In this document: positions 1-64,000 of the stretch, one piece after another
Numbering within the stretch: position 1 is the stretch's first letter
How the letters are laid out: each line of letters starts with the position of its first letter
DNA from: Aquisalinus flavus
GTDB lineage: Bacteria; Pseudomonadota; Alphaproteobacteria; Caulobacterales; Parvularculaceae
Direction of reading: 5' to 3'
Assembly (NCBI RefSeq): GCF_022559625.1
Contig: NZ_CP042288.1
Span: 2,862,155 to 2,926,154 of the forward strand
DNA length: 64,000 nucleotides
The notes under the pieces: generated by a model
Seen by the model: the letters and a program-made list of their open reading frames with translations, nothing else
Databases searched by the model: none
Told to the model about the DNA's origin: nothing
Translations under genes and position numbers: made by a program

Positions 1-2107
1 TATGGATCGCCTGTTTCAGGCGCTCCACGGCCGTTCGGCATTTTTCGTCGCCGCTCTCCACCAGCACATGCCACAGGCTACGTCTTCCGCGTCCATGGGC
101 GATGGCGAACAGGTCGTCGTCGCTAAAGCCGAAAAGCGGGCTCTTCAATACCTCGGCGAGGCTGAGATCATCCGTCTGCTGCAGGGCAAAGCGCGTCGCC
201 GAGCGCATGTCCTGCGCGGCGATATGGTCCATCAGCTTGACCCGGTCGGACCCGGCGGTCGGCACGCCCTCACTGACCAGCGCACGGACGATCTCCTGGA
301 ACACCCGCCCGCGGCTCTGGCACAGGATCATCACATCGCTCGGCCGCACCGGTCGTCCGCGTGCCGCCAGCATCTCGCCTTTGTCCAGCCAGTCCTTGAT
401 GGTCCGGGCAATATGGCGGGCGAGCACTTGCGCCGGGTCGTCCTGGCCCGGCGTGTCGACCGGCACGTGCCAGGGCTTGATCTCGGGCCTGTCGCTTTTC
501 TGGACCAGAGGCCACAGCTCGACATGGCCGGCATGGCCGATCCGCGCGGCCTGATGGCGCATGGGATTAACCTCGCTGACGCCGGTCGCGGCCAGGGCAT
601 CGGTGAACATCTCGTCGACAAAGCCGAGCACCGGCGCGGTCGAGCGAAACGAAACGGTCAGCTCCTCGATGCTGAAGGGCCGCTCCGCCGTTGTGATGAT
701 CTCGTTCAGGCGCGACTGCTGCGCCTGGAACAGGCCGACATCGGCGCCCTGGAAGGAATAGATCGATTGCTTCTCGTCGCCGACAACAAAGACAGTACGC
801 TGATCTTCTCGTGCGCCCTTGCCGGCGAAAAATTCCAGAAGCGGGCCCTCGATCACATTCCACTGGCTGCCGCTCGTATCCTGTGCCTCGTCGACCAGCA
901 AGTGGTCGATCCCCTGATCGAGCTTGTACAGCACCCATGTCGCCGCGCGGTCATGGAACAGCGCGGCCGTGCGGGCGATCAGGTCATCGAAATCGAGCAT
1001 GCCGCGCCGGGCCTTGTCCGCTTCATAGGCGTCGTACACGAACAAGGCGAGCCGGTAGAGCGCCCGGGTCGACTGGAAGATGTCGACGCCGTTCAGCATA
1101 TCTCTGGCCTGCTGCACGGTCTCGGCAATCTCCTGCAGGGTTTCATCGGCCCCCGGCACGGCTTTCTGGCCGGCCTTGTTGGTGAGGCGCTTGCGCGGAT
1201 CGCCCGCCTTGGTGAAGGCAAAACCCGTCGCCGCCTCGAAATGGGTTTCCGCATCGGTGCAGTGGCGCATCGCCCGGAGACTGGCAGCGGATGTCTTGTC
1301 GTCTTTCCCGCCTTCGTCGAGGGCATCGACACTGGCGTCGATGAAATCGTGCCAGGCTTCGCAGGCGGTCATCAGCTCGGCAAGGATGGTTGCCCGGTCA
1401 AGGGCCGGGTCGACCTCGAGATAGTCCGCCAACTGACTGAAAAAGGCATCAAGCCCGCCAGCGGCATGGACAGCAACGCCGATCTCCCGCCCGCGATTGG
1501 CGAGGAAGGCAATATGCCGGCGGATATCCTCCTCCTGCAGGCGGTCGGTGAGCAGCAGGAAATCGTCGCGCTCCTCCCCGCCATCGCGCCATAGCCGTTC
1601 GGCAAGACTGTCGATGATGGCGTCGATCCGGCCCGTCGCGTCGGCCTCCTCCATCACCGAGAAGCCGGGGGAAATGCCGGACTCCAGAGGAAAGCGCTTC
1701 AGTACGCTTTCGCAGAAGGAATGGATGGTCTGGATCTTCAGCCCGCCCGGCGCCTCCAGCGCCCGCGCGAACAGCTTGCGCGCATCGGAGAGGTCCTGTG
1801 CCGTGCGCGGTGCATCGTCGAGCTTGCGCAATTCCTCGCGCAGGTTCGCGTCATCCATCAGCGCCCAGCTGCCGAGGCGCCTGAACAGCCGGTCGGCCAT
1901 CTCCGCTGCTGCGGCCTTGGTAAAGGTGATGCACAAAAGCTTCGAGGGCTGATGACCGGCCAGCAACAGCCGCATGACCCGGTCGGTCAGCACCTTGGTC
2001 TTACCGGAACCGGCATTGGCTGCAACCCAGGCAGACCCGCCGGGTGCCGCCGCGCTGCGCTGGCTCGCCGTCGTGCGGGCAAGGAGCTGTTCGAGGGTCT
2101 CGCTCAT
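1..2107 (-). CDS. addA: AddA helicase-nuclease subunit (partial, C-terminus beyond window)
   Basis: AddA is the UvrD-like helicase and nuclease subunit of the AddAB complex, which resects double-strand breaks and loads RecA at recombination hotspots. About 702 residues are visible, read from an ATG at 2105-2107; the frame stays open to the window edge. Seen directly: Walker A GSGKT at residues 33-37, motif Ia QTIHSFCES, and the Walker B/motif III region with DEKQSIYSFQGAD. These are the standard superfamily 1A helicase motifs. The start overlaps the addB stop by 4 bases (ATGA), so the two are translationally coupled. The C-terminal nuclease domain, expected in a protein of roughly 1,150 residues, lies outside the window. 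Confidence 0.95.
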   Translation of the reverse strand, partial: MSETLEQLLARTTASQRSAAAPGGSAWVAANAGSGKTKVLTDRVMRLLLAGHQPSKLLCITFTKAAAAEMADRLFRRLGSWALMDDANLREELRKLDDAPRTAQDLSDARKLFARALEAPGGLKIQTIHSFCESVLKRFPLESGISPGFSVMEEADATGRIDAIIDSLAERLWRDGGEERDDFLLLTDRLQEEDIRRHIAFLANRGREIGVAVHAAGGLDAFFSQLADYLEVDPALDRATILAELMTACEAWHDFIDASVDALDEGGKDDKTSAASLRAMRHCTDAETHFEAATGFAFTKAGDPRKRLTNKAGQKAVPGADETLQEIAETVQQARDMLNGVDIFQSTRALYRLALFVYDAYEADKARRGMLDFDDLIARTAALFHDRAATWVLYKLDQGIDHLLVDEAQDTSGSQWNVIEGPLLEFFAGKGAREDQRTVFVVGDEKQSIYSFQGADVGLFQAQQSRLNEIITTAERPFSIEELTVSFRSTAPVLGFVDEMFTDALAATGVSEVNPMRHQAARIGHAGHVELWPLVQKSDRPEIKPWHVPVDTPGQDDPAQVLARHIARTIKDWLDKGEMLAARGRPVRPSDVMILCQSRGRVFQEIVRALVSEGVPTAGSDRVKLMDHIAAQDMRSATRFALQQTDDLSLAEVLKSPLFGFSDDDLFAIAHGRGRRSLWHVLVESGDEKCRTAVERLKQAIH

Positions 2108-5100
2108 TCGCTTTCTCCGCCGGCCGACCATTCGCCGCGCCGGGCAAGGTGGTCATAATCGCCATAATCGTCGCGATAGAACGGGCGCGGCTGCGACAGA
2201 TAGGGCTGGTCCGGATTGTTGAACTGCGTCAGCAGCTCGATGATCGCCGTCTCGGCCTCTTCCAGCTTCTCGCGGGCATCGTTGCCCATGGCGATGGTGT
2301 CCTTCGTGCGGGCATTGCGGTTCAGCACTTTGATATAGGCATAGCCGCTGACCCGGGGCGCGCCCTGGGGCAGCAGCCCGAAACCGCCGCGCTCGGCGAT
2401 GAGCCCTGTCAGTTGCAATTGCGGCGAGAATTTCTCCGCCTGCTTGTCCGTCGGCGGGTCGCCGGTCTTGTAGTCCTGGATGAACAGCGATCCGTCCGCT
2501 AGCTGATCGATCCGGTCGGCGCGCGCCTTCAGGGTCATGGTGCGCCCGGCAATCTCGAGGCTCGCCGCGCCCCGTCCCTCGATGATCAGCGGCTTGCCCT
2601 GGCTCAGCCTTTCGGCGTGATAATCGATGAACCAGCGGAAGCTGTCCTCCATCCGCGTCTGCCAGAAGGCGCGAATGGCGGGTTCCAGCCCGGCCTTGTC
2701 GAACAGCGCGTCGGCATAGGCGGTGAGGATCGCCATCGCATCATCCGGCATGGCCTCGGCGTGGTCGATCGCGAAGCGGGCGAACAAATGGTGATAGAAG
2801 CGCCCGCGCATCGCCAGCATCTGGTCGTCGGACAGGGGCGAGAGCTTGCGCAGGCTGAGGACATATCTGGCATAGATACTGTAGGGATCGCGCAGCAGCT
2901 TCTCGATGGCGGTGACATAGAAGGTGTCAGGTCGCGTATCGCCTGGCGGTGTCGGGCGCGGCGCGGTTGCGGGCTGCGGCGGGCCGGCATCGTCGAGCGC
3001 CTGGCTCCATCCCTCCAGCCTGTGGGTGACATCGACGCTGTCGAGCGTTTGCGTCGCCGTAAGGACGTTCTTGAGGCGGACGATCCAGCGTGACGGCTTG
3101 GCCGGCGCGCGGCCGGCCCGGCGGGCGCGGGTCAGCAATACGTCGGGTGCGCAGGCGAGCTGGGCGAAGTCATGGGCGGCAAGGCCGATCTGGCGCTCGG
3201 GCGAGGGCAGGCCGAGGGCGCGGCGCATCGGGCGCGACAGGAACGGGTCGGTCTCGCTGTCATCGGGCCAGATACCCTCGTTGAGCCCGCCGAGAATGAT
3301 GAGGTCGGCCTGTTGCAGACGCGCCTCCAGCGGGCCGAGGATGCGCAGGCGCGGATGGCCCTGTCCCTGCGGGCGCACCGGGGTGCCGGTAATCAGCGCC
3401 GTGAAGATATCGCTATAGGCGGCGCCTTCGCTATCGGGCAGCAGCGCCGCCTGTTCGTGCAGGGCGGTGAGCAACTGTGCGCCGGCCTCGCCATCGGCCC
3501 GGCTCCAGAGTATGTCAGTGCCCGGCTCATCCGGCCGCCCGGCCAGGGCCTCGGCTGCAGCGACATGCCGGGCAAGCTTCTCCTGCAGCGGCAGTCGTTC
3601 CACAGCGAAGGGCCCGGCGATCTCCTCCAGCCGCTCGATCAGGGGGCGGATCGCCGGCCAGTGGTCGGCCTCCCGCTCCATGTCATCGTCGTCGCGCGAG
3701 AGGGCGTCCCATTCCGCGCCATTGCGCAGGCGGTCTTTCAGGCTGGCGAAGCCGCGCCCCGGCGGCTGGCCGCGCAGGGCCCGGTCGATGGCGCTGACGG
3801 CGGGCAAATAATCCTCCGCCGCCATCCCGGCGCGCGCGAGCGGATGCTTCAGCAGGGCGAGCAGCGCCTGCGGCGCGTGCGGCTCTTCCAGCCACGCCGC
3901 TGCCAGGCGCAGGAAATTGCCGCGCGGCGTGTTGGCAAACGGCACGCCGGCGGAATCGTCCAGCGCGATATCCCAGCGGGCGAGGCGGGCGCTGACCCGG
4001 CGGGCGAGCGGCCGGTCAGGCGTGACCAGGATCGCTGTCTTGCCATCGGTCTCCAGTGCCTCGCGCAAGGCGATGGCGATGGCCTGAGCCTCGGCTTCCT
4101 CGTCCATCGCTTCGCACAGCGACAGGCCGGAGAGAGCGTCAGCAATATCCGTCTGTGAGCGGAACGCATCGAGCCGTTCGAGCCAGTCGCCGGTCGCCTC
4201 GGCGGGGCGCAAGGCGAGCGAGATCAGCGCGTGGCGGCCGGCCCTGCGGTCTGTCCTTGCCGCCTCTGCCAGCGGCCATTCCGGCACATCATGCCAGGCG
4301 GTACCGGCAAAATGCTGCTCCAACAGATATTTCAGGCCCGCCTGTGGGTGCGGGTCCTCGATCTCGGTCCACGCCGAGTCATCAAGCCGCGTGTCGAGCC
4401 CCGGCAGGATGACACAGCCGGCCGGCATGGCGGCGATGACGTTCATCAGCCGCGCAACCGCCGGCATGGAGCCAGTCGACCCGGCGAGGATGACCGGGTG
4501 CCGGGGCGGCGTGCCGCCGGCCTCAGCGTCCCACAGCGCCGTCAGGGCGTCGATGGTGCGGCGGCGATAATCCGCCGGGTCGAGCCGGCCATGGGCAGAC
4601 AGATGCGCCGGCCAGGCCTCGGTCACGATCTTGAGGAAGTCTATGGACAGCTGCCAGTGATGGGCGAAGCGCTCGGGCACCAGCGTCGCCAGTGCCGCGA
4701 ACGAGACTTGCTCCGTATAAAAAGAATCGAGCAGGCGGCAGAGCTCGTCGGCCGCAGACAGCGCCGTCGCCCAGGACGGCGCCGGACCGCCACCGGCAGT
4801 TTCGGCAGCCTGGCGCTGGAAGACGAGGCGGGCAAGCGTCAGCCGCCGTTCCATCGCGGTCAGCGGCGGCGGCAAATCCGTCCCAAGCCCATGGTGCGGC
4901 ACTGTCAGATCGGCGAGCAGCGTGTCATCCTCGCCGATATCGCCGAGCGTGCGAATGACCGGCAGCAAGGTCGCCGCCGGCGCCGGCCCGGCCTGGCGCA
5001 GGAACGCCTCGGCAAGGGAGCGTCCGGCCCGGCGCGTCGGCAGGAAGATGGTGACATCGGCCAGGCCCGCCGGGTTGCCGGCATATTGCCTGAGCAGATA

Positions 5101-5193
5101 GGCGGCGAGGTCGTCGAGAAAGGAGCGCGTCGGCGCAATGGTGTACAGCGCGGGGCTGCGCGCACATAATTCTTCCAGCGCCGGGACAACCAT
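2104..5193 (-). CDS. addB: AddB, double-strand break repair nuclease subunit
   Basis: Partner of AddA in the AddAB recombination complex. The protein of 1,029 residues matches the alphaproteobacterial AddB type: an inactivated helicase-like body, followed by a PD-(D/E)XK nuclease near residues 880-930 where RADRID...DYKTG supplies the catalytic Asp and Lys. I see no cysteine cluster beside the C-terminal nuclease such as Bacillus AddB uses for a 4Fe-4S staple. The ATG at 5191-5193 overlaps the stop of the upstream uridylyltransferase by one base (TGATG), and its own stop overlaps addA. The whole run tsaE to addA is therefore probably one transcript. Confidence 0.95.
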   Translation of the reverse strand: MVVPALEELCARSPALYTIAPTRSFLDDLAAYLLRQYAGNPAGLADVTIFLPTRRAGRSLAEAFLRQAGPAPAATLLPVIRTLGDIGEDDTLLADLTVPHHGLGTDLPPPLTAMERRLTLARLVFQRQAAETAGGGPAPSWATALSAADELCRLLDSFYTEQVSFAALATLVPERFAHHWQLSIDFLKIVTEAWPAHLSAHGRLDPADYRRRTIDALTALWDAEAGGTPPRHPVILAGSTGSMPAVARLMNVIAAMPAGCVILPGLDTRLDDSAWTEIEDPHPQAGLKYLLEQHFAGTAWHDVPEWPLAEAARTDRRAGRHALISLALRPAEATGDWLERLDAFRSQTDIADALSGLSLCEAMDEEAEAQAIAIALREALETDGKTAILVTPDRPLARRVSARLARWDIALDDSAGVPFANTPRGNFLRLAAAWLEEPHAPQALLALLKHPLARAGMAAEDYLPAVSAIDRALRGQPPGRGFASLKDRLRNGAEWDALSRDDDDMEREADHWPAIRPLIERLEEIAGPFAVERLPLQEKLARHVAAAEALAGRPDEPGTDILWSRADGEAGAQLLTALHEQAALLPDSEGAAYSDIFTALITGTPVRPQGQGHPRLRILGPLEARLQQADLIILGGLNEGIWPDDSETDPFLSRPMRRALGLPSPERQIGLAAHDFAQLACAPDVLLTRARRAGRAPAKPSRWIVRLKNVLTATQTLDSVDVTHRLEGWSQALDDAGPPQPATAPRPTPPGDTRPDTFYVTAIEKLLRDPYSIYARYVLSLRKLSPLSDDQMLAMRGRFYHHLFARFAIDHAEAMPDDAMAILTAYADALFDKAGLEPAIRAFWQTRMEDSFRWFIDYHAERLSQGKPLIIEGRGAASLEIAGRTMTLKARADRIDQLADGSLFIQDYKTGDPPTDKQAEKFSPQLQLTGLIAERGGFGLLPQGAPRVSGYAYIKVLNRNARTKDTIAMGNDAREKLEEAETAIIELLTQFNNPDQPYLSQPRPFYRDDYGDYDHLARRGEWSAGGESE

Positions 5194-5942
5194 CAGTGCA
5201 CGGTCCTCTCGTCTGCAGAGCCCGTGCCTCGAGCCAGCCTGGCCTCGGCCTGTTTCAACCCGTCAGGGTCGCCGACATGCATCCACGGCCCGTCATGGAT
5301 CAGGCCGAACATGCGCCCCTGTGCCATGGCCTTGTCCCAGAAGGCGCGGGTCGAGACCTTGCGCAGGCGCTCGTCGGCGAACAGGCGCGGATGGATCACC
5401 TGCAGGCCGGTGAAAACATATTTGACCGCAGACGGATCATCGTCCGGCCAACGGGCGCGGCTTTCCCCGTCGAGGATGAAATCGCCATCGCCGTCATAAC
5501 CGCTCGCCTGGTCGAGCGGGCAGAGCAGCAGCAGCGCATCCATCTCGTCGTCTGCCCACGCATTGGCAAGGCGCGCGCAGGCTTCCTCCTCGCCGCTGTC
5601 GAGCAGGATGGCATCGGTGTTGGTGCAATAGATCGGGTCGTCACCCAGGACCGGCGCGGCCTGGATCAGCGCACCGCCTGTCTCCATCGGCGCGGCGCGC
5701 TCGTCGGAAATGATCGTCCGCGGCACGGAGCGCCTGTCGAGATGATCTTCCAGCTGCTCGGCGAGATAGTGGACATTGACGACCGCCTTCTCGACACCGG
5801 CGGCAAAGAACCGGTCGAGCACATAGTCGATCAGCGGCTTGCCTGCCACGGGAATGAGCGGCTTGGGACAAGTATCCGTCAGCGGCCGCATGCGGGTGCC
5901 GAGACCGGCGGCGAGGACCATGGCGGTATGAATCCGTGTCAT
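5193..5942 (-). CDS. Sugar-1-phosphate nucleotidyltransferase, MurU-like
   Basis: Nucleotidyltransferase of 249 residues, with the N-terminal signature VLAAGLGTRMRPLT and the PKPLIPVAGKP lysine motif of NTP-transferase enzymes. In Pseudomonas, MurU makes UDP-MurNAc from MurNAc-1-phosphate in a fosfomycin-insensitive cell-wall recycling route, and its substrate comes from the kinase AmgK. The gene directly upstream here is an AmgK-like phosphotransferase whose stop overlaps this start by 4 bases. That pairing supports the MurU assignment; mannose-1-phosphate guanylyltransferase activity is the main alternative. Family membership is clear, the substrate is inferred from context. Confidence 0.85.
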   Translation of the reverse strand: MTRIHTAMVLAAGLGTRMRPLTDTCPKPLIPVAGKPLIDYVLDRFFAAGVEKAVVNVHYLAEQLEDHLDRRSVPRTIISDERAAPMETGGALIQAAPVLGDDPIYCTNTDAILLDSGEEEACARLANAWADDEMDALLLLCPLDQASGYDGDGDFILDGESRARWPDDDPSAVKYVFTGLQVIHPRLFADERLRKVSTRAFWDKAMAQGRMFGLIHDGPWMHVGDPDGLKQAEARLARGTGSADERTVH

Positions 5943-7023
5943 GACGATAGCAGCTCCGGCATATACTCGGCGATCCAGTCCTTCAGCGGCGCTGCCTCTG
6001 GCCGGGCGAGGTCGCGGGCGAAATGGCCGCGTACACGCGGCATGAAACCTTCATAGCGCTTCTTGGCATCGCGTACGACGAGGCGGGCGAAGACGCCGAG
6101 GATCTTGGCATTGCGCTGCGCCGCCAGGATCGCGTAATCGCGCGCGAACGCGGCCCGGTCGAATCCGCCGGCCTGGTCGCGGCCATCCATATAGCGTGCG
6201 AGCATCATCTCGACGGTTGCCGCGCTGACATCGCGGCGGGCATCTTCGGCGAGCGAGACGAGGTCGTAGGCGCCATGGCCGTAAAGCCCGTCCTGGAAAT
6301 CGATCAGGCCGACGCGCTGCAGCGGGCTGTCGCCCTCCTTCTCCAGCCACAGGATATTTTCCGCATGATAGTCGCGCAGGACCAGCGTATGCGGGGCGCT
6401 CAGCGAGGACAGCATCTGCCGCCAGGCGGAGCGATAGGCTTCGATCGCCCGATCGGGGGCCTTGCCGCCGCGCAGCCACGGCCAGTACCACTCGACCAGC
6501 AAATTCGCCTCGGCCATCAGTGCGGTCTCGTCGTAATCGAGCAATGTGTAATCGACGGCGACCGGTTGCGGCAGGCGTGTTGCGTGCAGATGCACCAGCA
6601 CATCGGCGGCGCGCGCATAGAGGTCATGTTCCTCGGCGCCCTTGTCGATGGCGCGCACATAAAGATCGTCGCCGAGGTCTTCCAGCAGCGCAAATCCGTG
6701 ATCGGCATCGGCGGCGTAGATCTCCGGCGCATGCAGTCCGGAATCTCTCAATATGCCGGCGAGCGTGGTGAAGGCGTGCAGGTTCGCCCCGGCAAGGCGC
6801 GCCTGCGCATTATAGCCGAGCAGGGCGCGTTGGGACGGGGTCGCGTCCGGCGGGCAGGAGGCGCTTTCCGCGGCGGGTGGGGCATTCATCAGGATCGCCT
6901 TGCGCCCGTCGAGCGTCAGGCGATGATAGCTGCGCGTCGAGGCATCGCCGGTGATCGCCGCGCGATGGGCGGCGAGCCAGCCGGCCTCTTCGAGGAAAGC
7001 CTTTTCAAGATTGTCGCGTTCGG

Positions 7024-7027
<4 letters not shown>
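5939..7027 (-). CDS. Aminoglycoside-phosphotransferase-fold kinase, AmgK-like (anomeric MurNAc/GlcNAc kinase)
   Basis: Kinase of 362 residues of the APH/choline-kinase fold. The catalytic loop reads RDYHAENILW (Asp and Asn in the expected spacing) and is followed by the metal-binding segment IDFQD. In Pseudomonas and Caulobacter, AmgK phosphorylates the anomeric hydroxyl of MurNAc or GlcNAc; the adjacent MurU-like gene uses the product. The start is a GTG at 7025-7027 that overlaps the tsaE stop by 4 bases (GTGA). An antibiotic-resistance role is unlikely given the conserved position between tsaE and murU. Confidence 0.85.
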
Positions 7028-8061
<1,034 letters not shown>

Positions 8062-8074
8062 AGTTCACTGAATC

Positions 8075-8127
8075 AGGTCAGCTTTCTGCGTTTGACTGAT
8101 TCAATTTGAGCACAGGTTGATCCAGGC
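8075..8127. repeat. Dispersed palindromic repeat, copy 1
   Basis: A 53-base intergenic element that matches the stretch at 24627-24679 at 44 of 53 positions. In this copy the outer arms are degraded, but TGAATCAG (8069-8076) and CTGATTCA (8096-8103) form a perfect 8-base inverted repeat. It sits 14 bases after the ferredoxin stop and before mmcB. It resembles a REP-type element, but no known family is recognised. Confidence 0.7.
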
Positions 8128-8171
8128 GGCAAAAACGCCGCGCCTATCGGCTTGACGGAAAAGCTCTCCCG

Positions 8172-8186
8172 TTGTTTAGTGAACAA
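8172..8186 (+). promoter_or_regulatory. Near-palindrome immediately upstream of mmcB
   Basis: TTGTTTAGTGAACAA has perfect 5-base arms (TTGTT/AACAA) and ends directly before the preferred ATG of mmcB. It could be an operator or part of the ribosome-binding region. It does not match the alphaproteobacterial LexA box GTTC-N7-GTTC, although mmcB is SOS-controlled in Caulobacter. Confidence 0.3.
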
Positions 8187-8672
8187 ATGAAGAACGACAT
8201 GGCCTCTTTCAACTGGATGGCTGCGGCCGATGCTGTCGTGCCCGCAGCGGGCGCGCAGAGCGCTGCGCGTCCCGACACGACGATGGCGATCACGCGCGGC
8301 GCGGCGCGGCTGTTGACGGACATGGGTTTCGCCCTTGTGCCTGAACTGACCCTGCCCAATGGCCGGCGTGCGGACCTCGCGGGACTCAGCCGGAAGGGGC
8401 GCATCGTGATCGTCGAAGTCAAATCCTGCCGCGAGGATTTTGCGGCAGACGCGAAATGGCCGTCCTATCTGGAGTTCTGTGACCAGTTCTATTTCGCCAC
8501 CGGCACCAACTTTCCGGCCAGCGTTCTGCCGGCTGGCGAGGGACGCATCATTGCCGATGCCTATGGCGGCGCCATCGTCACCGACGCGGCAGAGCGTTCG
8601 CTGTCCGGCGCGCGGCGCAAGGCGCTGACCCTGCGCTTTGCCCGCCAGGCGGCCTTCCGGTTGACACCGTAA
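8187..8672 (+). CDS. mmcB: MmcB family DNA repair protein
   Basis: Protein of 161 residues of the MmcB-like (PF06319) family, which has a restriction-endonuclease-like PD-(D/E)XK core. The visible core is RRADLAGL...IVIVEVKSC, giving the Asp and the E-x-K of the fold. In Caulobacter crescentus, mmcB is SOS-induced and contributes to mitomycin C resistance. I took the ATG at 8187; an in-frame TTG at 8172 would add five residues but would lie inside a palindrome. No canonical LexA box is visible upstream, so SOS control is not shown here. Confidence 0.88.
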   Translation: MKNDMASFNWMAAADAVVPAAGAQSAARPDTTMAITRGAARLLTDMGFALVPELTLPNGRRADLAGLSRKGRIVIVEVKSCREDFAADAKWPSYLEFCDQFYFATGTNFPASVLPAGEGRIIADAYGGAIVTDAAERSLSGARRKALTLRFARQAAFRLTP

Positions 8673-9016
8673 AGACTGCCGCCTTTCCTGACCGGTTTTT
8701 ACTTGGGGATGCCGGCTGTCTGCCAGATGTCCGTATGGGGATCACAGTCGAGACAATCCTGTGGTGCACAACAACGGGCCGCTTACGCACTATTCATCGC
8801 AAAAGCACCGAATAGTGAGCGCTCGCTATTGCCAGCGCGACGGTTACATGACTATGATCGCGCCATGGCAGCGTCCTTACGCTTTGGCGTAAAGAGGTTC
8901 ACTCTCTCCCCCGAAATGAACTTTCTTCGGGACGCTGCCGCCTAACCCCCCCCCTCGCCCGCACCGTGTTATGTTCTGTGATCAATTCAAGGTTTCAGAC
9001 CTGCATCCCTGCAAGT
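8673..9016. other. Gene-free stretch with several hairpins; candidate structured RNA
   Basis: No convincing gene lies between mmcB and the M16 peptidase end. The stretch holds consecutive inverted repeats: CACTATTC/GAATAGTG (8788-8817), a near-palindrome at 8811-8830, GCGCGA/TCGCGC (8836-8863), and a 73-base unit at 8867-8939. That last unit is closed by a perfect 10-base stem (GGCAGCGTCC/GGACGCTGCC) around two inner hairpins, TTACGC/GCGTAA with a 4-base loop and GTTCA/TGAAC. The last unit is a plausible three-way junction. A run of C follows at about 8946. Strand is undetermined and no Rfam-type motif is recognised. An 80-codon frame at 8703-8945 overlaps these repeats and looks spurious. 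Confidence 0.5.
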
Positions 9017-9050
9017 AAAAAGCGCCCCGGTCCGGGGCGCTTTTGTTTTT
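9017..9050. terminator. Bidirectional intrinsic terminator
   Basis: An 11-base perfect stem (AAAAGCGCCCC / GGGGCGCTTTT) with a 5-base loop and T-runs on both strands. It serves the minus-strand M16 peptidase gene ending at 9074 and any plus-strand transcript arriving from mmcB or the hairpin region. Confidence 0.85.
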
Positions 9051-9073
9051 CTCCGTAGGCTGATCTCGAAAGG

Positions 9074-11836
9074 TCAGCGCGATGTGGTTGACCGCACCTC
9101 GATCGGGCCGAGGTCCAGCGCCTCGACCTCGTCCTGGATCTGCGACCAGTCGCCGACGATGACCCATGTCAGGCGGTCGGGCTGGATGATGCCGCTTGCC
9201 GTGGCGGTGACCTGATCTGTGGTCAACGCCTGGAACCGTTCGGCGCGGCCCGTCGCGTAGTCATAAGGGCGGCCATATTCGTCATTGCTCATCATGCTGA
9301 ACAATACGGTATCTGCCGCCTCGAAGGCCCCGGGCAGGCTGCCGACCTGATCGGCGATGACGCGATCCAGCTCTTCCTGGCTGACCGGTTCGTCGCCCAG
9401 GATGGCGGCGATTTCGGCCTTGATCTCTGCGATCGAGGCAGCGGTCTGATCGGTCTGGACCGGCGCGTAGAAAGTGAAGGGACGCTGTCCGACCCGGTCC
9501 GGCGCCAGCGTGCGCACGCCGTATGACCAGCCCTTGTCCTCACGCAGGTTCATGTTGAGGCGCGACAGGAAGCTGCCACCGAAGATATCGTTCATCGCAG
9601 CGATGGCCGTGTCCTGATCGGTCCCGGTGGGATCCATCAGGATGCTTGCGACGATGACGGATTGTTGCGAGGCCGGCTTGTCGATGACGATCACCCGGGG
9701 TGCATCCGGCAGGGCGACCTGCGGCATGGTCTTGTCCGGTGCCGTGCCGCTGCCCTGCCAGTCGCCGAAGGTGGCTTCAAGCTTGGGCAGGATTTCCGCC
9801 GCCGTCGTATCGCCGGTGACGAACAGCTTTGCCTTGCCCGGCTGCAGCCAGGCGTCGCGCCAGGCAACCATGTCCTCGCGCTCGATCGCATTGATCGCCG
9901 CGATTGCCTCGTCGATCGTCGCCGGGTTGGTATAGGGGTGGTCCTCGCCATAGACGGCCGGGTAGATCGCGCGGATCGCCAGCGACGGGCCATCCGCCTT
10001 TTCCTGCAACACGCCGTCGATCTGGCGCTTGCGCATCTTTTCGACTTCCTCGGCAGGGAAGGTGGCATTGAAGGTCACTTCGGCCATCAGGTCGAGGCTT
10101 TCATCGAGGTTCTGTTTCAGCGCCGACAGATAGATGCGGTTGTCGTCATCGCCGCTATAGAGGTTGAGGATCGCACCGAGGCTCTCTTTTCTCTCCGCCA
10201 GTTCCTGGGCTGAGTAATTCTCAGTGCCCTCGTCGAGCAGGCTCATCACACCGGCGGAAATACCGGGCAGGCCCGTCTCGTTACCCGGCAGGACGACCAT
10301 GTCGCTGGCCGAGCCTGCATCGAAACGCAGGGCGAGTTGCACGACCGGCACGGTCGGACGCGGCGCGATGACGACTTCGATCCCGTTTGACAGGGTCGAT
10401 GTCGTGATCTCCGGGAAGCTGACCTCGCCCGGCGCGCCGATGGGCGGCAGGCCGGCGGAGCGGTCGACGCCGGCGCTGGTGGAGTAGTCGGGATAGGGCA
10501 GCACGGTCAGCTCGAAATAGGCCGGTGTGATCCAGCGCCGGCTGACATCCAGCACCTCCTCGGGCGAGGCTGCCATCAGCCTGTCGAGGTTCTCCTCGAC
10601 ATAGAAATCCGGATCGCCGAGGAACAGCGCCCCGCGGGCCAGCGTCGAGGCCTTGCCGGCAACTTCTTCCAGGCCGCGGATCTCGCCGGAGGCATAGATC
10701 GTCTTGGCACGGTCGAGTTCGTCCGCTGTCGGACCCTTGCGCAGGAATTCGTTCAGCTCGGCGTCGATCACGTCGTTGATCTCGTCGAGATCCTCTTCGG
10801 ATTTCGCGTCGACCGACAGGATGACGAGGCCGGACAGGAGCTGCTCGTAATAGAACATGGAAACGCCATTGGCGAGCTGGCGCTCATCGACCAGCTCGCG
10901 ATACAGGCGCGATGTCTTGCCGGAGCCGACCGCGCGGGTCATCAGGTCGAGGACAGGCGATTCCGCCGTACCCGTGCGCGGCGCTGGCCAGACGCGATAG
11001 ACGCGCGGCTTGGCGACGCGGTCGACCATGGTCACGCGCTTGATGCGGTCCATGCGCACTTCGTTGACTTCCGGCTTGGTCAGCGGCGGGCCGGCCTCGA
11101 TATCGCCGAAATATTTCTCGACCAGCGGGCGGGCCTCGGCGGCGTCGATGTCACCGGCGAGCACCAGAACGGCATTGGCCGCACCGTAATAATCGCGGAA
11201 CCACTGCTTGACGTCTTCGAGCGAGGCGGCCTCAAGGTCCTCCATCGATCCGATGACGGAGTGATGATAGGGATGGTCGGCCGGATAGACGCCCGCGAAG
11301 ATTTTCTCGAAAACCGTGCCATAGGGCGCGCCTTCGCGCTGGCGTTTCTCGTTCTGCACGACGCCGATCTGGTTATCGAGCTTTTCTTGCGTCACTGCGC
11401 CGAGCAGATGACCCATGCGGTCGGATTCCAGGAACAGGATCTGTTCCAGCGCGCCGACGGGCACGGTCTGATAGTAATTGGTGCGGTCGGTATTGGTCGT
11501 GCCGTTATACTGGGTCGCGCCCATTTCCTTCAGGGCAAAGAAGAAATCCTTGTCGAAATTCTCCGACCCGTTGAACATCAGGTGCTCGAACAGGTGCGCG
11601 AAACCTGTCTTGCCTGCAGGCTCGTCCTTGGACCCGACGCCATACATGACCTGGATCGCGACGACCGGCGCCTTGCGGTCCTCATGGACGACGACGGTCA
11701 GGCCGTTATCGAGGATGAACTGCTCATAATCGAGTTCGACCTCCGTCTGGGCGAAAGCCGGAAGCGCGGCGACGACGCTGGCGGCAGCGGCGGCCAATAG
11801 CCCGCGAACGGGTCCGCGAAGGGGGATATTCTTCAT
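9074..11836 (-). CDS. Secreted M16 family zinc metallopeptidase (two-domain)
   Basis: Insulinase/pitrilysin-like peptidase of 920 residues. A signal peptide (LLAAAAASVVAALPAFAQ) predicts periplasmic export. The inverted zinc motif HxxEH is present as HLFEH, followed by MFNGS; the second half is a repeated, non-catalytic M16 fold, as usual for single-chain pitrilysins. The ATG at 11834-11836 places the signal peptide at the true N-terminus; an upstream start at 11893 would add 19 residues that hide it. It probably degrades peptides in the periplasm. It is a single gene with a strong terminator behind it. Confidence 0.93.
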   Translation of the reverse strand: MKNIPLRGPVRGLLAAAAASVVAALPAFAQTEVELDYEQFILDNGLTVVVHEDRKAPVVAIQVMYGVGSKDEPAGKTGFAHLFEHLMFNGSENFDKDFFFALKEMGATQYNGTTNTDRTNYYQTVPVGALEQILFLESDRMGHLLGAVTQEKLDNQIGVVQNEKRQREGAPYGTVFEKIFAGVYPADHPYHHSVIGSMEDLEAASLEDVKQWFRDYYGAANAVLVLAGDIDAAEARPLVEKYFGDIEAGPPLTKPEVNEVRMDRIKRVTMVDRVAKPRVYRVWPAPRTGTAESPVLDLMTRAVGSGKTSRLYRELVDERQLANGVSMFYYEQLLSGLVILSVDAKSEEDLDEINDVIDAELNEFLRKGPTADELDRAKTIYASGEIRGLEEVAGKASTLARGALFLGDPDFYVEENLDRLMAASPEEVLDVSRRWITPAYFELTVLPYPDYSTSAGVDRSAGLPPIGAPGEVSFPEITTSTLSNGIEVVIAPRPTVPVVQLALRFDAGSASDMVVLPGNETGLPGISAGVMSLLDEGTENYSAQELAERKESLGAILNLYSGDDDNRIYLSALKQNLDESLDLMAEVTFNATFPAEEVEKMRKRQIDGVLQEKADGPSLAIRAIYPAVYGEDHPYTNPATIDEAIAAINAIEREDMVAWRDAWLQPGKAKLFVTGDTTAAEILPKLEATFGDWQGSGTAPDKTMPQVALPDAPRVIVIDKPASQQSVIVASILMDPTGTDQDTAIAAMNDIFGGSFLSRLNMNLREDKGWSYGVRTLAPDRVGQRPFTFYAPVQTDQTAASIAEIKAEIAAILGDEPVSQEELDRVIADQVGSLPGAFEAADTVLFSMMSNDEYGRPYDYATGRAERFQALTTDQVTATASGIIQPDRLTWVIVGDWSQIQDEVEALDLGPIEVRSTTSR

Positions 11837-12005
11837 GCTGTGCGTTACCTCTGTAGTGAATACTAAAAAGATAGAACGCGGAGAGCGGGACACAGGTCAA
11901 GCGGGCCGTTTGAACCTGTCGGAAAGTTCATTAAGTGCGGCAGCTGCCCTACGGCACCATCGGGTCGATGGCCGCGAGGCAGGCGACAAAAGCGCGTTCT
12001 TGCCG

Positions 12006-12569
12006 CTAATGCGGCGCACGCTTCGCAAGGATCCGCTGCAGGGTGCGGCGGTGCATGCCAAGGCGGCGGGCGGTTTCCGAGACATTGTGGTCGCACAGCT
12101 CGTAGACCCGCTGGATATGTTCCCAGCGCACCCGGTCGGCGGACATCGGGTTTTCCGGCGGCTCCGGCATCTGGCCCGGCGGGGCGAGCAGCGCCTTTTC
12201 CACGTCATCGGCATCGGCGGGCTTGGCGAGATAGTCGATGGCGCCGGCTTTCACTGCAGCAACGGCAGTCGTGATATTGCCATAGCCGGTCAGGATCACG
12301 GCGCGGCAATCCTCGCGGATATCGTGGATCAGGTTGACAAGCTCGATCCCGTCACCGTCCTCCAGCCGCAGATCGACAACGGCATAGGCCGGGGCCTCCC
12401 TGCGCAGGATCGCCTTGGCCTCTTCGACGCCTTCGGCCAGGGTCACGGCATAGCCGCGCTTTTCCATCGCCCGGCCCAAACGGGTGCGGAAGGGCATGTC
12501 GTCATCGACGATCAGCAGGCTTTTCTGCGGGTCGGTCGGTATATCGGTGGTTTGTGGCGTATCGCTCAT
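12006..12569 (-). CDS. regA: RegA/PrrA/ActR family redox response regulator
   Basis: Global redox response regulator of 187 residues. The receiver domain has the acidic pocket at Asp22-24, phospho-acceptor Asp66 and Lys116; the C-terminal Fis-type helix-turn-helix spans about residues 140-187 and includes ETARRLGMHRRTLQRIL, nearly invariant in this family. In Rhodobacter relatives it controls respiration, carbon and nitrogen fixation and photosynthesis according to quinone redox state. The cognate kinase regB is directly upstream on the same strand (27 bases), and senC is divergent from regB. Confidence 0.95.
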   Translation of the reverse strand: MSDTPQTTDIPTDPQKSLLIVDDDMPFRTRLGRAMEKRGYAVTLAEGVEEAKAILRREAPAYAVVDLRLEDGDGIELVNLIHDIREDCRAVILTGYGNITTAVAAVKAGAIDYLAKPADADDVEKALLAPPGQMPEPPENPMSADRVRWEHIQRVYELCDHNVSETARRLGMHRRTLQRILAKRAPH

Positions 12570-12596
12570 GATTGTCGTTTCTTGTTCCTGCGGTCC

Positions 12597-13970
12597 TTAT
12601 AGGCCTGATTTAGGCGAATTTTTCAGATTAGCCAGCGGCCAGTCCAGCCGCACCCATGCGCCTTTTGGCGCAGTCTCGGCGGTTTCCTCGGTGCGGCGCG
12701 GGCGGTTGCCATGGCCGATCCGGGCGCCGGTGCGCTCCAGCAGGGTCTTGGCGATGAAGAAACCGAGGCCGAGCCCGTCCCGCTCGACCGTGCCGTCATG
12801 GCGGCGGGCAGTGTTGCGGCGCTCCGATCCACGGGCGAGATAGGGCTCGCCCAGACGGGACAGCATTTCCGAGGAAAACCCCTCGCCATCGTCAAGGATG
12901 CAGATCGACAGGTCGCGCTCGGACCAGCGTGCCTCGACGGTCACCGACCCCCGCGCATATTTCACCGCATTCTCGATAATGTTCCGGAGTCCATAGATCA
13001 GCTCAGGGCGGCGCTTGAGCCCCTCAATATCAGGCATGTCCGGGTCGGGACCGCGCAGGGAAAGCTCAATCCGCACGCCGCCAAACTCGGTAAACGGCGC
13101 CGCCGCCTCCTCGATCAGGGCGCGCAGGGACATGTTGTCGTGACGGGCATCGCCGGCGGCGGCATCGTCCGACAGCCGGGTCAGGATATCGCGGCAGCGC
13201 CGCGCCTGCGCGACGACCAGCAGCGCATCTTCCCTCAAGTCATGATCTTCCAGCTCCGCCGCCATTTCCTTGGCGGTGAGCTGGATCGTCGCCAGCGGCG
13301 TGCCCAGTTCGTGGGCGGCAGCGGCGGCAAGCCCGCCAAGGGCGGAGACCTGCTCTTCGCGCGCCAGCACCATTTGCGTCGCCGCAAGCGCATTGGTCAT
13401 CTTCGAATGCTCCGCCGCGACCTGGCGGGCATAGATGGCGAGGAAGCCGAGGGCGATGACCAGAGAGATCCACACCCCGATGGCGTAGAGCCGCGGCAGC
13501 ACCACCTCCGTGCCCTCACGCCAGGGCAGGTCGAGATGAAACAGGGCGAGCAGGCTCATCAGCACGAAGGCAAGGCCGAGCAGGCTCCACGCGAATTTGC
13601 GCGGCAGCACGCTCGCCGCGATCGTCGCCGGGGCAAGGATCAGCACGGCAAACGGGTTCGACAGCCCGCCGGTCAGGAACAGCACGATGGCAAGCTGGAC
13701 GAGGTCGAAGGCCAGGTGACCGGCGGCTTCGAGCGGGCTCAGCGTCGCGCCGCTTTCGGTGCGCAGCACGGTGAACAGGTTCAGCCACAGGCTGGCGGCG
13801 ATGGCAGCGAGGCACCAGCCGAGGGGCAGGTGGAAGCCAAGGAAGAAATAGACGATCAGGATCGTCACCATCTGCCCGGCCGCGCCCATCCAGCGCAGAT
13901 TGGTCAGCGTGCGCAGGCGCAGGTAACGGCCCATATAGCTGACCGGCTGTGGCGGTGGCGTGATCGCCAT
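12597..13970 (-). CDS. regB: RegB/PrrB/ActS family redox-sensing histidine kinase
   Basis: Membrane histidine kinase of 457 residues with about six transmembrane segments in the first 185. The quinone-sensing heptapeptide GGLSNPF is at 101-107, the phospho-acceptor His220 lies in AAAAHELGTPLATI, and the redox-active cysteine is Cys259 in ARRCRDIL. All three hallmark features of RegB are therefore intact. An HATPase domain follows, with the N-box and DGEGF, and a G-box DGLGLGFFIAK. It phosphorylates RegA, encoded just downstream. The 127-base gap to divergent senC should carry both promoters. Confidence 0.96.
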   Translation of the reverse strand: MAITPPPQPVSYMGRYLRLRTLTNLRWMGAAGQMVTILIVYFFLGFHLPLGWCLAAIAASLWLNLFTVLRTESGATLSPLEAAGHLAFDLVQLAIVLFLTGGLSNPFAVLILAPATIAASVLPRKFAWSLLGLAFVLMSLLALFHLDLPWREGTEVVLPRLYAIGVWISLVIALGFLAIYARQVAAEHSKMTNALAATQMVLAREEQVSALGGLAAAAAHELGTPLATIQLTAKEMAAELEDHDLREDALLVVAQARRCRDILTRLSDDAAAGDARHDNMSLRALIEEAAAPFTEFGGVRIELSLRGPDPDMPDIEGLKRRPELIYGLRNIIENAVKYARGSVTVEARWSERDLSICILDDGEGFSSEMLSRLGEPYLARGSERRNTARRHDGTVERDGLGLGFFIAKTLLERTGARIGHGNRPRRTEETAETAPKGAWVRLDWPLANLKNSPKSGL

Positions 13971-14097
13971 GGTGTCTTTTTCCCTCTGTGCACTGCGGCA
14001 AATCGGCCGCGCGGGTGGTCAATTTTTGCCCGCTATCTTACGACCGGGTTATACCGGCCCTACATAAAGCAGAATTCGTCAACGAGGATAATTGGAT

Positions 14098-14709
14098 ATG
14101 TTGCCACCCCGTCCCGCAAAAACCGGCAAGCTCGGCTTGCTCGCTGCCACTGTCGTCATGCTCGCGGGCATCGGCGGCTGTTCGCAGGAGAACCCGCTGA
14201 ACAATCCGGGCGTGATCGAGTTGTCGGATGCGTTCGAGGGCGAGTTTGACCTGGTCGACCATGATGGCGCCCCGGCGAGCGACGAGCGCTTCGAGGGCAA
14301 GCCGATATTCGCCTATTACGGCTTTGCCAGTTGTCCCGATGTCTGCCCGGCGGCGTTGTCGGTGATGTCGGCCAGCCTCGATGCCATGGGCAATGACGCG
14401 GAGAATGTCCAGCCGCTGTTCATCACTGTCGATCCCGAGCGCGACACCCCGGAAGTCCTCAAGGCGCATCTGGCCTTTGACGACCGGATTCTCGGCCTGA
14501 CCGGCACTCCAGAAACGGCCGAAGCGGCGCGCAAGAGCATGAAGGTCTATGCCGCCCGGGTCGAGCTGGAAGACTCGGCGCTGGAATATACGATGAACCA
14601 CCAGGACCTGTTCTATGTGCTCGACGACGAAGGCACGCCCGTTCTCGCGCTTGAAACTTCGATGGCTCCGCAGGATATTGCATCAGTTTTAAGATTGTGG
14701 ATATCATGA
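14098..14709 (+). CDS. senC: SCO1/SenC/PrrC copper chaperone lipoprotein
   Basis: Membrane-anchored thioredoxin-fold copper protein of 203 residues that helps build the CuA centre of cytochrome c oxidase. Lipobox LAGIGGC puts the acylated cysteine at Cys28; copper ligands are Cys79 and Cys83 (CPDVC) with His168 in TMNHQDLFYVLD. The ATG at 14098 is preferred over a TTG six bases earlier. In Rhodobacter, senC/prrC also sits beside regB/regA and links oxidase status to RegB signalling. The same module is kept here in divergent arrangement. Confidence 0.95.
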   Translation: MLPPRPAKTGKLGLLAATVVMLAGIGGCSQENPLNNPGVIELSDAFEGEFDLVDHDGAPASDERFEGKPIFAYYGFASCPDVCPAALSVMSASLDAMGNDAENVQPLFITVDPERDTPEVLKAHLAFDDRILGLTGTPETAEAARKSMKVYAARVELEDSALEYTMNHQDLFYVLDDEGTPVLALETSMAPQDIASVLRLWIS

Positions 14710-14846
14710 ACCATTGTGCGCTGGACAATGTTCTGTCTGCTAGCGGTATCTGAATAATATAACAGTACCTTGGATTTTAAGGAATTTCATTATAGGCTCC
14801 GTCTCCGCGGCCGAACTGATCGGCTGGAACGGACTTGCGAGGCTAC

Positions 14847-16157
14847 ATGCTCTATACTGCCTACGAACTTGGCCACACGGCGTTGACGCCCTTTCGCGCC
14901 GCTGCCGAGCTTAGCGCCCAATTCTGGAAATCGCCGTTCAATCCGGCCGCCAATAACTGGATCGGCCGCACCGCCGCTGCGTCCCTCGACCTGTTCGAGA
15001 GCATGACGCGCCGCTACGGCAAGCCTGAATGGGGTTTTGACTCCGTCGAGATCAATGGCGTCGATGTGCCGGTGACGATCGAGATCGTCCGCCGCAAATG
15101 CTTCGGCAATCTCATCCATTTCCGCCGCGACGAGGCTGCGCTGGCCAGGGCCCACAAGGCCGATGAAGCCCCCGTACAGCCGCGGGTGATGATCGTCGCG
15201 CCGATGTCCGGCCACTATGCGACCCTGCTGCGCGGCACCGTCCTGCAGATGATGCTGGAGCATGATGTCTACATCACCGACTGGGCCGATGCGCGCAATG
15301 TGCCGCTCGCCGCCGGCCGCTTCGACCTCAACGATTTCATCGACTATCTGATCGACTTCATGGGCGTGATCGGGCCGAAAGCGCACACCATGGCGGTCTG
15401 TCAGCCGGGTCCGCCGCTGCTCGCCGCGATCGCCCATATGAGCGCGACCGACGATCCGAACCTGCCATCGACCATGACCTTCATGGGCTCGCCCATCGAT
15501 GCGCGCAAATCGCCGACCGTCACCAACCTGCTCGCCGAGGAACAGCCCTTCGAATGGTTCGAGCAGAACATGATCCAGACCGTGCCGGCGCCCTATGCGG
15601 GCTTCCTGCGCCGCGTCTATCCGGGCTTCCTGCAGTTGATGTCGTTCATGTCGATGAATTCAGAGCGCCATGTCGACGCGCACTACGAGTATTTCCAGAA
15701 CCTGGTGAAGGGCGATGACGAGAGCGCCGACCGGCACGCGACGTTCTACGACGAATATCTGTCCGTGTGCGACATGACCGAGGAGTTCTACCTCCAGACG
15801 ATCCGCGACGTGTTCCAGGAATACCGCCTGCCGACCGGCCTGTTGATCCATCAAGGCGAGACCGTGCGGCCTGACCTGATCACCGACGTCGCGCTGATGA
15901 CGGTCGAGGGCGAGCTGGACGACATCTCCGGCATCGGCCAGACCCAGGCCGCGCATGATCTGTGTACGGGCATTCCGGCGGAGGACAAGATTGACTATGT
16001 CCAGCCGGGCGTCGGCCATTACGGCGTCTTCAACGGCTCCAAATGGCGCGACCAGATCCAGCCGAAACTGGCAGGCTTCATCAAGGCCCATTTCGACGAA
16101 GCTCAGGAGAAAGAGTTTCTCAAAGACAAGTCCGCTGCAGCCATCGCGGCGGAGTGA
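14847..16157 (+). CDS. phaZ: Intracellular poly(3-hydroxybutyrate) depolymerase PhaZ
   Basis: Enzyme of 436 residues that mobilises stored PHB granules. It matches the intracellular PhaZ1 type, in which the alpha/beta-hydrolase nucleophile is cysteine: Cys185 in AVCQPGPP. The catalytic histidine is likely in GVGHYGVFNG near the C-terminus. No signal peptide is present, as expected for a cytoplasmic granule enzyme. The ATG at 14847 begins MLYTAYELGH, typical of the family; an upstream TTG at 14835 is less likely. A 137-base AT-richer gap upstream may hold its promoter. A second PHA-related gene lies at the far right edge of the window. Confidence 0.95.
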   Translation: MLYTAYELGHTALTPFRAAAELSAQFWKSPFNPAANNWIGRTAAASLDLFESMTRRYGKPEWGFDSVEINGVDVPVTIEIVRRKCFGNLIHFRRDEAALARAHKADEAPVQPRVMIVAPMSGHYATLLRGTVLQMMLEHDVYITDWADARNVPLAAGRFDLNDFIDYLIDFMGVIGPKAHTMAVCQPGPPLLAAIAHMSATDDPNLPSTMTFMGSPIDARKSPTVTNLLAEEQPFEWFEQNMIQTVPAPYAGFLRRVYPGFLQLMSFMSMNSERHVDAHYEYFQNLVKGDDESADRHATFYDEYLSVCDMTEEFYLQTIRDVFQEYRLPTGLLIHQGETVRPDLITDVALMTVEGELDDISGIGQTQAAHDLCTGIPAEDKIDYVQPGVGHYGVFNGSKWRDQIQPKLAGFIKAHFDEAQEKEFLKDKSAAAIAAE

Positions 16158-16166
16158 TGCTTCGAT

Positions 16167-16676
16167 CTAATCCTGATTGTCCATGAGCGACAACGCCTTC
16201 GGTCTGATCGCAAAAGCTCCAAGATACGGGAAGGCAAAGCAGAGGGCGTAGAAAAACTGTCTTGCGACATTGTTCGGGGGGGCAGTTTCACGAGCGTTCA
16301 AGACGCCAGCTGCCAAAATGACCAGACCGACCTGTGTTATCAGAATAACGCCATCCAGATAGAACTGGACCAGTTTCGCTTGGGCCATGTCCAGGAAAAC
16401 CGGAGCAAGCAATGTCATCGGGATCGCACACATCAAAATGATGAATAGCGTTCGATTGAAAAAGCGTGTTGCTGAACTGGCTGAAAAGTAGTCAGTGAAC
16501 ACAAATGGATAACACCAGATCGGAACCAAAAGGGCACGCTGCAGCATCGCCATGCCTATGGATTGATTATCGAGATCGCCTAGTCTTGACGAAAAAGTGA
16601 GCAGGATAACTGCAACAAAATATGCCAGCAGGAATGCCGGATGCAGGCGTAGAAATTTACCCTCCAGTTTGTGCAT
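16167..16676 (-). CDS. Four-helix integral membrane protein of unknown function
   Basis: About 169 residues, mostly hydrophobic, with roughly four predicted membrane helices (around 12-27, 43-60, 76-95 and 105-125) and a short fifth hydrophobic patch. No motif is recognised. Base composition is visibly more AT-rich than in the flanking genes, which hints at recent acquisition. I chose the ATG at 16674-16676 because GGGGCGA precedes it; another in-frame ATG at 16697 is possible. The gene is convergent with phaZ, with only 9 bases between stops. Confidence 0.65.
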   Translation of the reverse strand: MHKLEGKFLRLHPAFLLAYFVAVILLTFSSRLGDLDNQSIGMAMLQRALLVPIWCYPFVFTDYFSASSATRFFNRTLFIILMCAIPMTLLAPVFLDMAQAKLVQFYLDGVILITQVGLVILAAGVLNARETAPPNNVARQFFYALCFAFPYLGAFAIRPKALSLMDNQD

Positions 16677-16817
16677 CAGTGATCGCCCCGGTTGCATTTC
16701 ACTGATCCAGTCTCCTCATCCTTCAGGAATTTACAACACTATCTTGCGGGCCGCCACAGGTGGCAAAGCCCTCATCACAGGTTATCTTGTTGATAGGACA
16801 ACAGGAAAGACCTGCTC

Positions 16818-17681
16818 ATGACCCGCACCATCGCCCGCCAATATCCGTCCGATCGCGACGACATCGCCGACCTTGTCACCCGCCGCCCACTGCCGGGCCA
16901 GAAGGTCTCGCAGGTCGACCCGTTCCTGTTTCTCAACCATCACGGTCCCCAGACCTACAAGCCGAACAATAACGGCCTGCCGTTCGGCCCGCACCCCCAT
17001 CGCGGCTTCGAGACGGTGACCTTCATTCTTGACGGCTCTCTCGCCCATCACGACACAGGCGGCCATGAAAGCATCATCGAGGCCGGCGGCGTGCAGTGGA
17101 TGACAGCGGGCTCCGGCCTCGTCCATGCCGAGTTGTCGCCCGCCGCCTTCAAGCGCGACGGCGGAGACATGGAAATCCTGCAGCTCTGGGTCAATCTGCC
17201 CTCGAAGCTGAAAATGACCGAGCCGCGCTATACCGGCGTGCAGGCCGATGGCATCCCCCATGTGCCGGTGGCCGATGGCGATGGCACCCTCCATCTCGTC
17301 TCCGGCGATTTCGATGGTCAGGCGGGACCCGTCGACTCGCTGACCGGCGTGTTCATGTCATGGGTCGATCTGAAGGACGGCGCGAGCGTCACCCTGCCGG
17401 CCCCCGCGGCGCGCAACATCTTCTTCTACATGGTCTCCGGCAATGCCGAGGTCGCGGGCACCGAGATCAAGGAATGGTATCTCGTCGAGTTCAACGGCGA
17501 TGGTGACCAGGTGACGCTGACTGCGAAGAGCGATTGCCGCTTTCTGTTCGGCCATGCCGACAAGATCGGCGAGCCGGTCGTCGCCCACGGGCCCTTCGTG
17601 ATGAACACCCATCAGGAGATCAACGAGGCGATCCGCGACTATCAGGCCGGCAAGTTCGACCGCCAGCCGCTGAACCTCTAG
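16818..17681 (+). CDS. Pirin family bicupin protein
   Basis: Pirin of 287 residues. The metal-binding cupin motif is in the segment FGPHPHRGFETVT with the later HHD and E-x-H residues; the second cupin starts around residue 180. Bacterial pirins include quercetinases and metabolic modulators, so the reaction cannot be fixed from sequence. The start is supported by AGGAAAG 10-15 bases upstream. The acetyltransferase gene begins 9 bases after the stop, so the two are probably cotranscribed. Confidence 0.92.
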   Translation: MTRTIARQYPSDRDDIADLVTRRPLPGQKVSQVDPFLFLNHHGPQTYKPNNNGLPFGPHPHRGFETVTFILDGSLAHHDTGGHESIIEAGGVQWMTAGSGLVHAELSPAAFKRDGGDMEILQLWVNLPSKLKMTEPRYTGVQADGIPHVPVADGDGTLHLVSGDFDGQAGPVDSLTGVFMSWVDLKDGASVTLPAPAARNIFFYMVSGNAEVAGTEIKEWYLVEFNGDGDQVTLTAKSDCRFLFGHADKIGEPVVAHGPFVMNTHQEINEAIRDYQAGKFDRQPLNL

Positions 17682-17690
17682 GCCTCGCCC

Positions 17691-18155
17691 ATGACCGCGC
17701 CCTTCGACATCGCCCGCCTGCGTGACACCGATATCCCGGCTTTCCGGGAACTGCTCGGCGTTTTCGGCACGGCGTTCGAGGAACCGGACACCTATGAAGG
17801 CGCCCAGCCAGACGATGCCTATCTGACCCGGCTGCTGGCTTCCGAAACCTTCTTCGCCCTTGCTGCAACGCAGGGCGACCGCATCATTGGCGGGCTCGCC
17901 GCCTATGAGCTGCAGAAATTCGAACAGGCCCGCAGCGAGATCTATATCTATGATCTCGCCGTAGATGAAGCCCATCGCCGCCAGGGCGTGGCGACGGCGC
18001 TGATCGGGCGGCTGCAGGAGATCGCCGCGGCGCGCGGGGCCTGGGTGATCTTCGTCCAGGCCGACCATGGCGACGACCCCGCCATCGCGCTCTATGAAAG
18101 CCTCGGTGCGCGTGAGGAAGTCCTGCATTTCGACATCGAGCCGCGCGCTGAATAG
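17691..18155 (+). CDS. GNAT acetyltransferase resembling AAC(3)-I aminoglycoside 3-N-acetyltransferases
   Basis: GNAT-fold protein of 154 residues with unusually close resemblance, by eye, to the gentamicin-modifying AAC(3)-I family. The diagnostic stretches are KFEQARSEIYIYDLAV (76-91), then HRRQGVATAL for acetyl-CoA binding (95-104), VQADHGDDPAIALYESLG (122-139) and the C-terminal REEVLHFDI. Only the aminoglycoside enzymes are known to me to share all four. Its native setting next to pirin and polA, with no integron or transposon signs and GC content like its neighbours, suggests an intrinsic chromosomal gene. Actual aminoglycoside activity is inferred, not shown. Confidence 0.88.
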   Translation: MTAPFDIARLRDTDIPAFRELLGVFGTAFEEPDTYEGAQPDDAYLTRLLASETFFALAATQGDRIIGGLAAYELQKFEQARSEIYIYDLAVDEAHRRQGVATALIGRLQEIAAARGAWVIFVQADHGDDPAIALYESLGAREEVLHFDIEPRAE

Positions 18156-18239
18156 ACCCGGGGCTGGTAGAGGCGCCACCTTGTTGCGACTTGGGGCAGG
18201 GCCGTCTATGTCTGTCTGACCAGAGGAAACAGACCGCCC

Positions 18240-21074
18240 ATGTCCGGAAAAACACCGCAAAAAGCAGCCCTCAAGAAGGGCGACCGTCTCTATCTGATCG
18301 ACGGGTCCGCTTATATCTTTCGCGCCTATCACGCCCTGCCGCCGCTGACGCGCAAGTCGGATGGCGCGCCGGTCGGCGCCGTGTCCGGCTTCTGCAACAT
18401 GCTGTGGAAGCTGCTCGCCGATGTGAATGACGACGCGGTAAAGGAAATGGGTACGCCGACCCATTTCGCGGTCATCTTCGACCATTCCTCCGAGACCTTC
18501 CGCAACGAGATGTACACGGAGTACAAGGCCAATCGCGACGAGCCGCCCGATGACCTGAAGCCGCAATTCGCCATGATCCGCGACGCCGTGCGTGCCTTCG
18601 GCCTGCCCTGTATCGAGATGCAGGGCTATGAGGCCGATGACCTGATCTGCACCTATGCGCGCCAGGCCGAACAGGTCGAGGCGGAGACAATCATCATCTC
18701 CTCCGACAAGGATCTGATGCAGCTGATCGGTGAGCATACGATCATGTATGATACGATGAAATCGCGCCGCATCGGCGTCGACGAGGTAATCGAGAAATTC
18801 GGCGTCGGCCCCGACAAGATGATCGACATGCAGGCGCTGATCGGCGATTCCGTCGACAATGTACCCGGCGTGCCCGGCATCGGGCCGAAGACGGCGGCAC
18901 AGCTGCTGGAGGAATTCGGCACGCTGGAAAATCTTCTGGAGAACGCCGGAACCATCAAGCAGAACAAGCGCCGCGAGAGCCTGATCGAGCATGCCGACAA
19001 TGCGCGGCTGTCGAAGAAGCTCGTCACGCTGGAATGCAATGTGCCGATCGAGGCCACGATAGACGAGTTCGTCGTCACGCCCTTCGACCATGCCCGGCTG
19101 ATCGGATATCTCGAGGAGATGGAATTCACGACACTGACGAAACGGGTCCGGGCCAAGGCCGATCAGGCCGGCGCTGATGTGCCTGAACCGTCCGCCCCCG
19201 TTGCGGCGCCTGCGCCCGATGCAAAACCCGTCGACCGGAGCGCCTATGAGACGGTTTTCTCGGCGGAGCGCCTGCGCGACTGGATGGAACGGGCCCGCGC
19301 GCGCGGCCATCTCGCCGTCGATACCGAAACGACCGGGCTCGACTGCATGACGGCAAGGCTTGTCGGCGTGTGCCTGTCGACCGGCCCGGGTGAGGCCTGT
19401 TACGTGCCGCTCGGCCATGGCGGTGACGGGCTGGCTTTCGATGACGAGGATGTCGGCAAACAGATCAAGCTGAACGAGGCGCTGGCGATTCTCAAGCCGG
19501 TGCTGGAGGATGACAGCGTACTGAAGATCGGCCAGAACTTCAAATATGACATGCTGCTGCTGTCGCGCTATGGCATCGACGTCGCGCCGATCGACGACAC
19601 GATGCTGATCTCCTACGCCCTCGATTGCGGTCTCAACGGCCATGGCATGGACGAGCTGGGTGACCGGCATCTCGGTCACACCTGCATCAAGTTCACCGAC
19701 ATTGCCGGCACCGGCAAGAAGCAGAAGACCTTCAACGAGCTGGTCATCCGGGAAGCCGCGCCCTATGCCGCGGAAGATGCGGACGTCACCTTCCGCCTGT
19801 GGCAGGCGCTGAAGCCGCGTCTCGTCAGGGAGCGGATGACCACGCTCTACGAGACGCTGGAACGTCCCATGCCCGCGATCATTTCTGCGATGGAACGCGA
19901 AGGCGTGAAGGTCGATTGCGACGTGCTCTCGCGCCTGTCGTCGGAATTCAACCAGCGCATGGGCGCCCACGAGGCGGCGGCGCGCGAGCTGGCAGGCGAC
20001 GACTTCAATCTCGGCAGCCCGAAACAGATTTCCGATATCCTGTTCGGCCAGATGGGCCTGCCCGGCGGCAAGAAGACCAAGACCGGCGCGTGGTCGACCA
20101 GCGCCGACGTGCTCGATGACCTCGCCGCACAGGGCTATGAGATCGCGCGGGAGATCGTCAGCTGGCGCCAGCTGTCAAAGCTCGTCGGCACCTATACCGA
20201 TGCGCTGCAAAAGGATCTCAACGAGGAAACCGGCCGGGTCCATACCAGCTATTCGCTGGCGTCGACCACGACCGGACGCCTGTCATCGAACGACCCGAAT
20301 CTGCAGAATATCCCGATACGGACGGAGGACGGGCGCAAGATCCGCACCGCCTTCATCGCCGAGGAGGGCCATGTCCTCGTCTCTGCCGACTATAGCCAGA
20401 TCGAGCTGCGTTTGCTGGCCCATATCGCCGACATCACGTCCCTGAAGCAGGCCTTCTCCGATGGCATCGATATCCATGCGATGACCGCATCGGAAATGTT
20501 CGGCGTGCCGATCGAGGGCATGGATCCGATGGTCCGGCGCAAGGCCAAGGCGATCAATTTCGGCATCATCTACGGCATTTCGGCCTTCGGGCTCGCCAAC
20601 CAGCTCGGCATCCCGCGCGGCGAGGCGAAGGACTATATCGACGCCTATTTCGAGAAGTTCCCCGGTATCCGTCAGTATATGGACGACACGAAGAAGACGG
20701 CCATGGCCCATGGCTATGTCGAGACCGTGTTCGGGAGCAAGACCCATACGCCGAACATCAAGGCGAAGATACCGGCCCAGCGCGCCTATGCCGAACGCCA
20801 GGCGATCAACGCGCCGATCCAGGGCTCTGCCGCTGACATCATCCGCCGCGCCATGATCCGCATGCCGGCGGCACTGGAACAGTCAGGGCTATCGGCGAGA
20901 ATGCTGCTGCAGGTGCATGACGAGCTGATCTTCGAATGCCCGGCAGGCGAGGCCGATGACACGCGGGCACTGGTCAAGCGGGTGATGGAAACCGCCTGCG
21001 ACCCTGTGCTGAAAATCAGCGTACCGCTGGTGGTCGAAACCGGCACCGGGCTAAACTGGGACGAAGCGCATTAG
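18240..21074 (+). CDS. polA: DNA polymerase I
   Basis: Full-length Pol I of 944 residues. An N-terminal 5'-3' flap exonuclease covers about 1-300 (LIDGSAYIFRAYHA start, EADDLICTYA). A 3'-5' proofreading domain follows with its metal motif intact (VDTETTGLD, about residue 360). The palm-fingers-thumb polymerase is C-terminal, with SADYSQIELR, the RRKAKAINFGIIYG O-helix and the catalytic QVHDELIFE. It fills gaps during excision repair and removes Okazaki primers. The ATG is preceded by AGAGGAAA. It is convergent with the following serine hydrolase gene, 6 bases apart. Confidence 0.98.
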   Translation: MSGKTPQKAALKKGDRLYLIDGSAYIFRAYHALPPLTRKSDGAPVGAVSGFCNMLWKLLADVNDDAVKEMGTPTHFAVIFDHSSETFRNEMYTEYKANRDEPPDDLKPQFAMIRDAVRAFGLPCIEMQGYEADDLICTYARQAEQVEAETIIISSDKDLMQLIGEHTIMYDTMKSRRIGVDEVIEKFGVGPDKMIDMQALIGDSVDNVPGVPGIGPKTAAQLLEEFGTLENLLENAGTIKQNKRRESLIEHADNARLSKKLVTLECNVPIEATIDEFVVTPFDHARLIGYLEEMEFTTLTKRVRAKADQAGADVPEPSAPVAAPAPDAKPVDRSAYETVFSAERLRDWMERARARGHLAVDTETTGLDCMTARLVGVCLSTGPGEACYVPLGHGGDGLAFDDEDVGKQIKLNEALAILKPVLEDDSVLKIGQNFKYDMLLLSRYGIDVAPIDDTMLISYALDCGLNGHGMDELGDRHLGHTCIKFTDIAGTGKKQKTFNELVIREAAPYAAEDADVTFRLWQALKPRLVRERMTTLYETLERPMPAIISAMEREGVKVDCDVLSRLSSEFNQRMGAHEAAARELAGDDFNLGSPKQISDILFGQMGLPGGKKTKTGAWSTSADVLDDLAAQGYEIAREIVSWRQLSKLVGTYTDALQKDLNEETGRVHTSYSLASTTTGRLSSNDPNLQNIPIRTEDGRKIRTAFIAEEGHVLVSADYSQIELRLLAHIADITSLKQAFSDGIDIHAMTASEMFGVPIEGMDPMVRRKAKAINFGIIYGISAFGLANQLGIPRGEAKDYIDAYFEKFPGIRQYMDDTKKTAMAHGYVETVFGSKTHTPNIKAKIPAQRAYAERQAINAPIQGSAADIIRRAMIRMPAALEQSGLSARMLLQVHDELIFECPAGEADDTRALVKRVMETACDPVLKISVPLVVETGTGLNWDEAH

Positions 21075-21080
21075 GCAGGC

Positions 21081-22265
21081 CTATTGCGCCGGCCTTGCGG
21101 TTTCCTCACTGAGCAGGATACGGATTGCGTCGTTGACGAGGCCACGCCTGGTGTAGATCTTTTCCAGATCCGGGCCGCCGACATTGCTGACCAGGTTGAA
21201 GGTGTACCCGTCCTGCAATCGCACGGCATTGGCGTTGTGGATCGCGCCGGTCTGCCCCTGTCGCTCGGCGGTCATCAGCCACCTGCCTGCACCGGTTGAA
21301 TAGGGAAACACCCATTGTCCGGCTCCGGTATATCCAATGGCACCATCGCCACGCAGCCATTCATCGCGGATCGAATCGAACAGCGGCGCCTCGCTGATCG
21401 CAGTGTTCCAGACAGCCATGTCGCGCGGCGTCGACAGCCCCCCTGCCGCGGCGGTGAGATATCGCGGATACTCCTCCGCCACATAGTCGCCGCCAATGCG
21501 CACATAGCCGGCCATCATCCCGGCCGGGCGGGGGGCTGGCGGCATCATGCCGGAGGCCGTCATGCCAAGCGGCTCCAGCAATTCTGTCTGCAGCAGCTCC
21601 GCGAATGGCCTCGACGTGACCTGTTCGATCACCGTCTGCAGAACGATCGTATCCGTGCGCCGATAGATGAATTCTATGCCGGGATCGCCCCGTTGAGGCA
21701 GGGTACAGATAATTTCAGTCAGCGAATCGACGGGGCCGAGCAGGGCAGCGCCATCGCCGAGGGTGCGATAGAATTCCTCGTCCCTGGCGAGGCCGCTCCT
21801 ATGCGCCATCAACTGGCGCAGGGTCGCGCTGCCCTGGGGCAGGGAGCAAGCTTCGCCCAGATACTGGTTCGCCGAATTGTCGAGCTCCAGAACGCCTTTC
21901 TCTGCCAGCAGGAAGGCAACGGCGCTGGTCCATTGCTTGGTAACCGAGGCAATCGGGAACGGCACGTCCACGTCGTGCTCAAGGCCTGCCTCGATATCGG
22001 CAAAGCCATAGCCTTTCGCAAACATCACCTCGCCATGATGAGTGATGATGACATGGCCCATGAAGCCGTCCTCTTCCATGGCGCGGGTGAAGATCGCATC
22101 CAGCTTCGCGGCCTTGGTTGCGCCTTGCGGTGCAGCGGCATTGCGTTCAGCTTGTGCGGCGACGATCCGGCCCTCATCGGGGATTTTGTCCTCCATGCAG
22201 GCAGTGAGCCAAAGGCCAAGGGCGGCGATGACGGCTATGGCTGGCAGGCCCTGACGCAAAAACAT
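21081..22265 (-). CDS. Serine hydrolase lipoprotein, beta-lactamase/esterase (S12) fold
   Basis: 394 residues. The lipobox ends at Cys23 (WLTAC), so it is a lipoprotein facing the periplasm. The active-site S-x-x-K is Ser107-Lys110 in IASVTKQWTS. The usual second tyrosine motif Y-x-N appears as YRR (near residue 202), and the third K/H-x-G motif is at best HNA near residue 340; both deviations argue against an efficient beta-lactamase. A D-aminopeptidase, esterase or weakly active family member is more likely. It is a single gene, convergent with polA. Confidence 0.85.
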   Translation of the reverse strand: MFLRQGLPAIAVIAALGLWLTACMEDKIPDEGRIVAAQAERNAAAPQGATKAAKLDAIFTRAMEEDGFMGHVIITHHGEVMFAKGYGFADIEAGLEHDVDVPFPIASVTKQWTSAVAFLLAEKGVLELDNSANQYLGEACSLPQGSATLRQLMAHRSGLARDEEFYRTLGDGAALLGPVDSLTEIICTLPQRGDPGIEFIYRRTDTIVLQTVIEQVTSRPFAELLQTELLEPLGMTASGMMPPAPRPAGMMAGYVRIGGDYVAEEYPRYLTAAAGGLSTPRDMAVWNTAISEAPLFDSIRDEWLRGDGAIGYTGAGQWVFPYSTGAGRWLMTAERQGQTGAIHNANAVRLQDGYTFNLVSNVGGPDLEKIYTRRGLVNDAIRILLSEETARPAQ

Positions 22266-22293
22266 GTAACTCTCCTCGGTTCTGCCGCTCGCG

Positions 22294-23217
22294 TCACCTT
22301 AGGCTGGCTGCCGCGATGTCGGCAAGGCGCTCCAGGATAACAGGGCGCGCCCGGCTCACTCCCTTATAGGCGGCCTGCGCGGCCGTCATCGCGGCGAGCT
22401 GGTCATGCATGCGCTTCGCCAGGGCAGCGGCGTTGGGGCGAGCGGCAAACTCGCGCAGTGGATCGAGGCCGATCTTGATCGTGAACAGGATCATGCCGGT
22501 CGCGGGCAGGCGGCGCACGGTCTGGCGTTCGGTGCGTATGCTGATGTGATCGAGTGGATCGCCGCCCGCGTCGAGCCAGGCATCATGGCTGTGCGGCTGC
22601 GGACGGTGCAGGGCCTCCCCTTCGTCTCCCGCATTCTCGTCAAGCGACCAGTTCATGCGCCACAGGATCTGGTTGTCCGGCAGGCGGGAGAACAGCCGGT
22701 TGACGCGCGGGGCAAGGTCGCTTTCATAGCCGGGAACCGGTCCGTGCACGGCCTCCAGTGGCTTGCCGATCTTGTCAGCAAGCCGCCAGGACGACGGAAA
22801 GCACAGGCAGGCGGCAGCCAGCTCATGAGTGCCGTCCTCGCGCGGACGGATCAGGCAGAGATCTTCCTGCACCAGCCGGCCGGCGAGGGTGAGGGGGGCG
22901 CCGCTATGGTCCGCAATCGAGTATGTCACGCCCAGCGGCTTGAGGGTGATCGTCTTGCCATCGCATTCATAGAGATCGGGAAAGAGGCGGGGCAGATGGC
23001 CGATCAGCAGGGCGAGCAGCGCGGCTTCCGCTGAGTGCATCCCCTCGGTCGTCCGATAGACGGCGTCCGGGCGATCCGTCAGCAAGCGGTCTTTTTGCAG
23101 CAGGTGATCGGTCAGATGGGCGTCGGGCTCGATCCAGTCTTCCTCCGCGCACGGCGCCAGGCCCATGGTGAAGGGCTGGGCGGAGCCGTCATAGGGCGTG
23201 TGGCGGAAGGCGGTCAT
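22294..23217 (-). CDS. DUF3445 protein, heme-dependent oxidative N-demethylase-like
   Basis: 307 residues matching the DUF3445/HODM alpha-subunit-like family; typical segments are CFPSSWRLADKIGKPLEAVHGPVPGYE and ILWRMNWSLDE. Characterised relatives are heme-containing subunits of oxidative N-demethylases acting on methylamines with reductase partners. No reductase or GltB-like partner genes are adjacent, so this is a standalone member and its substrate is unknown. It lies 28 bases upstream of the serine hydrolase gene on the same strand. Confidence 0.8.
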   Translation of the reverse strand: MTAFRHTPYDGSAQPFTMGLAPCAEEDWIEPDAHLTDHLLQKDRLLTDRPDAVYRTTEGMHSAEAALLALLIGHLPRLFPDLYECDGKTITLKPLGVTYSIADHSGAPLTLAGRLVQEDLCLIRPREDGTHELAAACLCFPSSWRLADKIGKPLEAVHGPVPGYESDLAPRVNRLFSRLPDNQILWRMNWSLDENAGDEGEALHRPQPHSHDAWLDAGGDPLDHISIRTERQTVRRLPATGMILFTIKIGLDPLREFAARPNAAALAKRMHDQLAAMTAAQAAYKGVSRARPVILERLADIAAASLR

Positions 23218-23272
23218 GCAGTATCTCTAACACACGGGTGAGATTGCGCTGAGGAGTTTGTCGGCCAAAGAA

Positions 23273-23296
23273 GAAGCCCGCGCAATGGCGGGCTCC
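23273..23296 (-). terminator. Probable terminator of the htpX transcript
   Basis: AGCCCGC/AGCGGGCT-type hairpin: a 7-base perfect stem (23275-23281 and 23288-23294) with a 6-base loop. On the minus strand it is followed by a T-rich but interrupted tract. It lies between the htpX stop and the DUF3445 start. Confidence 0.45.
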
Positions 23297-23320
23297 TTCC
23301 GGTCGAGTCATTCAAATAAA

Positions 23321-24229
23321 TTACCCCCACGGGCCGCGCCGGGTCTGCGGCGCTTCCTCGCTATAGGCGGGCGTCTGGCCCATGGAGCGGGCAAGCTCGA
23401 CCAGCCGGTCGATGCGGTTCTGGGTGCCCGGATGAGTCGAGAACAGATTGTCCGCGCCCTTGCCCGACAGCGGGTTCATGATCATCATCTGCCCGGAGGC
23501 CGGGAAGCGCTCCGCCGTCGGATTGGGGATGCGGGCCACGCCGTTGGATATCTTGGCCAGCGCCGAGGCGAGCCAGAGCGGCTGACCGCAGATTTCCGCG
23601 CCGATGCGATCGGCTTCATATTCACGTGTGCGGCTGATCGCCATCTGCACGAGGCCCGCGGCCAGCGGCGCAAAGATCATGATCGCGATGGACCCGATCA
23701 GGCCGACGCGCTCGCGCCCGCCGCCGAAGAACAGCGCGAAATTGGCGAGCATGGAAATCGCGCCGGCCAAGGTCGCGGTCACGGTCATGGTCAGCGTGTC
23801 GCGGTTGCGCACATGGGCCAGCTCATGCGCCATCACGCCGGCGATCTCCTCGTCGCTGAGCACGGCGAGCAGGCCGGTTGTGGCTGCGACGGCAGCATTT
23901 TCCGGATTGCGGCCGGTGGCAAAGGCGTTTGGCTGGTCGTTGTCGATCACATAGATTTTCGGCTGCGGCATACCCGCACGGTGGGCGAGCTCGGAGGTCA
24001 GTTCCGCATAGCTGCGTATGCGGCCTGTCGCCGTTTCCGGGTCGACCTGCTTGGCATTGTACATTTTCAGCACGATCTTGTCGGCGTTCCAGTAGCTGAA
24101 CGCGTTCATGACCGCGGCGAGGACGAGGGCGATCAGCATTCCCGCCTTGCCGCCCAGCAGCAGGCCGATGACCCCGAACAGGGCCGTCATCGCAGCGATA
24201 AGAATGCCGGTGCGCAATACCGAACTCAT
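23321..24229 (-). CDS. htpX: HtpX membrane zinc metalloprotease
   Basis: M48B membrane protease of 302 residues that takes part in quality control of membrane proteins. Two N-terminal membrane helices precede the zinc motif HELAH (135-139); the third ligand is in [12 protein letters not shown]. Two further hydrophobic segments lie between them (about 145-195). I chose the ATG at 24227-24229 because GGAG stands 9 bases upstream and it matches the family start; an in-frame ATG at 24244 would overlap that ribosome site. A heat-shock-type promoter is suggested upstream (see 24262-24289). Confidence 0.95.
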
Positions 24230-24261
24230 GGCTTTCCACTCCATTGGTTGAGACCTATATG

Positions 24262-24289
24262 AAATAGGAGAAGCCCACGCCATTACAAG
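24262..24289 (-). promoter_or_regulatory. Possible RpoH-type promoter of htpX
   Basis: On the minus strand, CTTGTAA (24283-24289) and CTCCTATTT (ending at 24262) are spaced like a sigma-32 promoter (CTTGAA, 12-14 bases, CCATNT-like). The -10 element is imperfect. htpX is heat-shock controlled in E. coli, which raises plausibility. Confidence 0.35.
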
Positions 24290-24306
24290 GATATGAGGCC
24301 CGGACA

Positions 24307-24576
24307 ATGACCGGTGAGAACGACGACAAGCGGGTATCGGCAAGCGAAGCCCGGGCCGAGACGCCCGTCCCGACGACCGACGATGGCATCCCGCTGATGG
24401 TCAACGGTGTTGCCCTGAACGAGACCCAGATCGCCGCCCTGCGCGAGGCGCGGGACCGGCGTGCGGCGATCGATGCGCGCGCTGATGTGCCACGGGAGGT
24501 CAATGGTGCCGACCGCGCCGAAGCCACCCGCTATGGCGATTGGGAGAAGGCCGGCCGCGCCATCGATTTCAGCTAG
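24307..24576 (+). CDS. DUF1674 protein, SDHAF4-like
   Basis: Small protein of 89 residues, divergent from htpX. The C-terminal segment [17 protein letters not shown] (73-88) is the conserved end of DUF1674 proteins, whose mitochondrial member SDHAF4 assists flavinylated succinate dehydrogenase subunit assembly. The N-terminal half is acidic, low in complexity and probably disordered. By analogy it may help complex II assembly, but no sdh genes are near. The stop codon forms part of a hairpin (24575-24613). Confidence 0.8.
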
Positions 24577-24613
24577 AGCATCGTGCGCCCGACCGGGCGC
24601 ACAAAGATGCTCT
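24575..24613. repeat. Stop-overlapping hairpin
   Basis: Perfect nested inverted repeat: AGAGCATC, one base, TGCGCCC, loop GACC, GGGCGCA, four bases, GATGCTCT. The left arm begins inside the TAG stop of the DUF1674 gene. No T-run follows, so it is an mRNA-end hairpin or repeat arm rather than a classical terminator. It sits 13 bases before the dispersed repeat copy 2. Confidence 0.7.
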
Positions 24614-24626
24614 ACACCATTGAAGT

Positions 24627-24679
24627 AGATCAACTTTCTGCGTTTAAATGATTCCGTTTGAACGCAGGTTGATCTAGGC
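24627..24679. repeat. Dispersed palindromic repeat, copy 2
   Basis: Shares 44 of 53 bases with 8075-8127. Here the palindrome is nearly intact: outer arms GATCAAC/GTTGATC and inner arms CTGCGTTTAAA/TTTGAACGCAG with one mismatch, around the loop TGATTCCG. Confidence 0.7.
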
Positions 24680-24698
24680 AGTCCTGCTCCTGAGACGC

Positions 24699-24730
24699 AA
24701 AAAAAGCGGCCTCCGGGGGCCGCTTTTTTA
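24699..24730. terminator. Bidirectional intrinsic terminator
   Basis: A 12-base perfect stem (AAAAAAGCGGCC / GGCCGCTTTTTT), loop of 6, with T-runs in both directions. It separates the plus-strand DUF1674 gene from the minus-strand autotransporter. Confidence 0.9.
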
Positions 24731-24749
24731 GGTGCCTTGGCTCTTCAGC

Positions 24750-27700
24750 CTACCATTTCAGGCCGACACCGGCGCGCAGGATCACGGCTTCGGTCGTTTC
24801 GCCGATCGTGCCCGAAACGCCCAGATGCAGCTTGGCGTATTCATTCTCATAGGCCACGTCCGCGCCCACGATGGCAGCGCCCTCTTCCGGATCGGTAAAC
24901 AGGGTGAACTCGTCACCGCCGGACAGATATTGGTAATCGGCTTCCAGCGGGTCGTCGTTCAACTCCTGCGACCAGGCGACCGTGAGCTGCGGATGGATCG
25001 TGCCGGGAATGCCGGTATCGTAGATCGAGGGCTGCATCTGGAAGACCTTGCCGACGCGCAGGCCGACATTGGCCCGCAGGCTTTCATGGGTGCGCTCGTC
25101 GACGGCGAGGTCGACGCCATTGCCGCCGCCGGTTTCCTCATAGGCATCCTCCGTGATGCTGATGAAGTCGGCACTGACGAAGGGCTCGGTCGTGATGCCC
25201 AGCATTTCGGCCGAATAGCGCACGCGGGCGCTGGCTGCGATCTGGGAGCCCTCCCACTCGCCAAAGGCGGTGCGGTCGACATCGCCGATCGAGATATTGC
25301 GTTCCGACTCGCTGTCGCTGACTGCATATTCAGCACGCGTATCAAGCTGAATCGGCCCGGCCGAGAAAGCAGCATAGGCGCCGACACCATAGGTCAGGCG
25401 CTCGAACGGGAAGTCGCCGCCCTTCTTCTCGTCATATTTTGCCGATGACAGGCTGACGGACAGACCGACCGCATCGACATAATTGTCGAGACCGGCGTCG
25501 ACACCGGCAGCGAGAGAGAAGCCGCCGCCGTCAAATCCGTTGGAAACCTCGTCGGAACCCCGGTTGAGGAAATAGATCTCCTCCTGGATCCAGAAGGTGC
25601 GCGGATAGGCACCCGCGTTTCTCGCAAGATCGAGCCGTTGGGTGATGATCGACGTCACGGAGTTGTTCTGGGCGCGCGCATAAGCCAGTGGCGCGTCGAG
25701 CGGCCCGGCCAGAAGCTGGCTCAGTGCATCGCGGAAATCGGCCTCCTGGGTGAAGTTCAGGACCAGCGGGCCGAGATCGTCATCGGTTGCCAGCGCTTCC
25801 AGCGTCGGGACATAGGCGGGGGCGAGGCCTTCCTGCAGTCCCAGTTCCTCGGCTGTGCGGCGCTGGACATTCAGGATCAGGCTTTCCGTGCCGGCGGTCG
25901 CGTCAGTCGTCGTGTCGAAAGTGATATTGAACAGATAGGGCGTGTTGCCTTCGGAATCGCCGATCACGAGCTGGGTCGGGTCGACATTCAGGATATTGGC
26001 AATGACGATTTCAGCCGAGATCGTCTCGACGGCACCGCCGATGAAGACAGGCTGGATGGTGGCGCCGTTTTCGAATGTTGCGGTGTCGCTGACAAGGAAA
26101 CTCGTCGCGCCGGTACCGTTCTCGCTGATGCCGATGCCGAGCGTGGAGGCAGAGCCGATGAACAGATTGCTGATAGTCGTGTCCTCTCCGCCGGTCTCGT
26201 AGAAGGTCGAGCCGCCGGACACCGTGATGTCGAGCATGCCGTCGGAATCGGTGATGTCACCGCTGAAGAAGCCGCCGCCGAGAATGTTCAGCACATCCAT
26301 GCCGCCGCCGAACTCGGCATTGCCGATGAAATTGGCATTGTCGAGGGTGAAAATGTCCGCACCCATGCCGAAATCGATATCGCCGAACATGCGGGCCGTC
26401 TGGGACAGGCTGACCGTGTCATTGCCGCCCTGGAAGAAGATATCGCCCTGGGTGACGCCGGCATCGGCGAGATAGCTGTTATCGCCGCTGCCGAACAGGA
26501 TGTCGCCGCGAACCTGGCCGAAATTGGCGCGGTTGCCGTTCTCGTCGTCGAAGGAATCCGACACCGTGTTGCGGATGGTAACGCCGCTCGTGTTGGCGGA
26601 CACGTCGATGGCGATGGCATCGCCGGTCGGTTCTTCGCCTTCATCGTCGGCAAAATCGACGACATTGGCGAAGATTCCGCCGCTATTGACGATTTCGGTC
26701 AGTGTACCGCTTTCGTCCTTGATCGCGATGGCATTGCCATTGTCGGCGGTGACGACCGCTTCGATGCGCAGGTCGTTGCGCAGGCTTGGCAGTGTCGCAT
26801 CTGCATCGATCAGCAGGGCCGTCGCATTGACGGTGCCGAGGGACGCGTCGTCCGCGTTCGACACAGCCTGGATGCTGCCGGCATTGCGCAGGGTATCGAG
26901 GGTGATGTTGCCGAGATGCAGCGCGGTCGCGTCGCCATTATACGATGACGCCCGCACCGTGCCGTCATTGCGGATGCCGCCGAAGATGGTCGCTTCCTCG
27001 ATCCGCGCGCCTGTGGCGTCGACCTGCGAGTACAGCCCGCGCGCGGTGATGTTGCCGCGGTTGACGAAGCCCCAGGCGCCGTAGTCGGCACCGAAGTCGG
27101 ACGTGTCGAGTTCGCCGAGTACGGCACCGCCATGGATAAACAGGGCAGGCGCGCTGCCATCGACGAGCACGCTTGCCGTTGCCGGGGCACTGTAATCGGC
27201 AGGCTGGTCACTGACGGGCACCGGCCCCTGAATGAGGAAGCCGCCATCGACATCGCCGGAGAGGTCGATCGCCGACCCGCTTTGCAGGGCGGCCTGTTCG
27301 TCATTGTTGTTGTCCGGGTCGTCTTCAGCATCGACCGTGCTGTCGAAATAGCCGGTGACCGTGATACTGCCGGCATGCAGCAGCCTGCCTTCGATATCGC
27401 CGTCGATCAGATAGCCGGTCGCGCCGCTGCCGCCGACAAAGCTGATACTTGAGGAGTTGATCGTGACATCCCCGGTCACGGTATCGCGGATCGCAAGACC
27501 GACCGCATTGACACCGCCCACGGTGAAGTCGCCGGCGATCGCCAGGTCGCCGTCAAGCGCACCGGACAGGTCGATGCCGACCGAATTGTCGCCATAGAGC
27601 CGGATCGCCCCGGAGGAACTGAAACTGATATCGCCGGTATGGGTGCCGCCTGCCTGCAACAGCAGACCGTAGCGGTTGTCGGCATAATCGGTGACGTCCT

Positions 27701-28100
27701 CGTCGGCATTGGCCTCTTGCTGCGCTTCCGTGCGCTCCATCAGGATGTTGCCGCCGATGATGATATCACCCTCATTGCCCGGCTCGATCAGGACGCCGAT
27801 GGCATCGTCGACATGGCCGAGAACAAGGTCACCCAGCATGGTCAGGTCGTTGTCGGAGTTAACGGTCACCGCCGTGCCGCCGTCATCGAGCGTGATGGAG
27901 CCATCGGTCGAAATCGTCACATCAGCCGGATTGCCGCCGCTTGCCGTGGCGGTGGCGATCGGCGTTGTGCGGTCATCGTCGACCGTCACCTGGGCCTGCG
28001 CCCCGGCAACGAACAGGCTGGTGGCAACGCCTGCCAGAAGGATCGCCCGCAAGGCGCGCTTGCCCGTAAGGCCGGTCGGCTGAGTGATACCCGTTACCAT
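24750..28100 (-). CDS. Autotransporter (type Va) outer-membrane protein
   Basis: 1,116 residues in the classical layout. A long signal peptide ends at AGAQAQ (about residue 37). A passenger of about 780 residues is rich in short Gly-Asn-Asp repeats typical of a right-handed beta-helix (many GDI, GDV, NAGSI and GN turns). A C-terminal translocator barrel of about 270 residues ends in the aromatic signature VGLKW, recognised by the Bam complex. No protease or RGD motif is evident, so surface adhesion or biofilm roles are only possible. The 217-base gap upstream should contain its promoter. Function beyond surface display is not recognisable. Confidence 0.92.
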   Translation of the reverse strand: MVTGITQPTGLTGKRALRAILLAGVATSLFVAGAQAQVTVDDDRTTPIATATASGGNPADVTISTDGSITLDDGGTAVTVNSDNDLTMLGDLVLGHVDDAIGVLIEPGNEGDIIIGGNILMERTEAQQEANADEDVTDYADNRYGLLLQAGGTHTGDISFSSSGAIRLYGDNSVGIDLSGALDGDLAIAGDFTVGGVNAVGLAIRDTVTGDVTINSSSISFVGGSGATGYLIDGDIEGRLLHAGSITVTGYFDSTVDAEDDPDNNNDEQAALQSGSAIDLSGDVDGGFLIQGPVPVSDQPADYSAPATASVLVDGSAPALFIHGGAVLGELDTSDFGADYGAWGFVNRGNITARGLYSQVDATGARIEEATIFGGIRNDGTVRASSYNGDATALHLGNITLDTLRNAGSIQAVSNADDASLGTVNATALLIDADATLPSLRNDLRIEAVVTADNGNAIAIKDESGTLTEIVNSGGIFANVVDFADDEGEEPTGDAIAIDVSANTSGVTIRNTVSDSFDDENGNRANFGQVRGDILFGSGDNSYLADAGVTQGDIFFQGGNDTVSLSQTARMFGDIDFGMGADIFTLDNANFIGNAEFGGGMDVLNILGGGFFSGDITDSDGMLDITVSGGSTFYETGGEDTTISNLFIGSASTLGIGISENGTGATSFLVSDTATFENGATIQPVFIGGAVETISAEIVIANILNVDPTQLVIGDSEGNTPYLFNITFDTTTDATAGTESLILNVQRRTAEELGLQEGLAPAYVPTLEALATDDDLGPLVLNFTQEADFRDALSQLLAGPLDAPLAYARAQNNSVTSIITQRLDLARNAGAYPRTFWIQEEIYFLNRGSDEVSNGFDGGGFSLAAGVDAGLDNYVDAVGLSVSLSSAKYDEKKGGDFPFERLTYGVGAYAAFSAGPIQLDTRAEYAVSDSESERNISIGDVDRTAFGEWEGSQIAASARVRYSAEMLGITTEPFVSADFISITEDAYEETGGGNGVDLAVDERTHESLRANVGLRVGKVFQMQPSIYDTGIPGTIHPQLTVAWSQELNDDPLEADYQYLSGGDEFTLFTDPEEGAAIVGADVAYENEYAKLHLGVSGTIGETTEAVILRAGVGLKW

Positions 28101-28304
28101 AAAAACTCCGTTTGTTTCCTCTGCGCCGGGATGGCCTGACCGGGCTTTTGCGCCGTCTGTAGGCGACGCCAGTCCGGTACTGTCAGGTTTCCGGGCGCTC
28201 CTGTCCTTTTCAGAAGGTTAATGTCTCGCCCAACGCGTGGCGATTTGCAACCCAAATAGCCTGCAGGCAGGGGAAGTTACGGATCGCTAATCCGGTATAG
28301 GGTA

Positions 28305-28337
28305 GTGTCAAACCGGCTTATCGGGCCGGTTTGACAC
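28305..28337 (-). repeat. Perfect 13-base hairpin spanning a stop codon
   Basis: GTGTCAAACCGGC and GCCGGTTTGACAC flank a 7-base loop that contains part of the TAA stop (28318-28320) of the sugar dehydrogenase. No T-run follows, so it is more likely an mRNA-end stabiliser or rho-assisted terminator. Confidence 0.6.
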
Positions 28338-29493
28338 GGATGACCTTGCCGTTGGCGCCGTCGGTCAGCACGTAGAGATGGCCGTCCGGTCCGGTGCGCA
28401 CGTCGCGGATGCGCTCGCCCAGCTCGGTGAACAATTCCTGTTGGTCGCCGAAGCTGCCATCCTCTCCCATGTCGATGCGCCGGACATGCTCATGGGCCAG
28501 CGCGCCGATGAACAGGTCGCCGTCCCATTCGGGAAACTTGTCACCGCGATACAGGGTGAAGCCCGATGGTGCGATCGAGGGCACGAAATGCATGACCGGC
28601 TGTTCCATCCCGTCCATCTCCTTGAATGGCGAGATGACGGCGCCGGAATAGTCGATGCCATAGGTGATGACCGGCCAGCCATAATGATTGCCGGGCTCGA
28701 TGATGTTGATCTCGTCGCCGCCCTTTGGCCCGTGCTCGTGCTCATAGACGGTGTCGGAGGCCGGGTCATAGATCAGGCCCTGCGGATTGCGGTGGCCAAA
28801 GGACCAGATCTCCGGCTTTGCATCGTCCTGGCCGACAAACGGGTTATCGTCCGGCACGGTGCCGTCGAGGTTGAGACGGATGATCTTGCCGAAATGATTG
28901 TCGAGCTTGGGCGCGCGGTCCTTCTGCGTATAGCCGTCGCCAATGGTCAACAGCATGGTATCGTCCGGCAGGAAGGCGAGGCGGCCGCCATAATGGGCGC
29001 TGCCTTGTTTCAGCGGGTCGGCCGTGAACAGGACTTCGTAATCTTCCAGCATCCCGCCGGTCTCGGTCGGTACCCAGGTGGCCATCGACAACCGCGTCCC
29101 GTTCGCGCGTTCGTCGCCATGGGCGTAGACGAGATAGATCTTGCTGTTCTCTTCAAAGTCCGGGTGCAGGGCGACTTCGAGGAAACCGGCCTGGCTGTTG
29201 AAATGAACCGGCGCCGTGCCCTCAACCGGATCGGGCAGCAATTCATCGTCGCGGAAGACGCGCAGCTCGCCTGATTTCTCGACCACCAGCATGTCGCCAT
29301 CAAACCCGCCCTCATCCGGCAGGAAGGCGACGGAATAGGGGCTTTCCAGGCCTTCGGCGAGGACCTCCAGCTCGTAATTGACCGGGGCTGCGGGAATATT
29401 GTCCTCGATCAGCACGCTGGACTGGGCACTGGCGGAGCCCAATGACAGGCCGGCAATGAGAGCGGTGGCAGAAATGGCGGTCAGAAAGCGCAT
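28318..29493 (-). CDS. PQQ-dependent sugar dehydrogenase (glucose/sorbosone dehydrogenase family)
   Basis: Soluble periplasmic beta-propeller of 391 residues (GSDH family). The signal peptide ends at GSASA, about residue 23. Typical blocks are LEVALHPDFEENSKIYLVYA, YGGRLAFLPDDTMLLTIGDG, the conserved GHRNPQGL and the EHGPKGGDEINI segment that supplies PQQ/Ca contacts. Family members oxidise aldose sugars, passing electrons from PQQ, although some are orphan. The ATG at 29491-29493 has AAAGGGGA upstream; the earlier start at 29568 would bury the signal peptide. No PQQ biosynthesis genes are in the window. Confidence 0.9.
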   Translation of the reverse strand: MRFLTAISATALIAGLSLGSASAQSSVLIEDNIPAAPVNYELEVLAEGLESPYSVAFLPDEGGFDGDMLVVEKSGELRVFRDDELLPDPVEGTAPVHFNSQAGFLEVALHPDFEENSKIYLVYAHGDERANGTRLSMATWVPTETGGMLEDYEVLFTADPLKQGSAHYGGRLAFLPDDTMLLTIGDGYTQKDRAPKLDNHFGKIIRLNLDGTVPDDNPFVGQDDAKPEIWSFGHRNPQGLIYDPASDTVYEHEHGPKGGDEINIIEPGNHYGWPVITYGIDYSGAVISPFKEMDGMEQPVMHFVPSIAPSGFTLYRGDKFPEWDGDLFIGALAHEHVRRIDMGEDGSFGDQQELFTELGERIRDVRTGPDGHLYVLTDGANGKVIRVKPAR

Positions 29494-29633
29494 GGTCGGA
29501 TCCCCTTTGATCATTTTCCGGTGAAACCGGTGACGATACACCGTAGAGGCTGGCGGGGCGTGGCACAATATTCTATGAATTCGATAAGTGGTCCCGTCGG
29601 CCTTGCTGACGCGTTTGTGACGGAAGGGGTGTC

Positions 29634-30074
29634 ATGCGGTTTTTCGGAAATATCTTTGCCTGGGTCCTCGCGTCGGCGGTCGCCTATGGGTTTGCGAGCA
29701 TCTTCCAGACCCAGATGGTGCTGGCCCAGCTCGCCGATCTCGGCGCCACCATCAGTTTCGATACGCGGCTGGAGACCACGCTGACCGATCTCGCCGGGCT
29801 GTGGCTCTACAGCATCGTCATTGCCATGGGCTTCGCCATCGGCTTTTTCATCGCCTCGCTGGTCAAGGCGGTCCTGCCGTTCCTGTCGCCCATCGCCTAT
29901 GTCGCCGCGGGCGTCGCCTCGCTGGCACTGGCGCTCTTTCTGATGGAAGTGTTCGTGCCGGGCAACGAGATCCCGATCTCCTCGGCGCAGAAGACGACCG
30001 GTTATATCCTGCAGTTGGTCGCGGCGGGCATTGGCGGGCTCGTATTCGAACTGGCCCGCCCGAAGCGGGACTGA
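29634..30074 (+). CDS. Small integral membrane protein of unknown function
   Basis: 146 residues with about four hydrophobic segments (6-24, 52-76, 80-105 and 118-138). The start is supported by GGAAGGGG at good spacing. No family motif is recognised. It is divergent from the sugar dehydrogenase and lies 13 bases upstream of a decayed YdeI-family gene on the same strand. Confidence 0.75.
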   Translation: MRFFGNIFAWVLASAVAYGFASIFQTQMVLAQLADLGATISFDTRLETTLTDLAGLWLYSIVIAMGFAIGFFIASLVKAVLPFLSPIAYVAAGVASLALALFLMEVFVPGNEIPISSAQKTTGYILQLVAAGIGGLVFELARPKRD

Positions 30075-30087
30075 GGCGGGCGGCGCC

Positions 30088-30666
30088 ATGGCAGCGGACC
30101 ATGAACAGGTCGAGGTGGCATCGCGCGCCGGCTTGCGGGACTGGCTCGAGGCGAACCATCGGTAGGCGGACAGTATCTGGCTCGTGACCTGGAAGAAGGC
30201 TGCGGGCGAGAAATATCTCCCCTATAACGATATCGTGGAGGAAGCCCTGTGCTTCGGCTGGGTCGATTCCCTGCCGCGCAAGCTGGACGAGATGCGCACC
30301 ATGCTGCGCCTGTCGCCGCGCAAGGCCGGCAGTGCCTGGTCGGCGATCAACAAGCGCCGCATCGCCAAGCTGGAAAAGGCGGGGTTGATGACCGCCGCTG
30401 GCCGCACCGCCGTCGCCGGTGCGAAAAAGGACGGTTCATGGGCTTTCCTTGACGATGTCGAAAAAGGGATCATCCCGGACGACCTCGCCGCAGCGCTCGC
30501 CTCGAACGGTCAGGCTGCGGCGCATTTCGAGGCATTCCCGAAATCGGCCAAGCGTGGCATCCTTGAATGGATCAAGCAGGCGAAGAGGCCACAGACCCGC
30601 GCAAACCGGGTCGAGGAAACAGCGCGGCTTGCCGCGGACAACAAGCGCGCCAACCAGTTCCGCTAA
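30088..30666 (+). pseudogene. YdeI/OmdA family protein interrupted by an in-frame TAG
   Basis: The reading frame from the ATG at 30088 gives an N-terminal DWLEANHR, then TAG at 30163-30165, then ADSIWLVTWKK and a complete YdeI/OmdA (bacteriocin-protection, PF13376) body. That body includes EALCFGWVDS near the start and FPKSAKRGILEWI...KRPQTRANR near the end. Restoring the amber codon to CAG would give HRQADSIW, a normal family sequence, so a single C-to-T change explains the break. The downstream part could still start at a GTG at 30184, losing about 32 residues including the conserved Trp-rich segment. The rest shows no further damage, so decay is recent. Confidence 0.8.
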
Positions 30667-30743
30667 CTCTTGAACCCTTTATTCTCACGCGCCAGCGGAC
30701 ACAAATCCTTGGGACGTCATGACCCTTTCACCCGACTGACCCC

Positions 30744-31599
30744 CTATCGTGGGCCACCGGTCCAGACCTCGTAATTGGTACAGGCCATCTGATTGCCGAG
30801 GTCACAGGCCTTGCCGACATATTCCATTCCGAGATCTTTTTCTTCCTCGGTCTTTCCCCACTGACGCAGCGACGTTCCGTAATTGTAGCAGCCCATCGGC
30901 TCGCCTTCATGACAGGCCTGTCTGAAGTAATACCGCGCACTTTCCCCATCATATTCGAAGCCTGCAATGCCCCGATCGAAGGAGGTTGCCAGTTTCATGC
31001 AGTTTTCAGCGCGCCCGGTAAAGCTCTTGTCATGGCACAAGCCATCTATGGTCCGGATGGCCCTCTGCGTGCTTTCCAGTTGTTGCCTTCCTTCTTCCGT
31101 ATTCGGCACGAGCACGGGAACGGGCCGGCGCTCCGTGCTGGCAGTCGTCACTCGCGGGGCGGTGGGGGCAGCTTCAAGCGAGCAGGCGAGTTTCTCCTTG
31201 GCCCAGTCAATGGCGCTTTGCGGCGGCACCTGCAGGCTGGCCGGCAAGGTCGGGCGCTTGTTGTTGACGAAGTCGTAGAGGCCCGTGACGACATCCTGAG
31301 ACGGCTTGTCAAAGCCGCAGCCGCCATTGCTGATGCAGGCCGTCAGCAGGGACAGGCCGCCCCTCGCCTCACCAAGGCCATTGATGCCATGGTATTTCCA
31401 CAGCAAAATAGTGTTTGCACGGACTTCCGTGGCAAGGCGAGGATCGATCCTCGGCAGCGAGACTCATCGGATCATCCAGAAGCGCGTCGAGCGCCCTGGT
31501 GCTGACGGCAGTTATTGTCGCCGGGGTCGGGCAGGATTGGGCAACGGCATTGCCTGTCACGGCAAGCAGCGATGCCACTGTAAGCATAATCAGGCGCAT
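30744..31599 (-). pseudogene. Secreted Sel1-like repeat protein broken by a 4-base frameshift
   Basis: A signal peptide (MRLIMLTVASLLAVTGNAVAQ, cut here for length) starts at the ATG 31597-31599 and runs on to DDPMSLAAED. The frame then shifts by one at GGATCGATCC (31441-31450) and continues as PRLATEVRANTILLWKYHG to 30744. Removing one GATC from the duplicated GATCGATC restores a single frame with natural codon use. The C-terminal half has cysteine-bearing Sel1/TPR-like repeats (YYFRQACHEGEPMGCYNYG, YVGKACDLGNQMACTNY). The intact protein would be about 283 residues, periplasmic and disulfide-rich, with unknown role. Downstream starts could yield only an unexported fragment. Confidence 0.75.
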
Positions 31600-31716
31600 G
31601 CCGGTTCTCCCGTTTATCTTTTCTCTTCGGCCTTGAATGCATTCTGCCACCCGGACGAGGGATCAGCCATCCCCCGTTCGAAGGATGGGTAACAGCCATT
31701 CAACGGGGACGCCCGG

Positions 31717-33807
31717 TCAGTTCTCCATTCTCAGCGCAATCGTCAGGGTACGGCCTTCGTCGGGGAAGTATCGGTAATTGCCAAAGGCGTAATCGGCGCG
31801 CGTCGCATATTCCTCGTCGAGCAGATTGCGCACCGTGCCGCGCAGGGTAAAGAAACCAAACTGCCTTTGCGCCCGCAGATGGAAAATGTCATGGCCCGGA
31901 TACTCGGTCGTGTTGGCCGCATCGAGATAATACTCCCCGACATGGACCCATTCCAGTTCCGAGGAAACGCCCGATACGAAGTCCGGCTGCCATGACAGCC
32001 GCGCCCCGCCGATCGTGGTTGGCGCGGTGTCGACTTCGTCGCCTTTCGAAATCGCCTCGCTGACCTGGCTCGTCACCGGCCGGTCGAACCGATAGGTGTG
32101 CTCGGCGATGGTGCCATTGGCCGACAGAGAGAGCGTCTCGGTCAGCCGCGCCGTCACCTCCGCCTCGATGCCGATATGGCGGGTCTTGCCGTCTGCGACG
32201 TTGAAGCCGTCGGCATCGCGGAAATAGTAATTGTCCTTGTCCATCCAGAAGGCGACGGCGGAGGCGCTCACGCGCTCGCCCAGCCTGCCGCGCCAGCCGG
32301 CCTCGATACTGTCGATGGTCTCTTCCTTTGCCAGACCTATGGTTTCGTTCGACTGCAGACGATAGAGTTCGCTCGTCTGTGGCGGGCGGGCACCGCGGGC
32401 ATAGGACGCCCAGAGAAGGTTGTCATCACCACGGCGCTGCAGTGTCAGTTTCGGGCTGAGGGTCAGGAATTCGTCGGTCCTGTCGGCGGGGCGCAGATTG
32501 CGCCCAAACAGGCCGTCACCGGTATTGTTGGTATAGTCATAACGCGTCCAGTCGGCCCGCGCGGCCGCGATCAGCGACAGCCGGTCGGTCAGGGCCGTTT
32601 CGGCCTGCGCAAAGGGCGACAGGCTCGCTGCCGTCACGTCGTAATCATAGTGCACGCCCTGACGGTAGGAGAAGATGTCCGGCGCCTCCTGCACTTCGGT
32701 CAGCCAGCCTTCCGTATACTCTGCATCGAGGCCATAGGTCAGCGTCACCCGCTCGCCCGGATTGGCATAGAAGGCGCTTTGCGCGCCAAGCGACCAGTGG
32801 GCGTTTTCCTCCAGCGATTGCGACGGCAGGAAGTGCTGCTTGAAGTCCATGTCCGTCCAGCGGGCATAGGGCGTGATCGAGATCATGCCGTCCTCGGTGT
32901 CACGCTCGAACGTGCTCTGCAGACGGACGGACGTGACGTCGCGGAAGGCTTCCGGATTCGGGTTGACCCGCGCCGCCTCGCGATCCTTGTAGATATCCTC
33001 GCCCTCGATATAGCCCGCCGTTTCCTGGTTCAGATTGTTCACCGCCAGGATCGTATCGCGGCGCCATGTACCCGTCTCGTCGACCTGGCGCAGGACAAGC
33101 TCCTGCTGGTCGACACCTGAGTCCGTGCGATAACCAGTATCGTCATGGACGGCTACGCCGGCGAAGAACCCCTTGCCGCGGGTCATGCGGCCAATCCCCG
33201 ACTCGCCCTTGCGGTGATACTCCGACAGCGAAAATTCGGCGAACTGTCCGTTGACGGACGGGTGCGGCGAGATGACGTTGATCACGCCATGGATCGCATT
33301 GGCGCCATAGAACGCGCCGGACGGGCCGCGCACCACTTCCAGCCGGTCAGCGAGCATGGTGTTGGCCTGGAACAGCCCGTTTACATTGGCAAAGCCGGGG
33401 GCGTAGATCGGCACGCCGTTTTCCAGATAAAGGAAGGAGCCTGCCCCCGCCCCGCCGGTCAGCACCGGCGAGCGGATCGCCGTCAGGCTCTCCTGGCCGG
33501 AATTGCGGTCGATCATGACGCCGGGCACCCGGGCGAGCAGTTCTGCCGGGTGATCGGCATTGATGCGGTCGATATCCTCGACCGTGGAAATGGCGGCGGG
33601 AGTATCTTCCAGCAGCGCCGCGCGGCGTTCCGTCGTGATGATGATGACTTCGTCATCGACTGGCGGGCCGTCCTGCGCGGCGGCCGTCAGCCCGGGCACG
33701 GCAAGGGCGCTGAAGGCTGTCGAGAACAGAAGGCGCCTGATACTCAACCTGCTGCCATTTCGAGCGGCCGCTGAAAACTGCCGATCTGATCGTCTCGCCA
33801 TCACCAT
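31717..33807 (-). CDS. TonB-dependent outer-membrane receptor
   Basis: About 696 residues. A long N-terminal export signal is followed by a TonB-box-like DEVIIIT and a plug domain (LLARVPGVMIDRNSGQ, DRLEVVRGPSGAFYGANAIHGVINVI). A 22-strand barrel follows, with the DEEYATRADYAFGNYRYFPDEGRTL terminal region. It imports a siderophore, cofactor or oligomer; ligand class cannot be assigned. The ATG at 33807 is ambiguous with one at 33801. There is no riboswitch or Fur-like box I can support upstream, and no adjacent transport genes. Confidence 0.93.
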   Translation of the reverse strand: MVMARRSDRQFSAAARNGSRLSIRRLLFSTAFSALAVPGLTAAAQDGPPVDDEVIIITTERRAALLEDTPAAISTVEDIDRINADHPAELLARVPGVMIDRNSGQESLTAIRSPVLTGGAGAGSFLYLENGVPIYAPGFANVNGLFQANTMLADRLEVVRGPSGAFYGANAIHGVINVISPHPSVNGQFAEFSLSEYHRKGESGIGRMTRGKGFFAGVAVHDDTGYRTDSGVDQQELVLRQVDETGTWRRDTILAVNNLNQETAGYIEGEDIYKDREAARVNPNPEAFRDVTSVRLQSTFERDTEDGMISITPYARWTDMDFKQHFLPSQSLEENAHWSLGAQSAFYANPGERVTLTYGLDAEYTEGWLTEVQEAPDIFSYRQGVHYDYDVTAASLSPFAQAETALTDRLSLIAAARADWTRYDYTNNTGDGLFGRNLRPADRTDEFLTLSPKLTLQRRGDDNLLWASYARGARPPQTSELYRLQSNETIGLAKEETIDSIEAGWRGRLGERVSASAVAFWMDKDNYYFRDADGFNVADGKTRHIGIEAEVTARLTETLSLSANGTIAEHTYRFDRPVTSQVSEAISKGDEVDTAPTTIGGARLSWQPDFVSGVSSELEWVHVGEYYLDAANTTEYPGHDIFHLRAQRQFGFFTLRGTVRNLLDEEYATRADYAFGNYRYFPDEGRTLTIALRMEN

Positions 33808-34200
33808 TACCACTGCCTGTTTCGATGTTCAGGTGGCACATCCACCGCTCACCCGGTTCTGAGCAAGGTAGAGCGGAACCACAGAGCGTCGACAGCCGCC
33901 AGCGACACAAGCTCCCCATAGACGAGGAAACAGTCGCGAGCCGACCCCGCGCCAGGGCTAATGCCGAGCAGTTGAGACAAGAGCCCCGTCACCGTCACCG
34001 TACTTGGGCAAGCCATGCTTGATGCAGTACCAAAAGGGGTGTGACTTCAAAACATCGTCCGTCGGGATCGGCGCACGCCGTTCGTCCGATTCTCATGCTG
34101 CAGCGCATTAAAAGAGTTGTTCCGTCACCATTTGATCACTAATCTTGCAGAGAGCACGCATTGTAGCCTGCTCTGGTACAACCTACGGGGGATTACAACC
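33808..34200. other. Gene-free 393-base stretch
   Basis: Divergent intergenic region between the TonB receptor and the 47-residue protein gene. It should hold both promoters, but I see no clear -35/-10 pair, riboswitch or strong repeat. Frames present here lack ribosome sites and family resemblance. Confidence 0.6.
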
Positions 34201-34344
34201 ATGACTGATACTACCAAAGCGAAGCCGGGCAAGATCCAGCAGATCAATGATCGTTTGAAGGCACTTCGGGCTGAAATCGATACCCTGAAAAAAGAAAAAC
34301 AGGATCTGATCGCCAAGAAAAACGCCAAGCCCGCCAAATCCTGA
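34201..34344 (+). CDS. 47-residue lysine-rich coiled-coil protein
   Basis: A small charged protein, 12 of 47 residues Lys, with a heptad-like core from about residue 10 to 38 (INDRLKALRAEIDTLKKEK) and an alanine-proline-lysine tail. GGGGGA stands 8 bases before the ATG, and a strong terminator follows, so it is an autonomous small gene. It has the look of nucleoid-associated or sigma-factor-binding small proteins, but no family is recognised. Confidence 0.7.
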   Translation: MTDTTKAKPGKIQQINDRLKALRAEIDTLKKEKQDLIAKKNAKPAKS

Positions 34345-34395
34345 TCGCTGCCGCAAAAATTTGCGGATGCCGGTCCTGACCACTCATGTAAAAGT

Positions 34396-34434
34396 CCCGG
34401 CGATTCCCATATCTGATCGCCGGGTCGCTTTTTT
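34396..34434 (+). terminator. Intrinsic terminator
   Basis: A 9-base perfect stem (CCCGGCGAT/ATCGCCGGG) with an 11-base loop and six T's. It ends the small coiled-coil gene and precedes the antiporter gene by 28 bases. Confidence 0.85.
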
Positions 34435-34461
34435 CCTGCAATCGTCACAGTCTCGGACAGG

Positions 34462-35397
34462 GTGGTTTTCGTGAGTTTTTTCCTTATTGCCGTCGGTCTC
34501 GTTCTGCTGATCTTCGGCGGCGATGCGCTGGTGCGCGGCGCTGTTGCCATCGCCAAGCGGGCCGGCATGTCGCCCATGCTGATCGGCCTGACCCTCGTCG
34601 GCTTCGGCACGTCCCTGCCTGAACTCCTGACCTCGCTCAACGCCGCGTTCGCCGGGTCGCCCGGCATCGCCATCGGCAATGTCGTCGGCTCCAACATCGC
34701 CAATGTGCTGCTTATCCTCGGTTGCGCGGCGCTGATCTTTCCGCTCGCGACCGACCTGCGCGCCTTGAAGCGCGATGGCAGCGTGATGATCATCGCGACT
34801 CTGGTCGTGCTCGCCCTGTTCTTCACCGGCGAGATCGGGCGCCTTGCCGGGCTGGTGCTCGTCGTCGGTCTCTTCGCCTTCATGTTTCTCGCGTGGAAAA
34901 CCGACGAGACCGCCGCCGCGCTCGAGGAGGAGATCCCTGCCGCGCCGGAAAGCTATCTCAAGGCCGGTCTGTTCTTCCTCGCCGGCCTGATCGCCATCCT
35001 GACCGGGGCAAACATGCTGGTGCGCGGTGCCATCACCATTGCGGCAGACCTTGGTGTCGACGAGACGGTGATCGGCCTGACCATCGTCGCCGTTGGCACC
35101 TCGCTGCCGGAACTGGTCACCTCGGTCACTGCCGCCCTGAAGAAGCAATCGGACATCGCCATCGGCAACGTCATCGGCTCGAACATCTTCAACCTGCTGG
35201 CGATCTTCGGCATCACCGCCCTGATCCATCCGCTCGAGGTGCCGCCGATGATCCTTGAAGCCGATGGCTGGATCATGCTCGCCGCCGCGCTGGCGCTGAT
35301 CTTCTTTGCCTGGACCGGCCGCAGGATCGAGCGCTGGGAAGGCGCGGTCTTCGTCCTCGGCTATGTGGCGTTTACCGGATTCCTGTTTTTGCGGTAG
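34462..35397 (+). CDS. Calcium/sodium antiporter, YrbG/CaCA family
   Basis: Inner-membrane exchanger of 311 residues with about ten helices in two inverted halves. Each half carries the alpha-repeat: GFGTSLPELLTSL...GNVVGSNIAN in the first and VGTSLPELVTSVTAA...GNVIGSNIFN in the second. These Glu and Asn residues bind the cations in Na+/Ca2+ exchangers. The start is a GTG, at 34462 or 34471. It stands alone with its own short leader after the terminator of the previous gene. Confidence 0.93.
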   Translation: MVFVSFFLIAVGLVLLIFGGDALVRGAVAIAKRAGMSPMLIGLTLVGFGTSLPELLTSLNAAFAGSPGIAIGNVVGSNIANVLLILGCAALIFPLATDLRALKRDGSVMIIATLVVLALFFTGEIGRLAGLVLVVGLFAFMFLAWKTDETAAALEEEIPAAPESYLKAGLFFLAGLIAILTGANMLVRGAITIAADLGVDETVIGLTIVAVGTSLPELVTSVTAALKKQSDIAIGNVIGSNIFNLLAIFGITALIHPLEVPPMILEADGWIMLAAALALIFFAWTGRRIERWEGAVFVLGYVAFTGFLFLR

Positions 35398-35417
35398 CTC
35401 TGGCGCTGAGAAGGGAC

Positions 35418-35633
35418 TTACCCTTCCCAGCCGAACACGTCCTCCACACCCACGCCGAAGATCCGGGAAATGCGGAACGCGCTTTCCAGCGACGGTGAAT
35501 AGCGCCCCTGCTCGATGGCGATCACCGTCTGGCGGGTGACGCCGATCGCATCTGCGAGGGCCGACTGGCTCATATTGCCGTGGGCCTCCCGCAGCTGCCG
35601 CACCTTGTTGGTGATGGGCGGACGCCTGGTCAT
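35418..35633 (-). CDS. XRE family small transcriptional regulator (YozG-like)
   Basis: 71 residues consisting almost wholly of a Cro/C1-type helix-turn-helix: SQSALADAIGVTRQTVIAIEQGRYSPSLESAFRISRIF. The start overlaps the upstream membrane-protein stop by one base (TGATG). Pairs of a short XRE regulator and a four-helix membrane protein are common, and the regulator usually represses its own operon. The AT-rich inverted repeats at 36096-36160 upstream of the pair are the expected target. Confidence 0.88.
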   Translation of the reverse strand: MTRRPPITNKVRQLREAHGNMSQSALADAIGVTRQTVIAIEQGRYSPSLESAFRISRIFGVGVEDVFGWEG

Positions 35634-36055
35634 CAATGCGCGATCCGGTAGAACGCGATCTGCAGGCCAAAGCACGCCGCCGTCGCCGCCAACAGGCCGA
35701 TCAGGCAGGTGGCGAACATCGCATCGGCGTTGCCGGTCGTGGCGTACTGAAAAAGTCCCCACACGACGACGAAGCCGAAAAACGACCCGGCGTAAGCGCC
35801 GGCCTTGTACATGATCATCCGGTCGCGGTCGTCCTCGCCGCGCACGGCATCCTTCGGTGAGAAGCCTCTCAGCACCGCCTGGATCACGATGGACGCGATG
35901 ATGAACAGCACCGAGCCGAGGATCAGCGGCAGCTCTGCCGGGCCCGGCGCCCCGCCACCGGCGATCACCGGCGGCACGATCATCGAGGCAAACCATGCGA
36001 GCACGAGGAGGCTCAATATCCCCATGGCGAGGGCGGATTTTTCGTTCAGGCTCAT
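35633..36055 (-). CDS. DUF2178-like four-helix membrane protein paired with XRE regulator
   Basis: 140 residues with four membrane segments (about 8-27, 37-55, 82-99 and 107-126) and a charged cytoplasmic loop between the second and third pair. It is the first gene of a two-gene operon with the XRE regulator. I chose the ATG at 36053-36055 (MSLNEKSALAMG). The function of such pairs is not established; a membrane signal sensed by or protected from the regulator is only a hypothesis. Confidence 0.75.
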   Translation of the reverse strand: MSLNEKSALAMGILSLLVLAWFASMIVPPVIAGGGAPGPAELPLILGSVLFIIASIVIQAVLRGFSPKDAVRGEDDRDRMIMYKAGAYAGSFFGFVVVWGLFQYATTGNADAMFATCLIGLLAATAACFGLQIAFYRIAH

Positions 36056-36095
36056 AAAACTCTCCCGTTGGGCCTGCCACCAAGTGCGGCGAGGC

Positions 36096-36160
36096 ATGTC
36101 AAAAATATCTTACACAACCCGTGTAGTCAAAGATTTTTGACATGTCAAGAATTTTTGACA
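36096..36160 (-). promoter_or_regulatory. Operator array and promoter of the membrane protein-XRE operon
   Basis: ATGTCAAAAAT (36096-36106) and ATTTTTGACAT (36133-36143) are perfect 11-base inverted repeats, enclosing the inner pair TACAC/GTGTA (36111-36125). A third copy, ATTTTTGACA, is at 36151-36160. On the minus strand TTGACT, 17 bases, TATTTT reads as a promoter inside the array. This is strongly suggestive of autoregulation by the XRE protein encoded downstream. The glycosyltransferase gene ends at 36170. Confidence 0.7.
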
Positions 36161-36169
36161 ACGAAAGAG

Positions 36170-36994
36170 TCAATCCGGCTCTTCGTCCTTGTAGAGCGAT
36201 TGGCCGCGTTCCTTCATGATGCGCTCATACATCTTCACGTCGCGCAGCCATTTGCCGAAGCCCGACATGAAGGCAAAGGCAAAGCCGTAAAGCCCGCCGC
36301 GCCACAGCCCGTTGACGAAATAGCGCTTGCCGAAATAGATCCAGAAGCCCAGCAGGATGCGGATATAGAGCCAGAACAGCGGCTTGTCCTTCACGTGCTC
36401 GGCGCGGGTCGACGAGTTCTTGTTCACTTTGGCGATGAACAGCTCCGCCCCGTCGAAAGCATAGTGCAGGATGGCGTGTTTCAGCCGTCCGACCTTCATG
36501 TCCGACGGAATTTTGAACTGGTCCCATGCCGGATGATCCGGGATGCGGATCTTCGTCTTGTCGTAAAGCTTGTGACGGACCGATTGTCCGTATCCATACC
36601 AGGGCTCACCCACCGGCGGCACATTGACCAGCGGGGTGTTGTAGACCGCACAAGGCGGCTCGCCCTTCTCGAACAGGGCGGCGACTTCCTCTGCGAATTC
36701 CGGCGTGACAACCTCATCGGCGTCGATATCGAGCACCCAGTCATATAATGCCCTGTCCTCGCCGACGCGCTTCTGCCCGCCATTGCCGAGCCAGTCCTGG
36801 TGGACGACCGTCGCGCCAGCTTCGCGCGCCAGCTCGATCGTGCCATCGGTAGAGCCTGAATCGATCACGATCACTTCGCGCGCCACGGTCAGGGCGGCGC
36901 GCACCACCTCGGCGATCATCCGCGTCTCGTTCAGGGTCCGGATATAGGCCGATACCGGCGGGATCATGCGCTGGGTGCTGCTGGTCTCGCTCAT
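36170..36994 (-). CDS. Family 2 glycosyltransferase (WaaE/KdtX-like)
   Basis: 274 residues with a GT-A fold: IDSGSTDGT for UDP-sugar binding and the metal motif DIDADE. The C-terminal half (WLYIRILLGFWIYFGKRYF, LYGFAFAFMSGF) is amphipathic and membrane-associated, as in lipopolysaccharide core glucosyltransferases. It probably adds a sugar to LPS or a related glycan. Its ATG overlaps the upstream esterase stop by 4 bases (ATGA). No other LPS genes are adjacent. Confidence 0.88.
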   Translation of the reverse strand: MSETSSTQRMIPPVSAYIRTLNETRMIAEVVRAALTVAREVIVIDSGSTDGTIELAREAGATVVHQDWLGNGGQKRVGEDRALYDWVLDIDADEVVTPEFAEEVAALFEKGEPPCAVYNTPLVNVPPVGEPWYGYGQSVRHKLYDKTKIRIPDHPAWDQFKIPSDMKVGRLKHAILHYAFDGAELFIAKVNKNSSTRAEHVKDKPLFWLYIRILLGFWIYFGKRYFVNGLWRGGLYGFAFAFMSGFGKWLRDVKMYERIMKERGQSLYKDEEPD

Positions 36995-37998
36995 TCTGAC
37001 AGCGCCTTTGCCAGCAGCGGCAGGCTCACATCCATGCGGTAATCGATGGAGGAATGATTGTCCGGAAATTCCGCATAGCTGTGCTCAACCCCGGCAGCCT
37101 CCAGCACACGGCGCAGGCGTCTTGCGCCATAGACGAGATCATACTGGTCAGCATCGCCGCATTCGATGTGCAGGGCCTTCATCTGTTTCAGGCCGGCGGC
37201 TTTTTCCCTGGCCATCACCACCGGGTCCCAGGCGAGCCAGTTGGCCCAGCGGTCTTCTATCAGTTCGCAGGTGTCCATCGTCACCGGCAGGCGCACGCCC
37301 CAGGGCTGGTCCGGCGCCGGGTCATAGGTCGCACACATGGCAAGGCTCATCAGGATATGGAAATCGTCGCCTTTCACTTTTGGTGCGGCCCAGAAAGCCT
37401 CCAGCCACTTGCGGATCGAGCCATCGGTTTTCTGCAGGGCACGGACGACCTTGGGAAATTCCGGCAGGTAGCACAGCTCGAACGCCATGTCGCCGGAATG
37501 GCAGGCCGCCGCCGACCAGAAATCCGGATGCAGCAGTGCGTGGACGATAGCGCCATAGCCGCCGGACGACTTGCCGAAAATGCCACGCCTGCCGGCACCG
37601 CCGCAGCCGAAATTCTGCTCGATGAAGGGCACGATCTCGGCGCGCAATATATCGTCCCACGGACCCATGGCGGCGGAGTTGATATACTGGTTGCCGCCCA
37701 GCTTGGTGAAACAGTCCGGGAAGGCAATCACGCAAGGCGGCATCTCGCCCTCGGCGATCAGCCGGGCGGCGCGGTCGGGCACCGTCTCGCCGAAATTCTT
37801 CCAGTTGGTATGGGCCGGGCCGCCGGCGGTATAGCCGACGATATCGATCAGCAGCGGCAGGCCCTCGCCCGTCTCGCCTTCCGGTATGAACACGTCGATC
37901 CGCCGGCGCGCCGGGTCGCCGAGAAGATTCCCGGCCAGCGCCGCGCTGTCGAGCCAGAGGTGATGCAGGGTGCCATCATGAGCAGTCGTCAGGGTCAT
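36991..37998 (-). CDS. Esterase D-like alpha/beta hydrolase
   Basis: 335 residues without a signal peptide, so cytoplasmic. The nucleophile is in GKSSGGYGA (about residue 144); Asp and His are probably in ECGDADQYD and PDNHSSIDYR. Family members include S-formylglutathione hydrolase and acyl esterases such as Fes; the latter may act on sugar-acyl or ferric-siderophore esters. Translational coupling to the downstream glycosyltransferase (4-base overlap) suggests joint action on a glycan or its acyl group. Confidence 0.82.
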   Translation of the reverse strand: MTLTTAHDGTLHHLWLDSAALAGNLLGDPARRRIDVFIPEGETGEGLPLLIDIVGYTAGGPAHTNWKNFGETVPDRAARLIAEGEMPPCVIAFPDCFTKLGGNQYINSAAMGPWDDILRAEIVPFIEQNFGCGGAGRRGIFGKSSGGYGAIVHALLHPDFWSAAACHSGDMAFELCYLPEFPKVVRALQKTDGSIRKWLEAFWAAPKVKGDDFHILMSLAMCATYDPAPDQPWGVRLPVTMDTCELIEDRWANWLAWDPVVMAREKAAGLKQMKALHIECGDADQYDLVYGARRLRRVLEAAGVEHSYAEFPDNHSSIDYRMDVSLPLLAKALSE

Positions 37999-38038
37999 AT
38001 CCCCTTATGCCGCCAGTCATCGGCAAAGGCAAAGGGGG

Positions 38039-39157
38039 TTACTCTTGCGCAGCGCCGTTTTCCGGGGGCAGCGTTTCCAGATAGGCGCTGATATCGGCGG
38101 GATAGACCCTGACCCGCTGCGACGGGTCGCTGAGGTCGGGAATCGACGGGCTCTCGGTCCTGCTGAAAAAGAGCTCCGTGTTGCGGTGCTTGAAGGCCAG
38201 ATATTTCGTGACGGAGAGCGGAGGCGCAAAGCACTGGATGCCGGGGCACGGCGTGAAGGGCGACAGGGATGTGTTCATCGCCCCCCTGCGCCAGGCCCGG
38301 TTGGTCCAGTCATCCTGCACCCGTTCCTGGGTAATCTGGGCATCGCTGGAAAGGTCTGAAAGAGTGCTCAGCATGCGCGCGTCGTCCACGGCCGGACGGG
38401 TGCCGGATTTCCAGTCTGGCACGAGCATGAAGACGACCTGGTTGGCCTCGCTCATCAGGATGGCGCCGCCCAGCCTTTCGCGGCTCTCGCCGTTCCATTG
38501 TGCATACTCGCGGTCCGAATGCAGCATGACGAAGCTTTCGCCCGTGCCAGAGATTGGCACCAGCCGCCCCATCTCCTCATCTTCCATGCGCTCGATGGCA
38601 TAGCCCCATGTCTGTGCCGTCACCTCCAGTTTCAGGGCAGCCGCGACGATGCCGAACTGGTAGCCGCTGCCATGCGGGTCCATCTGGCTGGCGCTCTGCT
38701 TGATTTCTTCCAGCTTGGCTGGCCAGTTATCGCCGTAGAGACCAGCGGAAAAATTGGCGAGAATATCGATCGCCTCCTGCTCGCCCGCGGTGGTCGACCG
38801 GCTGGCCATGATGATCACGTGCTCTAGAATCTCGGTCAGGACTACGTTCCTTAACCCGATGACGGTAGGGTCGTCGCAGGCGACACCCGCCGCGACCTCC
38901 CCGGCCTGGTTCCTGCGTTCCGCGATTCCGTCAGGGGTAACCGGCCGCAGGGCGGGATCGCCCGACAGGCCGCCGCCATACATTTGCGCTCGCCAGTCGA
39001 GATACTTGTTCTCGAACCAGGCCAGATTGTGGCATTTCAGATCAAGCCATTGTGCGAGCAGGTAATTGTCATAGGTCTGATCGGCCCGGGCGGGCGCCAT
39101 CCCGATGCCGAGCAGACAGGCGATCGCCGTCCACAGCAAGCGAATACAATACTTCAT
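38039..39157 (-). CDS. Secreted protein of unknown function
   Basis: 372 residues with a signal peptide ending at MAPARA (about residue 25) and paired cysteines (for example LKCHNLAWF and CPGIQCF). No known domain is recognised. Regular hydrophobic and acidic segments suggest a globular periplasmic protein. It lies 40 bases upstream of the esterase gene and may begin the esterase-glycosyltransferase transcript. Downstream of the Crp/Fnr gene on the same strand there is a 143-base gap without obvious structure. Confidence 0.7.
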   Translation of the reverse strand: MKYCIRLLWTAIACLLGIGMAPARADQTYDNYLLAQWLDLKCHNLAWFENKYLDWRAQMYGGGLSGDPALRPVTPDGIAERRNQAGEVAAGVACDDPTVIGLRNVVLTEILEHVIIMASRSTTAGEQEAIDILANFSAGLYGDNWPAKLEEIKQSASQMDPHGSGYQFGIVAAALKLEVTAQTWGYAIERMEDEEMGRLVPISGTGESFVMLHSDREYAQWNGESRERLGGAILMSEANQVVFMLVPDWKSGTRPAVDDARMLSTLSDLSSDAQITQERVQDDWTNRAWRRGAMNTSLSPFTPCPGIQCFAPPLSVTKYLAFKHRNTELFFSRTESPSIPDLSDPSQRVRVYPADISAYLETLPPENGAAQE

Positions 39158-39300
39158 ACAGTCTCTCCCCCGGGCCGCATCACTGGCAGCGTTCGGGGCA
39201 GTCTAGCCGATGTCTTGAGCGGGAACAGCCCTCTGAACAGGGTAGGAAACAGGCCCCGGGCCCCGAGAGGTCCCCGGAGAGGCCGAAAGCGCCGCCAGGC

Positions 39301-40056
39301 TCAGCTCAGGTGGAGATAGTCGGCGGAGAACTGGCCGATGGCCTGGAGTTCATCCTGGTTCAGCACGGAGATACGGGAATTGGTGACGTCCAGAATGCCG
39401 TCGCGGCGCAGTTCCATGATGACCTTGTTCACCGACACATTGGTCAGGCCCAGCGCATCGGCAATATCCGTCTGGGTCAGGCGGAAGTCGAAGGACCCGC
39501 CTTCGGTCAGGCCCAATGCCTGCATGCGCACATAAATCTCGCTCAACATATGCGCCACTCTTACCCGTGCCGGGCGGCGCCCGATATCGACCAGCCGCTC
39601 CCTCAGGATGGCCTCATCCACTAGCGTTGACCACCACAGGGCCCTGGCGATGGCGGGCCGCTCCAGCATCCGGAAGATCACCTCCCGGGGGATGTCGACG
39701 ACATCGCATGCCGTCAGGGTGCTGATGCTGTGATCCATCTGCTTGAGGATGAAAATATACAGGTCGCAGAATTCGCCCGGCAGGAAAATCGCCAGAATCT
39801 GCCGGTGGCCGGAATCGACCAGCTTGTAGCGGCAGGCAAGGCCATCGAGGATCAGGTGGACATTTTCCGGGTTCTGCCCCTCGGAGATGATGTCGCTCTG
39901 CGCCGGGACCCGGCGTGTTTCCTGCGTCAGGTCTTCGATCAGGTCGCGGTCGGCGTCGGGCAGCGGCCCGAAGCCTTCGAGCTTGCGCACGAGCATGTTG
40001 CGATGGGGTGTAACCATGGTCGCACGCGCATTATTCTGCGGGTATATGGACGTCAT
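39301..40056 (-). CDS. Crp/Fnr family transcriptional regulator
   Basis: 251 residues. An N-terminal cyclic-nucleotide-binding-like beta-barrel (about 15-140) and a C-terminal winged helix-turn-helix with the recognition region LTQTDIADALGLTNVSVNKVIMELRRDGIL. There is no N-terminal cysteine cluster of the FNR oxygen sensor, nor a heme signature, so the effector is unknown. An internal ATG at 40017 is an alternative start. It is divergent from the DUF4153 membrane protein, which may be its target. Confidence 0.9.
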   Translation of the reverse strand: MTSIYPQNNARATMVTPHRNMLVRKLEGFGPLPDADRDLIEDLTQETRRVPAQSDIISEGQNPENVHLILDGLACRYKLVDSGHRQILAIFLPGEFCDLYIFILKQMDHSISTLTACDVVDIPREVIFRMLERPAIARALWWSTLVDEAILRERLVDIGRRPARVRVAHMLSEIYVRMQALGLTEGGSFDFRLTQTDIADALGLTNVSVNKVIMELRRDGILDVTNSRISVLNQDELQAIGQFSADYLHLS

Positions 40057-40122
40057 ACACAACTAAATGCATATCGGGTGCGGCGTGTCTACCATCGCTC
40101 CCCCTTCAGGAAACCAGCAAAA

Positions 40123-40137
40123 GGCCATAAGATGGCC
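40123..40137. repeat. Small hairpin in a divergent promoter region
   Basis: GGCCAT-AAG-ATGGCC, a perfect 6-base inverted repeat 48 bases before the DUF4153 start and in the gap shared with the Crp/Fnr gene. It could be an operator half-site pair. Confidence 0.3.
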
Positions 40138-40184
40138 CGAATGGCACGCCATGGTGATACCAAGGCAGTGAAGAGGGGAGAATA

Positions 40185-42044
40185 ATGGAAAACGACAAGC
40201 CTGTGACTTCGGCAAGAAGCAGTGCAAGAGCAGAGGATTCTGCCAGCGCGGTCTATGCTTCCCCGCTGGAGGCAATACTGTTCTTCCTCCTGCCCGGATT
40301 TCTGCAGGGGGTCGCCTTCTGGTACCTGACAGACCGCATCGACGAGGCCGAGCCGACCTCGCTGATCGTCGCCATGATGATGGCGGTGATGGTCGTGCCG
40401 GTCGCCCATTTTCTGACGACGACGCGCGGCACCCGGGTCATCGCTGCGGCCTATGCGCTCGGGCTTGGCGTGGTCATCGCCGGGCTCTATCTGCTGGCCG
40501 AGGCGAGCTTCGGCGCCAGCGCCGCCGTCGAAGGCCCGCTCGTCGCCATCTCCGCCGTGTGCGGATTTCTGATCGCCTATATTTCCGCGCCCTTCTTCCG
40601 CACCGTGATCGAGCGGCGCGAGGCCCCGACCCATTACCCGTCGCTGTTCGAATTCGCCTGGAACCTGCCGGTCATCGGCATCGGCACGTTCTTCTTCGGC
40701 ATCGCCCTGTGGATCGTGCTCGGGCTGTGGTCGGCGCTGTTCAGCCTGATCGGCATCGAATTCTTCGCCGAAATTTTCGGCGAACCATGGGCAGCCTTCC
40801 CGATTTCGGGCGCGGCCGGGGCGATCGCCATCGCCATCGTCCGCGAGCGCGAAGCCATCGTGCTGGCCTTGCGCAGTGTCCTCTTCGCCCTGTTGAAGGT
40901 GCTGGCACCGATCCTTGCCGTCGCGACCGTGCTGTTCGCCTTTGCGGCTCTGGTGCAGGGGCTCGACCTGTTGTGGGACAACTGGTCGGCGACGACGACC
41001 ATGGTCTGCGCCGTCGCCCTCGCGGTGGCGCTCAGCAATGCGGTCGTCGGGGAGGCGGGCCAGCCGGACAACCCTGTCCTGCGCTGGACGGTGAGGGTTC
41101 AGGCGGTGGTGCTGCCGGTCCTTGCCGGGTTTGCCGTCTACGGCCTGTGGATCAGGATCGGCGAATATGGCCTGACGGTGGAGCGTATCTATGCCGCGAT
41201 CATCGTCGGCTTCGCCGGTGCCTATGCCATCGCCTATTTCGTCAGCGCCCTCCTGCCGTCAGGCTGGGAGCTGATCCGGCGCGCCAATCTCGGCCTTGCC
41301 GGGCTCGTCTTCCTCGTCGCCATCCTGGTGCAGACGCCCCTGTTCAACGCCTGGTCATGGACCGTCAACGACCAGATCGCCCGGCTCGAGCGCGGCGCGG
41401 TCAGTGCCGACGAGTTCGACTATGCCTATTTCCACTTCGTCCTCGGCAAGGCGGGCGAGCGCGGGCTCGACCGGCTGGCGGCGGACACCAGCCTGCCGGA
41501 CCATGACCTGATCCTTGAAAAGATCGAGGCCGTCCGTGCCGCCGAGAACCAGTGGGACTTCCGCAATGAGATCTATATGAGCCGCGACACCATCGCCGCC
41601 GCCATCGAGGACGGGTCCATCGAGCTGTTGCCTTCCGGCACGGCCCTGCCGCCGGGGCTGGCCGACTATTTCCGCAATACCGGCTGGAGCGTGCGCAGCT
41701 GCGTCGACGGGAACGCCGATGCCTGCCTCCTGCTGCGCACGGAGGTGTTCAACGCGGATGACCAGTTTGTTCTTTTCCGCCAGTTTGGCGAGACCAGCGT
41801 CAGCGTGGCGCTTCTCGCCGATGGCGCCGAGGGCTGGCAGATCCATGAGGGCACGGAAATGCAGTTCGACAGCCGCGCCGCGGCGCTTGCCTTCCTGCAG
41901 GCGGTCAGGAATGGCGAACTTGCACCGGCGACGGTGACGCTGCGCACCCTCTCCGTCGGCGGGCGCGACGTGCTGATCAACCATCTCGGCGAGGCGGAGC
42001 GCCGCCTGCTCGAAGTGCAGCCGGACCCTGCCATTGCGCCTTGA
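40185..42044 (+). CDS. DUF4153 multi-pass membrane protein
   Basis: 619 residues. Residues 25-410 carry roughly ten or eleven membrane helices typical of DUF4153, with the family stretch FEFAWNLPVIGIGTFFFGIALWIVLGLW. A soluble C-terminal region of about 200 residues follows. The function of DUF4153 is not known. GAGGGGAGAATA provides the ribosome site. It is divergent from a Crp/Fnr regulator; the S9 peptidase gene starts 83 bases downstream. Confidence 0.85.
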   Translation: MENDKPVTSARSSARAEDSASAVYASPLEAILFFLLPGFLQGVAFWYLTDRIDEAEPTSLIVAMMMAVMVVPVAHFLTTTRGTRVIAAAYALGLGVVIAGLYLLAEASFGASAAVEGPLVAISAVCGFLIAYISAPFFRTVIERREAPTHYPSLFEFAWNLPVIGIGTFFFGIALWIVLGLWSALFSLIGIEFFAEIFGEPWAAFPISGAAGAIAIAIVREREAIVLALRSVLFALLKVLAPILAVATVLFAFAALVQGLDLLWDNWSATTTMVCAVALAVALSNAVVGEAGQPDNPVLRWTVRVQAVVLPVLAGFAVYGLWIRIGEYGLTVERIYAAIIVGFAGAYAIAYFVSALLPSGWELIRRANLGLAGLVFLVAILVQTPLFNAWSWTVNDQIARLERGAVSADEFDYAYFHFVLGKAGERGLDRLAADTSLPDHDLILEKIEAVRAAENQWDFRNEIYMSRDTIAAAIEDGSIELLPSGTALPPGLADYFRNTGWSVRSCVDGNADACLLLRTEVFNADDQFVLFRQFGETSVSVALLADGAEGWQIHEGTEMQFDSRAAALAFLQAVRNGELAPATVTLRTLSVGGRDVLINHLGEAERRLLEVQPDPAIAP

Positions 42045-42127
42045 TTCCTAAGGAAATAGTACTGGCAAATGCTGCAGGTGCGAGCTACTCTTTGCGCCAT
42101 ATTCATGCCGTGAGGAAGGGAATTTCC

Positions 42128-44359
42128 ATGAAACTGCCAATAATCCTTGTCGCCGGGGCCGCGATGACTGCCCTTGTGGCCTGCACGCCCGCGGAAGACA
42201 TATCTGAACCAGACACGCAGGAGACCATGACCACCGAGAACAATACAGTCGAGTGGCCGGAGGCGACACCGCCAAGTGCCAGGAAGGACCCGGTCGAGAT
42301 CACCCAGCACGACATCACCCGTGCCGATGAATATGCCTGGATCAGGGATGACAACTGGCAGGAGGTTCTGCGCGACCCGAGCGTTCTGCGCCAGGATGTG
42401 CGCGAGTATCTCGAGGCCGAAGTCGATTATTACGAGACCATGACCGCCGATCTCGACGGCCTGCGCCAGACGCTGGTTGCCGAGATGCGCGGCCGGATCA
42501 AGGAGGATGATACCTCGGTCCCGGTCAAGGACGGCCCCTATGAATATTTCACCCGCTTCCGCGAGGGCGGCAACTACCCGATCTTCGGGCGCACCCTGGT
42601 CGAGACCGGCGAGGAGCAGGTTCTTTATGATGGCGACGCAGAAGAAGGCGACTCGCCGTTCTTTTCCATCGGTTCGGTATCGAACAGCCCGAACCACGAG
42701 CTGATCGCCGTCTCCGCCGATCGTCTCGGCTCTGAATATTACACGATCAATATCCGCAATGCCGCGACCGGCGAGCAGTTCGCCGACGAGATCCCGTCGA
42801 CCGATGGCGGTGTCGTCTGGGCGGCGGATTCGCAGAGCTTCTTCTATATCGAGCGCGACGACAACCAGCGTCCGAAACGGGTCAAGCACCACGTGCTCGG
42901 CACCGATGCCGCCGATGACCGGCTGGTCTATGAGGAACAGGACAACGCCTTCTTCCTCGGCCTCGACAAGTCCCAGTCCGGCGAGTACGTCATGATCTAT
43001 ATCGGCGACCAGATCACGACCGAGTTCCTGACGATCCCCGCCAGCGATCCGATGGCAGAGCCGACGCTGTTCGCTGCGCGCGAGCAGGGCCATGAATACT
43101 ATCCAGACCATCACGGCGACTGGTGGTATGTCCGCACCAATGAGGGCGATGCCGTCGACTTCAAGATCGTCCGTACACCGGTCGGCGAGACCGCCCGGGA
43201 GAACTGGGAGACTGTCGTGCCTTACGAGGAAGGCACGCTGATCTCTTCCATGACCACCTTCGAGGATTATCTCGTCTGGTCGGAGCGCTCGGACGCCCGG
43301 CCTGCCATCGTGATCTCCGACTATGACGGCAACCAGCAGACCATCGGTTTCGACCAGCCGGCCTTCGCGGCGTCCTATTCTTCGGGCCGCGAATATGACA
43401 CCGACACGCTGCGGGTCTATTACGAAAGCCCGTCGCAACCACAGCAGACCTTCGACTACAACATGGCCAGCGGCGAACGCGAGTTGCGCAAGACCCAGGA
43501 AGTGCCGTCCGGTCACAATCCCGACCTCTATGTGGTCGAGATGCTGACGGCGGTCGCCGATGACGGGGCCGAAATCCCGGTCATGGTGCTGCGCCTGAAG
43601 GACACGCCGCTCGACGGCACCGCACCGGTGCTGCTTTATGGCTACGGCTCCTACGGGGCGTATATCCCGGACTCGTTCTCCACCGGCATCCTGCCGCTGG
43701 TCGATCGCGGCGTGATCTATGCTCTCGCCCATATCCGCGGCGGCTCGGCCAAGGGCCAGCAATGGTATCTCGACGGCAAGCTCGACAAGAAGATGAACAC
43801 CTTCACCGATTTTGTCCGTGCCGGTGAAATGCTGGTCGAGAAGGATTACACCTCGAAAGGCGAGATCGTCATCTATGGCGGCTCGGCCGGCGGCCTCCTC
43901 GTCGGGGCGGCGGTCAACCTGCAGCCCGACCTGTTCGCCGGTGTGCTCGGTGCCGTCCCCTTCGTCGACGTGATCAACACGATCTCGGACGAGACGCTGC
44001 CGCTGACCCCGCCGGAATGGCTGGAATGGGGCAACCCGATCACCAGCGCGGAGGAATATGCCTGGATCGCGGAATATTCGCCCTATGACAATATCCGCGA
44101 GGGCGTTGCCTATCCGCCAGTGCTGGCGACGGGCGGCCTGACCGATTATCGCGTCACCTATTGGGAACCGGCCAAGTGGATCGCGCGCCTGCGTGACCGC
44201 GCCGAGGGCGGCCCGTTCCTGATGCGCATGAACATGGATGCCGGCCATGGCGGCTCCGCGGCCCGGTTCGAGCGGCTCGAAGAGCGCGCCCACCTCTATG
44301 CCTTCGCCCTGAAACTGTGGGGCATGGAAGAGGCAGAGCCGGTCAGCCATTCTGAATGA
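42128..44359 (+). CDS. S9A prolyl oligopeptidase family lipoprotein (oligopeptidase B-like)
   Basis: 743 residues. The lipobox ends with ALVAC (about Cys19), so it is membrane-anchored in the periplasm. An N-terminal beta-propeller (about 60-480) is followed by an alpha/beta hydrolase with the nucleophile in YGGSAGGLL and the catalytic His in the C-terminal AGHGGSAARFE. It cleaves oligopeptides, probably after basic or prolyl residues. The ATG at 42128 has AGGAAGGG upstream; the apparent earlier start at 42041 would hide the lipobox. Confidence 0.92.
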   Translation: MKLPIILVAGAAMTALVACTPAEDISEPDTQETMTTENNTVEWPEATPPSARKDPVEITQHDITRADEYAWIRDDNWQEVLRDPSVLRQDVREYLEAEVDYYETMTADLDGLRQTLVAEMRGRIKEDDTSVPVKDGPYEYFTRFREGGNYPIFGRTLVETGEEQVLYDGDAEEGDSPFFSIGSVSNSPNHELIAVSADRLGSEYYTINIRNAATGEQFADEIPSTDGGVVWAADSQSFFYIERDDNQRPKRVKHHVLGTDAADDRLVYEEQDNAFFLGLDKSQSGEYVMIYIGDQITTEFLTIPASDPMAEPTLFAAREQGHEYYPDHHGDWWYVRTNEGDAVDFKIVRTPVGETARENWETVVPYEEGTLISSMTTFEDYLVWSERSDARPAIVISDYDGNQQTIGFDQPAFAASYSSGREYDTDTLRVYYESPSQPQQTFDYNMASGERELRKTQEVPSGHNPDLYVVEMLTAVADDGAEIPVMVLRLKDTPLDGTAPVLLYGYGSYGAYIPDSFSTGILPLVDRGVIYALAHIRGGSAKGQQWYLDGKLDKKMNTFTDFVRAGEMLVEKDYTSKGEIVIYGGSAGGLLVGAAVNLQPDLFAGVLGAVPFVDVINTISDETLPLTPPEWLEWGNPITSAEEYAWIAEYSPYDNIREGVAYPPVLATGGLTDYRVTYWEPAKWIARLRDRAEGGPFLMRMNMDAGHGGSAARFERLEERAHLYAFALKLWGMEEAEPVSHSE

Positions 44360-44383
44360 GGCTGACAGACCAAGAGAGACAGC

Positions 44384-44412
44384 AAAAGCCCCGCCATTGC
44401 GCGGGGCTTTTT
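44384..44412 (+). terminator. Intrinsic terminator of the S9 peptidase gene
   Basis: A 10-base stem (AAAGCCCCGC/GCGGGGCTTT) with a 6-base loop and a T5 tail, 25 bases after the stop. Confidence 0.88.
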
Positions 44413-44522
44413 CATATCCGCAAATGCACTCTCATGCTCCGTATACAGCGCCGCGGATGTTGACGGTTTGTTCGAGCACGGTTGGAATTTGGGCAGGATT
44501 GCCTTAAGTCTGGCTGGGACAG

Positions 44523-44568
44523 GCCGCGTCCGCCGGGGCGCGGCATGAAAGACTTATTGTGTTTCATG
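44523..44568 (+). promoter_or_regulatory. Leader hairpins upstream of putP
   Basis: Two perfect inverted repeats in the 285-base gap before putP: GCCGCG/CGCGGC (44523-44544) and CATGAAA/TTTCATG (44544-44568). They could be operator sites or leader structure; neither has a terminator-like T-run. A PutR-type regulator gene is not present in the window. Confidence 0.35.
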
Positions 44569-44644
44569 AACGGCCCGCGTGGCCGGATCGCCGGGTGCCG
44601 TGGGGGTAATGCGCGGGTTCGGGGATTAGTTCGGAGGGTTTTTG

Positions 44645-46165
44645 ATGGAAACTGGCCAGTTGATCTCGCTCGGCATCTACTTTGTCGTGATGCTGGGGAT
44701 CGGACTTTATTCCTACATGAATACGGACGAGAATGTCGAAGGCTACATGCTCGGCGGGCGCAAGCTCGGTCCGGCGGTGACGTCACTGTCCGCCGGCGCA
44801 TCGGACATGTCGGGCTGGATGCTGCTCGGCCTGCCCGGCGCGATGTATGTCTCCGGCCTCTCGGCCAGCTGGATCGCCATCGGCCTGTTGATCGGTGCAT
44901 TGTGCAACTATCTCATCGTTGCCCCGCGCCTGCGCGTCTATACCGTCGAGGCCAATGACGCGGTGACGATCCCGGATTATTTCGCCAAGCGCTTCGAGGA
45001 CAATCATCACCTCCTGAAAATCATCTCAGCCATCGTCATCATCATCTTCTTTACGGTGTACACGTCTTCCGGCGTCGTTGCCGGCGGCCTGTTGTTCGAG
45101 GAGGCGTTCGGCTTCGACTATCGCATCGGGCTGTGGGTCACGGCGGGTGTCGTCGTTGCCTATACGCTGTTCGGCGGCTTCATGGCCGTCTCGATCACCG
45201 ATTTCGTCCAGGGCTGCATCATGTTCATCGCCCTCGTCATGGTGCCGGTCGTGGCGATCATGACTCTTGGCGGCTGGGGCGAGACGATGAGCATGGTCAA
45301 CGAGATCGACGCCTCACGCACCAATCTGTTCCAGGGCATGACCTTGATCGGCATCATATCGCTGATGAGCTGGGGTCTTGGCTATTTCGGCCAGCCGCAT
45401 ATCATCGTGCGCTTCATGGCGATCCGCTCGGTCAAGGATATCCCGGCCGCGCGCAATATCGGCATGAGCTGGATGCTCGTCACCATCATCGGCGCGCTCG
45501 CAACGGGCTTTGTCGGCTTTGCCTATATCGCCGAGACCGGCGGCGACCTCGCCGATCCGGAGACGATCTTCATCTTCCTGTCCCAGGTGCTGTTCCACCC
45601 GCTCATCGCCGGCTTCCTGCTCGCCGCCATCCTCGCGGCGATCATGTCGACGATCTCCTCGCAGCTGCTGGTGTCGTCCTCGTCGCTGACGGAGGATTTC
45701 TACAAGCTGTTCCTGCGCCGCGGCGCGAGCGACAAGGAGCTGGTCATCGTCGGCCGCCTGTCGGTCATCGGCGTTGCGCTGGTCGCGATCTTCCTTGCCT
45801 ATGACCGTAACTCGTCCGTGCTCGACCTTGTCTCGAATGCCTGGGCTGGGTTCGGCGCGGCCTTCGGCCCGCTGGTCATCATCTCGCTCTACTGGCGCAA
45901 GATGACCCGCTGGGGCGCGCTCGCCGGCATGGTGCTGGGCGCGGTGATCGTCCTGTTCTGGACCTATGTGCCGGTGCTGCCGGCGGCAGAGGGAGGGGAC
46001 GGCCTGCGGCCGCTGAACGATGAGCTCTATTCCATCGTGCCCGGCTTCATCATCTCGTGGATCGCGATCTATGTCGTCTCGCTGATGTCGCCGCAATCCA
46101 GGCCGGGTGTTCTGGAAACCCATGACCGGGTCGGCCGCAAGATGAAGGAAGCCGGCGTAGAATAG
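44645..46165 (+). CDS. putP: PutP-like sodium/proline symporter
   Basis: 506 residues of the SSS family with about 13 helices. The first helices hold LGGRKLGPAVTSLSAGASDMSGW, the Na+ and proline binding region of PutP. It imports proline for nutrition or osmoprotection. The ATG at 44645 has CGGAGGG upstream. It is a single gene. The 334-base gap after it holds the stress promoter of the following kinase gene. Confidence 0.92.
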   Translation: METGQLISLGIYFVVMLGIGLYSYMNTDENVEGYMLGGRKLGPAVTSLSAGASDMSGWMLLGLPGAMYVSGLSASWIAIGLLIGALCNYLIVAPRLRVYTVEANDAVTIPDYFAKRFEDNHHLLKIISAIVIIIFFTVYTSSGVVAGGLLFEEAFGFDYRIGLWVTAGVVVAYTLFGGFMAVSITDFVQGCIMFIALVMVPVVAIMTLGGWGETMSMVNEIDASRTNLFQGMTLIGIISLMSWGLGYFGQPHIIVRFMAIRSVKDIPAARNIGMSWMLVTIIGALATGFVGFAYIAETGGDLADPETIFIFLSQVLFHPLIAGFLLAAILAAIMSTISSQLLVSSSSLTEDFYKLFLRRGASDKELVIVGRLSVIGVALVAIFLAYDRNSSVLDLVSNAWAGFGAAFGPLVIISLYWRKMTRWGALAGMVLGAVIVLFWTYVPVLPAAEGGDGLRPLNDELYSIVPGFIISWIAIYVVSLMSPQSRPGVLETHDRVGRKMKEAGVE

Positions 46166-46499
46166 CGCGTCCGGAAGGCATGTAGCCACAGGGAGCCATC
46201 CACAGCACAGCGACAGTAACGTGGATGCTGCCCTGCGCGGGGCGTCAAAAAAGCTCCGCGCAGGGCTGGACAGTGAAGTCGGAAGGCTGGGCCGGCGCTG
46301 CGAACCCCGCGACAACGCAACTCGCTGCGCCTGCATCACGGTCCAGTTTCGCAGGGCTGGCCGAGTGAAGCGAAATCGCCATGGAACTATAGAGGGCCCG
46401 GCTGCGTTAGGAACAGACAGCTGCCTTTGTGTGGTGTGCTTTTGGCAAGTAATGAGTCTTGAAGAATATGGCTTGTCAATTTTCGGGATGTGAGGCGGG
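46166..46499. other. Gene-free 334-base stretch
   Basis: Contains a strong hairpin, GCCCTGCGCGG/CCGCGCAGGGC around an A-rich loop at 46230-46266, and the EcfG-type promoter at 46383-46408. No convincing gene is present. Confidence 0.7.
46383..46408 (+). promoter_or_regulatory. EcfG (general stress sigma factor) promoter
   Basis: GGAAC, 17 bases, CGTT is an exact match to the consensus of alphaproteobacterial EcfG/sigma-EcfG promoters. It lies about 92 bases upstream of an HWE kinase gene and should drive the kinase and the GlsB-like gene that follows. Confidence 0.8.
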
Positions 46500-47501
46500 T
46501 TGTCCAAGATAGATAATGGCGGTCCCGAATGGGATCATGAAGACCTGCGTCGTGCCATCGATGCGGCGGGCGTTGCCCTGTGGGCGTGGAACGTCGATAC
46601 AGACGATATTGCCATGGATGCCCGCGGATTTGCGCTATGGGAGATCTCGGCCGGGGTTCCCCTTACCTTCGAGAGCATGTCCGCCAAGATTCACCCGGCG
46701 GACCGCGAACGGGTAAGGGCGGCTTTCTCCGCCACCAGGGCTGTCGTCGGTTCCTATGAGATCGACTTCCGTACCCTTGTCGGACCGGATATCAGATGGA
46801 TTTCCGCCCGCGGGACGGGCGACGATGTAGACATGATCAAACGGGTGCTGACTGGAATCTTCCTCGACGTTACTGATCGCAAAAAGGCGGAAGAGGGCCA
46901 TGAGTTACTGGCGGGCGAGATGAGCCACCGGGTCAAGAACCTTCTCGCCATCGCGTCGGGCCTGACCAGGATCACCTCACGCTCATCGACCTCGATCGAG
47001 GACATGAGCAAACAGCTGATCAACCGTCTGACCGCGCTCGATCGCGCCCATGATCTCGTCAGGCCTCTGCCGGGGGAACAGGGTCGGACAGCACTTCTCG
47101 GTGATATCTGCGCCGTTCTGCTCGCGCCCTATGATGATGCCGGCGCCTTTGCGGGCCGTATCCGGGTCGCTGTCCCGCGCATGGGGGTGGGCAGCCATAC
47201 AGCGAATGCGCTCGCGCTCATCTTGCATGAACTGGCCACAAATTCTGTAAAATATGGTGCTCTGTCTGCTGACGATGGGACTCTCGATATATCCGGCTGC
47301 ATGGTGGAAGACGATGTTCAGATCTGCTGGATCGAGCAGGGCGGGCCGGAAGTCACCTCCGCGCCGGATCTGAGCGGCTATGGCAGCAATCTCGTGCGCC
47401 GGACGATCGAGAGCCAACTGGGCGGAACGGTCACCTATGACTGGTCGAAAAGCGGGGCGACCGTAACCCTTCTGATCAGCGGCGAGCAACTATCGCACTA
47501 A
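46500..47501 (+). CDS. PAS-HWE family sensor histidine kinase
   Basis: 333 residues with no membrane segment. A PAS domain (about 15-128) is followed by the HWE/HisKA_2 core: phospho-acceptor His143 in GEMSHRVKNLLAIASGL and the ATPase box LHELATNSVKYGAL. HWE kinases commonly feed the PhyR-NepR-EcfG general stress pathway in alphaproteobacteria. The gene begins with TTG preceded by GAGGCGGG; no earlier ATG fits. Its own EcfG promoter implies a feedback loop. No PhyR, NepR or EcfG gene is in the window. Confidence 0.9.
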   Translation: MSKIDNGGPEWDHEDLRRAIDAAGVALWAWNVDTDDIAMDARGFALWEISAGVPLTFESMSAKIHPADRERVRAAFSATRAVVGSYEIDFRTLVGPDIRWISARGTGDDVDMIKRVLTGIFLDVTDRKKAEEGHELLAGEMSHRVKNLLAIASGLTRITSRSSTSIEDMSKQLINRLTALDRAHDLVRPLPGEQGRTALLGDICAVLLAPYDDAGAFAGRIRVAVPRMGVGSHTANALALILHELATNSVKYGALSADDGTLDISGCMVEDDVQICWIEQGGPEVTSAPDLSGYGSNLVRRTIESQLGGTVTYDWSKSGATVTLLISGEQLSH

Positions 47502-47539
47502 GTATTCTGTTAGCCTGTCAACTTGGGAAGGACCCAGCC

Positions 47540-47794
47540 ATGACTCTCGAAAGTCTCTTAATCATACTCTTCATCGGCGCCATCGCCGGCTGGCTCGCCG
47601 GGCTGATCGTCAAGGGCTACGGCTATGGCCTGCTCGGCAATATCGTGATTGGCATCATCGGCGCCTTCGTCGCCGGTCTGATCCTGCCGCAGCTCGGTCT
47701 GAGCATCGGCGCTGGGATAGTCGGCGCGATCATCCACGCCACTATAGGGGCTGTTATACTGCTATTCCTGATCCGCCTGATCAAGCGGGCCTGA
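47540..47794 (+). CDS. GlsB/YeaQ/YmgE family stress-response membrane protein
   Basis: 84 residues, three membrane helices, with the transglycosylase-associated signature GAIAGWLAGLIVKG and GNIVIGIIGAFVAGL. Members are induced by general or acid stress in several bacteria; the function is unproven. It lies 38 bases after the HWE kinase, probably in the same EcfG-driven operon. GGGAAGGAC is the ribosome site. Confidence 0.9.
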   Translation: MTLESLLIILFIGAIAGWLAGLIVKGYGYGLLGNIVIGIIGAFVAGLILPQLGLSIGAGIVGAIIHATIGAVILLFLIRLIKRA

Positions 47795-47805
47795 TCAATC
47801 AGGCC
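47788..47805 (+). repeat. Hairpin spanning a stop codon
   Basis: GGCCTGAT-CA-ATCAGGCC: a perfect 8-base inverted repeat enclosing the TGA stop (47792-47794) of the GlsB-like gene. No T-run follows. Confidence 0.55.
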
Positions 47806-48078
47806 GGTTCGCGCATCGGGCCAGACCGGTAGAGCCGGAGCAATGGCGCAGCTCGCGGCGCTCTTCAGGGCCGGGCTATCGGCCATCCAGCCGACAGAAC
47901 GGCGCCTCGCGACCTTCCCTGATTTCAGCATGGTGCCCGAAGGCCTCGGTCGGCCTCCAGCCGGGCGGTATCGGCGGGGGCGTCGTCTGCAGCAAAGCCA
48001 GCAAGCGCGCCGGCCAGCAAATTGATGCCCCGCCCGGATTGCCGTTCGGGCAAACCAGACAGGGGCGACAGCGTCAAC
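47795..48078. other. Gene-free stretch between GlsB-like gene and the VOC protein
   Basis: 284 bases. A 60-codon frame at 47843-48025 has no acceptable spacing of its ribosome site and no family likeness. Nothing else is recognised. Confidence 0.6.
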
Positions 48079-48462
48079 TTACGCGCTTTCCGGCATTTCC
48101 ATCACGAAGGCGTTCAGCTTGTTGCCGTCCGGGTCGCGGAAATAGGCGGCATAGAAACTGTCGCCGCGCGGGCCGGGCTTGCCTTCGCACGTGCCGCCAT
48201 GGCTGAGCGCGATCTCGTGCAGCTTGTTGACCTGGTCCTTGTCCTTGGCCTGAAGGGCGACCATCACGCCATTGCCGACCGTGGCCGCCTCGCCATCGAA
48301 CGGCTTGGTCAGGGCCACACCGGCCGCGCCGCCGGGTTTGCCCCAGGCAATGAAGCTGTCGAAATCCATCATCCGCTTCACGCCCATCTCGGCGGCAAGC
48401 GCGTCATAGAAGGCGGCGTTTTTCTGCAAATCATTCGTGCCGAGGGTTACATATCCGATCAT
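48079..48462 (-). CDS. VOC superfamily (glyoxalase/dioxygenase fold) protein
   Basis: 127 residues, a single VOC module: N-terminal MIGYVTLGTNDLQKNAAFYDALAAEMG and C-terminal RDPDGNKLNAFV. Metal ligands are expected in the TLGTNDL and NKLNAFV strands, but the first has Thr instead of the usual His, so catalytic status is uncertain. GGAGAGAGAA is an excellent ribosome site for the ATG at 48462. Confidence 0.85.
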   Translation of the reverse strand: MIGYVTLGTNDLQKNAAFYDALAAEMGVKRMMDFDSFIAWGKPGGAAGVALTKPFDGEAATVGNGVMVALQAKDKDQVNKLHEIALSHGGTCEGKPGPRGDSFYAAYFRDPDGNKLNAFVMEMPESA

Positions 48463-48623
48463 TGTTCTCTCTCCATGCTGAGCGGTGTCGGAACATAAGG
48501 GGAACATCGGGTAATGTCAACCATCTCCGGCCCGGTGTTTTTTCAAAAAGCTTCATACGGGCACGGCGTGCGACTCTGCTAGGATCGTGGTGTTAGCCGA
48601 TGGCCACGCAGGAAAGACTGACC

Positions 48624-49553
48624 ATGAACAATACCCCGGAATCACCCGACAACGACAATGACATGGACTGGCTCGAGGCAGAACTCGCCGACACGCTGGA
48701 CGAGGACTACGAGCTGGAAATGTCCGAGCCGGCGCTGTCGCTGGAGATCCGCAAGATCTACGAACGCTCGCATCCGCAGACCATGGCGCGGGCGGACTAT
48801 TTCCGGGCACTGCTGACGCTGCAGTCGGAGCTGATCAAGCTGCAGGACTGGGTGCAGTATCACAAGGAAAAGGTCGTTGTCATTTTCGAGGGCCGGGATT
48901 CCGCCGGCAAGGGCGGGGTGATCAAGCGGATCACCCAGCGGCTCAATCCGCGCATCGTGCGGGTCGTCGCCCTGCCTGCGCCGACCGACCGGGAAATGAC
49001 GCAATGGTACTTCCAGCGCTATGTGCCGCATTTGCCGGCCGGCGGCGAGATCGTGCTGTTCGACCGATCCTGGTATAATCGCCCCGGCGTCGAGCGGGTG
49101 ATGGGATTTGCGACCGAGCCCCAGGTCGAGCAGTTCTTCAATGACGTCCCGGAATTCGAGCGCATGCTGGTGCGCTCCGGCATCCGTCTGATCAAATACT
49201 GGTTCTCGATCACCGATGAAGAGCAGCAGATGCGGTTCCTGATGCGCATCCACGATCCGCTGAAACAATGGAAGCTGTCGCCCATGGACCTGCAGAGCCG
49301 GGTGCGCTGGGAAGCCTATACCAAGGCCAAGGAAGAGACCTTCCGGCGCACCAATATTCCCGAAGCGCCATGGTATATCGTGCCGGCCAATGACAAGAAG
49401 CGGGCACGGCTGAATTGCATCAGCCATCTGCTCGACCAGATCCCCTATGAGGACGTGCCGCATGAGGAGGTCGCCCTGCCGGAGCGGGTGTTCAATCCGG
49501 ACTATGAGCGCGCCGTGCTGCCGCCGGAGCTTTACGTGCCCCAGAAATATTAA
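48624..49553 (+). CDS. ppk2: Polyphosphate kinase 2, class I-like
   Basis: 309 residues. Walker A EGRDSAGKGG (89-98) and the DRSWYNR box (147-153) are the defining PPK2 motifs; the acidic N-terminal leader of about 40 residues is typical of single-domain proteins. It uses polyphosphate to phosphorylate nucleoside diphosphates, so it ties polyphosphate to the nucleotide pool. The ATG at 48624 has AGGAAAGA before it; an upstream ATG at 48600 is possible. Confidence 0.93.
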   Translation: MNNTPESPDNDNDMDWLEAELADTLDEDYELEMSEPALSLEIRKIYERSHPQTMARADYFRALLTLQSELIKLQDWVQYHKEKVVVIFEGRDSAGKGGVIKRITQRLNPRIVRVVALPAPTDREMTQWYFQRYVPHLPAGGEIVLFDRSWYNRPGVERVMGFATEPQVEQFFNDVPEFERMLVRSGIRLIKYWFSITDEEQQMRFLMRIHDPLKQWKLSPMDLQSRVRWEAYTKAKEETFRRTNIPEAPWYIVPANDKKRARLNCISHLLDQIPYEDVPHEEVALPERVFNPDYERAVLPPELYVPQKY

Positions 49554-49579
49554 CGACAATATTAACGACAATATTGACG
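49546..49579 (+). repeat. 12-base tandem repeat over the ppk2 stop
   Basis: AATATTAACGAC occurs twice in full and once in part (AATATTGACG). The ppk2 stop TAA at 49551-49553 is inside the first unit. Confidence 0.6.
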
Positions 49580-49594
49580 CCGGAATTGTCTGAT

Positions 49595-49617
49595 GCCGGA
49601 ATCTCCTCCGGCTTTTT
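49595..49617 (+). terminator. Intrinsic terminator of ppk2
   Basis: GCCGGA/TCCGGC stem with a 6-base loop and T5, on the plus strand, shortly before the convergent LysR gene end at 49636. Confidence 0.7.
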
Positions 49618-49635
49618 GGGCAAAGACTGGTTCGT

Positions 49636-50556
49636 CTAAGTGTTGGAAGCGGCCTGTTTCAGCACCCAGTCGACGAAGGCCTTCACCTGCGGCAGGGCGG
49701 CTTTGGCGGGCGGGTGGACGACATAATAGGCGAAGTCCGTCGCGGTGGTGAAATCGAACGGGATCACCAGCCGCGCCGCTTCCAGGTCAGCCAGCGCCAG
49801 CGCCGATTTGGCCAGCGCCACGCCCTTGCCGGCGACCGCCGCCTCGATCACCAGCGAGGACTGGTTGAAGCGCGGCCCGCGCGTGCCGTCGAGGATTTCG
49901 CCCGCCTCGTTTTTCGCCCCGGCGGCGCGCAGCCACATCGGCCAGGTCGGGCAGTCCTCGTCATTGTCCGGCGAGCCGTCATGGAGCAGCGTGTGGAAGG
50001 CAAGGTCCGACAGCTTGTGCAGCGGATGCTCGCCGCGCATCAGGGTTGGGGACGCGACCGGGATGATCCGCTCCTCCATCAGCTTGTGCACGGTCAGCCC
50101 GTCATAGGTGCCGCCGCCATAGCGGATCGCGACATCGACATCGTCGGCGGCGAAATCGACGAGGTTCATGTTGGCATGGACATAGACGTCGATATCCGGG
50201 AACGCGGCCTGGAAACTGTCGAGGCGCGGCACCAGCCATTTCGAGGCGAAGGACGGCGCGACGGAGACGGTCAGCTTGCCCTGGTCCGCACCCGACGCCA
50301 GCAGGCTCGCCGCCGTTGCCAGTTTGTCGAACGCGTCGCGCATGATCGGCAGGCTCGATTGCGCCTCCTCGGTCAGCAGCAGGGTCCGGTTCTGGCGCTT
50401 GAACACCGGCACGCCGAGATAGTCCTCCAGCGCCTTGATCTGCTGCGAAATCGCACCGGGGGTCACGTTCAGCTCTTCCGCCGCCTTGGTAAAGGACAAA
50501 TGGCGGGCGGCGGCCTCATAGGCACGCAGGGCATTCAAAGGGGGTAATCGTCTCAT
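49636..50556 (-). CDS. LysR family regulator, GcvA type
   Basis: 306 residues. The N-terminal helix-turn-helix reads NALRAYEAAARHLSFTKAAEELNVTPGAISQQIKALE, the GcvA-type signature. The effector domain is typical, with ASKWLVPRLDSF and VDVAIRYGGG. It is divergent from the cysG-cysH operon across a 238-base gap carrying three copies of an ATAG-TTTTCTA motif. That geometry suggests it regulates the cysteine operon and itself, which GcvA relatives are not known for. The effector is unknown. Confidence 0.9.
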   Translation of the reverse strand: MRRLPPLNALRAYEAAARHLSFTKAAEELNVTPGAISQQIKALEDYLGVPVFKRQNRTLLLTEEAQSSLPIMRDAFDKLATAASLLASGADQGKLTVSVAPSFASKWLVPRLDSFQAAFPDIDVYVHANMNLVDFAADDVDVAIRYGGGTYDGLTVHKLMEERIIPVASPTLMRGEHPLHKLSDLAFHTLLHDGSPDNDEDCPTWPMWLRAAGAKNEAGEILDGTRGPRFNQSSLVIEAAVAGKGVALAKSALALADLEAARLVIPFDFTTATDFAYYVVHPPAKAALPQVKAFVDWVLKQAASNT

Positions 50557-50794
50557 GGCAGGCCTCTCTCGGGCCGTATAAAATAGTTTTTCTAATCCAA
50601 AAAGTCACGAAAACGTGTTTATGCCATCCCGCACAGGTTGAAAAGCAGAAAATCTGCCAAAAGATAGCTTTTCTATTGGATACGCCACGAGATTTCGATT
50701 GTTTCGCGATCTGAGAATGCCTAGGTTCCGCTCCGACGCGCGGGGCCTGCCCTGCCGCGAGTATATTGAATAGTTTTTCTAAAGGTTTTTCAAC
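50557..50794. promoter_or_regulatory. Divergent LysR-cysG regulatory region with a motif in three copies
   Basis: ATAGTTTTTCTAAT (50583-50596), ATAGCTTTTCTATT (50664-50677) and ATAGTTTTTCTAAA (50770-50783) are direct repeats on the plus strand, an irregular but similar spacing (81 and 106 bases). One lies 27 bases before the LysR start and one 12 bases before cysG. The core TAG-N5-CTA is a short inverted repeat. They are likely operator sites for the LysR protein or another sulfur regulator. Confidence 0.65.
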
Positions 50795-52210
50795 GTGCGC
50801 TATTTTCCGGCGTTTTTTGACATAAAAGACAAGCCCGTGCTGATCGTCGGCGGCGGTGAGCTGGCCCTGCGCAAGGCGCGGCTGCTCGCCAAGGCCGGCC
50901 CGCGGCTCGTCTTCGTCGCGACCGAATTCGATGATGCGCTGATCGCCGAGTTCGGCCAGAGCGCGGAATTCCTGCACAAGACCTTCTCCGCCGCCGATAC
51001 CGATGGCCATGCCGTGCTGGTCATCGCCGCCACCGGCGACGCGGCCGCCGACGAGGCCGTCGCCTTTGCTGCCAAGGGCGCTGGCGTGCCGGTCAATGTC
51101 GTCGACCGGCCGGAGCTGTGCGATTTCGTCGTGCCCTCCATCGTCGAGCGCGGTGATCTTGCCATCGGCATCTCCACCGGCGGCAATGCCCCCGTGCTCG
51201 GCCGCCAGGTCCGCGAGAAGCTGGAAGCCCTGCTGCCCCAGCGCCTCGGCGGGCTGGTCGAGCTGGCGGGCTCCTTCCGCGATGCGGTCACCGCCAGGGT
51301 CGAGCCCGCCCTGCGCCGCCGCTTCTGGGAGAATGTCTTCTCCGGCACCATCGCCGACCTCTTCCTGTCCGGCCGCGAGGCGGACGCGCGCGCGGAAATG
51401 GCCGCCCAGCTCAACCGTCCGCGAGACTCGGCGGAGGGCTTCGTCCATATTGTCGGCGCGGGCCCCGGCGATCCGGAACTGCTGACGCTCAAGGCCCTGC
51501 GCATCCTGCAGGAGGCTGATGTCGTCCTGCATGACGCCCTCGTCGGCGACGGCATCATGGAGATGATCCGCCGCGATGCCGAGCGCATCTATGTCGGCAA
51601 GAAGAAGGCCGACCACTCCATGCCGCAGGAAGACATCGGCACGCTGATGATCCGCCTCGCCCGCGAGGGCAAGCGCGTCGTGCGGCTGAAGGGCGGCGAT
51701 CCGTTCATCTTCGGGCGCGGCGGCGAGGAGCTCGAAGCGCTGAAAGCTGCCGGCATCCCGGCGGCGGTCGTGCCCGGCATCACCGCGGCGACCGGCTGCG
51801 GCGCGGCAGCCTCCGTGCCGCTGACCCATCGCGACCATGCCCAGGCCGTCACCTTCGTCACCGGTCACGCCAAGGGCGACACTGCCCCCGACCTGAACTG
51901 GCAGGCGCTGGCCGATCTCGGCCACACAATCGTCGTCTATATGGGCGTCGGCACGGCGGGTGCGATCTCGCGCCATCTCGTCGAGGCCGGCATGGACGCA
52001 GCAACACCCGCCGCGATCATCGAGAAGGGCTCCCTGCCCGAACAGAAGATCATCCGTACCCGGCTCGGCTCCCTCGGCGAGGATATCGCCGCCGGTGGCA
52101 TCGAGGGCCCGGCCGTGCTGATCATCGGCGCTGTCGCCGCCGCGGCCGATGGCCGTGGCCTTGTCGATCTCGCCGCGCACCGGGCCGAACCGCAAAGACT
52201 GAGAGCGTAA
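50795..52210 (+). CDS. cysG: Siroheme synthase CysG
   Basis: 471 residues, the trifunctional enzyme that makes siroheme for sulfite reductase. The N-terminal precorrin-2 dehydrogenase/ferrochelatase (about 1-215) has LIVGGGELALRKARLL. The C-terminal uroporphyrinogen III methyltransferase (about 217-465) has HIVGAGPGDPELLTLKALRILQ (shortened here) and LKGGDPFIFGRGGEE. The start is GTG at 50795, canonical MRYFPAFFDI, with AAAGG upstream. It opens the cys operon; the DUF2849 gene starts 1 base after the stop. Confidence 0.95.
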   Translation: MRYFPAFFDIKDKPVLIVGGGELALRKARLLAKAGPRLVFVATEFDDALIAEFGQSAEFLHKTFSAADTDGHAVLVIAATGDAAADEAVAFAAKGAGVPVNVVDRPELCDFVVPSIVERGDLAIGISTGGNAPVLGRQVREKLEALLPQRLGGLVELAGSFRDAVTARVEPALRRRFWENVFSGTIADLFLSGREADARAEMAAQLNRPRDSAEGFVHIVGAGPGDPELLTLKALRILQEADVVLHDALVGDGIMEMIRRDAERIYVGKKKADHSMPQEDIGTLMIRLAREGKRVVRLKGGDPFIFGRGGEELEALKAAGIPAAVVPGITAATGCGAAASVPLTHRDHAQAVTFVTGHAKGDTAPDLNWQALADLGHTIVVYMGVGTAGAISRHLVEAGMDAATPAAIIEKGSLPEQKIIRTRLGSLGEDIAAGGIEGPAVLIIGAVAAAADGRGLVDLAAHRAEPQRLRA

Positions 52211-52211
52211 C

Positions 52212-52562
52212 ATGGCTGACAAACCGGCAAAAATATCAACCGGCGGTGTGAAGAAGGGCCGTAATGAAGGCGAGAAGGCCGTCACCGCCAACCGCCTGTC
52301 CGACGGCATCACCGTCTATCTGTATGAGGACGGCTCATGGCACGATTCCTTACGCGGCGCTGCCGTGTTCGAGGGCGATGACGCCCTTGCCGCACTGGAA
52401 CAGGCGACCGTCGAGGAAACCATCGTCGTCGGGCCGTATCTGATGGATGTGGTCCAGGACGGCGAGACCGTCGTGCCCGCCGGCCGCGCCCTGCTGCGCG
52501 AGACGATCCGCTCCGCCGGGCCGACCATCAAGAGCGACTATTCCCGTACGGAGGTCCAGTAA
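52212..52562 (+). CDS. DUF2849 protein
   Basis: 116 residues, cytoplasmic, with the DUF2849 pattern: VTANRLSDGITVYLYEDGSWH, then VGPYLMDV and RETIRSAGPTI. The family is nearly confined to alphaproteobacterial sulfite-reductase operons, where it sits directly before cysI. Its job is unknown; a role in siroheme delivery or electron transfer to CysI is plausible. Its stop overlaps the cysI start by one base (TAATG). Confidence 0.9.
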   Translation: MADKPAKISTGGVKKGRNEGEKAVTANRLSDGITVYLYEDGSWHDSLRGAAVFEGDDALAALEQATVEETIVVGPYLMDVVQDGETVVPAGRALLRETIRSAGPTIKSDYSRTEVQ

Positions 52563-54211
52563 TGTACCGCTATGACGAATTCGACGCCAAGATCGTGGCC
52601 GACCGTGTTGCCCAGTTCCGCGGCCAGGTCGCGCGCCGGGTCGAGGGCGACATCACCGAGGACGAGTTCAAGCCGCTGCGCCTGATGAACGGCGTCTATT
52701 TGCAGTTGCACGCCTATATGCTGCGCGTCGCCATTCCCTATGGCACGCTCAATGCCGCGCAGCTCAGGAAGCTCGCCTTCATCGCGCGCACCTATGACAA
52801 GAATTTCGGGCATATCACCACGCGCCAGAACATCCAGTTCAACTGGCCGGCGCTGACCGATATCCCGGACATTCTCGACCACCTCGCCGAAGTGGAAATG
52901 CACGCGATCCAGACCTCCGGCAATTGCATCCGCAATGTCACCTCGGACCAGTTCGCCGGTGCCGGTGCCGATGAGCTGGAAGACCCGCGCCCGTGGTGCG
53001 AGATAATCCGTCAGTGGTCGACCTTCCATCCGGAATTCTCCTTCCTGCCGCGCAAGTTCAAGATCGCCGTCACCGCCGCGCCGCAAGACCGCGCCGCCGT
53101 GCGCGTCCACGATATCGGCTTGCACATGAAGAAAAACGCCGATGGCGAGACCGGTTTCGAGGTGCTGGTCGGCGGCGGGCTCGGGCGCACGCCCTATATC
53201 GGCCAGGTCATTCGCGAGTTCCTGCCCAAGGATCAGCTGTTGTCCTATCTGGAGGCGATCCTGCGCGTCTATAACTCCCTCGGCCGCCGCGACAATATCT
53301 ACAAGGCGCGGATCAAGATCCTCGTCAACGAGCTTGGCGCCGAAGCCTTCCGCGACATGGTCGAGGCCGAATGGGCGGTGATGGACAAGGCCCGCATCGA
53401 CCTGCCGGGCGACGAGATCGAGCGCATCCACGCCTATTTCGCCGCGCCGGATTTCGAGAACGATCCGGACACGGGCGATTTTGACAGTGCGCAAGGAGCC
53501 GACAAGGGCTTTGCCCGCTGGGTGCGCCACAATGTGCGCGCCCACAAGCAGAAGGGCTATGCCTCGGTCACCCTCTCGCTGAAGCCGACCACCATGGCGC
53601 CGGGCGACATCACCTCGGAACAGATGGAGCTTGTCGCCGACATAGCCCAGACCCATTGCTTCGACGAGGTCCGCACGACCCACGAACAGAATCTCGTCCT
53701 GCCCCATGTCAGGAAGGCCGACCTTTACGCGATCTATCAAAAGCTCGCGCCCTATGGCCTCGGCTCGTCCAATGCCGGGCTCGTCTCGGACATCATCGCC
53801 TGCCCGGGGCTCGACTATTGCAACCTCGCCAACACCCGCTCCATCCCGCTCGCCCAGCGCATCCAGAAGCGGTTCGAGGATCTCGACCGCCAGGAAAATA
53901 TCGGTGAGCTGAAGATCAAGATTTCCGGCTGCATCAATGCCTGCGGCCACCACCATGTCGGCCATATCGGCATTCTTGGCGTCGACAAGAAGGGCGAGGA
54001 ATTCTATCAGGTCACCCTTGGCGGCTCGGCAGCGGAGGACGCCTCGATCGGCGAGATCGTCGGCCGCGGTCTGTCCACGGATGAAGTGGTCGACGCGATC
54101 GAAAGCCTGATCTCCTTCTATCTCGACCGGCGCTCCGATGGCGAGCGTTTTGTCGATACCTATCGCCGGCTCGGCCCGGACCCATTCAAGGAAGCGCTCT
54201 ATGTTGCTTAA
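52562..54211 (+). CDS. cysI: Sulfite reductase hemoprotein (nitrite/sulfite reductase family)
   Basis: 549 residues. Two ferredoxin-like/siroheme-binding halves; the 4Fe-4S-siroheme cysteines are Cys414 and Cys420 (CPGLDYC) and Cys457 and Cys461 (CINAC), the C-X5-C...C-X3-C pattern. TRQNIQFNWP and TSGNCIRNVTSD are the N-terminal substrate-site segments. It reduces sulfite to sulfide. The cysI type and the lack of a CysJ flavoprotein in the operon suggest ferredoxin-linked electron supply. The DUF934 gene overlaps its end by 11 bases. Confidence 0.95.
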   Translation: MYRYDEFDAKIVADRVAQFRGQVARRVEGDITEDEFKPLRLMNGVYLQLHAYMLRVAIPYGTLNAAQLRKLAFIARTYDKNFGHITTRQNIQFNWPALTDIPDILDHLAEVEMHAIQTSGNCIRNVTSDQFAGAGADELEDPRPWCEIIRQWSTFHPEFSFLPRKFKIAVTAAPQDRAAVRVHDIGLHMKKNADGETGFEVLVGGGLGRTPYIGQVIREFLPKDQLLSYLEAILRVYNSLGRRDNIYKARIKILVNELGAEAFRDMVEAEWAVMDKARIDLPGDEIERIHAYFAAPDFENDPDTGDFDSAQGADKGFARWVRHNVRAHKQKGYASVTLSLKPTTMAPGDITSEQMELVADIAQTHCFDEVRTTHEQNLVLPHVRKADLYAIYQKLAPYGLGSSNAGLVSDIIACPGLDYCNLANTRSIPLAQRIQKRFEDLDRQENIGELKIKISGCINACGHHHVGHIGILGVDKKGEEFYQVTLGGSAAEDASIGEIVGRGLSTDEVVDAIESLISFYLDRRSDGERFVDTYRRLGPDPFKEALYVA

Positions 54212-54710
54212 ACTGGAAAACGAAACACTTGCTCGCGTCAACGCTGAAGCAGCCCACGAGATTCCCGAGTTTGGGGTATGGCAGGCGCAGACACCGCGCG
54301 GGTCTGCCGTTCGCATCGCCAATGACATCAATCTGGCGGCGGAGGAATTCGACCCGGCTGGTCTTGAGCTGATCGTGCTCGACTTCCCGAAATACAAGGA
54401 TGGCCGCGCCTATACCCAGGCCCGCACCCTGCGCGAGCGCTATGGCTTTACAGGCGATATCCGCGCCAGCGGCGATGTGTTGCGCGACCAGGTCCTGTTC
54501 ATGGCCCGCTGCGGGTTCACCTCTTTCGAGCTTGCCGATGGCGTGCTGGCGCGCTCCGGCGGGGTTGAAGGTTTCGAAAAATCCCTTAAGGATTTCGACC
54601 TGTTCTATCAGCCGGCGGTCAAGGGCACGGCGCTGTGGCGCCTGCGCGGCCTGTCCGGCGCCAGTTTGACAGAGCGTGACGCTGATCGCCGTGTGGTCGC
54701 GGCAGGGTAA
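54201..54710 (+). CDS. DUF934 protein of the sulfite reduction operon
   Basis: 169 residues. The DUF934 core is LIVLDFPKYKDGRAYTQARTLRERYGFTGDIRASGDVLRDQ (position about 53-93) followed by a short conserved MARCGFTSFEL. The family is found beside cysI and cysH in proteobacteria and is often labelled an oxidoreductase, but the biochemical role is not proven. The ATG at 54201 lies inside the cysI end, so it is translationally coupled. Confidence 0.9.
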   Translation: MLLKLENETLARVNAEAAHEIPEFGVWQAQTPRGSAVRIANDINLAAEEFDPAGLELIVLDFPKYKDGRAYTQARTLRERYGFTGDIRASGDVLRDQVLFMARCGFTSFELADGVLARSGGVEGFEKSLKDFDLFYQPAVKGTALWRLRGLSGASLTERDADRRVVAAG

Positions 54711-54733
54711 TTTGGGGCATACGGAGTAAAGTC

Positions 54734-55465
54734 ATGTCGGGATCGGTGATCAAGCTGCAAACACCCAGGACCGTCTCCCTCGCAGAGGAGCGGGCTGAGA
54801 TGCTGTCCGCCAGATATGCCGATGCGGATGCGCTCGACATCCTCTATGCCGCGTTACGGGAAGAATTCCCCGGCGAAATCGCGCTCGTCTCGTCCTTCGG
54901 GGCTGAGTCCGCCGTGCTGCTGCATCTCGCCGCCCAGGTCGCGCCGGACGTGCCGGTCGTCTTCCTCGAGACCGGCAAGCATTTCGCCCAAACCCTGTCC
55001 TATCGCAAGAAGCTCTCTACCCAGCTCGGCCTGACCAATGTGCAGGAGATCAAGCCGGTCAAGGCCGAAGTCGCGGAGGAAGACCCCGATGGCGATCTGT
55101 GGCGCAAGAATCCCGATGCCTGCTGCACCCTGCGCAAGGTCCGCCCGCTCGACAGCGCCCTGTCGAATTACGAGGCGTGGATCACCGGCCGCAAGCAGTT
55201 TCATGGCGGTGCCCGTGTGCGCCTGCCGGCGTTCGAATATGCCGGAAAGCACTTCAAGGTGAACCCGATCGTCTCGTGGACGCCTGACCGGGTCGATGCC
55301 TATTTCAGGGAACACGACCTGCCATCCCACCCGCTGGTGGCGCAGGGCTTCCCCTCGATCGGCTGCTGGCCCTGCACCCACCCGGTCGCCGACGGCGAAG
55401 ACGTGCGTTCCGGCCGCTGGCGCGGCCAGGCCAAGACGGAATGCGGGATCCACGGCAAGGGGTAG
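54734..55465 (+). CDS. cysH: Adenylyl-sulfate (APS) reductase, CysH family
   Basis: 243 residues. The ATP-pyrophosphatase-like fold has SFGAESAVLLH and the arginine-rich phosphosulfate site. Cys130-Cys131 and Cys211-X2-Cys214 are the 4Fe-4S ligands that mark the APS-reducing, not PAPS-reducing, type; catalytic Cys237 is in ECGIH. It produces sulfite for CysI. It is the last gene of the operon; a palindromic repeat begins one base after the stop. Confidence 0.95.
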   Translation: MSGSVIKLQTPRTVSLAEERAEMLSARYADADALDILYAALREEFPGEIALVSSFGAESAVLLHLAAQVAPDVPVVFLETGKHFAQTLSYRKKLSTQLGLTNVQEIKPVKAEVAEEDPDGDLWRKNPDACCTLRKVRPLDSALSNYEAWITGRKQFHGGARVRLPAFEYAGKHFKVNPIVSWTPDRVDAYFREHDLPSHPLVAQGFPSIGCWPCTHPVADGEDVRSGRWRGQAKTECGIHGKG

Positions 55466-55598
55466 CCCTCACCCAAAATCAGCAGGCTGATTTTGACCTC
55501 TCCCGGAGGGAGAGGTAAGCCACCACGCAGACTTGGTACGATGCCCACCTCTCCCTCCGGGAGAGGTCGAAATTCTCACAGGGAATTTCGGGTGAGGG
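55466..55598. repeat. 133-base composite palindrome, MITE/REP-like
   Basis: Ends in perfect 9-base inverted repeats CCCTCACCC (55466-55474) and GGGTGAGGG (55590-55598). Inner hairpins are AAAATCAGC/GCTGATTTT, CCTCTCCC/GGGAGAGG twice (one on each side, mutually inverted), and GAAATTC/GAATTTC. The whole can fold into one long stem or four separate hairpins. It directly follows cysH and could end transcription or stabilise the mRNA. No transposase is present. Confidence 0.8.
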
Positions 55599-56159
55599 CA
55601 CTTCTAACTCAAAACTAAAAAGACTTATCCCCGCACCCCAAAACCCGATTATAACCCTAGCCAAGCCGGGTGAGGACCCGGTGGAGGCGCCGGTCGCAAT
55701 GTGTGACCTGCACGGAGCATCGGCGCATCAGGTTTCTGCCGGCAGTTGAGGGTGTGTACAGCTTTGCACCGTCCGGCGGAACGGCGTCCCGGGGTAGCCC
55801 CCGGGCGGGAGAGCTATGCACTTTGGCCCCGCATCGAACGCCGCCGTGTGTAGCGAGAGCTATGCCAGTCATTATTATTTTACTTGAGGCAATGGCCGCT
55901 GCACACGGGCTCCCTCATACTTCCAACACCGCGAGCGTTGCTTGCCGGTGCTTTCAATGCTGCCTCTCTTGTCTTCCCGGCCAAGCGCAGCGCGAGCCGG
56001 GACCTATTTTCCAGAGGCCTTGCCGCTGCTGTATCAAGCCGCCTCATTGGTTTTGGTGAAAAGCTCGACTGCTTGTCGCGCCAAAGCTTAGCGACGGAGT
56101 CTCAGAACTGGTCACTCGGCCGCTTCACCGCTATCCTCGTCCCCGAGAGGAGACCGCCC
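55599..56159. other. Repeat-rich gene-free stretch
   Basis: 561 bases without a convincing gene. It contains hairpins (CCGGGT/ACCCGG near 55666; CCCGGGG/CCCCGGG near 55790), a direct repeat GAGAGCTATGC at 55809-55819 and 55855-55865, and a REP-like hairpin TCCCGGC/GCCGGGA at 55975-56002. A 71-codon minus-strand frame (55657-55872) and a longer plus-strand frame running into the esterase gene show no family support. It may hold a structured RNA or be a graveyard of mobile repeats. Confidence 0.55.
55975..56002. repeat. REP-like hairpin
   Basis: TCCCGGC/GCCGGGA, perfect 7-base arms around a 14-base GC-rich loop, of the CCCGG-type short repeat frequent between genes in alphaproteobacteria. Confidence 0.5.
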
Positions 56160-57038
56160 ATGCCATTCCGCCAGACAATTATCGCCCTGCTCGCCTGCGT
56201 TACCGCGCTCGCCACGCCGGCTGCCGCGCAATATCGCGCGCTCGACTATCTCCCGGGGCTCGCGCCCGCCGACCACCACGTCGTCACCTCGAAACACACC
56301 GGCCGCGAGCACCAGATCTTCATCCGCCTGCCGGAAAAATATGACGAACAGCCGGGCAAGCACTGGCCGGTCGTCTTTGTGCTCGATGGCGACATCCTGT
56401 TCCCGATGCTCGGCTCCTATCACCTGCTCCTGCATTACGACCTGCCGGTGCCGGACGCGATCATCGTCGGCATCGGCTATGGCACATTCGGCGAGGGGAA
56501 CTATCGGTATGAGGATTATTCGACGCCGCCCCTGCCGGACGACGTCATCGCAAATCTGCCGGAAGGCACTGGCCATGGCGCCGACACCTTTCTGAAATTC
56601 ATCGAGGACGAGGTTTTCGCCCATGTGAATATGGGCTATCGCGCCGACCCGGAGCGCCGCATTCTCCTCGGCCAGTCGCGCGGCGCCCATTTCGTGCTCT
56701 ATGCCGCGCGGGAGCGGCCGGACCTGTTCTGGGGCATGATCGCGTCCAACCCGTCGCTGCGGCCCAATGCCGAAACCTTCTACGCCGACTATGCCGCCAT
56801 GCCCGATGCCGGCACCAATCTCTATTTCTCCTCCGGCGAGAACGATCTGGCGCGGCTGCGCGGCGAGGCGCTCGACCTCTTCGCGCATCTGGAGGCCCAG
56901 GAGAGCCTGCCCTGGCGGCTGAAAATGGCGACATTGCCGGGCGGTACTCACGCTGCTAGCATCGTCGATGTCTATCGCGACGCCATGCTGTGGCTGTTCG
57001 CGGATGAGGCCGGTGACTGGAAGAGCGTCTATGAATAG
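56160..57038 (+). CDS. Secreted esterase, IroE/Fes-like alpha/beta hydrolase
   Basis: 292 residues with a signal peptide ending at PAAAQ (about residue 22). The nucleophile is in GQSRGAHFVLY; the catalytic His is probably in PGGTHAASI. The family (PF00756) covers siderophore, feruloyl and acetyl-xylan esterases, so the ester is unknown. GAGAGGAGA precedes the ATG at 56160; a longer frame from 55884 runs through repeat DNA and is rejected. It is followed by rbfA, 62 bases on. Confidence 0.85.
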   Translation: MPFRQTIIALLACVTALATPAAAQYRALDYLPGLAPADHHVVTSKHTGREHQIFIRLPEKYDEQPGKHWPVVFVLDGDILFPMLGSYHLLLHYDLPVPDAIIVGIGYGTFGEGNYRYEDYSTPPLPDDVIANLPEGTGHGADTFLKFIEDEVFAHVNMGYRADPERRILLGQSRGAHFVLYAARERPDLFWGMIASNPSLRPNAETFYADYAAMPDAGTNLYFSSGENDLARLRGEALDLFAHLEAQESLPWRLKMATLPGGTHAASIVDVYRDAMLWLFADEAGDWKSVYE

Positions 57039-57100
57039 GCAGCAGGCGCCCGGCTCGGCACCCGTTGCACTTGCCGGCCCTGCCTATTAAGAGTGGGCGC

Positions 57101-57532
57101 ATGTCGAAGAGATTTTCATCCGATCGCGGGCCATCCCAGCGCCAGCTGCGCGCAGGCGAGCTTGTCCGCCACGCCCTTGTCCAGATCCTGCAGCGCGAGG
57201 AATTGCGCGAGCCGGAGCTTCAGGGCGTTTCCGTCACCGTGACCGAAGTGCGCATGACGCCGGACCTCAAGCAGGCTGCCGTTTTCTGTACTGCCCTTGG
57301 CGGGGCGCTCTCCAACGACCGGCGGGGAACGGCGGTCGTCGCCTCGCTCAACAAGTCGGCTCCCTATATGCGCGGCGAACTGGGCAAGCGGATCGACATG
57401 AAATTCACGCCGCAGCTGACCTTCCGCTATGACGACAGCTTTGATACGGCGCGTCATATCGACCAGCTCCTGTCCCGGCCGGAGGTCCAGCGCGACCTGC
57501 CCGCCGGCGACCCGTCCCGCGACGACGATTAG
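57101..57532 (+). CDS. rbfA: Ribosome-binding factor A
   Basis: 143 residues, a KH-fold 30S maturation factor. Typical segments are VRHALVQILQREELREPEL and LNKSAPYMRGELGKRIDMKFTPQLTFRYD. It helps late 16S processing and cold adaptation. In most alphaproteobacteria rbfA follows infB and precedes truB; here an esterase is upstream and an extra hypothetical gene separates it from truB. The ATG at 57101 is the family start. Confidence 0.93.
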   Translation: MSKRFSSDRGPSQRQLRAGELVRHALVQILQREELREPELQGVSVTVTEVRMTPDLKQAAVFCTALGGALSNDRRGTAVVASLNKSAPYMRGELGKRIDMKFTPQLTFRYDDSFDTARHIDQLLSRPEVQRDLPAGDPSRDDD

Positions 57533-57672
57533 GCTTCTTTCGCCAACGCTTTCATGAAGTTACGGCGACAGCAGGGCGTGAGGGGCATTTGCCTCTGGTC
57601 AAACGGGGTCACTGTGATAGTGTATCCGGGTTGGTGTCTGTGATGGGGACACAGTAATTTGGGGTAGGTAGG

Positions 57673-58182
57673 ATGAGATTTTTCAAGTCTAAGAAGAAAG
57701 ACGTCGCCACCGAGGCGGTCCAGAAGGACCTGCAGGGCGACAAGGTTGCCGAGACGCGCCGCGACCTGAAGAGTGAGCTCGATACGGCGGTCGTGCCGTC
57801 TTTGAAGGCGCAAGAGGAAAAACCCGCCGAGACCAGGGCTGATGCTGCTGCCGAGGCGCCTGCCGAGACAAAGGCAGTTGAAAAACCGCTGACCCAGAAT
57901 GCCGGCACGACGGCTGAGACCACCATGGTCCGCCTGTTCCCGGGCTTCGAGAACCAGCCCTTCGAGATCGGTTATGCCGGGTTCAAATCCGCCGATTACG
58001 GCATCGGCGAAGAAGCGCCGATGCTGCTGATGCGCTGGAAGGCCGGCTCGGCCAAGTGGTTCCCGCTGCCGCCGATGTTCAACAAGGCCGTTCTCGAGCA
58101 GATCCACGAGGAAGACAACGACCTCGACCGCCTGTTGATCGGCTATGGCTATGACGCCGAACAGCTGGTTCACAAACTCTAG
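57673..58182 (+). CDS. Hypothetical protein inserted between rbfA and truB
   Basis: 169 residues in two parts: a highly charged, alanine-glutamate-rich, probably disordered N-terminal segment (1-82) and a compact C-terminal domain (83-169) with VRLFPGFENQPFEIGYAGF and an acidic end. No membrane segment or known motif. A clear ribosome site (GGTAGG) and coding bias support a real gene. It interrupts the usual rbfA-truB order. Confidence 0.7.
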   Translation: MRFFKSKKKDVATEAVQKDLQGDKVAETRRDLKSELDTAVVPSLKAQEEKPAETRADAAAEAPAETKAVEKPLTQNAGTTAETTMVRLFPGFENQPFEIGYAGFKSADYGIGEEAPMLLMRWKAGSAKWFPLPPMFNKAVLEQIHEEDNDLDRLLIGYGYDAEQLVHKL

Positions 58183-58347
58183 GACCAGCTTCTTTTCGGC
58201 ACCCACTTGACCCGGATGGGCTGGAGTGGTTCAACCCGTCGCCCATGCAGGTGGGCAATGAATTTGAGGGGCATCACCGTCCGATCCGGTGCTGCCCTTT
58301 TTGTTTCCTCTGACTGCCGGAAATCGACCGGCGCGAAGGTTGAGTAG

Positions 58348-59316
58348 ATGGGAAGACGCCGCAAGAAGGGCCGGCCGGTCAATGGCTGGCTGGTCCTCGA
58401 CAAACCCTATGATGTCGGCTCTACCGAGGCCGTTGGCCGCCTGCGCTGGCTGTTCGATGCCAACAAGGCCGGCCATGCCGGGACGCTCGATCCGCTGGCC
58501 ACCGGCATCCTGCCGATTGCCTTTGGCGAGGCGACCAAGACCGTGCCTTTCGTGCAGGACGGTCTCAAGCGCTATCGCTTCACCGCCCGCTGGGGCGAGG
58601 CGACGGCAACCGACGATGCCGAAGGCGCGGTGACCGCGACCAGTGACCAGCGCCCGTCGCGCGAGGCGATCGAGGCGATCCTGCCGGATTTCATCGGCGA
58701 GATCGAGCAGGTCCCGCCGGCTTTTTCAGCGATCAAGGTCGATGGCGAGCGCGCCTATGACCTCGCCCGCGATGGCGAAAAGGTCGAACTGGAAGCGCGC
58801 ATGATCACGGTGCACGAGTTCGTTCTCGTCGACATGCCGGATGAGGATCACGCCGTTTTCGAGGCGGTGACCGGCAAGGGCACTTATGTCAGGGCCCTCG
58901 TGCGGGATATTGCCAGGGAGTTGGGGACGCAGGGCCATGTCAGCGCCCTGCGCCGGACGGCAGTCGGGCCGTTCACGGAAGATATGGCGGTAACGATCGA
59001 GGATCTGACCGGCAAGGATTTCGCCGCGGACGTTCACCGTGACACGCTGGATCAAACCGATCTCGATTCATTTCTCGAGCCGGTGGAGTCAGGCCTTGCT
59101 GACCTGCCGTCTGCGGCGATCACCGGTGCGGATGCCGGGCGCCTGCGCTCGGGCCAGCCTGCCATCGTGCCGCCGCCGGTTGCCAAGGGCATTCGCGGGG
59201 ACAGGGCCGGGGAGATCGAAGCCGTCCTCGCCATGCATCATGACGAAGCCATTGCCATTTGCCGTCTCGACGGCCTGAAACTGCAGCCGGTCCGGGTGTT
59301 CCAGACCGGCGAATAG
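58348..59316 (+). CDS. truB: tRNA pseudouridine-55 synthase TruB
   Basis: 322 residues. The catalytic Asp48 is in HAGTLDPLATGIL; the later GTYVRALVRDIARELG motif is conserved. It makes pseudouridine 55 in the T-loop of all tRNAs. A C-terminal PUA-like tail ends with LQPVRVF. The gene stops 3 bases before the end of a small minus-strand gene. Confidence 0.95.
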   Translation: MGRRRKKGRPVNGWLVLDKPYDVGSTEAVGRLRWLFDANKAGHAGTLDPLATGILPIAFGEATKTVPFVQDGLKRYRFTARWGEATATDDAEGAVTATSDQRPSREAIEAILPDFIGEIEQVPPAFSAIKVDGERAYDLARDGEKVELEARMITVHEFVLVDMPDEDHAVFEAVTGKGTYVRALVRDIARELGTQGHVSALRRTAVGPFTEDMAVTIEDLTGKDFAADVHRDTLDQTDLDSFLEPVESGLADLPSAAITGADAGRLRSGQPAIVPPPVAKGIRGDRAGEIEAVLAMHHDEAIAICRLDGLKLQPVRVFQTGE

Positions 59317-59319
59317 TCA

Positions 59320-59478
59320 TCAGGACTTGCCGCCGGCAGCGTTGCCGCCGGCCTTGTTGGGCTGTTTTTCCTGGTTGTTCTGGCGTGTCTCGGCCCTGGT
59401 CCTGGGCTCGAGATTGCTGACTTCGCGGCGCAGGCGCTCCAGCGACGAATTCTCTGTCAGGGGTCCTTCACGGCTCAT
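59320..59478 (-). CDS. Small charged protein, 52 residues (hypothetical)
   Basis: Starts at the ATG 59476-59478 with GGAGAA at ideal spacing; ends in TGA 3 bases from the truB stop. The sequence is hydrophilic with a predicted helical middle (SSLERLRREVSNLE) and a glycine-alanine-lysine tail (GGNAAGGKS), like a small intrinsically disordered protein. No family is recognised. Ribosome site and clean frame argue for reality. Confidence 0.5.
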   Translation of the reverse strand: MSREGPLTENSSLERLRREVSNLEPRTRAETRQNNQEKQPNKAGGNAAGGKS

Positions 59479-59743
59479 GGGGGTTCTCCTTCTTCTTCCT
59501 TGTGCAAGCGGTTTTCAGGCCGCTCAGGTCAGGGCAGGAATTTCTGCCCTCGTCCCTGTCGAGCTGGCCGAGCACGCCTCGTGTGTCATCTGCCGATGCA
59601 GTGGCGTGCGGTTGCCGGACTGGCGTGGTTGACGTCACCCGGGTCGATCCCGCTGGGATGCGATCGAGGCGGTACTGCCGGTTTGGGGTGCGGGATTGCT
59701 CATCGGGCTTCTCCGTTACGTCAGAACCTGTTCAGCCAACAGG

Positions 59744-60859
59744 TCAGCCCGGCAGTCGTTCCCTTGTTCCTGATCCTGCCTCCTCGCCTGTCCCCGCCCG
59801 GGTCTGCGCGACGATGGCATCCCTGTCGGCAAGCCGTTGCTCGATGACGGGGACCATGCCTGCCACGAAAGCCTGTACCTCCCGGTCCCCGGCAATGGCC
59901 GGCCATTCCACAGACCACGAGGACAATGGCTTGCCATCGACAGGCGGGAAGAACGGCCTGTCCGCCAGACCGGGAAAACACCCGCGATAGTCTTCGAGCA
60001 GGCTGGCGGCATCGGGCCAGTCGATGATCCCGCCGTCCGTGAGCGTGCAGTCCCCGATCTCGCGGATACGGAAGGCGAGATCCCGGTCGATCGCATTGCC
60101 CGGCAGGGTGAAAGGCACATCCACCAGCCTGTCCTCGAGAACGGCGTGAAAATTATCGTTCTGTGGCAAGCCCATATGCGCCGACAGGACGCCGTTGAGG
60201 AGGCGGACGGTTTCAATAGCGGCTCGATCGGGCGTGCGGTGCCGCCATTCTGCCGAAGCCAGCAGTGTCGTGCGCAAGGCATCGTCGAAACCCATCACCC
60301 GCATGACGGCATTGAGAACGCCGCCCGGTTTCTTCGACGCCCAGTCATAGGAAATCGCCCGCACCTGGCATTTGCCGCTGCCGAGTGCCCGGGCGAGGGG
60401 AAGGTCGAGACGGTGATCGATATGATCGCCTTGCAGGGCTGCGGTGACATACTGGCCCAGGGTCTGGCTGTCGCGGCGGCGGACATACTGGGCCCAGCGC
60501 GATGGCATGTAGGTCGCCCAGTGGCGCAGGGTGAAAAGATACAGGACCTTGTAGCCATGCAACGCATCGGTCAGTCGCCGGAAACTGTCCTCGGAAAATG
60601 TCGACACGCTCTCCAGCGAGAACAGGATGGTTTCCGCGCCCTGCCGGCAGGCCGTCTCGAGGGTTTCCCTCAAGGCCGTTTCGGTCCAGTCCGCGCGCTT
60701 GACGTTGAGCAGTGGCGCAGCGTCTGCCACCCCGTTCCCGGGATACCAGATCTTATGGTGCGCGAGGACCTCGCGCCGGTCTGCGAGCATTTTCTGCAGT
60801 GACGACGTGCCGGTCTTGTGCATACCGGCATGAATGATGATTTTCGGCCGCACACCCAT
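59744..60859 (-). CDS. Sulfotransferase-like protein
   Basis: 371 residues. The N-terminal HAGMHKTGTSSLQKML is the PAPS 5'-phosphosulfate-binding loop of P-loop sulfotransferases, followed by a conserved FSLE and the RHWATYMPSRWAQYVRRR segment for 3'-phosphate binding. The acceptor is unknown; cell-surface carbohydrate is common in this family. The ATG at 60859 is chosen since the loop begins right after it; ATG 60892 is an alternative. The 279-base gap to the small gene at 59478 holds no other recognisable gene. Confidence 0.8.
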   Translation of the reverse strand: MGVRPKIIIHAGMHKTGTSSLQKMLADRREVLAHHKIWYPGNGVADAAPLLNVKRADWTETALRETLETACRQGAETILFSLESVSTFSEDSFRRLTDALHGYKVLYLFTLRHWATYMPSRWAQYVRRRDSQTLGQYVTAALQGDHIDHRLDLPLARALGSGKCQVRAISYDWASKKPGGVLNAVMRVMGFDDALRTTLLASAEWRHRTPDRAAIETVRLLNGVLSAHMGLPQNDNFHAVLEDRLVDVPFTLPGNAIDRDLAFRIREIGDCTLTDGGIIDWPDAASLLEDYRGCFPGLADRPFFPPVDGKPLSSWSVEWPAIAGDREVQAFVAGMVPVIEQRLADRDAIVAQTRAGTGEEAGSGTRERLPG

Positions 60860-61035
60860 ACCCGATCTGGTCCTCCTTGCCTGTTCCTGCATACAACACC
60901 GCCGGGACCCGCTCCACCCGGCTGGCGCCGGAACCGCCAGGCGGATGAAAAACGCTGCAAAGTCAAAGGCCTTGCTTGCCAGAAGGTTTCCGGTGTCTAA
61001 ACTGTCTCCAGCATCAGATGGGAGCTTTCGGAACG

Positions 61036-62472
61036 ATGACAGGTTTATTCGACTTGCGCATGTTGGGCGGGATTGCCGCCTGTATCGCCATCGCCGCCTG
61101 TGGAGGCGGCAATGAAGAGGACAAGGGGACAAGCGACACCGGTGAGGCGTCGTCGATGCTGACCAATCCCTATCCGTCGACCTATGAGCCTTATCCCTCC
61201 CAGCCGACACTGATTACCGGCGCGACGATCTATACCGGCACCGGCGCCAAGATCGAGAACGGGTCGATCTTCATGCGCGACGGCAGGATCGAGGCGGTCG
61301 GCCCGGCCGGCGAGATCGATGCGCCCAAGGGCGACATCGTCACCATTGACGGGTCAGGCATGTTCGTCACGCCGGGCATTATCGACAATCACTCCCATCT
61401 CGGCGTCTATCCATCGCCCGGTTTCAGCTCCACGTCTGACGGCAATGAAGCGACGTCGCCGAACACCGCCAATGTCTGGGCCGAGCATTCGGTCTGGCCG
61501 CAGGATCCGGGCTTCACCCGCGCTCTGGCTGGCGGCATCACCTCGCTTCAGATTCTGCCGGGCTCTGCGAATCTGTTCGGCGGACGCGCGGTGACGCTGA
61601 AAAACGTGCCGGCCCGCACCGTACAGGAAATGAAGTTTCCCGATGCCCCCTATGGTATGAAAATGGCCTGCGGTGAAAACCCCAAGCGGGTCTATTCCAG
61701 TTCCGGTCCGGCGACCCGCATGGGCAATATGGCAGGATACCGTGCCGCCTGGATCGATGCCCAGGCCTACAAGAAGAAATGGGACGACTATCTCGACGAT
61801 CCGGAAGGCAAGGACGCGCCGGAGAGAAACCTCAAGAATGAAACGCTCGCCGGAGCGCTGGCAGGCGACATCCTTGTCAACATGCATTGTTACCGCGCTG
61901 ACGAAATGGCCCAGATCCTCGACCTGTCGAAAGAATTCGGCTACGAGGTGACCGCCTTCCATCACGCCATCGAGGGGTACAAACTTGCCGACAAACTGGC
62001 CGAGAACGACATCTGCGCGTCAGTCTGGGCCGACTGGTGGGGGTTCAAGCTGGAAGCCTATGACGCGGTACCGGAAAACGCGGCACTTATCCACGCCCAG
62101 CCGGGTGGGTGTACGATCATCCATTCGGACTCGGAGATGGGGATACAGCGCCTGAACCAGGAGACGGCAAAAGCGATGGCGGATGGCAACAATCTCGGTC
62201 TCAACATCGCACCGGAAGAGGCGATCACCTGGATCACGGCAAATCCGGCGAGGGCCATGGGCATTCTCGAGGATACCGGCACGCTGGAAGCCGGCAAGAT
62301 GGCCGATGTCGTGCTGTGGGACGGCGATCCGTTCTCCGTTTACACGAAAACCGACAAGGTTTTCATAGACGGCGCCTTGTTGTTCGACCGTCGCGATCCC
62401 GAGATCAGCCCGCGGACCGATTTCGAAATCGGCCAACTGGATAACACGACAACCGGAGGGGCAGGACAATGA
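61036..62472 (+). CDS. Amidohydrolase lipoprotein (imidazolonepropionase-like), metal site intact
   Basis: 478 residues, lipobox AIAAC (about Cys22), so periplasmic membrane-anchored. The metal site is complete: HxH at His119/His121 (DNHSHLG), NMHCYRAD, AFHHAIEG, and the Asp in IIHSDSE. Members hydrolyse cyclic amides, dipeptides or prolyl peptides. The gene overlaps its downstream paralogue by 4 bases. An upstream ATG at 61018 is possible. Confidence 0.88.
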   Translation: MTGLFDLRMLGGIAACIAIAACGGGNEEDKGTSDTGEASSMLTNPYPSTYEPYPSQPTLITGATIYTGTGAKIENGSIFMRDGRIEAVGPAGEIDAPKGDIVTIDGSGMFVTPGIIDNHSHLGVYPSPGFSSTSDGNEATSPNTANVWAEHSVWPQDPGFTRALAGGITSLQILPGSANLFGGRAVTLKNVPARTVQEMKFPDAPYGMKMACGENPKRVYSSSGPATRMGNMAGYRAAWIDAQAYKKKWDDYLDDPEGKDAPERNLKNETLAGALAGDILVNMHCYRADEMAQILDLSKEFGYEVTAFHHAIEGYKLADKLAENDICASVWADWWGFKLEAYDAVPENAALIHAQPGGCTIIHSDSEMGIQRLNQETAKAMADGNNLGLNIAPEEAITWITANPARAMGILEDTGTLEAGKMADVVLWDGDPFSVYTKTDKVFIDGALLFDRRDPEISPRTDFEIGQLDNTTTGGAGQ

Positions 62473-63797
62473 GCATGCTTGCTGACATGAAAAAGCTGTT
62501 TGCCGCAACCGCCAGCGTCCTTTGTGTCGCAGCGGTTATGACCGGCGTGGCGAAGGCCGAGCCGATCGCCATCATCAATGCCGAGATCCACCTCGCCGGT
62601 CCGGCGGAGAATCCGCGCACGATCCGCAGCGGCTCGATCATCATCAATGATGGCCGCATCGTTGCGGTGGGCGCGAATGTCACCCCGCCAGGCGATGAAT
62701 TCCGCATCATCGACGCCGGCGGAATGCCGGTAACACCAGGCCTGTTCGCGCCGGTCTCGGCCCTCGGGATCGAGGAAATCGGCGGCAATGACGAAGGCAA
62801 TGATCGCCGCGCCGACAGCGATTTCCCGCTGTCTGCCTCGTTGAATGCGGAGGACGCGCTCAACACGTCGAGCTCGATCATTCCGATCAATGCCGCTGGC
62901 GGCGTGACGCGCGCCTATACGACACCGGATCCGGGCGGCAAGCTGTTTGGCGGGTGCGGTATGGTCATCGACCTGTCGGGCAGTATCGACCCGGTGACCA
63001 GGTCCTGTGTCGCGCAGATGGTCGCCATGGGACAAGCCGGGGCGAATCGCGCCGGTGATACCAAGGCCGGGGCGATTGCCCTCCTGCGGTATTACCTCAA
63101 CGAGGCGAAGCGCTATTCGCAGGCACCTGAAGATTACCGCTACATGACGAATGTCAGCGAGCTGACGATACCGGATCTGGAGGCGCTCGTCCCCTATGTG
63201 AATGGCGAGAAGCCGCTGCTGGTCGAAGTCGAGAGCGCGCCGGATATCCGCCGCCTGATCGAGATGCAGCGGGAATTCGGCCTCGATCTCGTGCTGCTGT
63301 CAGCCCGCGAGGCGTGGATGGTTGCCGAGGAGCTGGCGCTTGCCGATATCCCGGTCATCATCAACCCGCTCGATAATCTGCCCGCGCGGTTCGAGGCAAT
63401 GGGCGCAACGCTGAGCAATGCCGCCCGCCTGCAGGAAAAGGGAGTACGCGTCGCTTTCTTCGACTCGGATATCGGGTACACGCACAATCTGCGCGCGATG
63501 ACCCAGCTCGCCGGCAATGCCGTTGCCTATGGCATGAGCCGTGAGGACGCACTTGCCGCGATCACGCTGAACCCGGCAATCATCTGGGGGCTGGAAGCAG
63601 AGCTTGGCACGATCCAGGCCGGCAAGACGGCCGATATCGTGATCTGGGATGGTGACCCTCTCGAGCTGACCTCGCGTCCGACAACGGTGATCATCGCCGG
63701 CGAGGAAGTCGACCGCACCACGCGCCAGAGCCTGCTGGCCCGGCGCTATCTCGACCTGTCTCGCAAGGACCTGCCGGTCGCCTATCAGGGGGAGTAA
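62469..63797 (+). CDS. Amidohydrolase-fold protein lacking metal ligands (putative pseudoenzyme)
   Basis: 442 residues, signal peptide ending at GVAKA (about residue 30). It has the amidohydrolase composite layout (IINAEIHL...GRIVAVG at the start; AITLNPAIIWGLEAELGTIQAGKTADIVIWDGDPLE at the end). The HxH motif is replaced by VTPGLFAPVSALG, and the histidines after strands 5 and 6 are absent (VEVESAPDI, VLLSAREAW); the final Asp is kept (FFDSDIGYTHN). It is thus unlikely to bind metal. Coupling to the intact paralogue suggests a heterodimer partner. Confidence 0.85.
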   Translation: MSMLADMKKLFAATASVLCVAAVMTGVAKAEPIAIINAEIHLAGPAENPRTIRSGSIIINDGRIVAVGANVTPPGDEFRIIDAGGMPVTPGLFAPVSALGIEEIGGNDEGNDRRADSDFPLSASLNAEDALNTSSSIIPINAAGGVTRAYTTPDPGGKLFGGCGMVIDLSGSIDPVTRSCVAQMVAMGQAGANRAGDTKAGAIALLRYYLNEAKRYSQAPEDYRYMTNVSELTIPDLEALVPYVNGEKPLLVEVESAPDIRRLIEMQREFGLDLVLLSAREAWMVAEELALADIPVIINPLDNLPARFEAMGATLSNAARLQEKGVRVAFFDSDIGYTHNLRAMTQLAGNAVAYGMSREDALAAITLNPAIIWGLEAELGTIQAGKTADIVIWDGDPLELTSRPTTVIIAGEEVDRTTRQSLLARRYLDLSRKDLPVAYQGE

Positions 63798-63823
63798 GCC
63801 TTCAGGGCAAGGCCGGGGGCAGG

Positions 63824-64000
63824 CTATTTCTTCTCGAGAAGCAGCTTGCCCTCGCGTTCGACCTTGCCGGTAATCGTCTCGGCGAGGGAGGCGAGCAGGC
63901 CTGGCAATGTCGCCACGATCCGGACATGGGCCGGGAAGACGTCGATTTCGCCGGTGATCGTCTGGCCCAGCCCCTTGGCGATGAAGGACAGTTTGTCGTC
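63824..64000 (-). CDS. Polyhydroxyalkanoic acid system protein (partial, N-terminus beyond window)
   Basis: The last 58 residues read on the minus strand up to TAG at 63824-63826: DDKLSFIAKGLGQTITGEID, then VRIVATLPGLLASLAETI and the end REGKLLLEKK. This is the C-terminal half of the PHA-granule-region family (PF09650). With phaZ at 14847 it indicates PHA storage. It is convergent with the amidohydrolase gene. Confidence 0.8.
   Translation of the reverse strand, partial: DDKLSFIAKGLGQTITGEIDVFPAHVRIVATLPGLLASLAETITGKVEREGKLLLEKK

Follow-up and report, generated by a model that had tools for sequence, protein, structure and literature searches.

A chromosomal gene for a predicted AAC(3)-I type aminoglycoside 3-N-acetyltransferase, probably acquired between pirin and polA in Aquisalinus flavus

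The closest described relatives of the gene analyzed here include AAC(3)-Ia and AAC(3)-Ib (aacC1), which are encoded by plasmid integron cassette genes and represented by the structures 9mgs, 6bvc, 4yfj and 1bo4. For AAC(3)-Ia, the structure, the swapped dimer and the kinetics have been reported: the central ring of sisomicin is bound as a boat, and the partner subunit's C-terminal tail completes the acidic pocket (PMC12378234). In the same study, AAC(3)-Ia proved to be a weak enzyme with a kcat/KM of 0.05–0.06 per uM per s, and the MIC in the E. coli set-up was no higher than with the empty vector. AAC(3)-XIa (9mgt) is also a GNAT that forms a swapped dimer and binds the 2-DOS ring in boat form (PMC12378234), but it shares only 23% identity with the protein described below, at an rmsd of 2.4. 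Outside the clinical setting, 360 new AAC(3)-I families have been reported next to 8 known ones in about one million genomes (PMC10400643), and GNAT-type meta-AACs from soil reportedly show activity levels comparable to clinical ones (PMC8956665). Given these family counts and activities, an environmental AAC(3)-I pool is already established, and the gene described here is an ordinary further member of this large family. What is new is a single chromosomal AAC(3)-I gene with a well-defined insertion site and a clean comparison with the empty site in a sister species.

The gene lies within a 64,000-nt stretch of the A. flavus chromosome (hereafter the window), in which a complete ORF running from ATG to TAG at 17691–18155 on the plus strand encodes a protein of 154 amino acids. 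Comparison with NF033083 (AAC_3_I), a curated NCBIfam equivalog model with a cut-off of 200 bits, gave a match of 230.8 bits (E 6.2e-69). Since the runner-up NCBIfam family reached 35.7 bits, i.e. 195 bits less, this match is far above chance. According to Pfam, the protein belongs to the ordinary Acetyltransf_1 class of GNATs; its best matches among PDB sequences are AAC(3)-Ib (4yfj, E 7.5e-51) and 5hmn (E 1.2e-50), as well as the AAC(3)-Ia entries 9mgs and 6bvc and the entry 1bo4. The blocks KFEQARSEIYIYDLAV, HRR.GVATALI, QAD.GDDPA.ALY and RE.V.HFDI can be aligned with AAC(3)-Ib (4yfj) without any gap, confirming the proposal of an earlier note on this DNA that the protein has diagnostic blocks in common with gentamicin 3-N-acetyltransferases. 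In a phylogenetic tree with four further GNATs from this genome as outgroup, whose branches are very long, the protein falls within the AAC(3)-I clade and is split from the outgroup with a support of 95/94. In the phylogeny with GNAT outgroups that had been suggested as a check, it is thus found on the AAC(3)-I side, and the refuting placement among non-aminoglycoside GNATs did not occur.

Among 57 columns that do not vary across nine known AAC(3)-I proteins, 55 are kept, including the catalytic-type Tyr135. The two changed columns are E31, where all nine have D, and F55, where all nine have I; the same residues occur in 48/99 and 11/99 environmental relatives, respectively. In our alignment A1, in which all 38 proteins match NF033083, Tyr135, Gln123, Asp125, Asp128, Glu142, His146 and Asp148 are all invariant. 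Tyr135 aligns with the tyrosine that was mutated to alanine in PDB 5u08 (meta-AAC0020), in line with the tyrosine/glutamate pair that is reported to be catalytic in GNATs (PMC8956665). The AlphaFold monomer model has a mean pLDDT of 92.8, and a Foldseek search with it ranked only AAC(3)-I proteins at the top; superposition on 9mgs, the crystal structure of AAC(3)-Ia with sisomicin and CoA, resulted in an rmsd of 1.0 Å and a TM score of 0.94 at 57% identity. The AAC(3)-I-like identity put forward in the earlier note is therefore well founded on the NF033083 score, the tree and the Foldseek hits, and the protein is very probably an acetyl-CoA-using aminoglycoside 3-N-acetyltransferase of the AAC(3)-I type.

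By analogy with AAC(3)-Ia, we expect a dimer with swapped C-termini, in which the RRQGVA loop would contact acetyl-CoA and an acidic pocket would hold a 4,6-disubstituted 2-deoxystreptamine drug, presumably gentamicin or sisomicin. Sisomicin should be bound as in AAC(3)-Ia, with a boat-shaped ring and a swapped tail. The 3-amino group would then be acetylated with Tyr135 as the probable general acid, and the acetylated drug would bind the ribosome less well. As AAC(3)-Ia is weak and brought no gain in MIC, an active enzyme of this kind might nevertheless confer little resistance on its host, and an unchanged MIC alone would be compatible with enzyme activity (PMC12378234).

Compared with the described systems, the protein agrees with AAC(3)-Ia and AAC(3)-Ib in length, fold and invariant residues (56–63% identity; rmsd of 1.0–1.4 between the model and 9mgs, 6bvc and 4yfj_A), whereas its gene is chromosomal, lacks attC core sites and occupies the gap between pirin and polA. 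HMB0005 (5hmn) is likewise an environmental AAC(3)-I (~59% identity, rmsd 1.0), but was obtained from soil metagenome DNA. Among plasmid-borne genes, identity is highest to the aac(3)-Ih-like gene of Paracoccus (66%), followed by -Ib (63%), -Ic (61%), -Ia and -If (both 59%) and -Id (53%). The AAC(3)-Ih-like protein of Paracoccus pantotrophus pPAN3 is also alphaproteobacterial and has close copies in other Paracoccus genomes; however, it is encoded on a large plasmid, is confined to a tight Paracoccus clade and is not the supported sister of our protein. More distant are meta-AAC0020 (5f46) and a Myroides plasmid homologue, which share the GNAT fold, the catalytic-type Tyr and the QAD..D motif, but have only ~35% identity and carry Q, Y, K and L in place of the AAC(3)-I residues K76, E78, R81 and E83. 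We take meta-AAC0020 to be a 6'-acetyltransferase, i.e. not of 3 regiospecificity. That regiospecificity can differ among related GNATs counts against our reading of the present protein. As a separate observation, the Myroides odoratimimus plasmid p63039 encodes at 1480–1944 a close relative of meta-AAC0020 (204 bits against 5f46), which adjoins blaOXA and blaMYO-1 and is annotated merely as GNAT; it is possibly a mobile aminoglycoside acetyltransferase overlooked by annotation.

The genomic position agrees with the earlier note, which had placed the gene between pirin and polA. Upstream lies the pirin gene (PF02678 and PF05726; 16818–17681, plus strand), and downstream the gene for DNA polymerase I, polA (PF00476, PF02739, PF01367 and PF01612; 18240–21074, plus strand), preceded by a leader of 65 nt (18175–18239, plus strand). 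In the genome of the sister species (G001), whose pirin is 92% identical at the amino acid and 89% at the DNA level, only 84 nt separate the pirin stop from the polA start. They comprise 20 unalignable nt followed by a leader with 86% identity to the one in the window, so that a segment of 493 nt carrying the gene (17682–18174) stands opposite 20 nt, with the leader forming the right edge of the insert. Further upstream, the window contains a gene for a 176-aa protein without Pfam match (16167–16697, minus strand) and a phaZ-like gene of the PHB depolymerase C-terminal family (14835–16157, plus strand); the sister genome shows the order phaZ-like gene (93%), homologue of the 176-aa protein (42% identical), pirin and polA. 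A search for pirin in the remaining four congeners gave no match at E ≤ 1e-40, and in three congeners polA comes right after the phaZ-like gene, with a spacer of 55–60 nt and without pirin or aac. From this pattern of presence and absence, it appears that aac was the last to enter the gap between phaZ and polA, after pirin and the gene for the 176-aa protein. The content of this gap (14835–21074 in the window) varies across the genus, and it may be an uptake spot for accessory genes.

No mobile element could be recognized at the insert. The attC core motif (GTTRRRY or RYYYAAC) is missing within 17601–18300 and the nearest tyrosine recombinase is encoded ~0.38 Mb away, on which grounds we rejected an origin as integron gene cassette. 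No tRNA gene was found in the 64,000-nt window. We also rejected a target-site duplication, as the longest repeat in common is 7 nt and not located at both edges, and a foreign composition, as GC content (0.647 for the gene versus 0.627 for the window) and codon usage are host-like. The codon score exceeds that of 30/45 window genes, and such typical usage points to a settled gene. The distance from the pirin stop codon to the aac start codon is 9 nt, which makes co-transcription likely; aac is probably read from the pirin transcript. A search for a dedicated sigma-70-like promoter returned none, which counts against the preferred reading. The earlier statement that the gene carries no mobile-element marks was thus correct as far as attC motifs and recombinases are concerned; however, the gene is accessory all the same, as it is absent from all congeners and its site is empty in the sister genome. 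These results suggest that AAC(3)-I genes can settle singly in housekeeping neighbourhoods without a recognizable mobile element, and hence missing mobile marks are no proof of an ancestral gene.

Most likely, the gene was gained as a single-gene segment once its lineage had separated from the sister species. Taken as a whole, we consider it highly probable that the locus represents an accessory gene acquired between pirin and polA and encoding a 3-N-acetyltransferase of the AAC(3)-I type. The opposite direction, in which the gene was ancestral to the genus and lost in the sister species and the others, could draw on an AU test in which monophyly of the AAC(3)-I proteins from the taxonomic family was not rejected (p 0.59). 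We regard it as unlikely, however, since the gene is present in just 1/6 genomes of the genus and thus absent in 5/5 congeners, the spacer between phaZ and polA is very short in three of them, and elsewhere in the taxonomic family the gene is not found beside pirin or polA. Overall, it occurs in 7/62 genomes of the family (one of the seven being a contig-edge fragment) and in 15/385 genomes of the class Alphaproteobacteria; the class was judged from one of its proteins, which is identical to a protein of a named alphaproteobacterial MAG.

Another explanation could be that the main substrate is a different amine, such as a polyamine, an amino sugar or an antibiotic of peptide or non-2-DOS type, and that aminoglycoside acetylation is incidental. 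The GNAT superfamily is promiscuous, and the host is not known to produce or encounter aminoglycosides. The weakness of AAC(3)-Ia on gentamicin points in the same direction (PMC12378234). Against this stand the 55/57 positions held in common with known AAC(3)-I proteins and the absence from all congeners, which argues against a core metabolic role. Moreover, a conserved neighbour is missing: neither pirin nor polA adjoins any of the other AAC(3)-I loci fetched, and we accordingly rejected a conserved operon partner. Altogether, a different main substrate seems improbable to us, and the distinct native acetylation role that the earlier note had offered as an option is disfavoured by the patchy presence and the family-wide conservation. 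A related idea, to which we assign little probability, is that the natural substrate is not a clinical aminoglycoside but some other compound of the habitat, and that this role is what maintains the AAC(3)-I proteins so widespread in the environment; clinical resistance would then be an exaptation. For the preferred reading as an aminoglycoside 3-N-acetyltransferase, the gene would presumably be of benefit to its host.

A scan of species-level genomes revealed at least 469 encoded relatives, the best 80 of which are ~59–73% identical over the matched stretch and belong to Alpha-, Beta- and Gammaproteobacteria, Cyanobacteria, Acidobacteriota, Verrucomicrobiota and others. The clinical alleles appear in several places of the tree, with Ia/Ib/If grouping with Ic, Id with an Ie-like sequence and Ih inside Paracoccus; this scattering among environmental sequences agrees with an environmental pool that was drawn on repeatedly. 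Placement of the window protein within AAC(3)-I is loose, as ~150 columns are too few and the AU tests rejected neither the grouping by taxonomic family nor a group with Ia/Ib/Ic (p 0.67). Although this latter result would allow the window gene to be directly ancestral or closely sister to the clinical alleles on integrons, such a descent is unsupported and highly improbable, considering the identity of only 59–63% to Ia/Ib/Ic/If, the chromosomal relatives from Hydrogenophaga, Saccharophagus and others that are nearer to the clinical alleles in the tree (98/89) and the lack of an attC core motif. Consequently, of the suggestion in the earlier note that the gene belongs to the environmental pool from which the clinical genes arose, membership in the pool stands, but a role as their source in any specific sense is not supported, the nearest alleles being 53–66% identical.

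Two further genes were noticed elsewhere in the window. The one at 21084–22265 on the minus strand encodes a serine hydrolase of 394 aa from the Beta-lactamase family (PF00144), with no evidence of drug resistance. At 5939–7027, also on the minus strand, lies a gene for a 362-aa kinase with APH fold (PF01636, 76 bits), which is presumably more similar to AmgK-type sugar kinases than to an aminoglycoside kinase.
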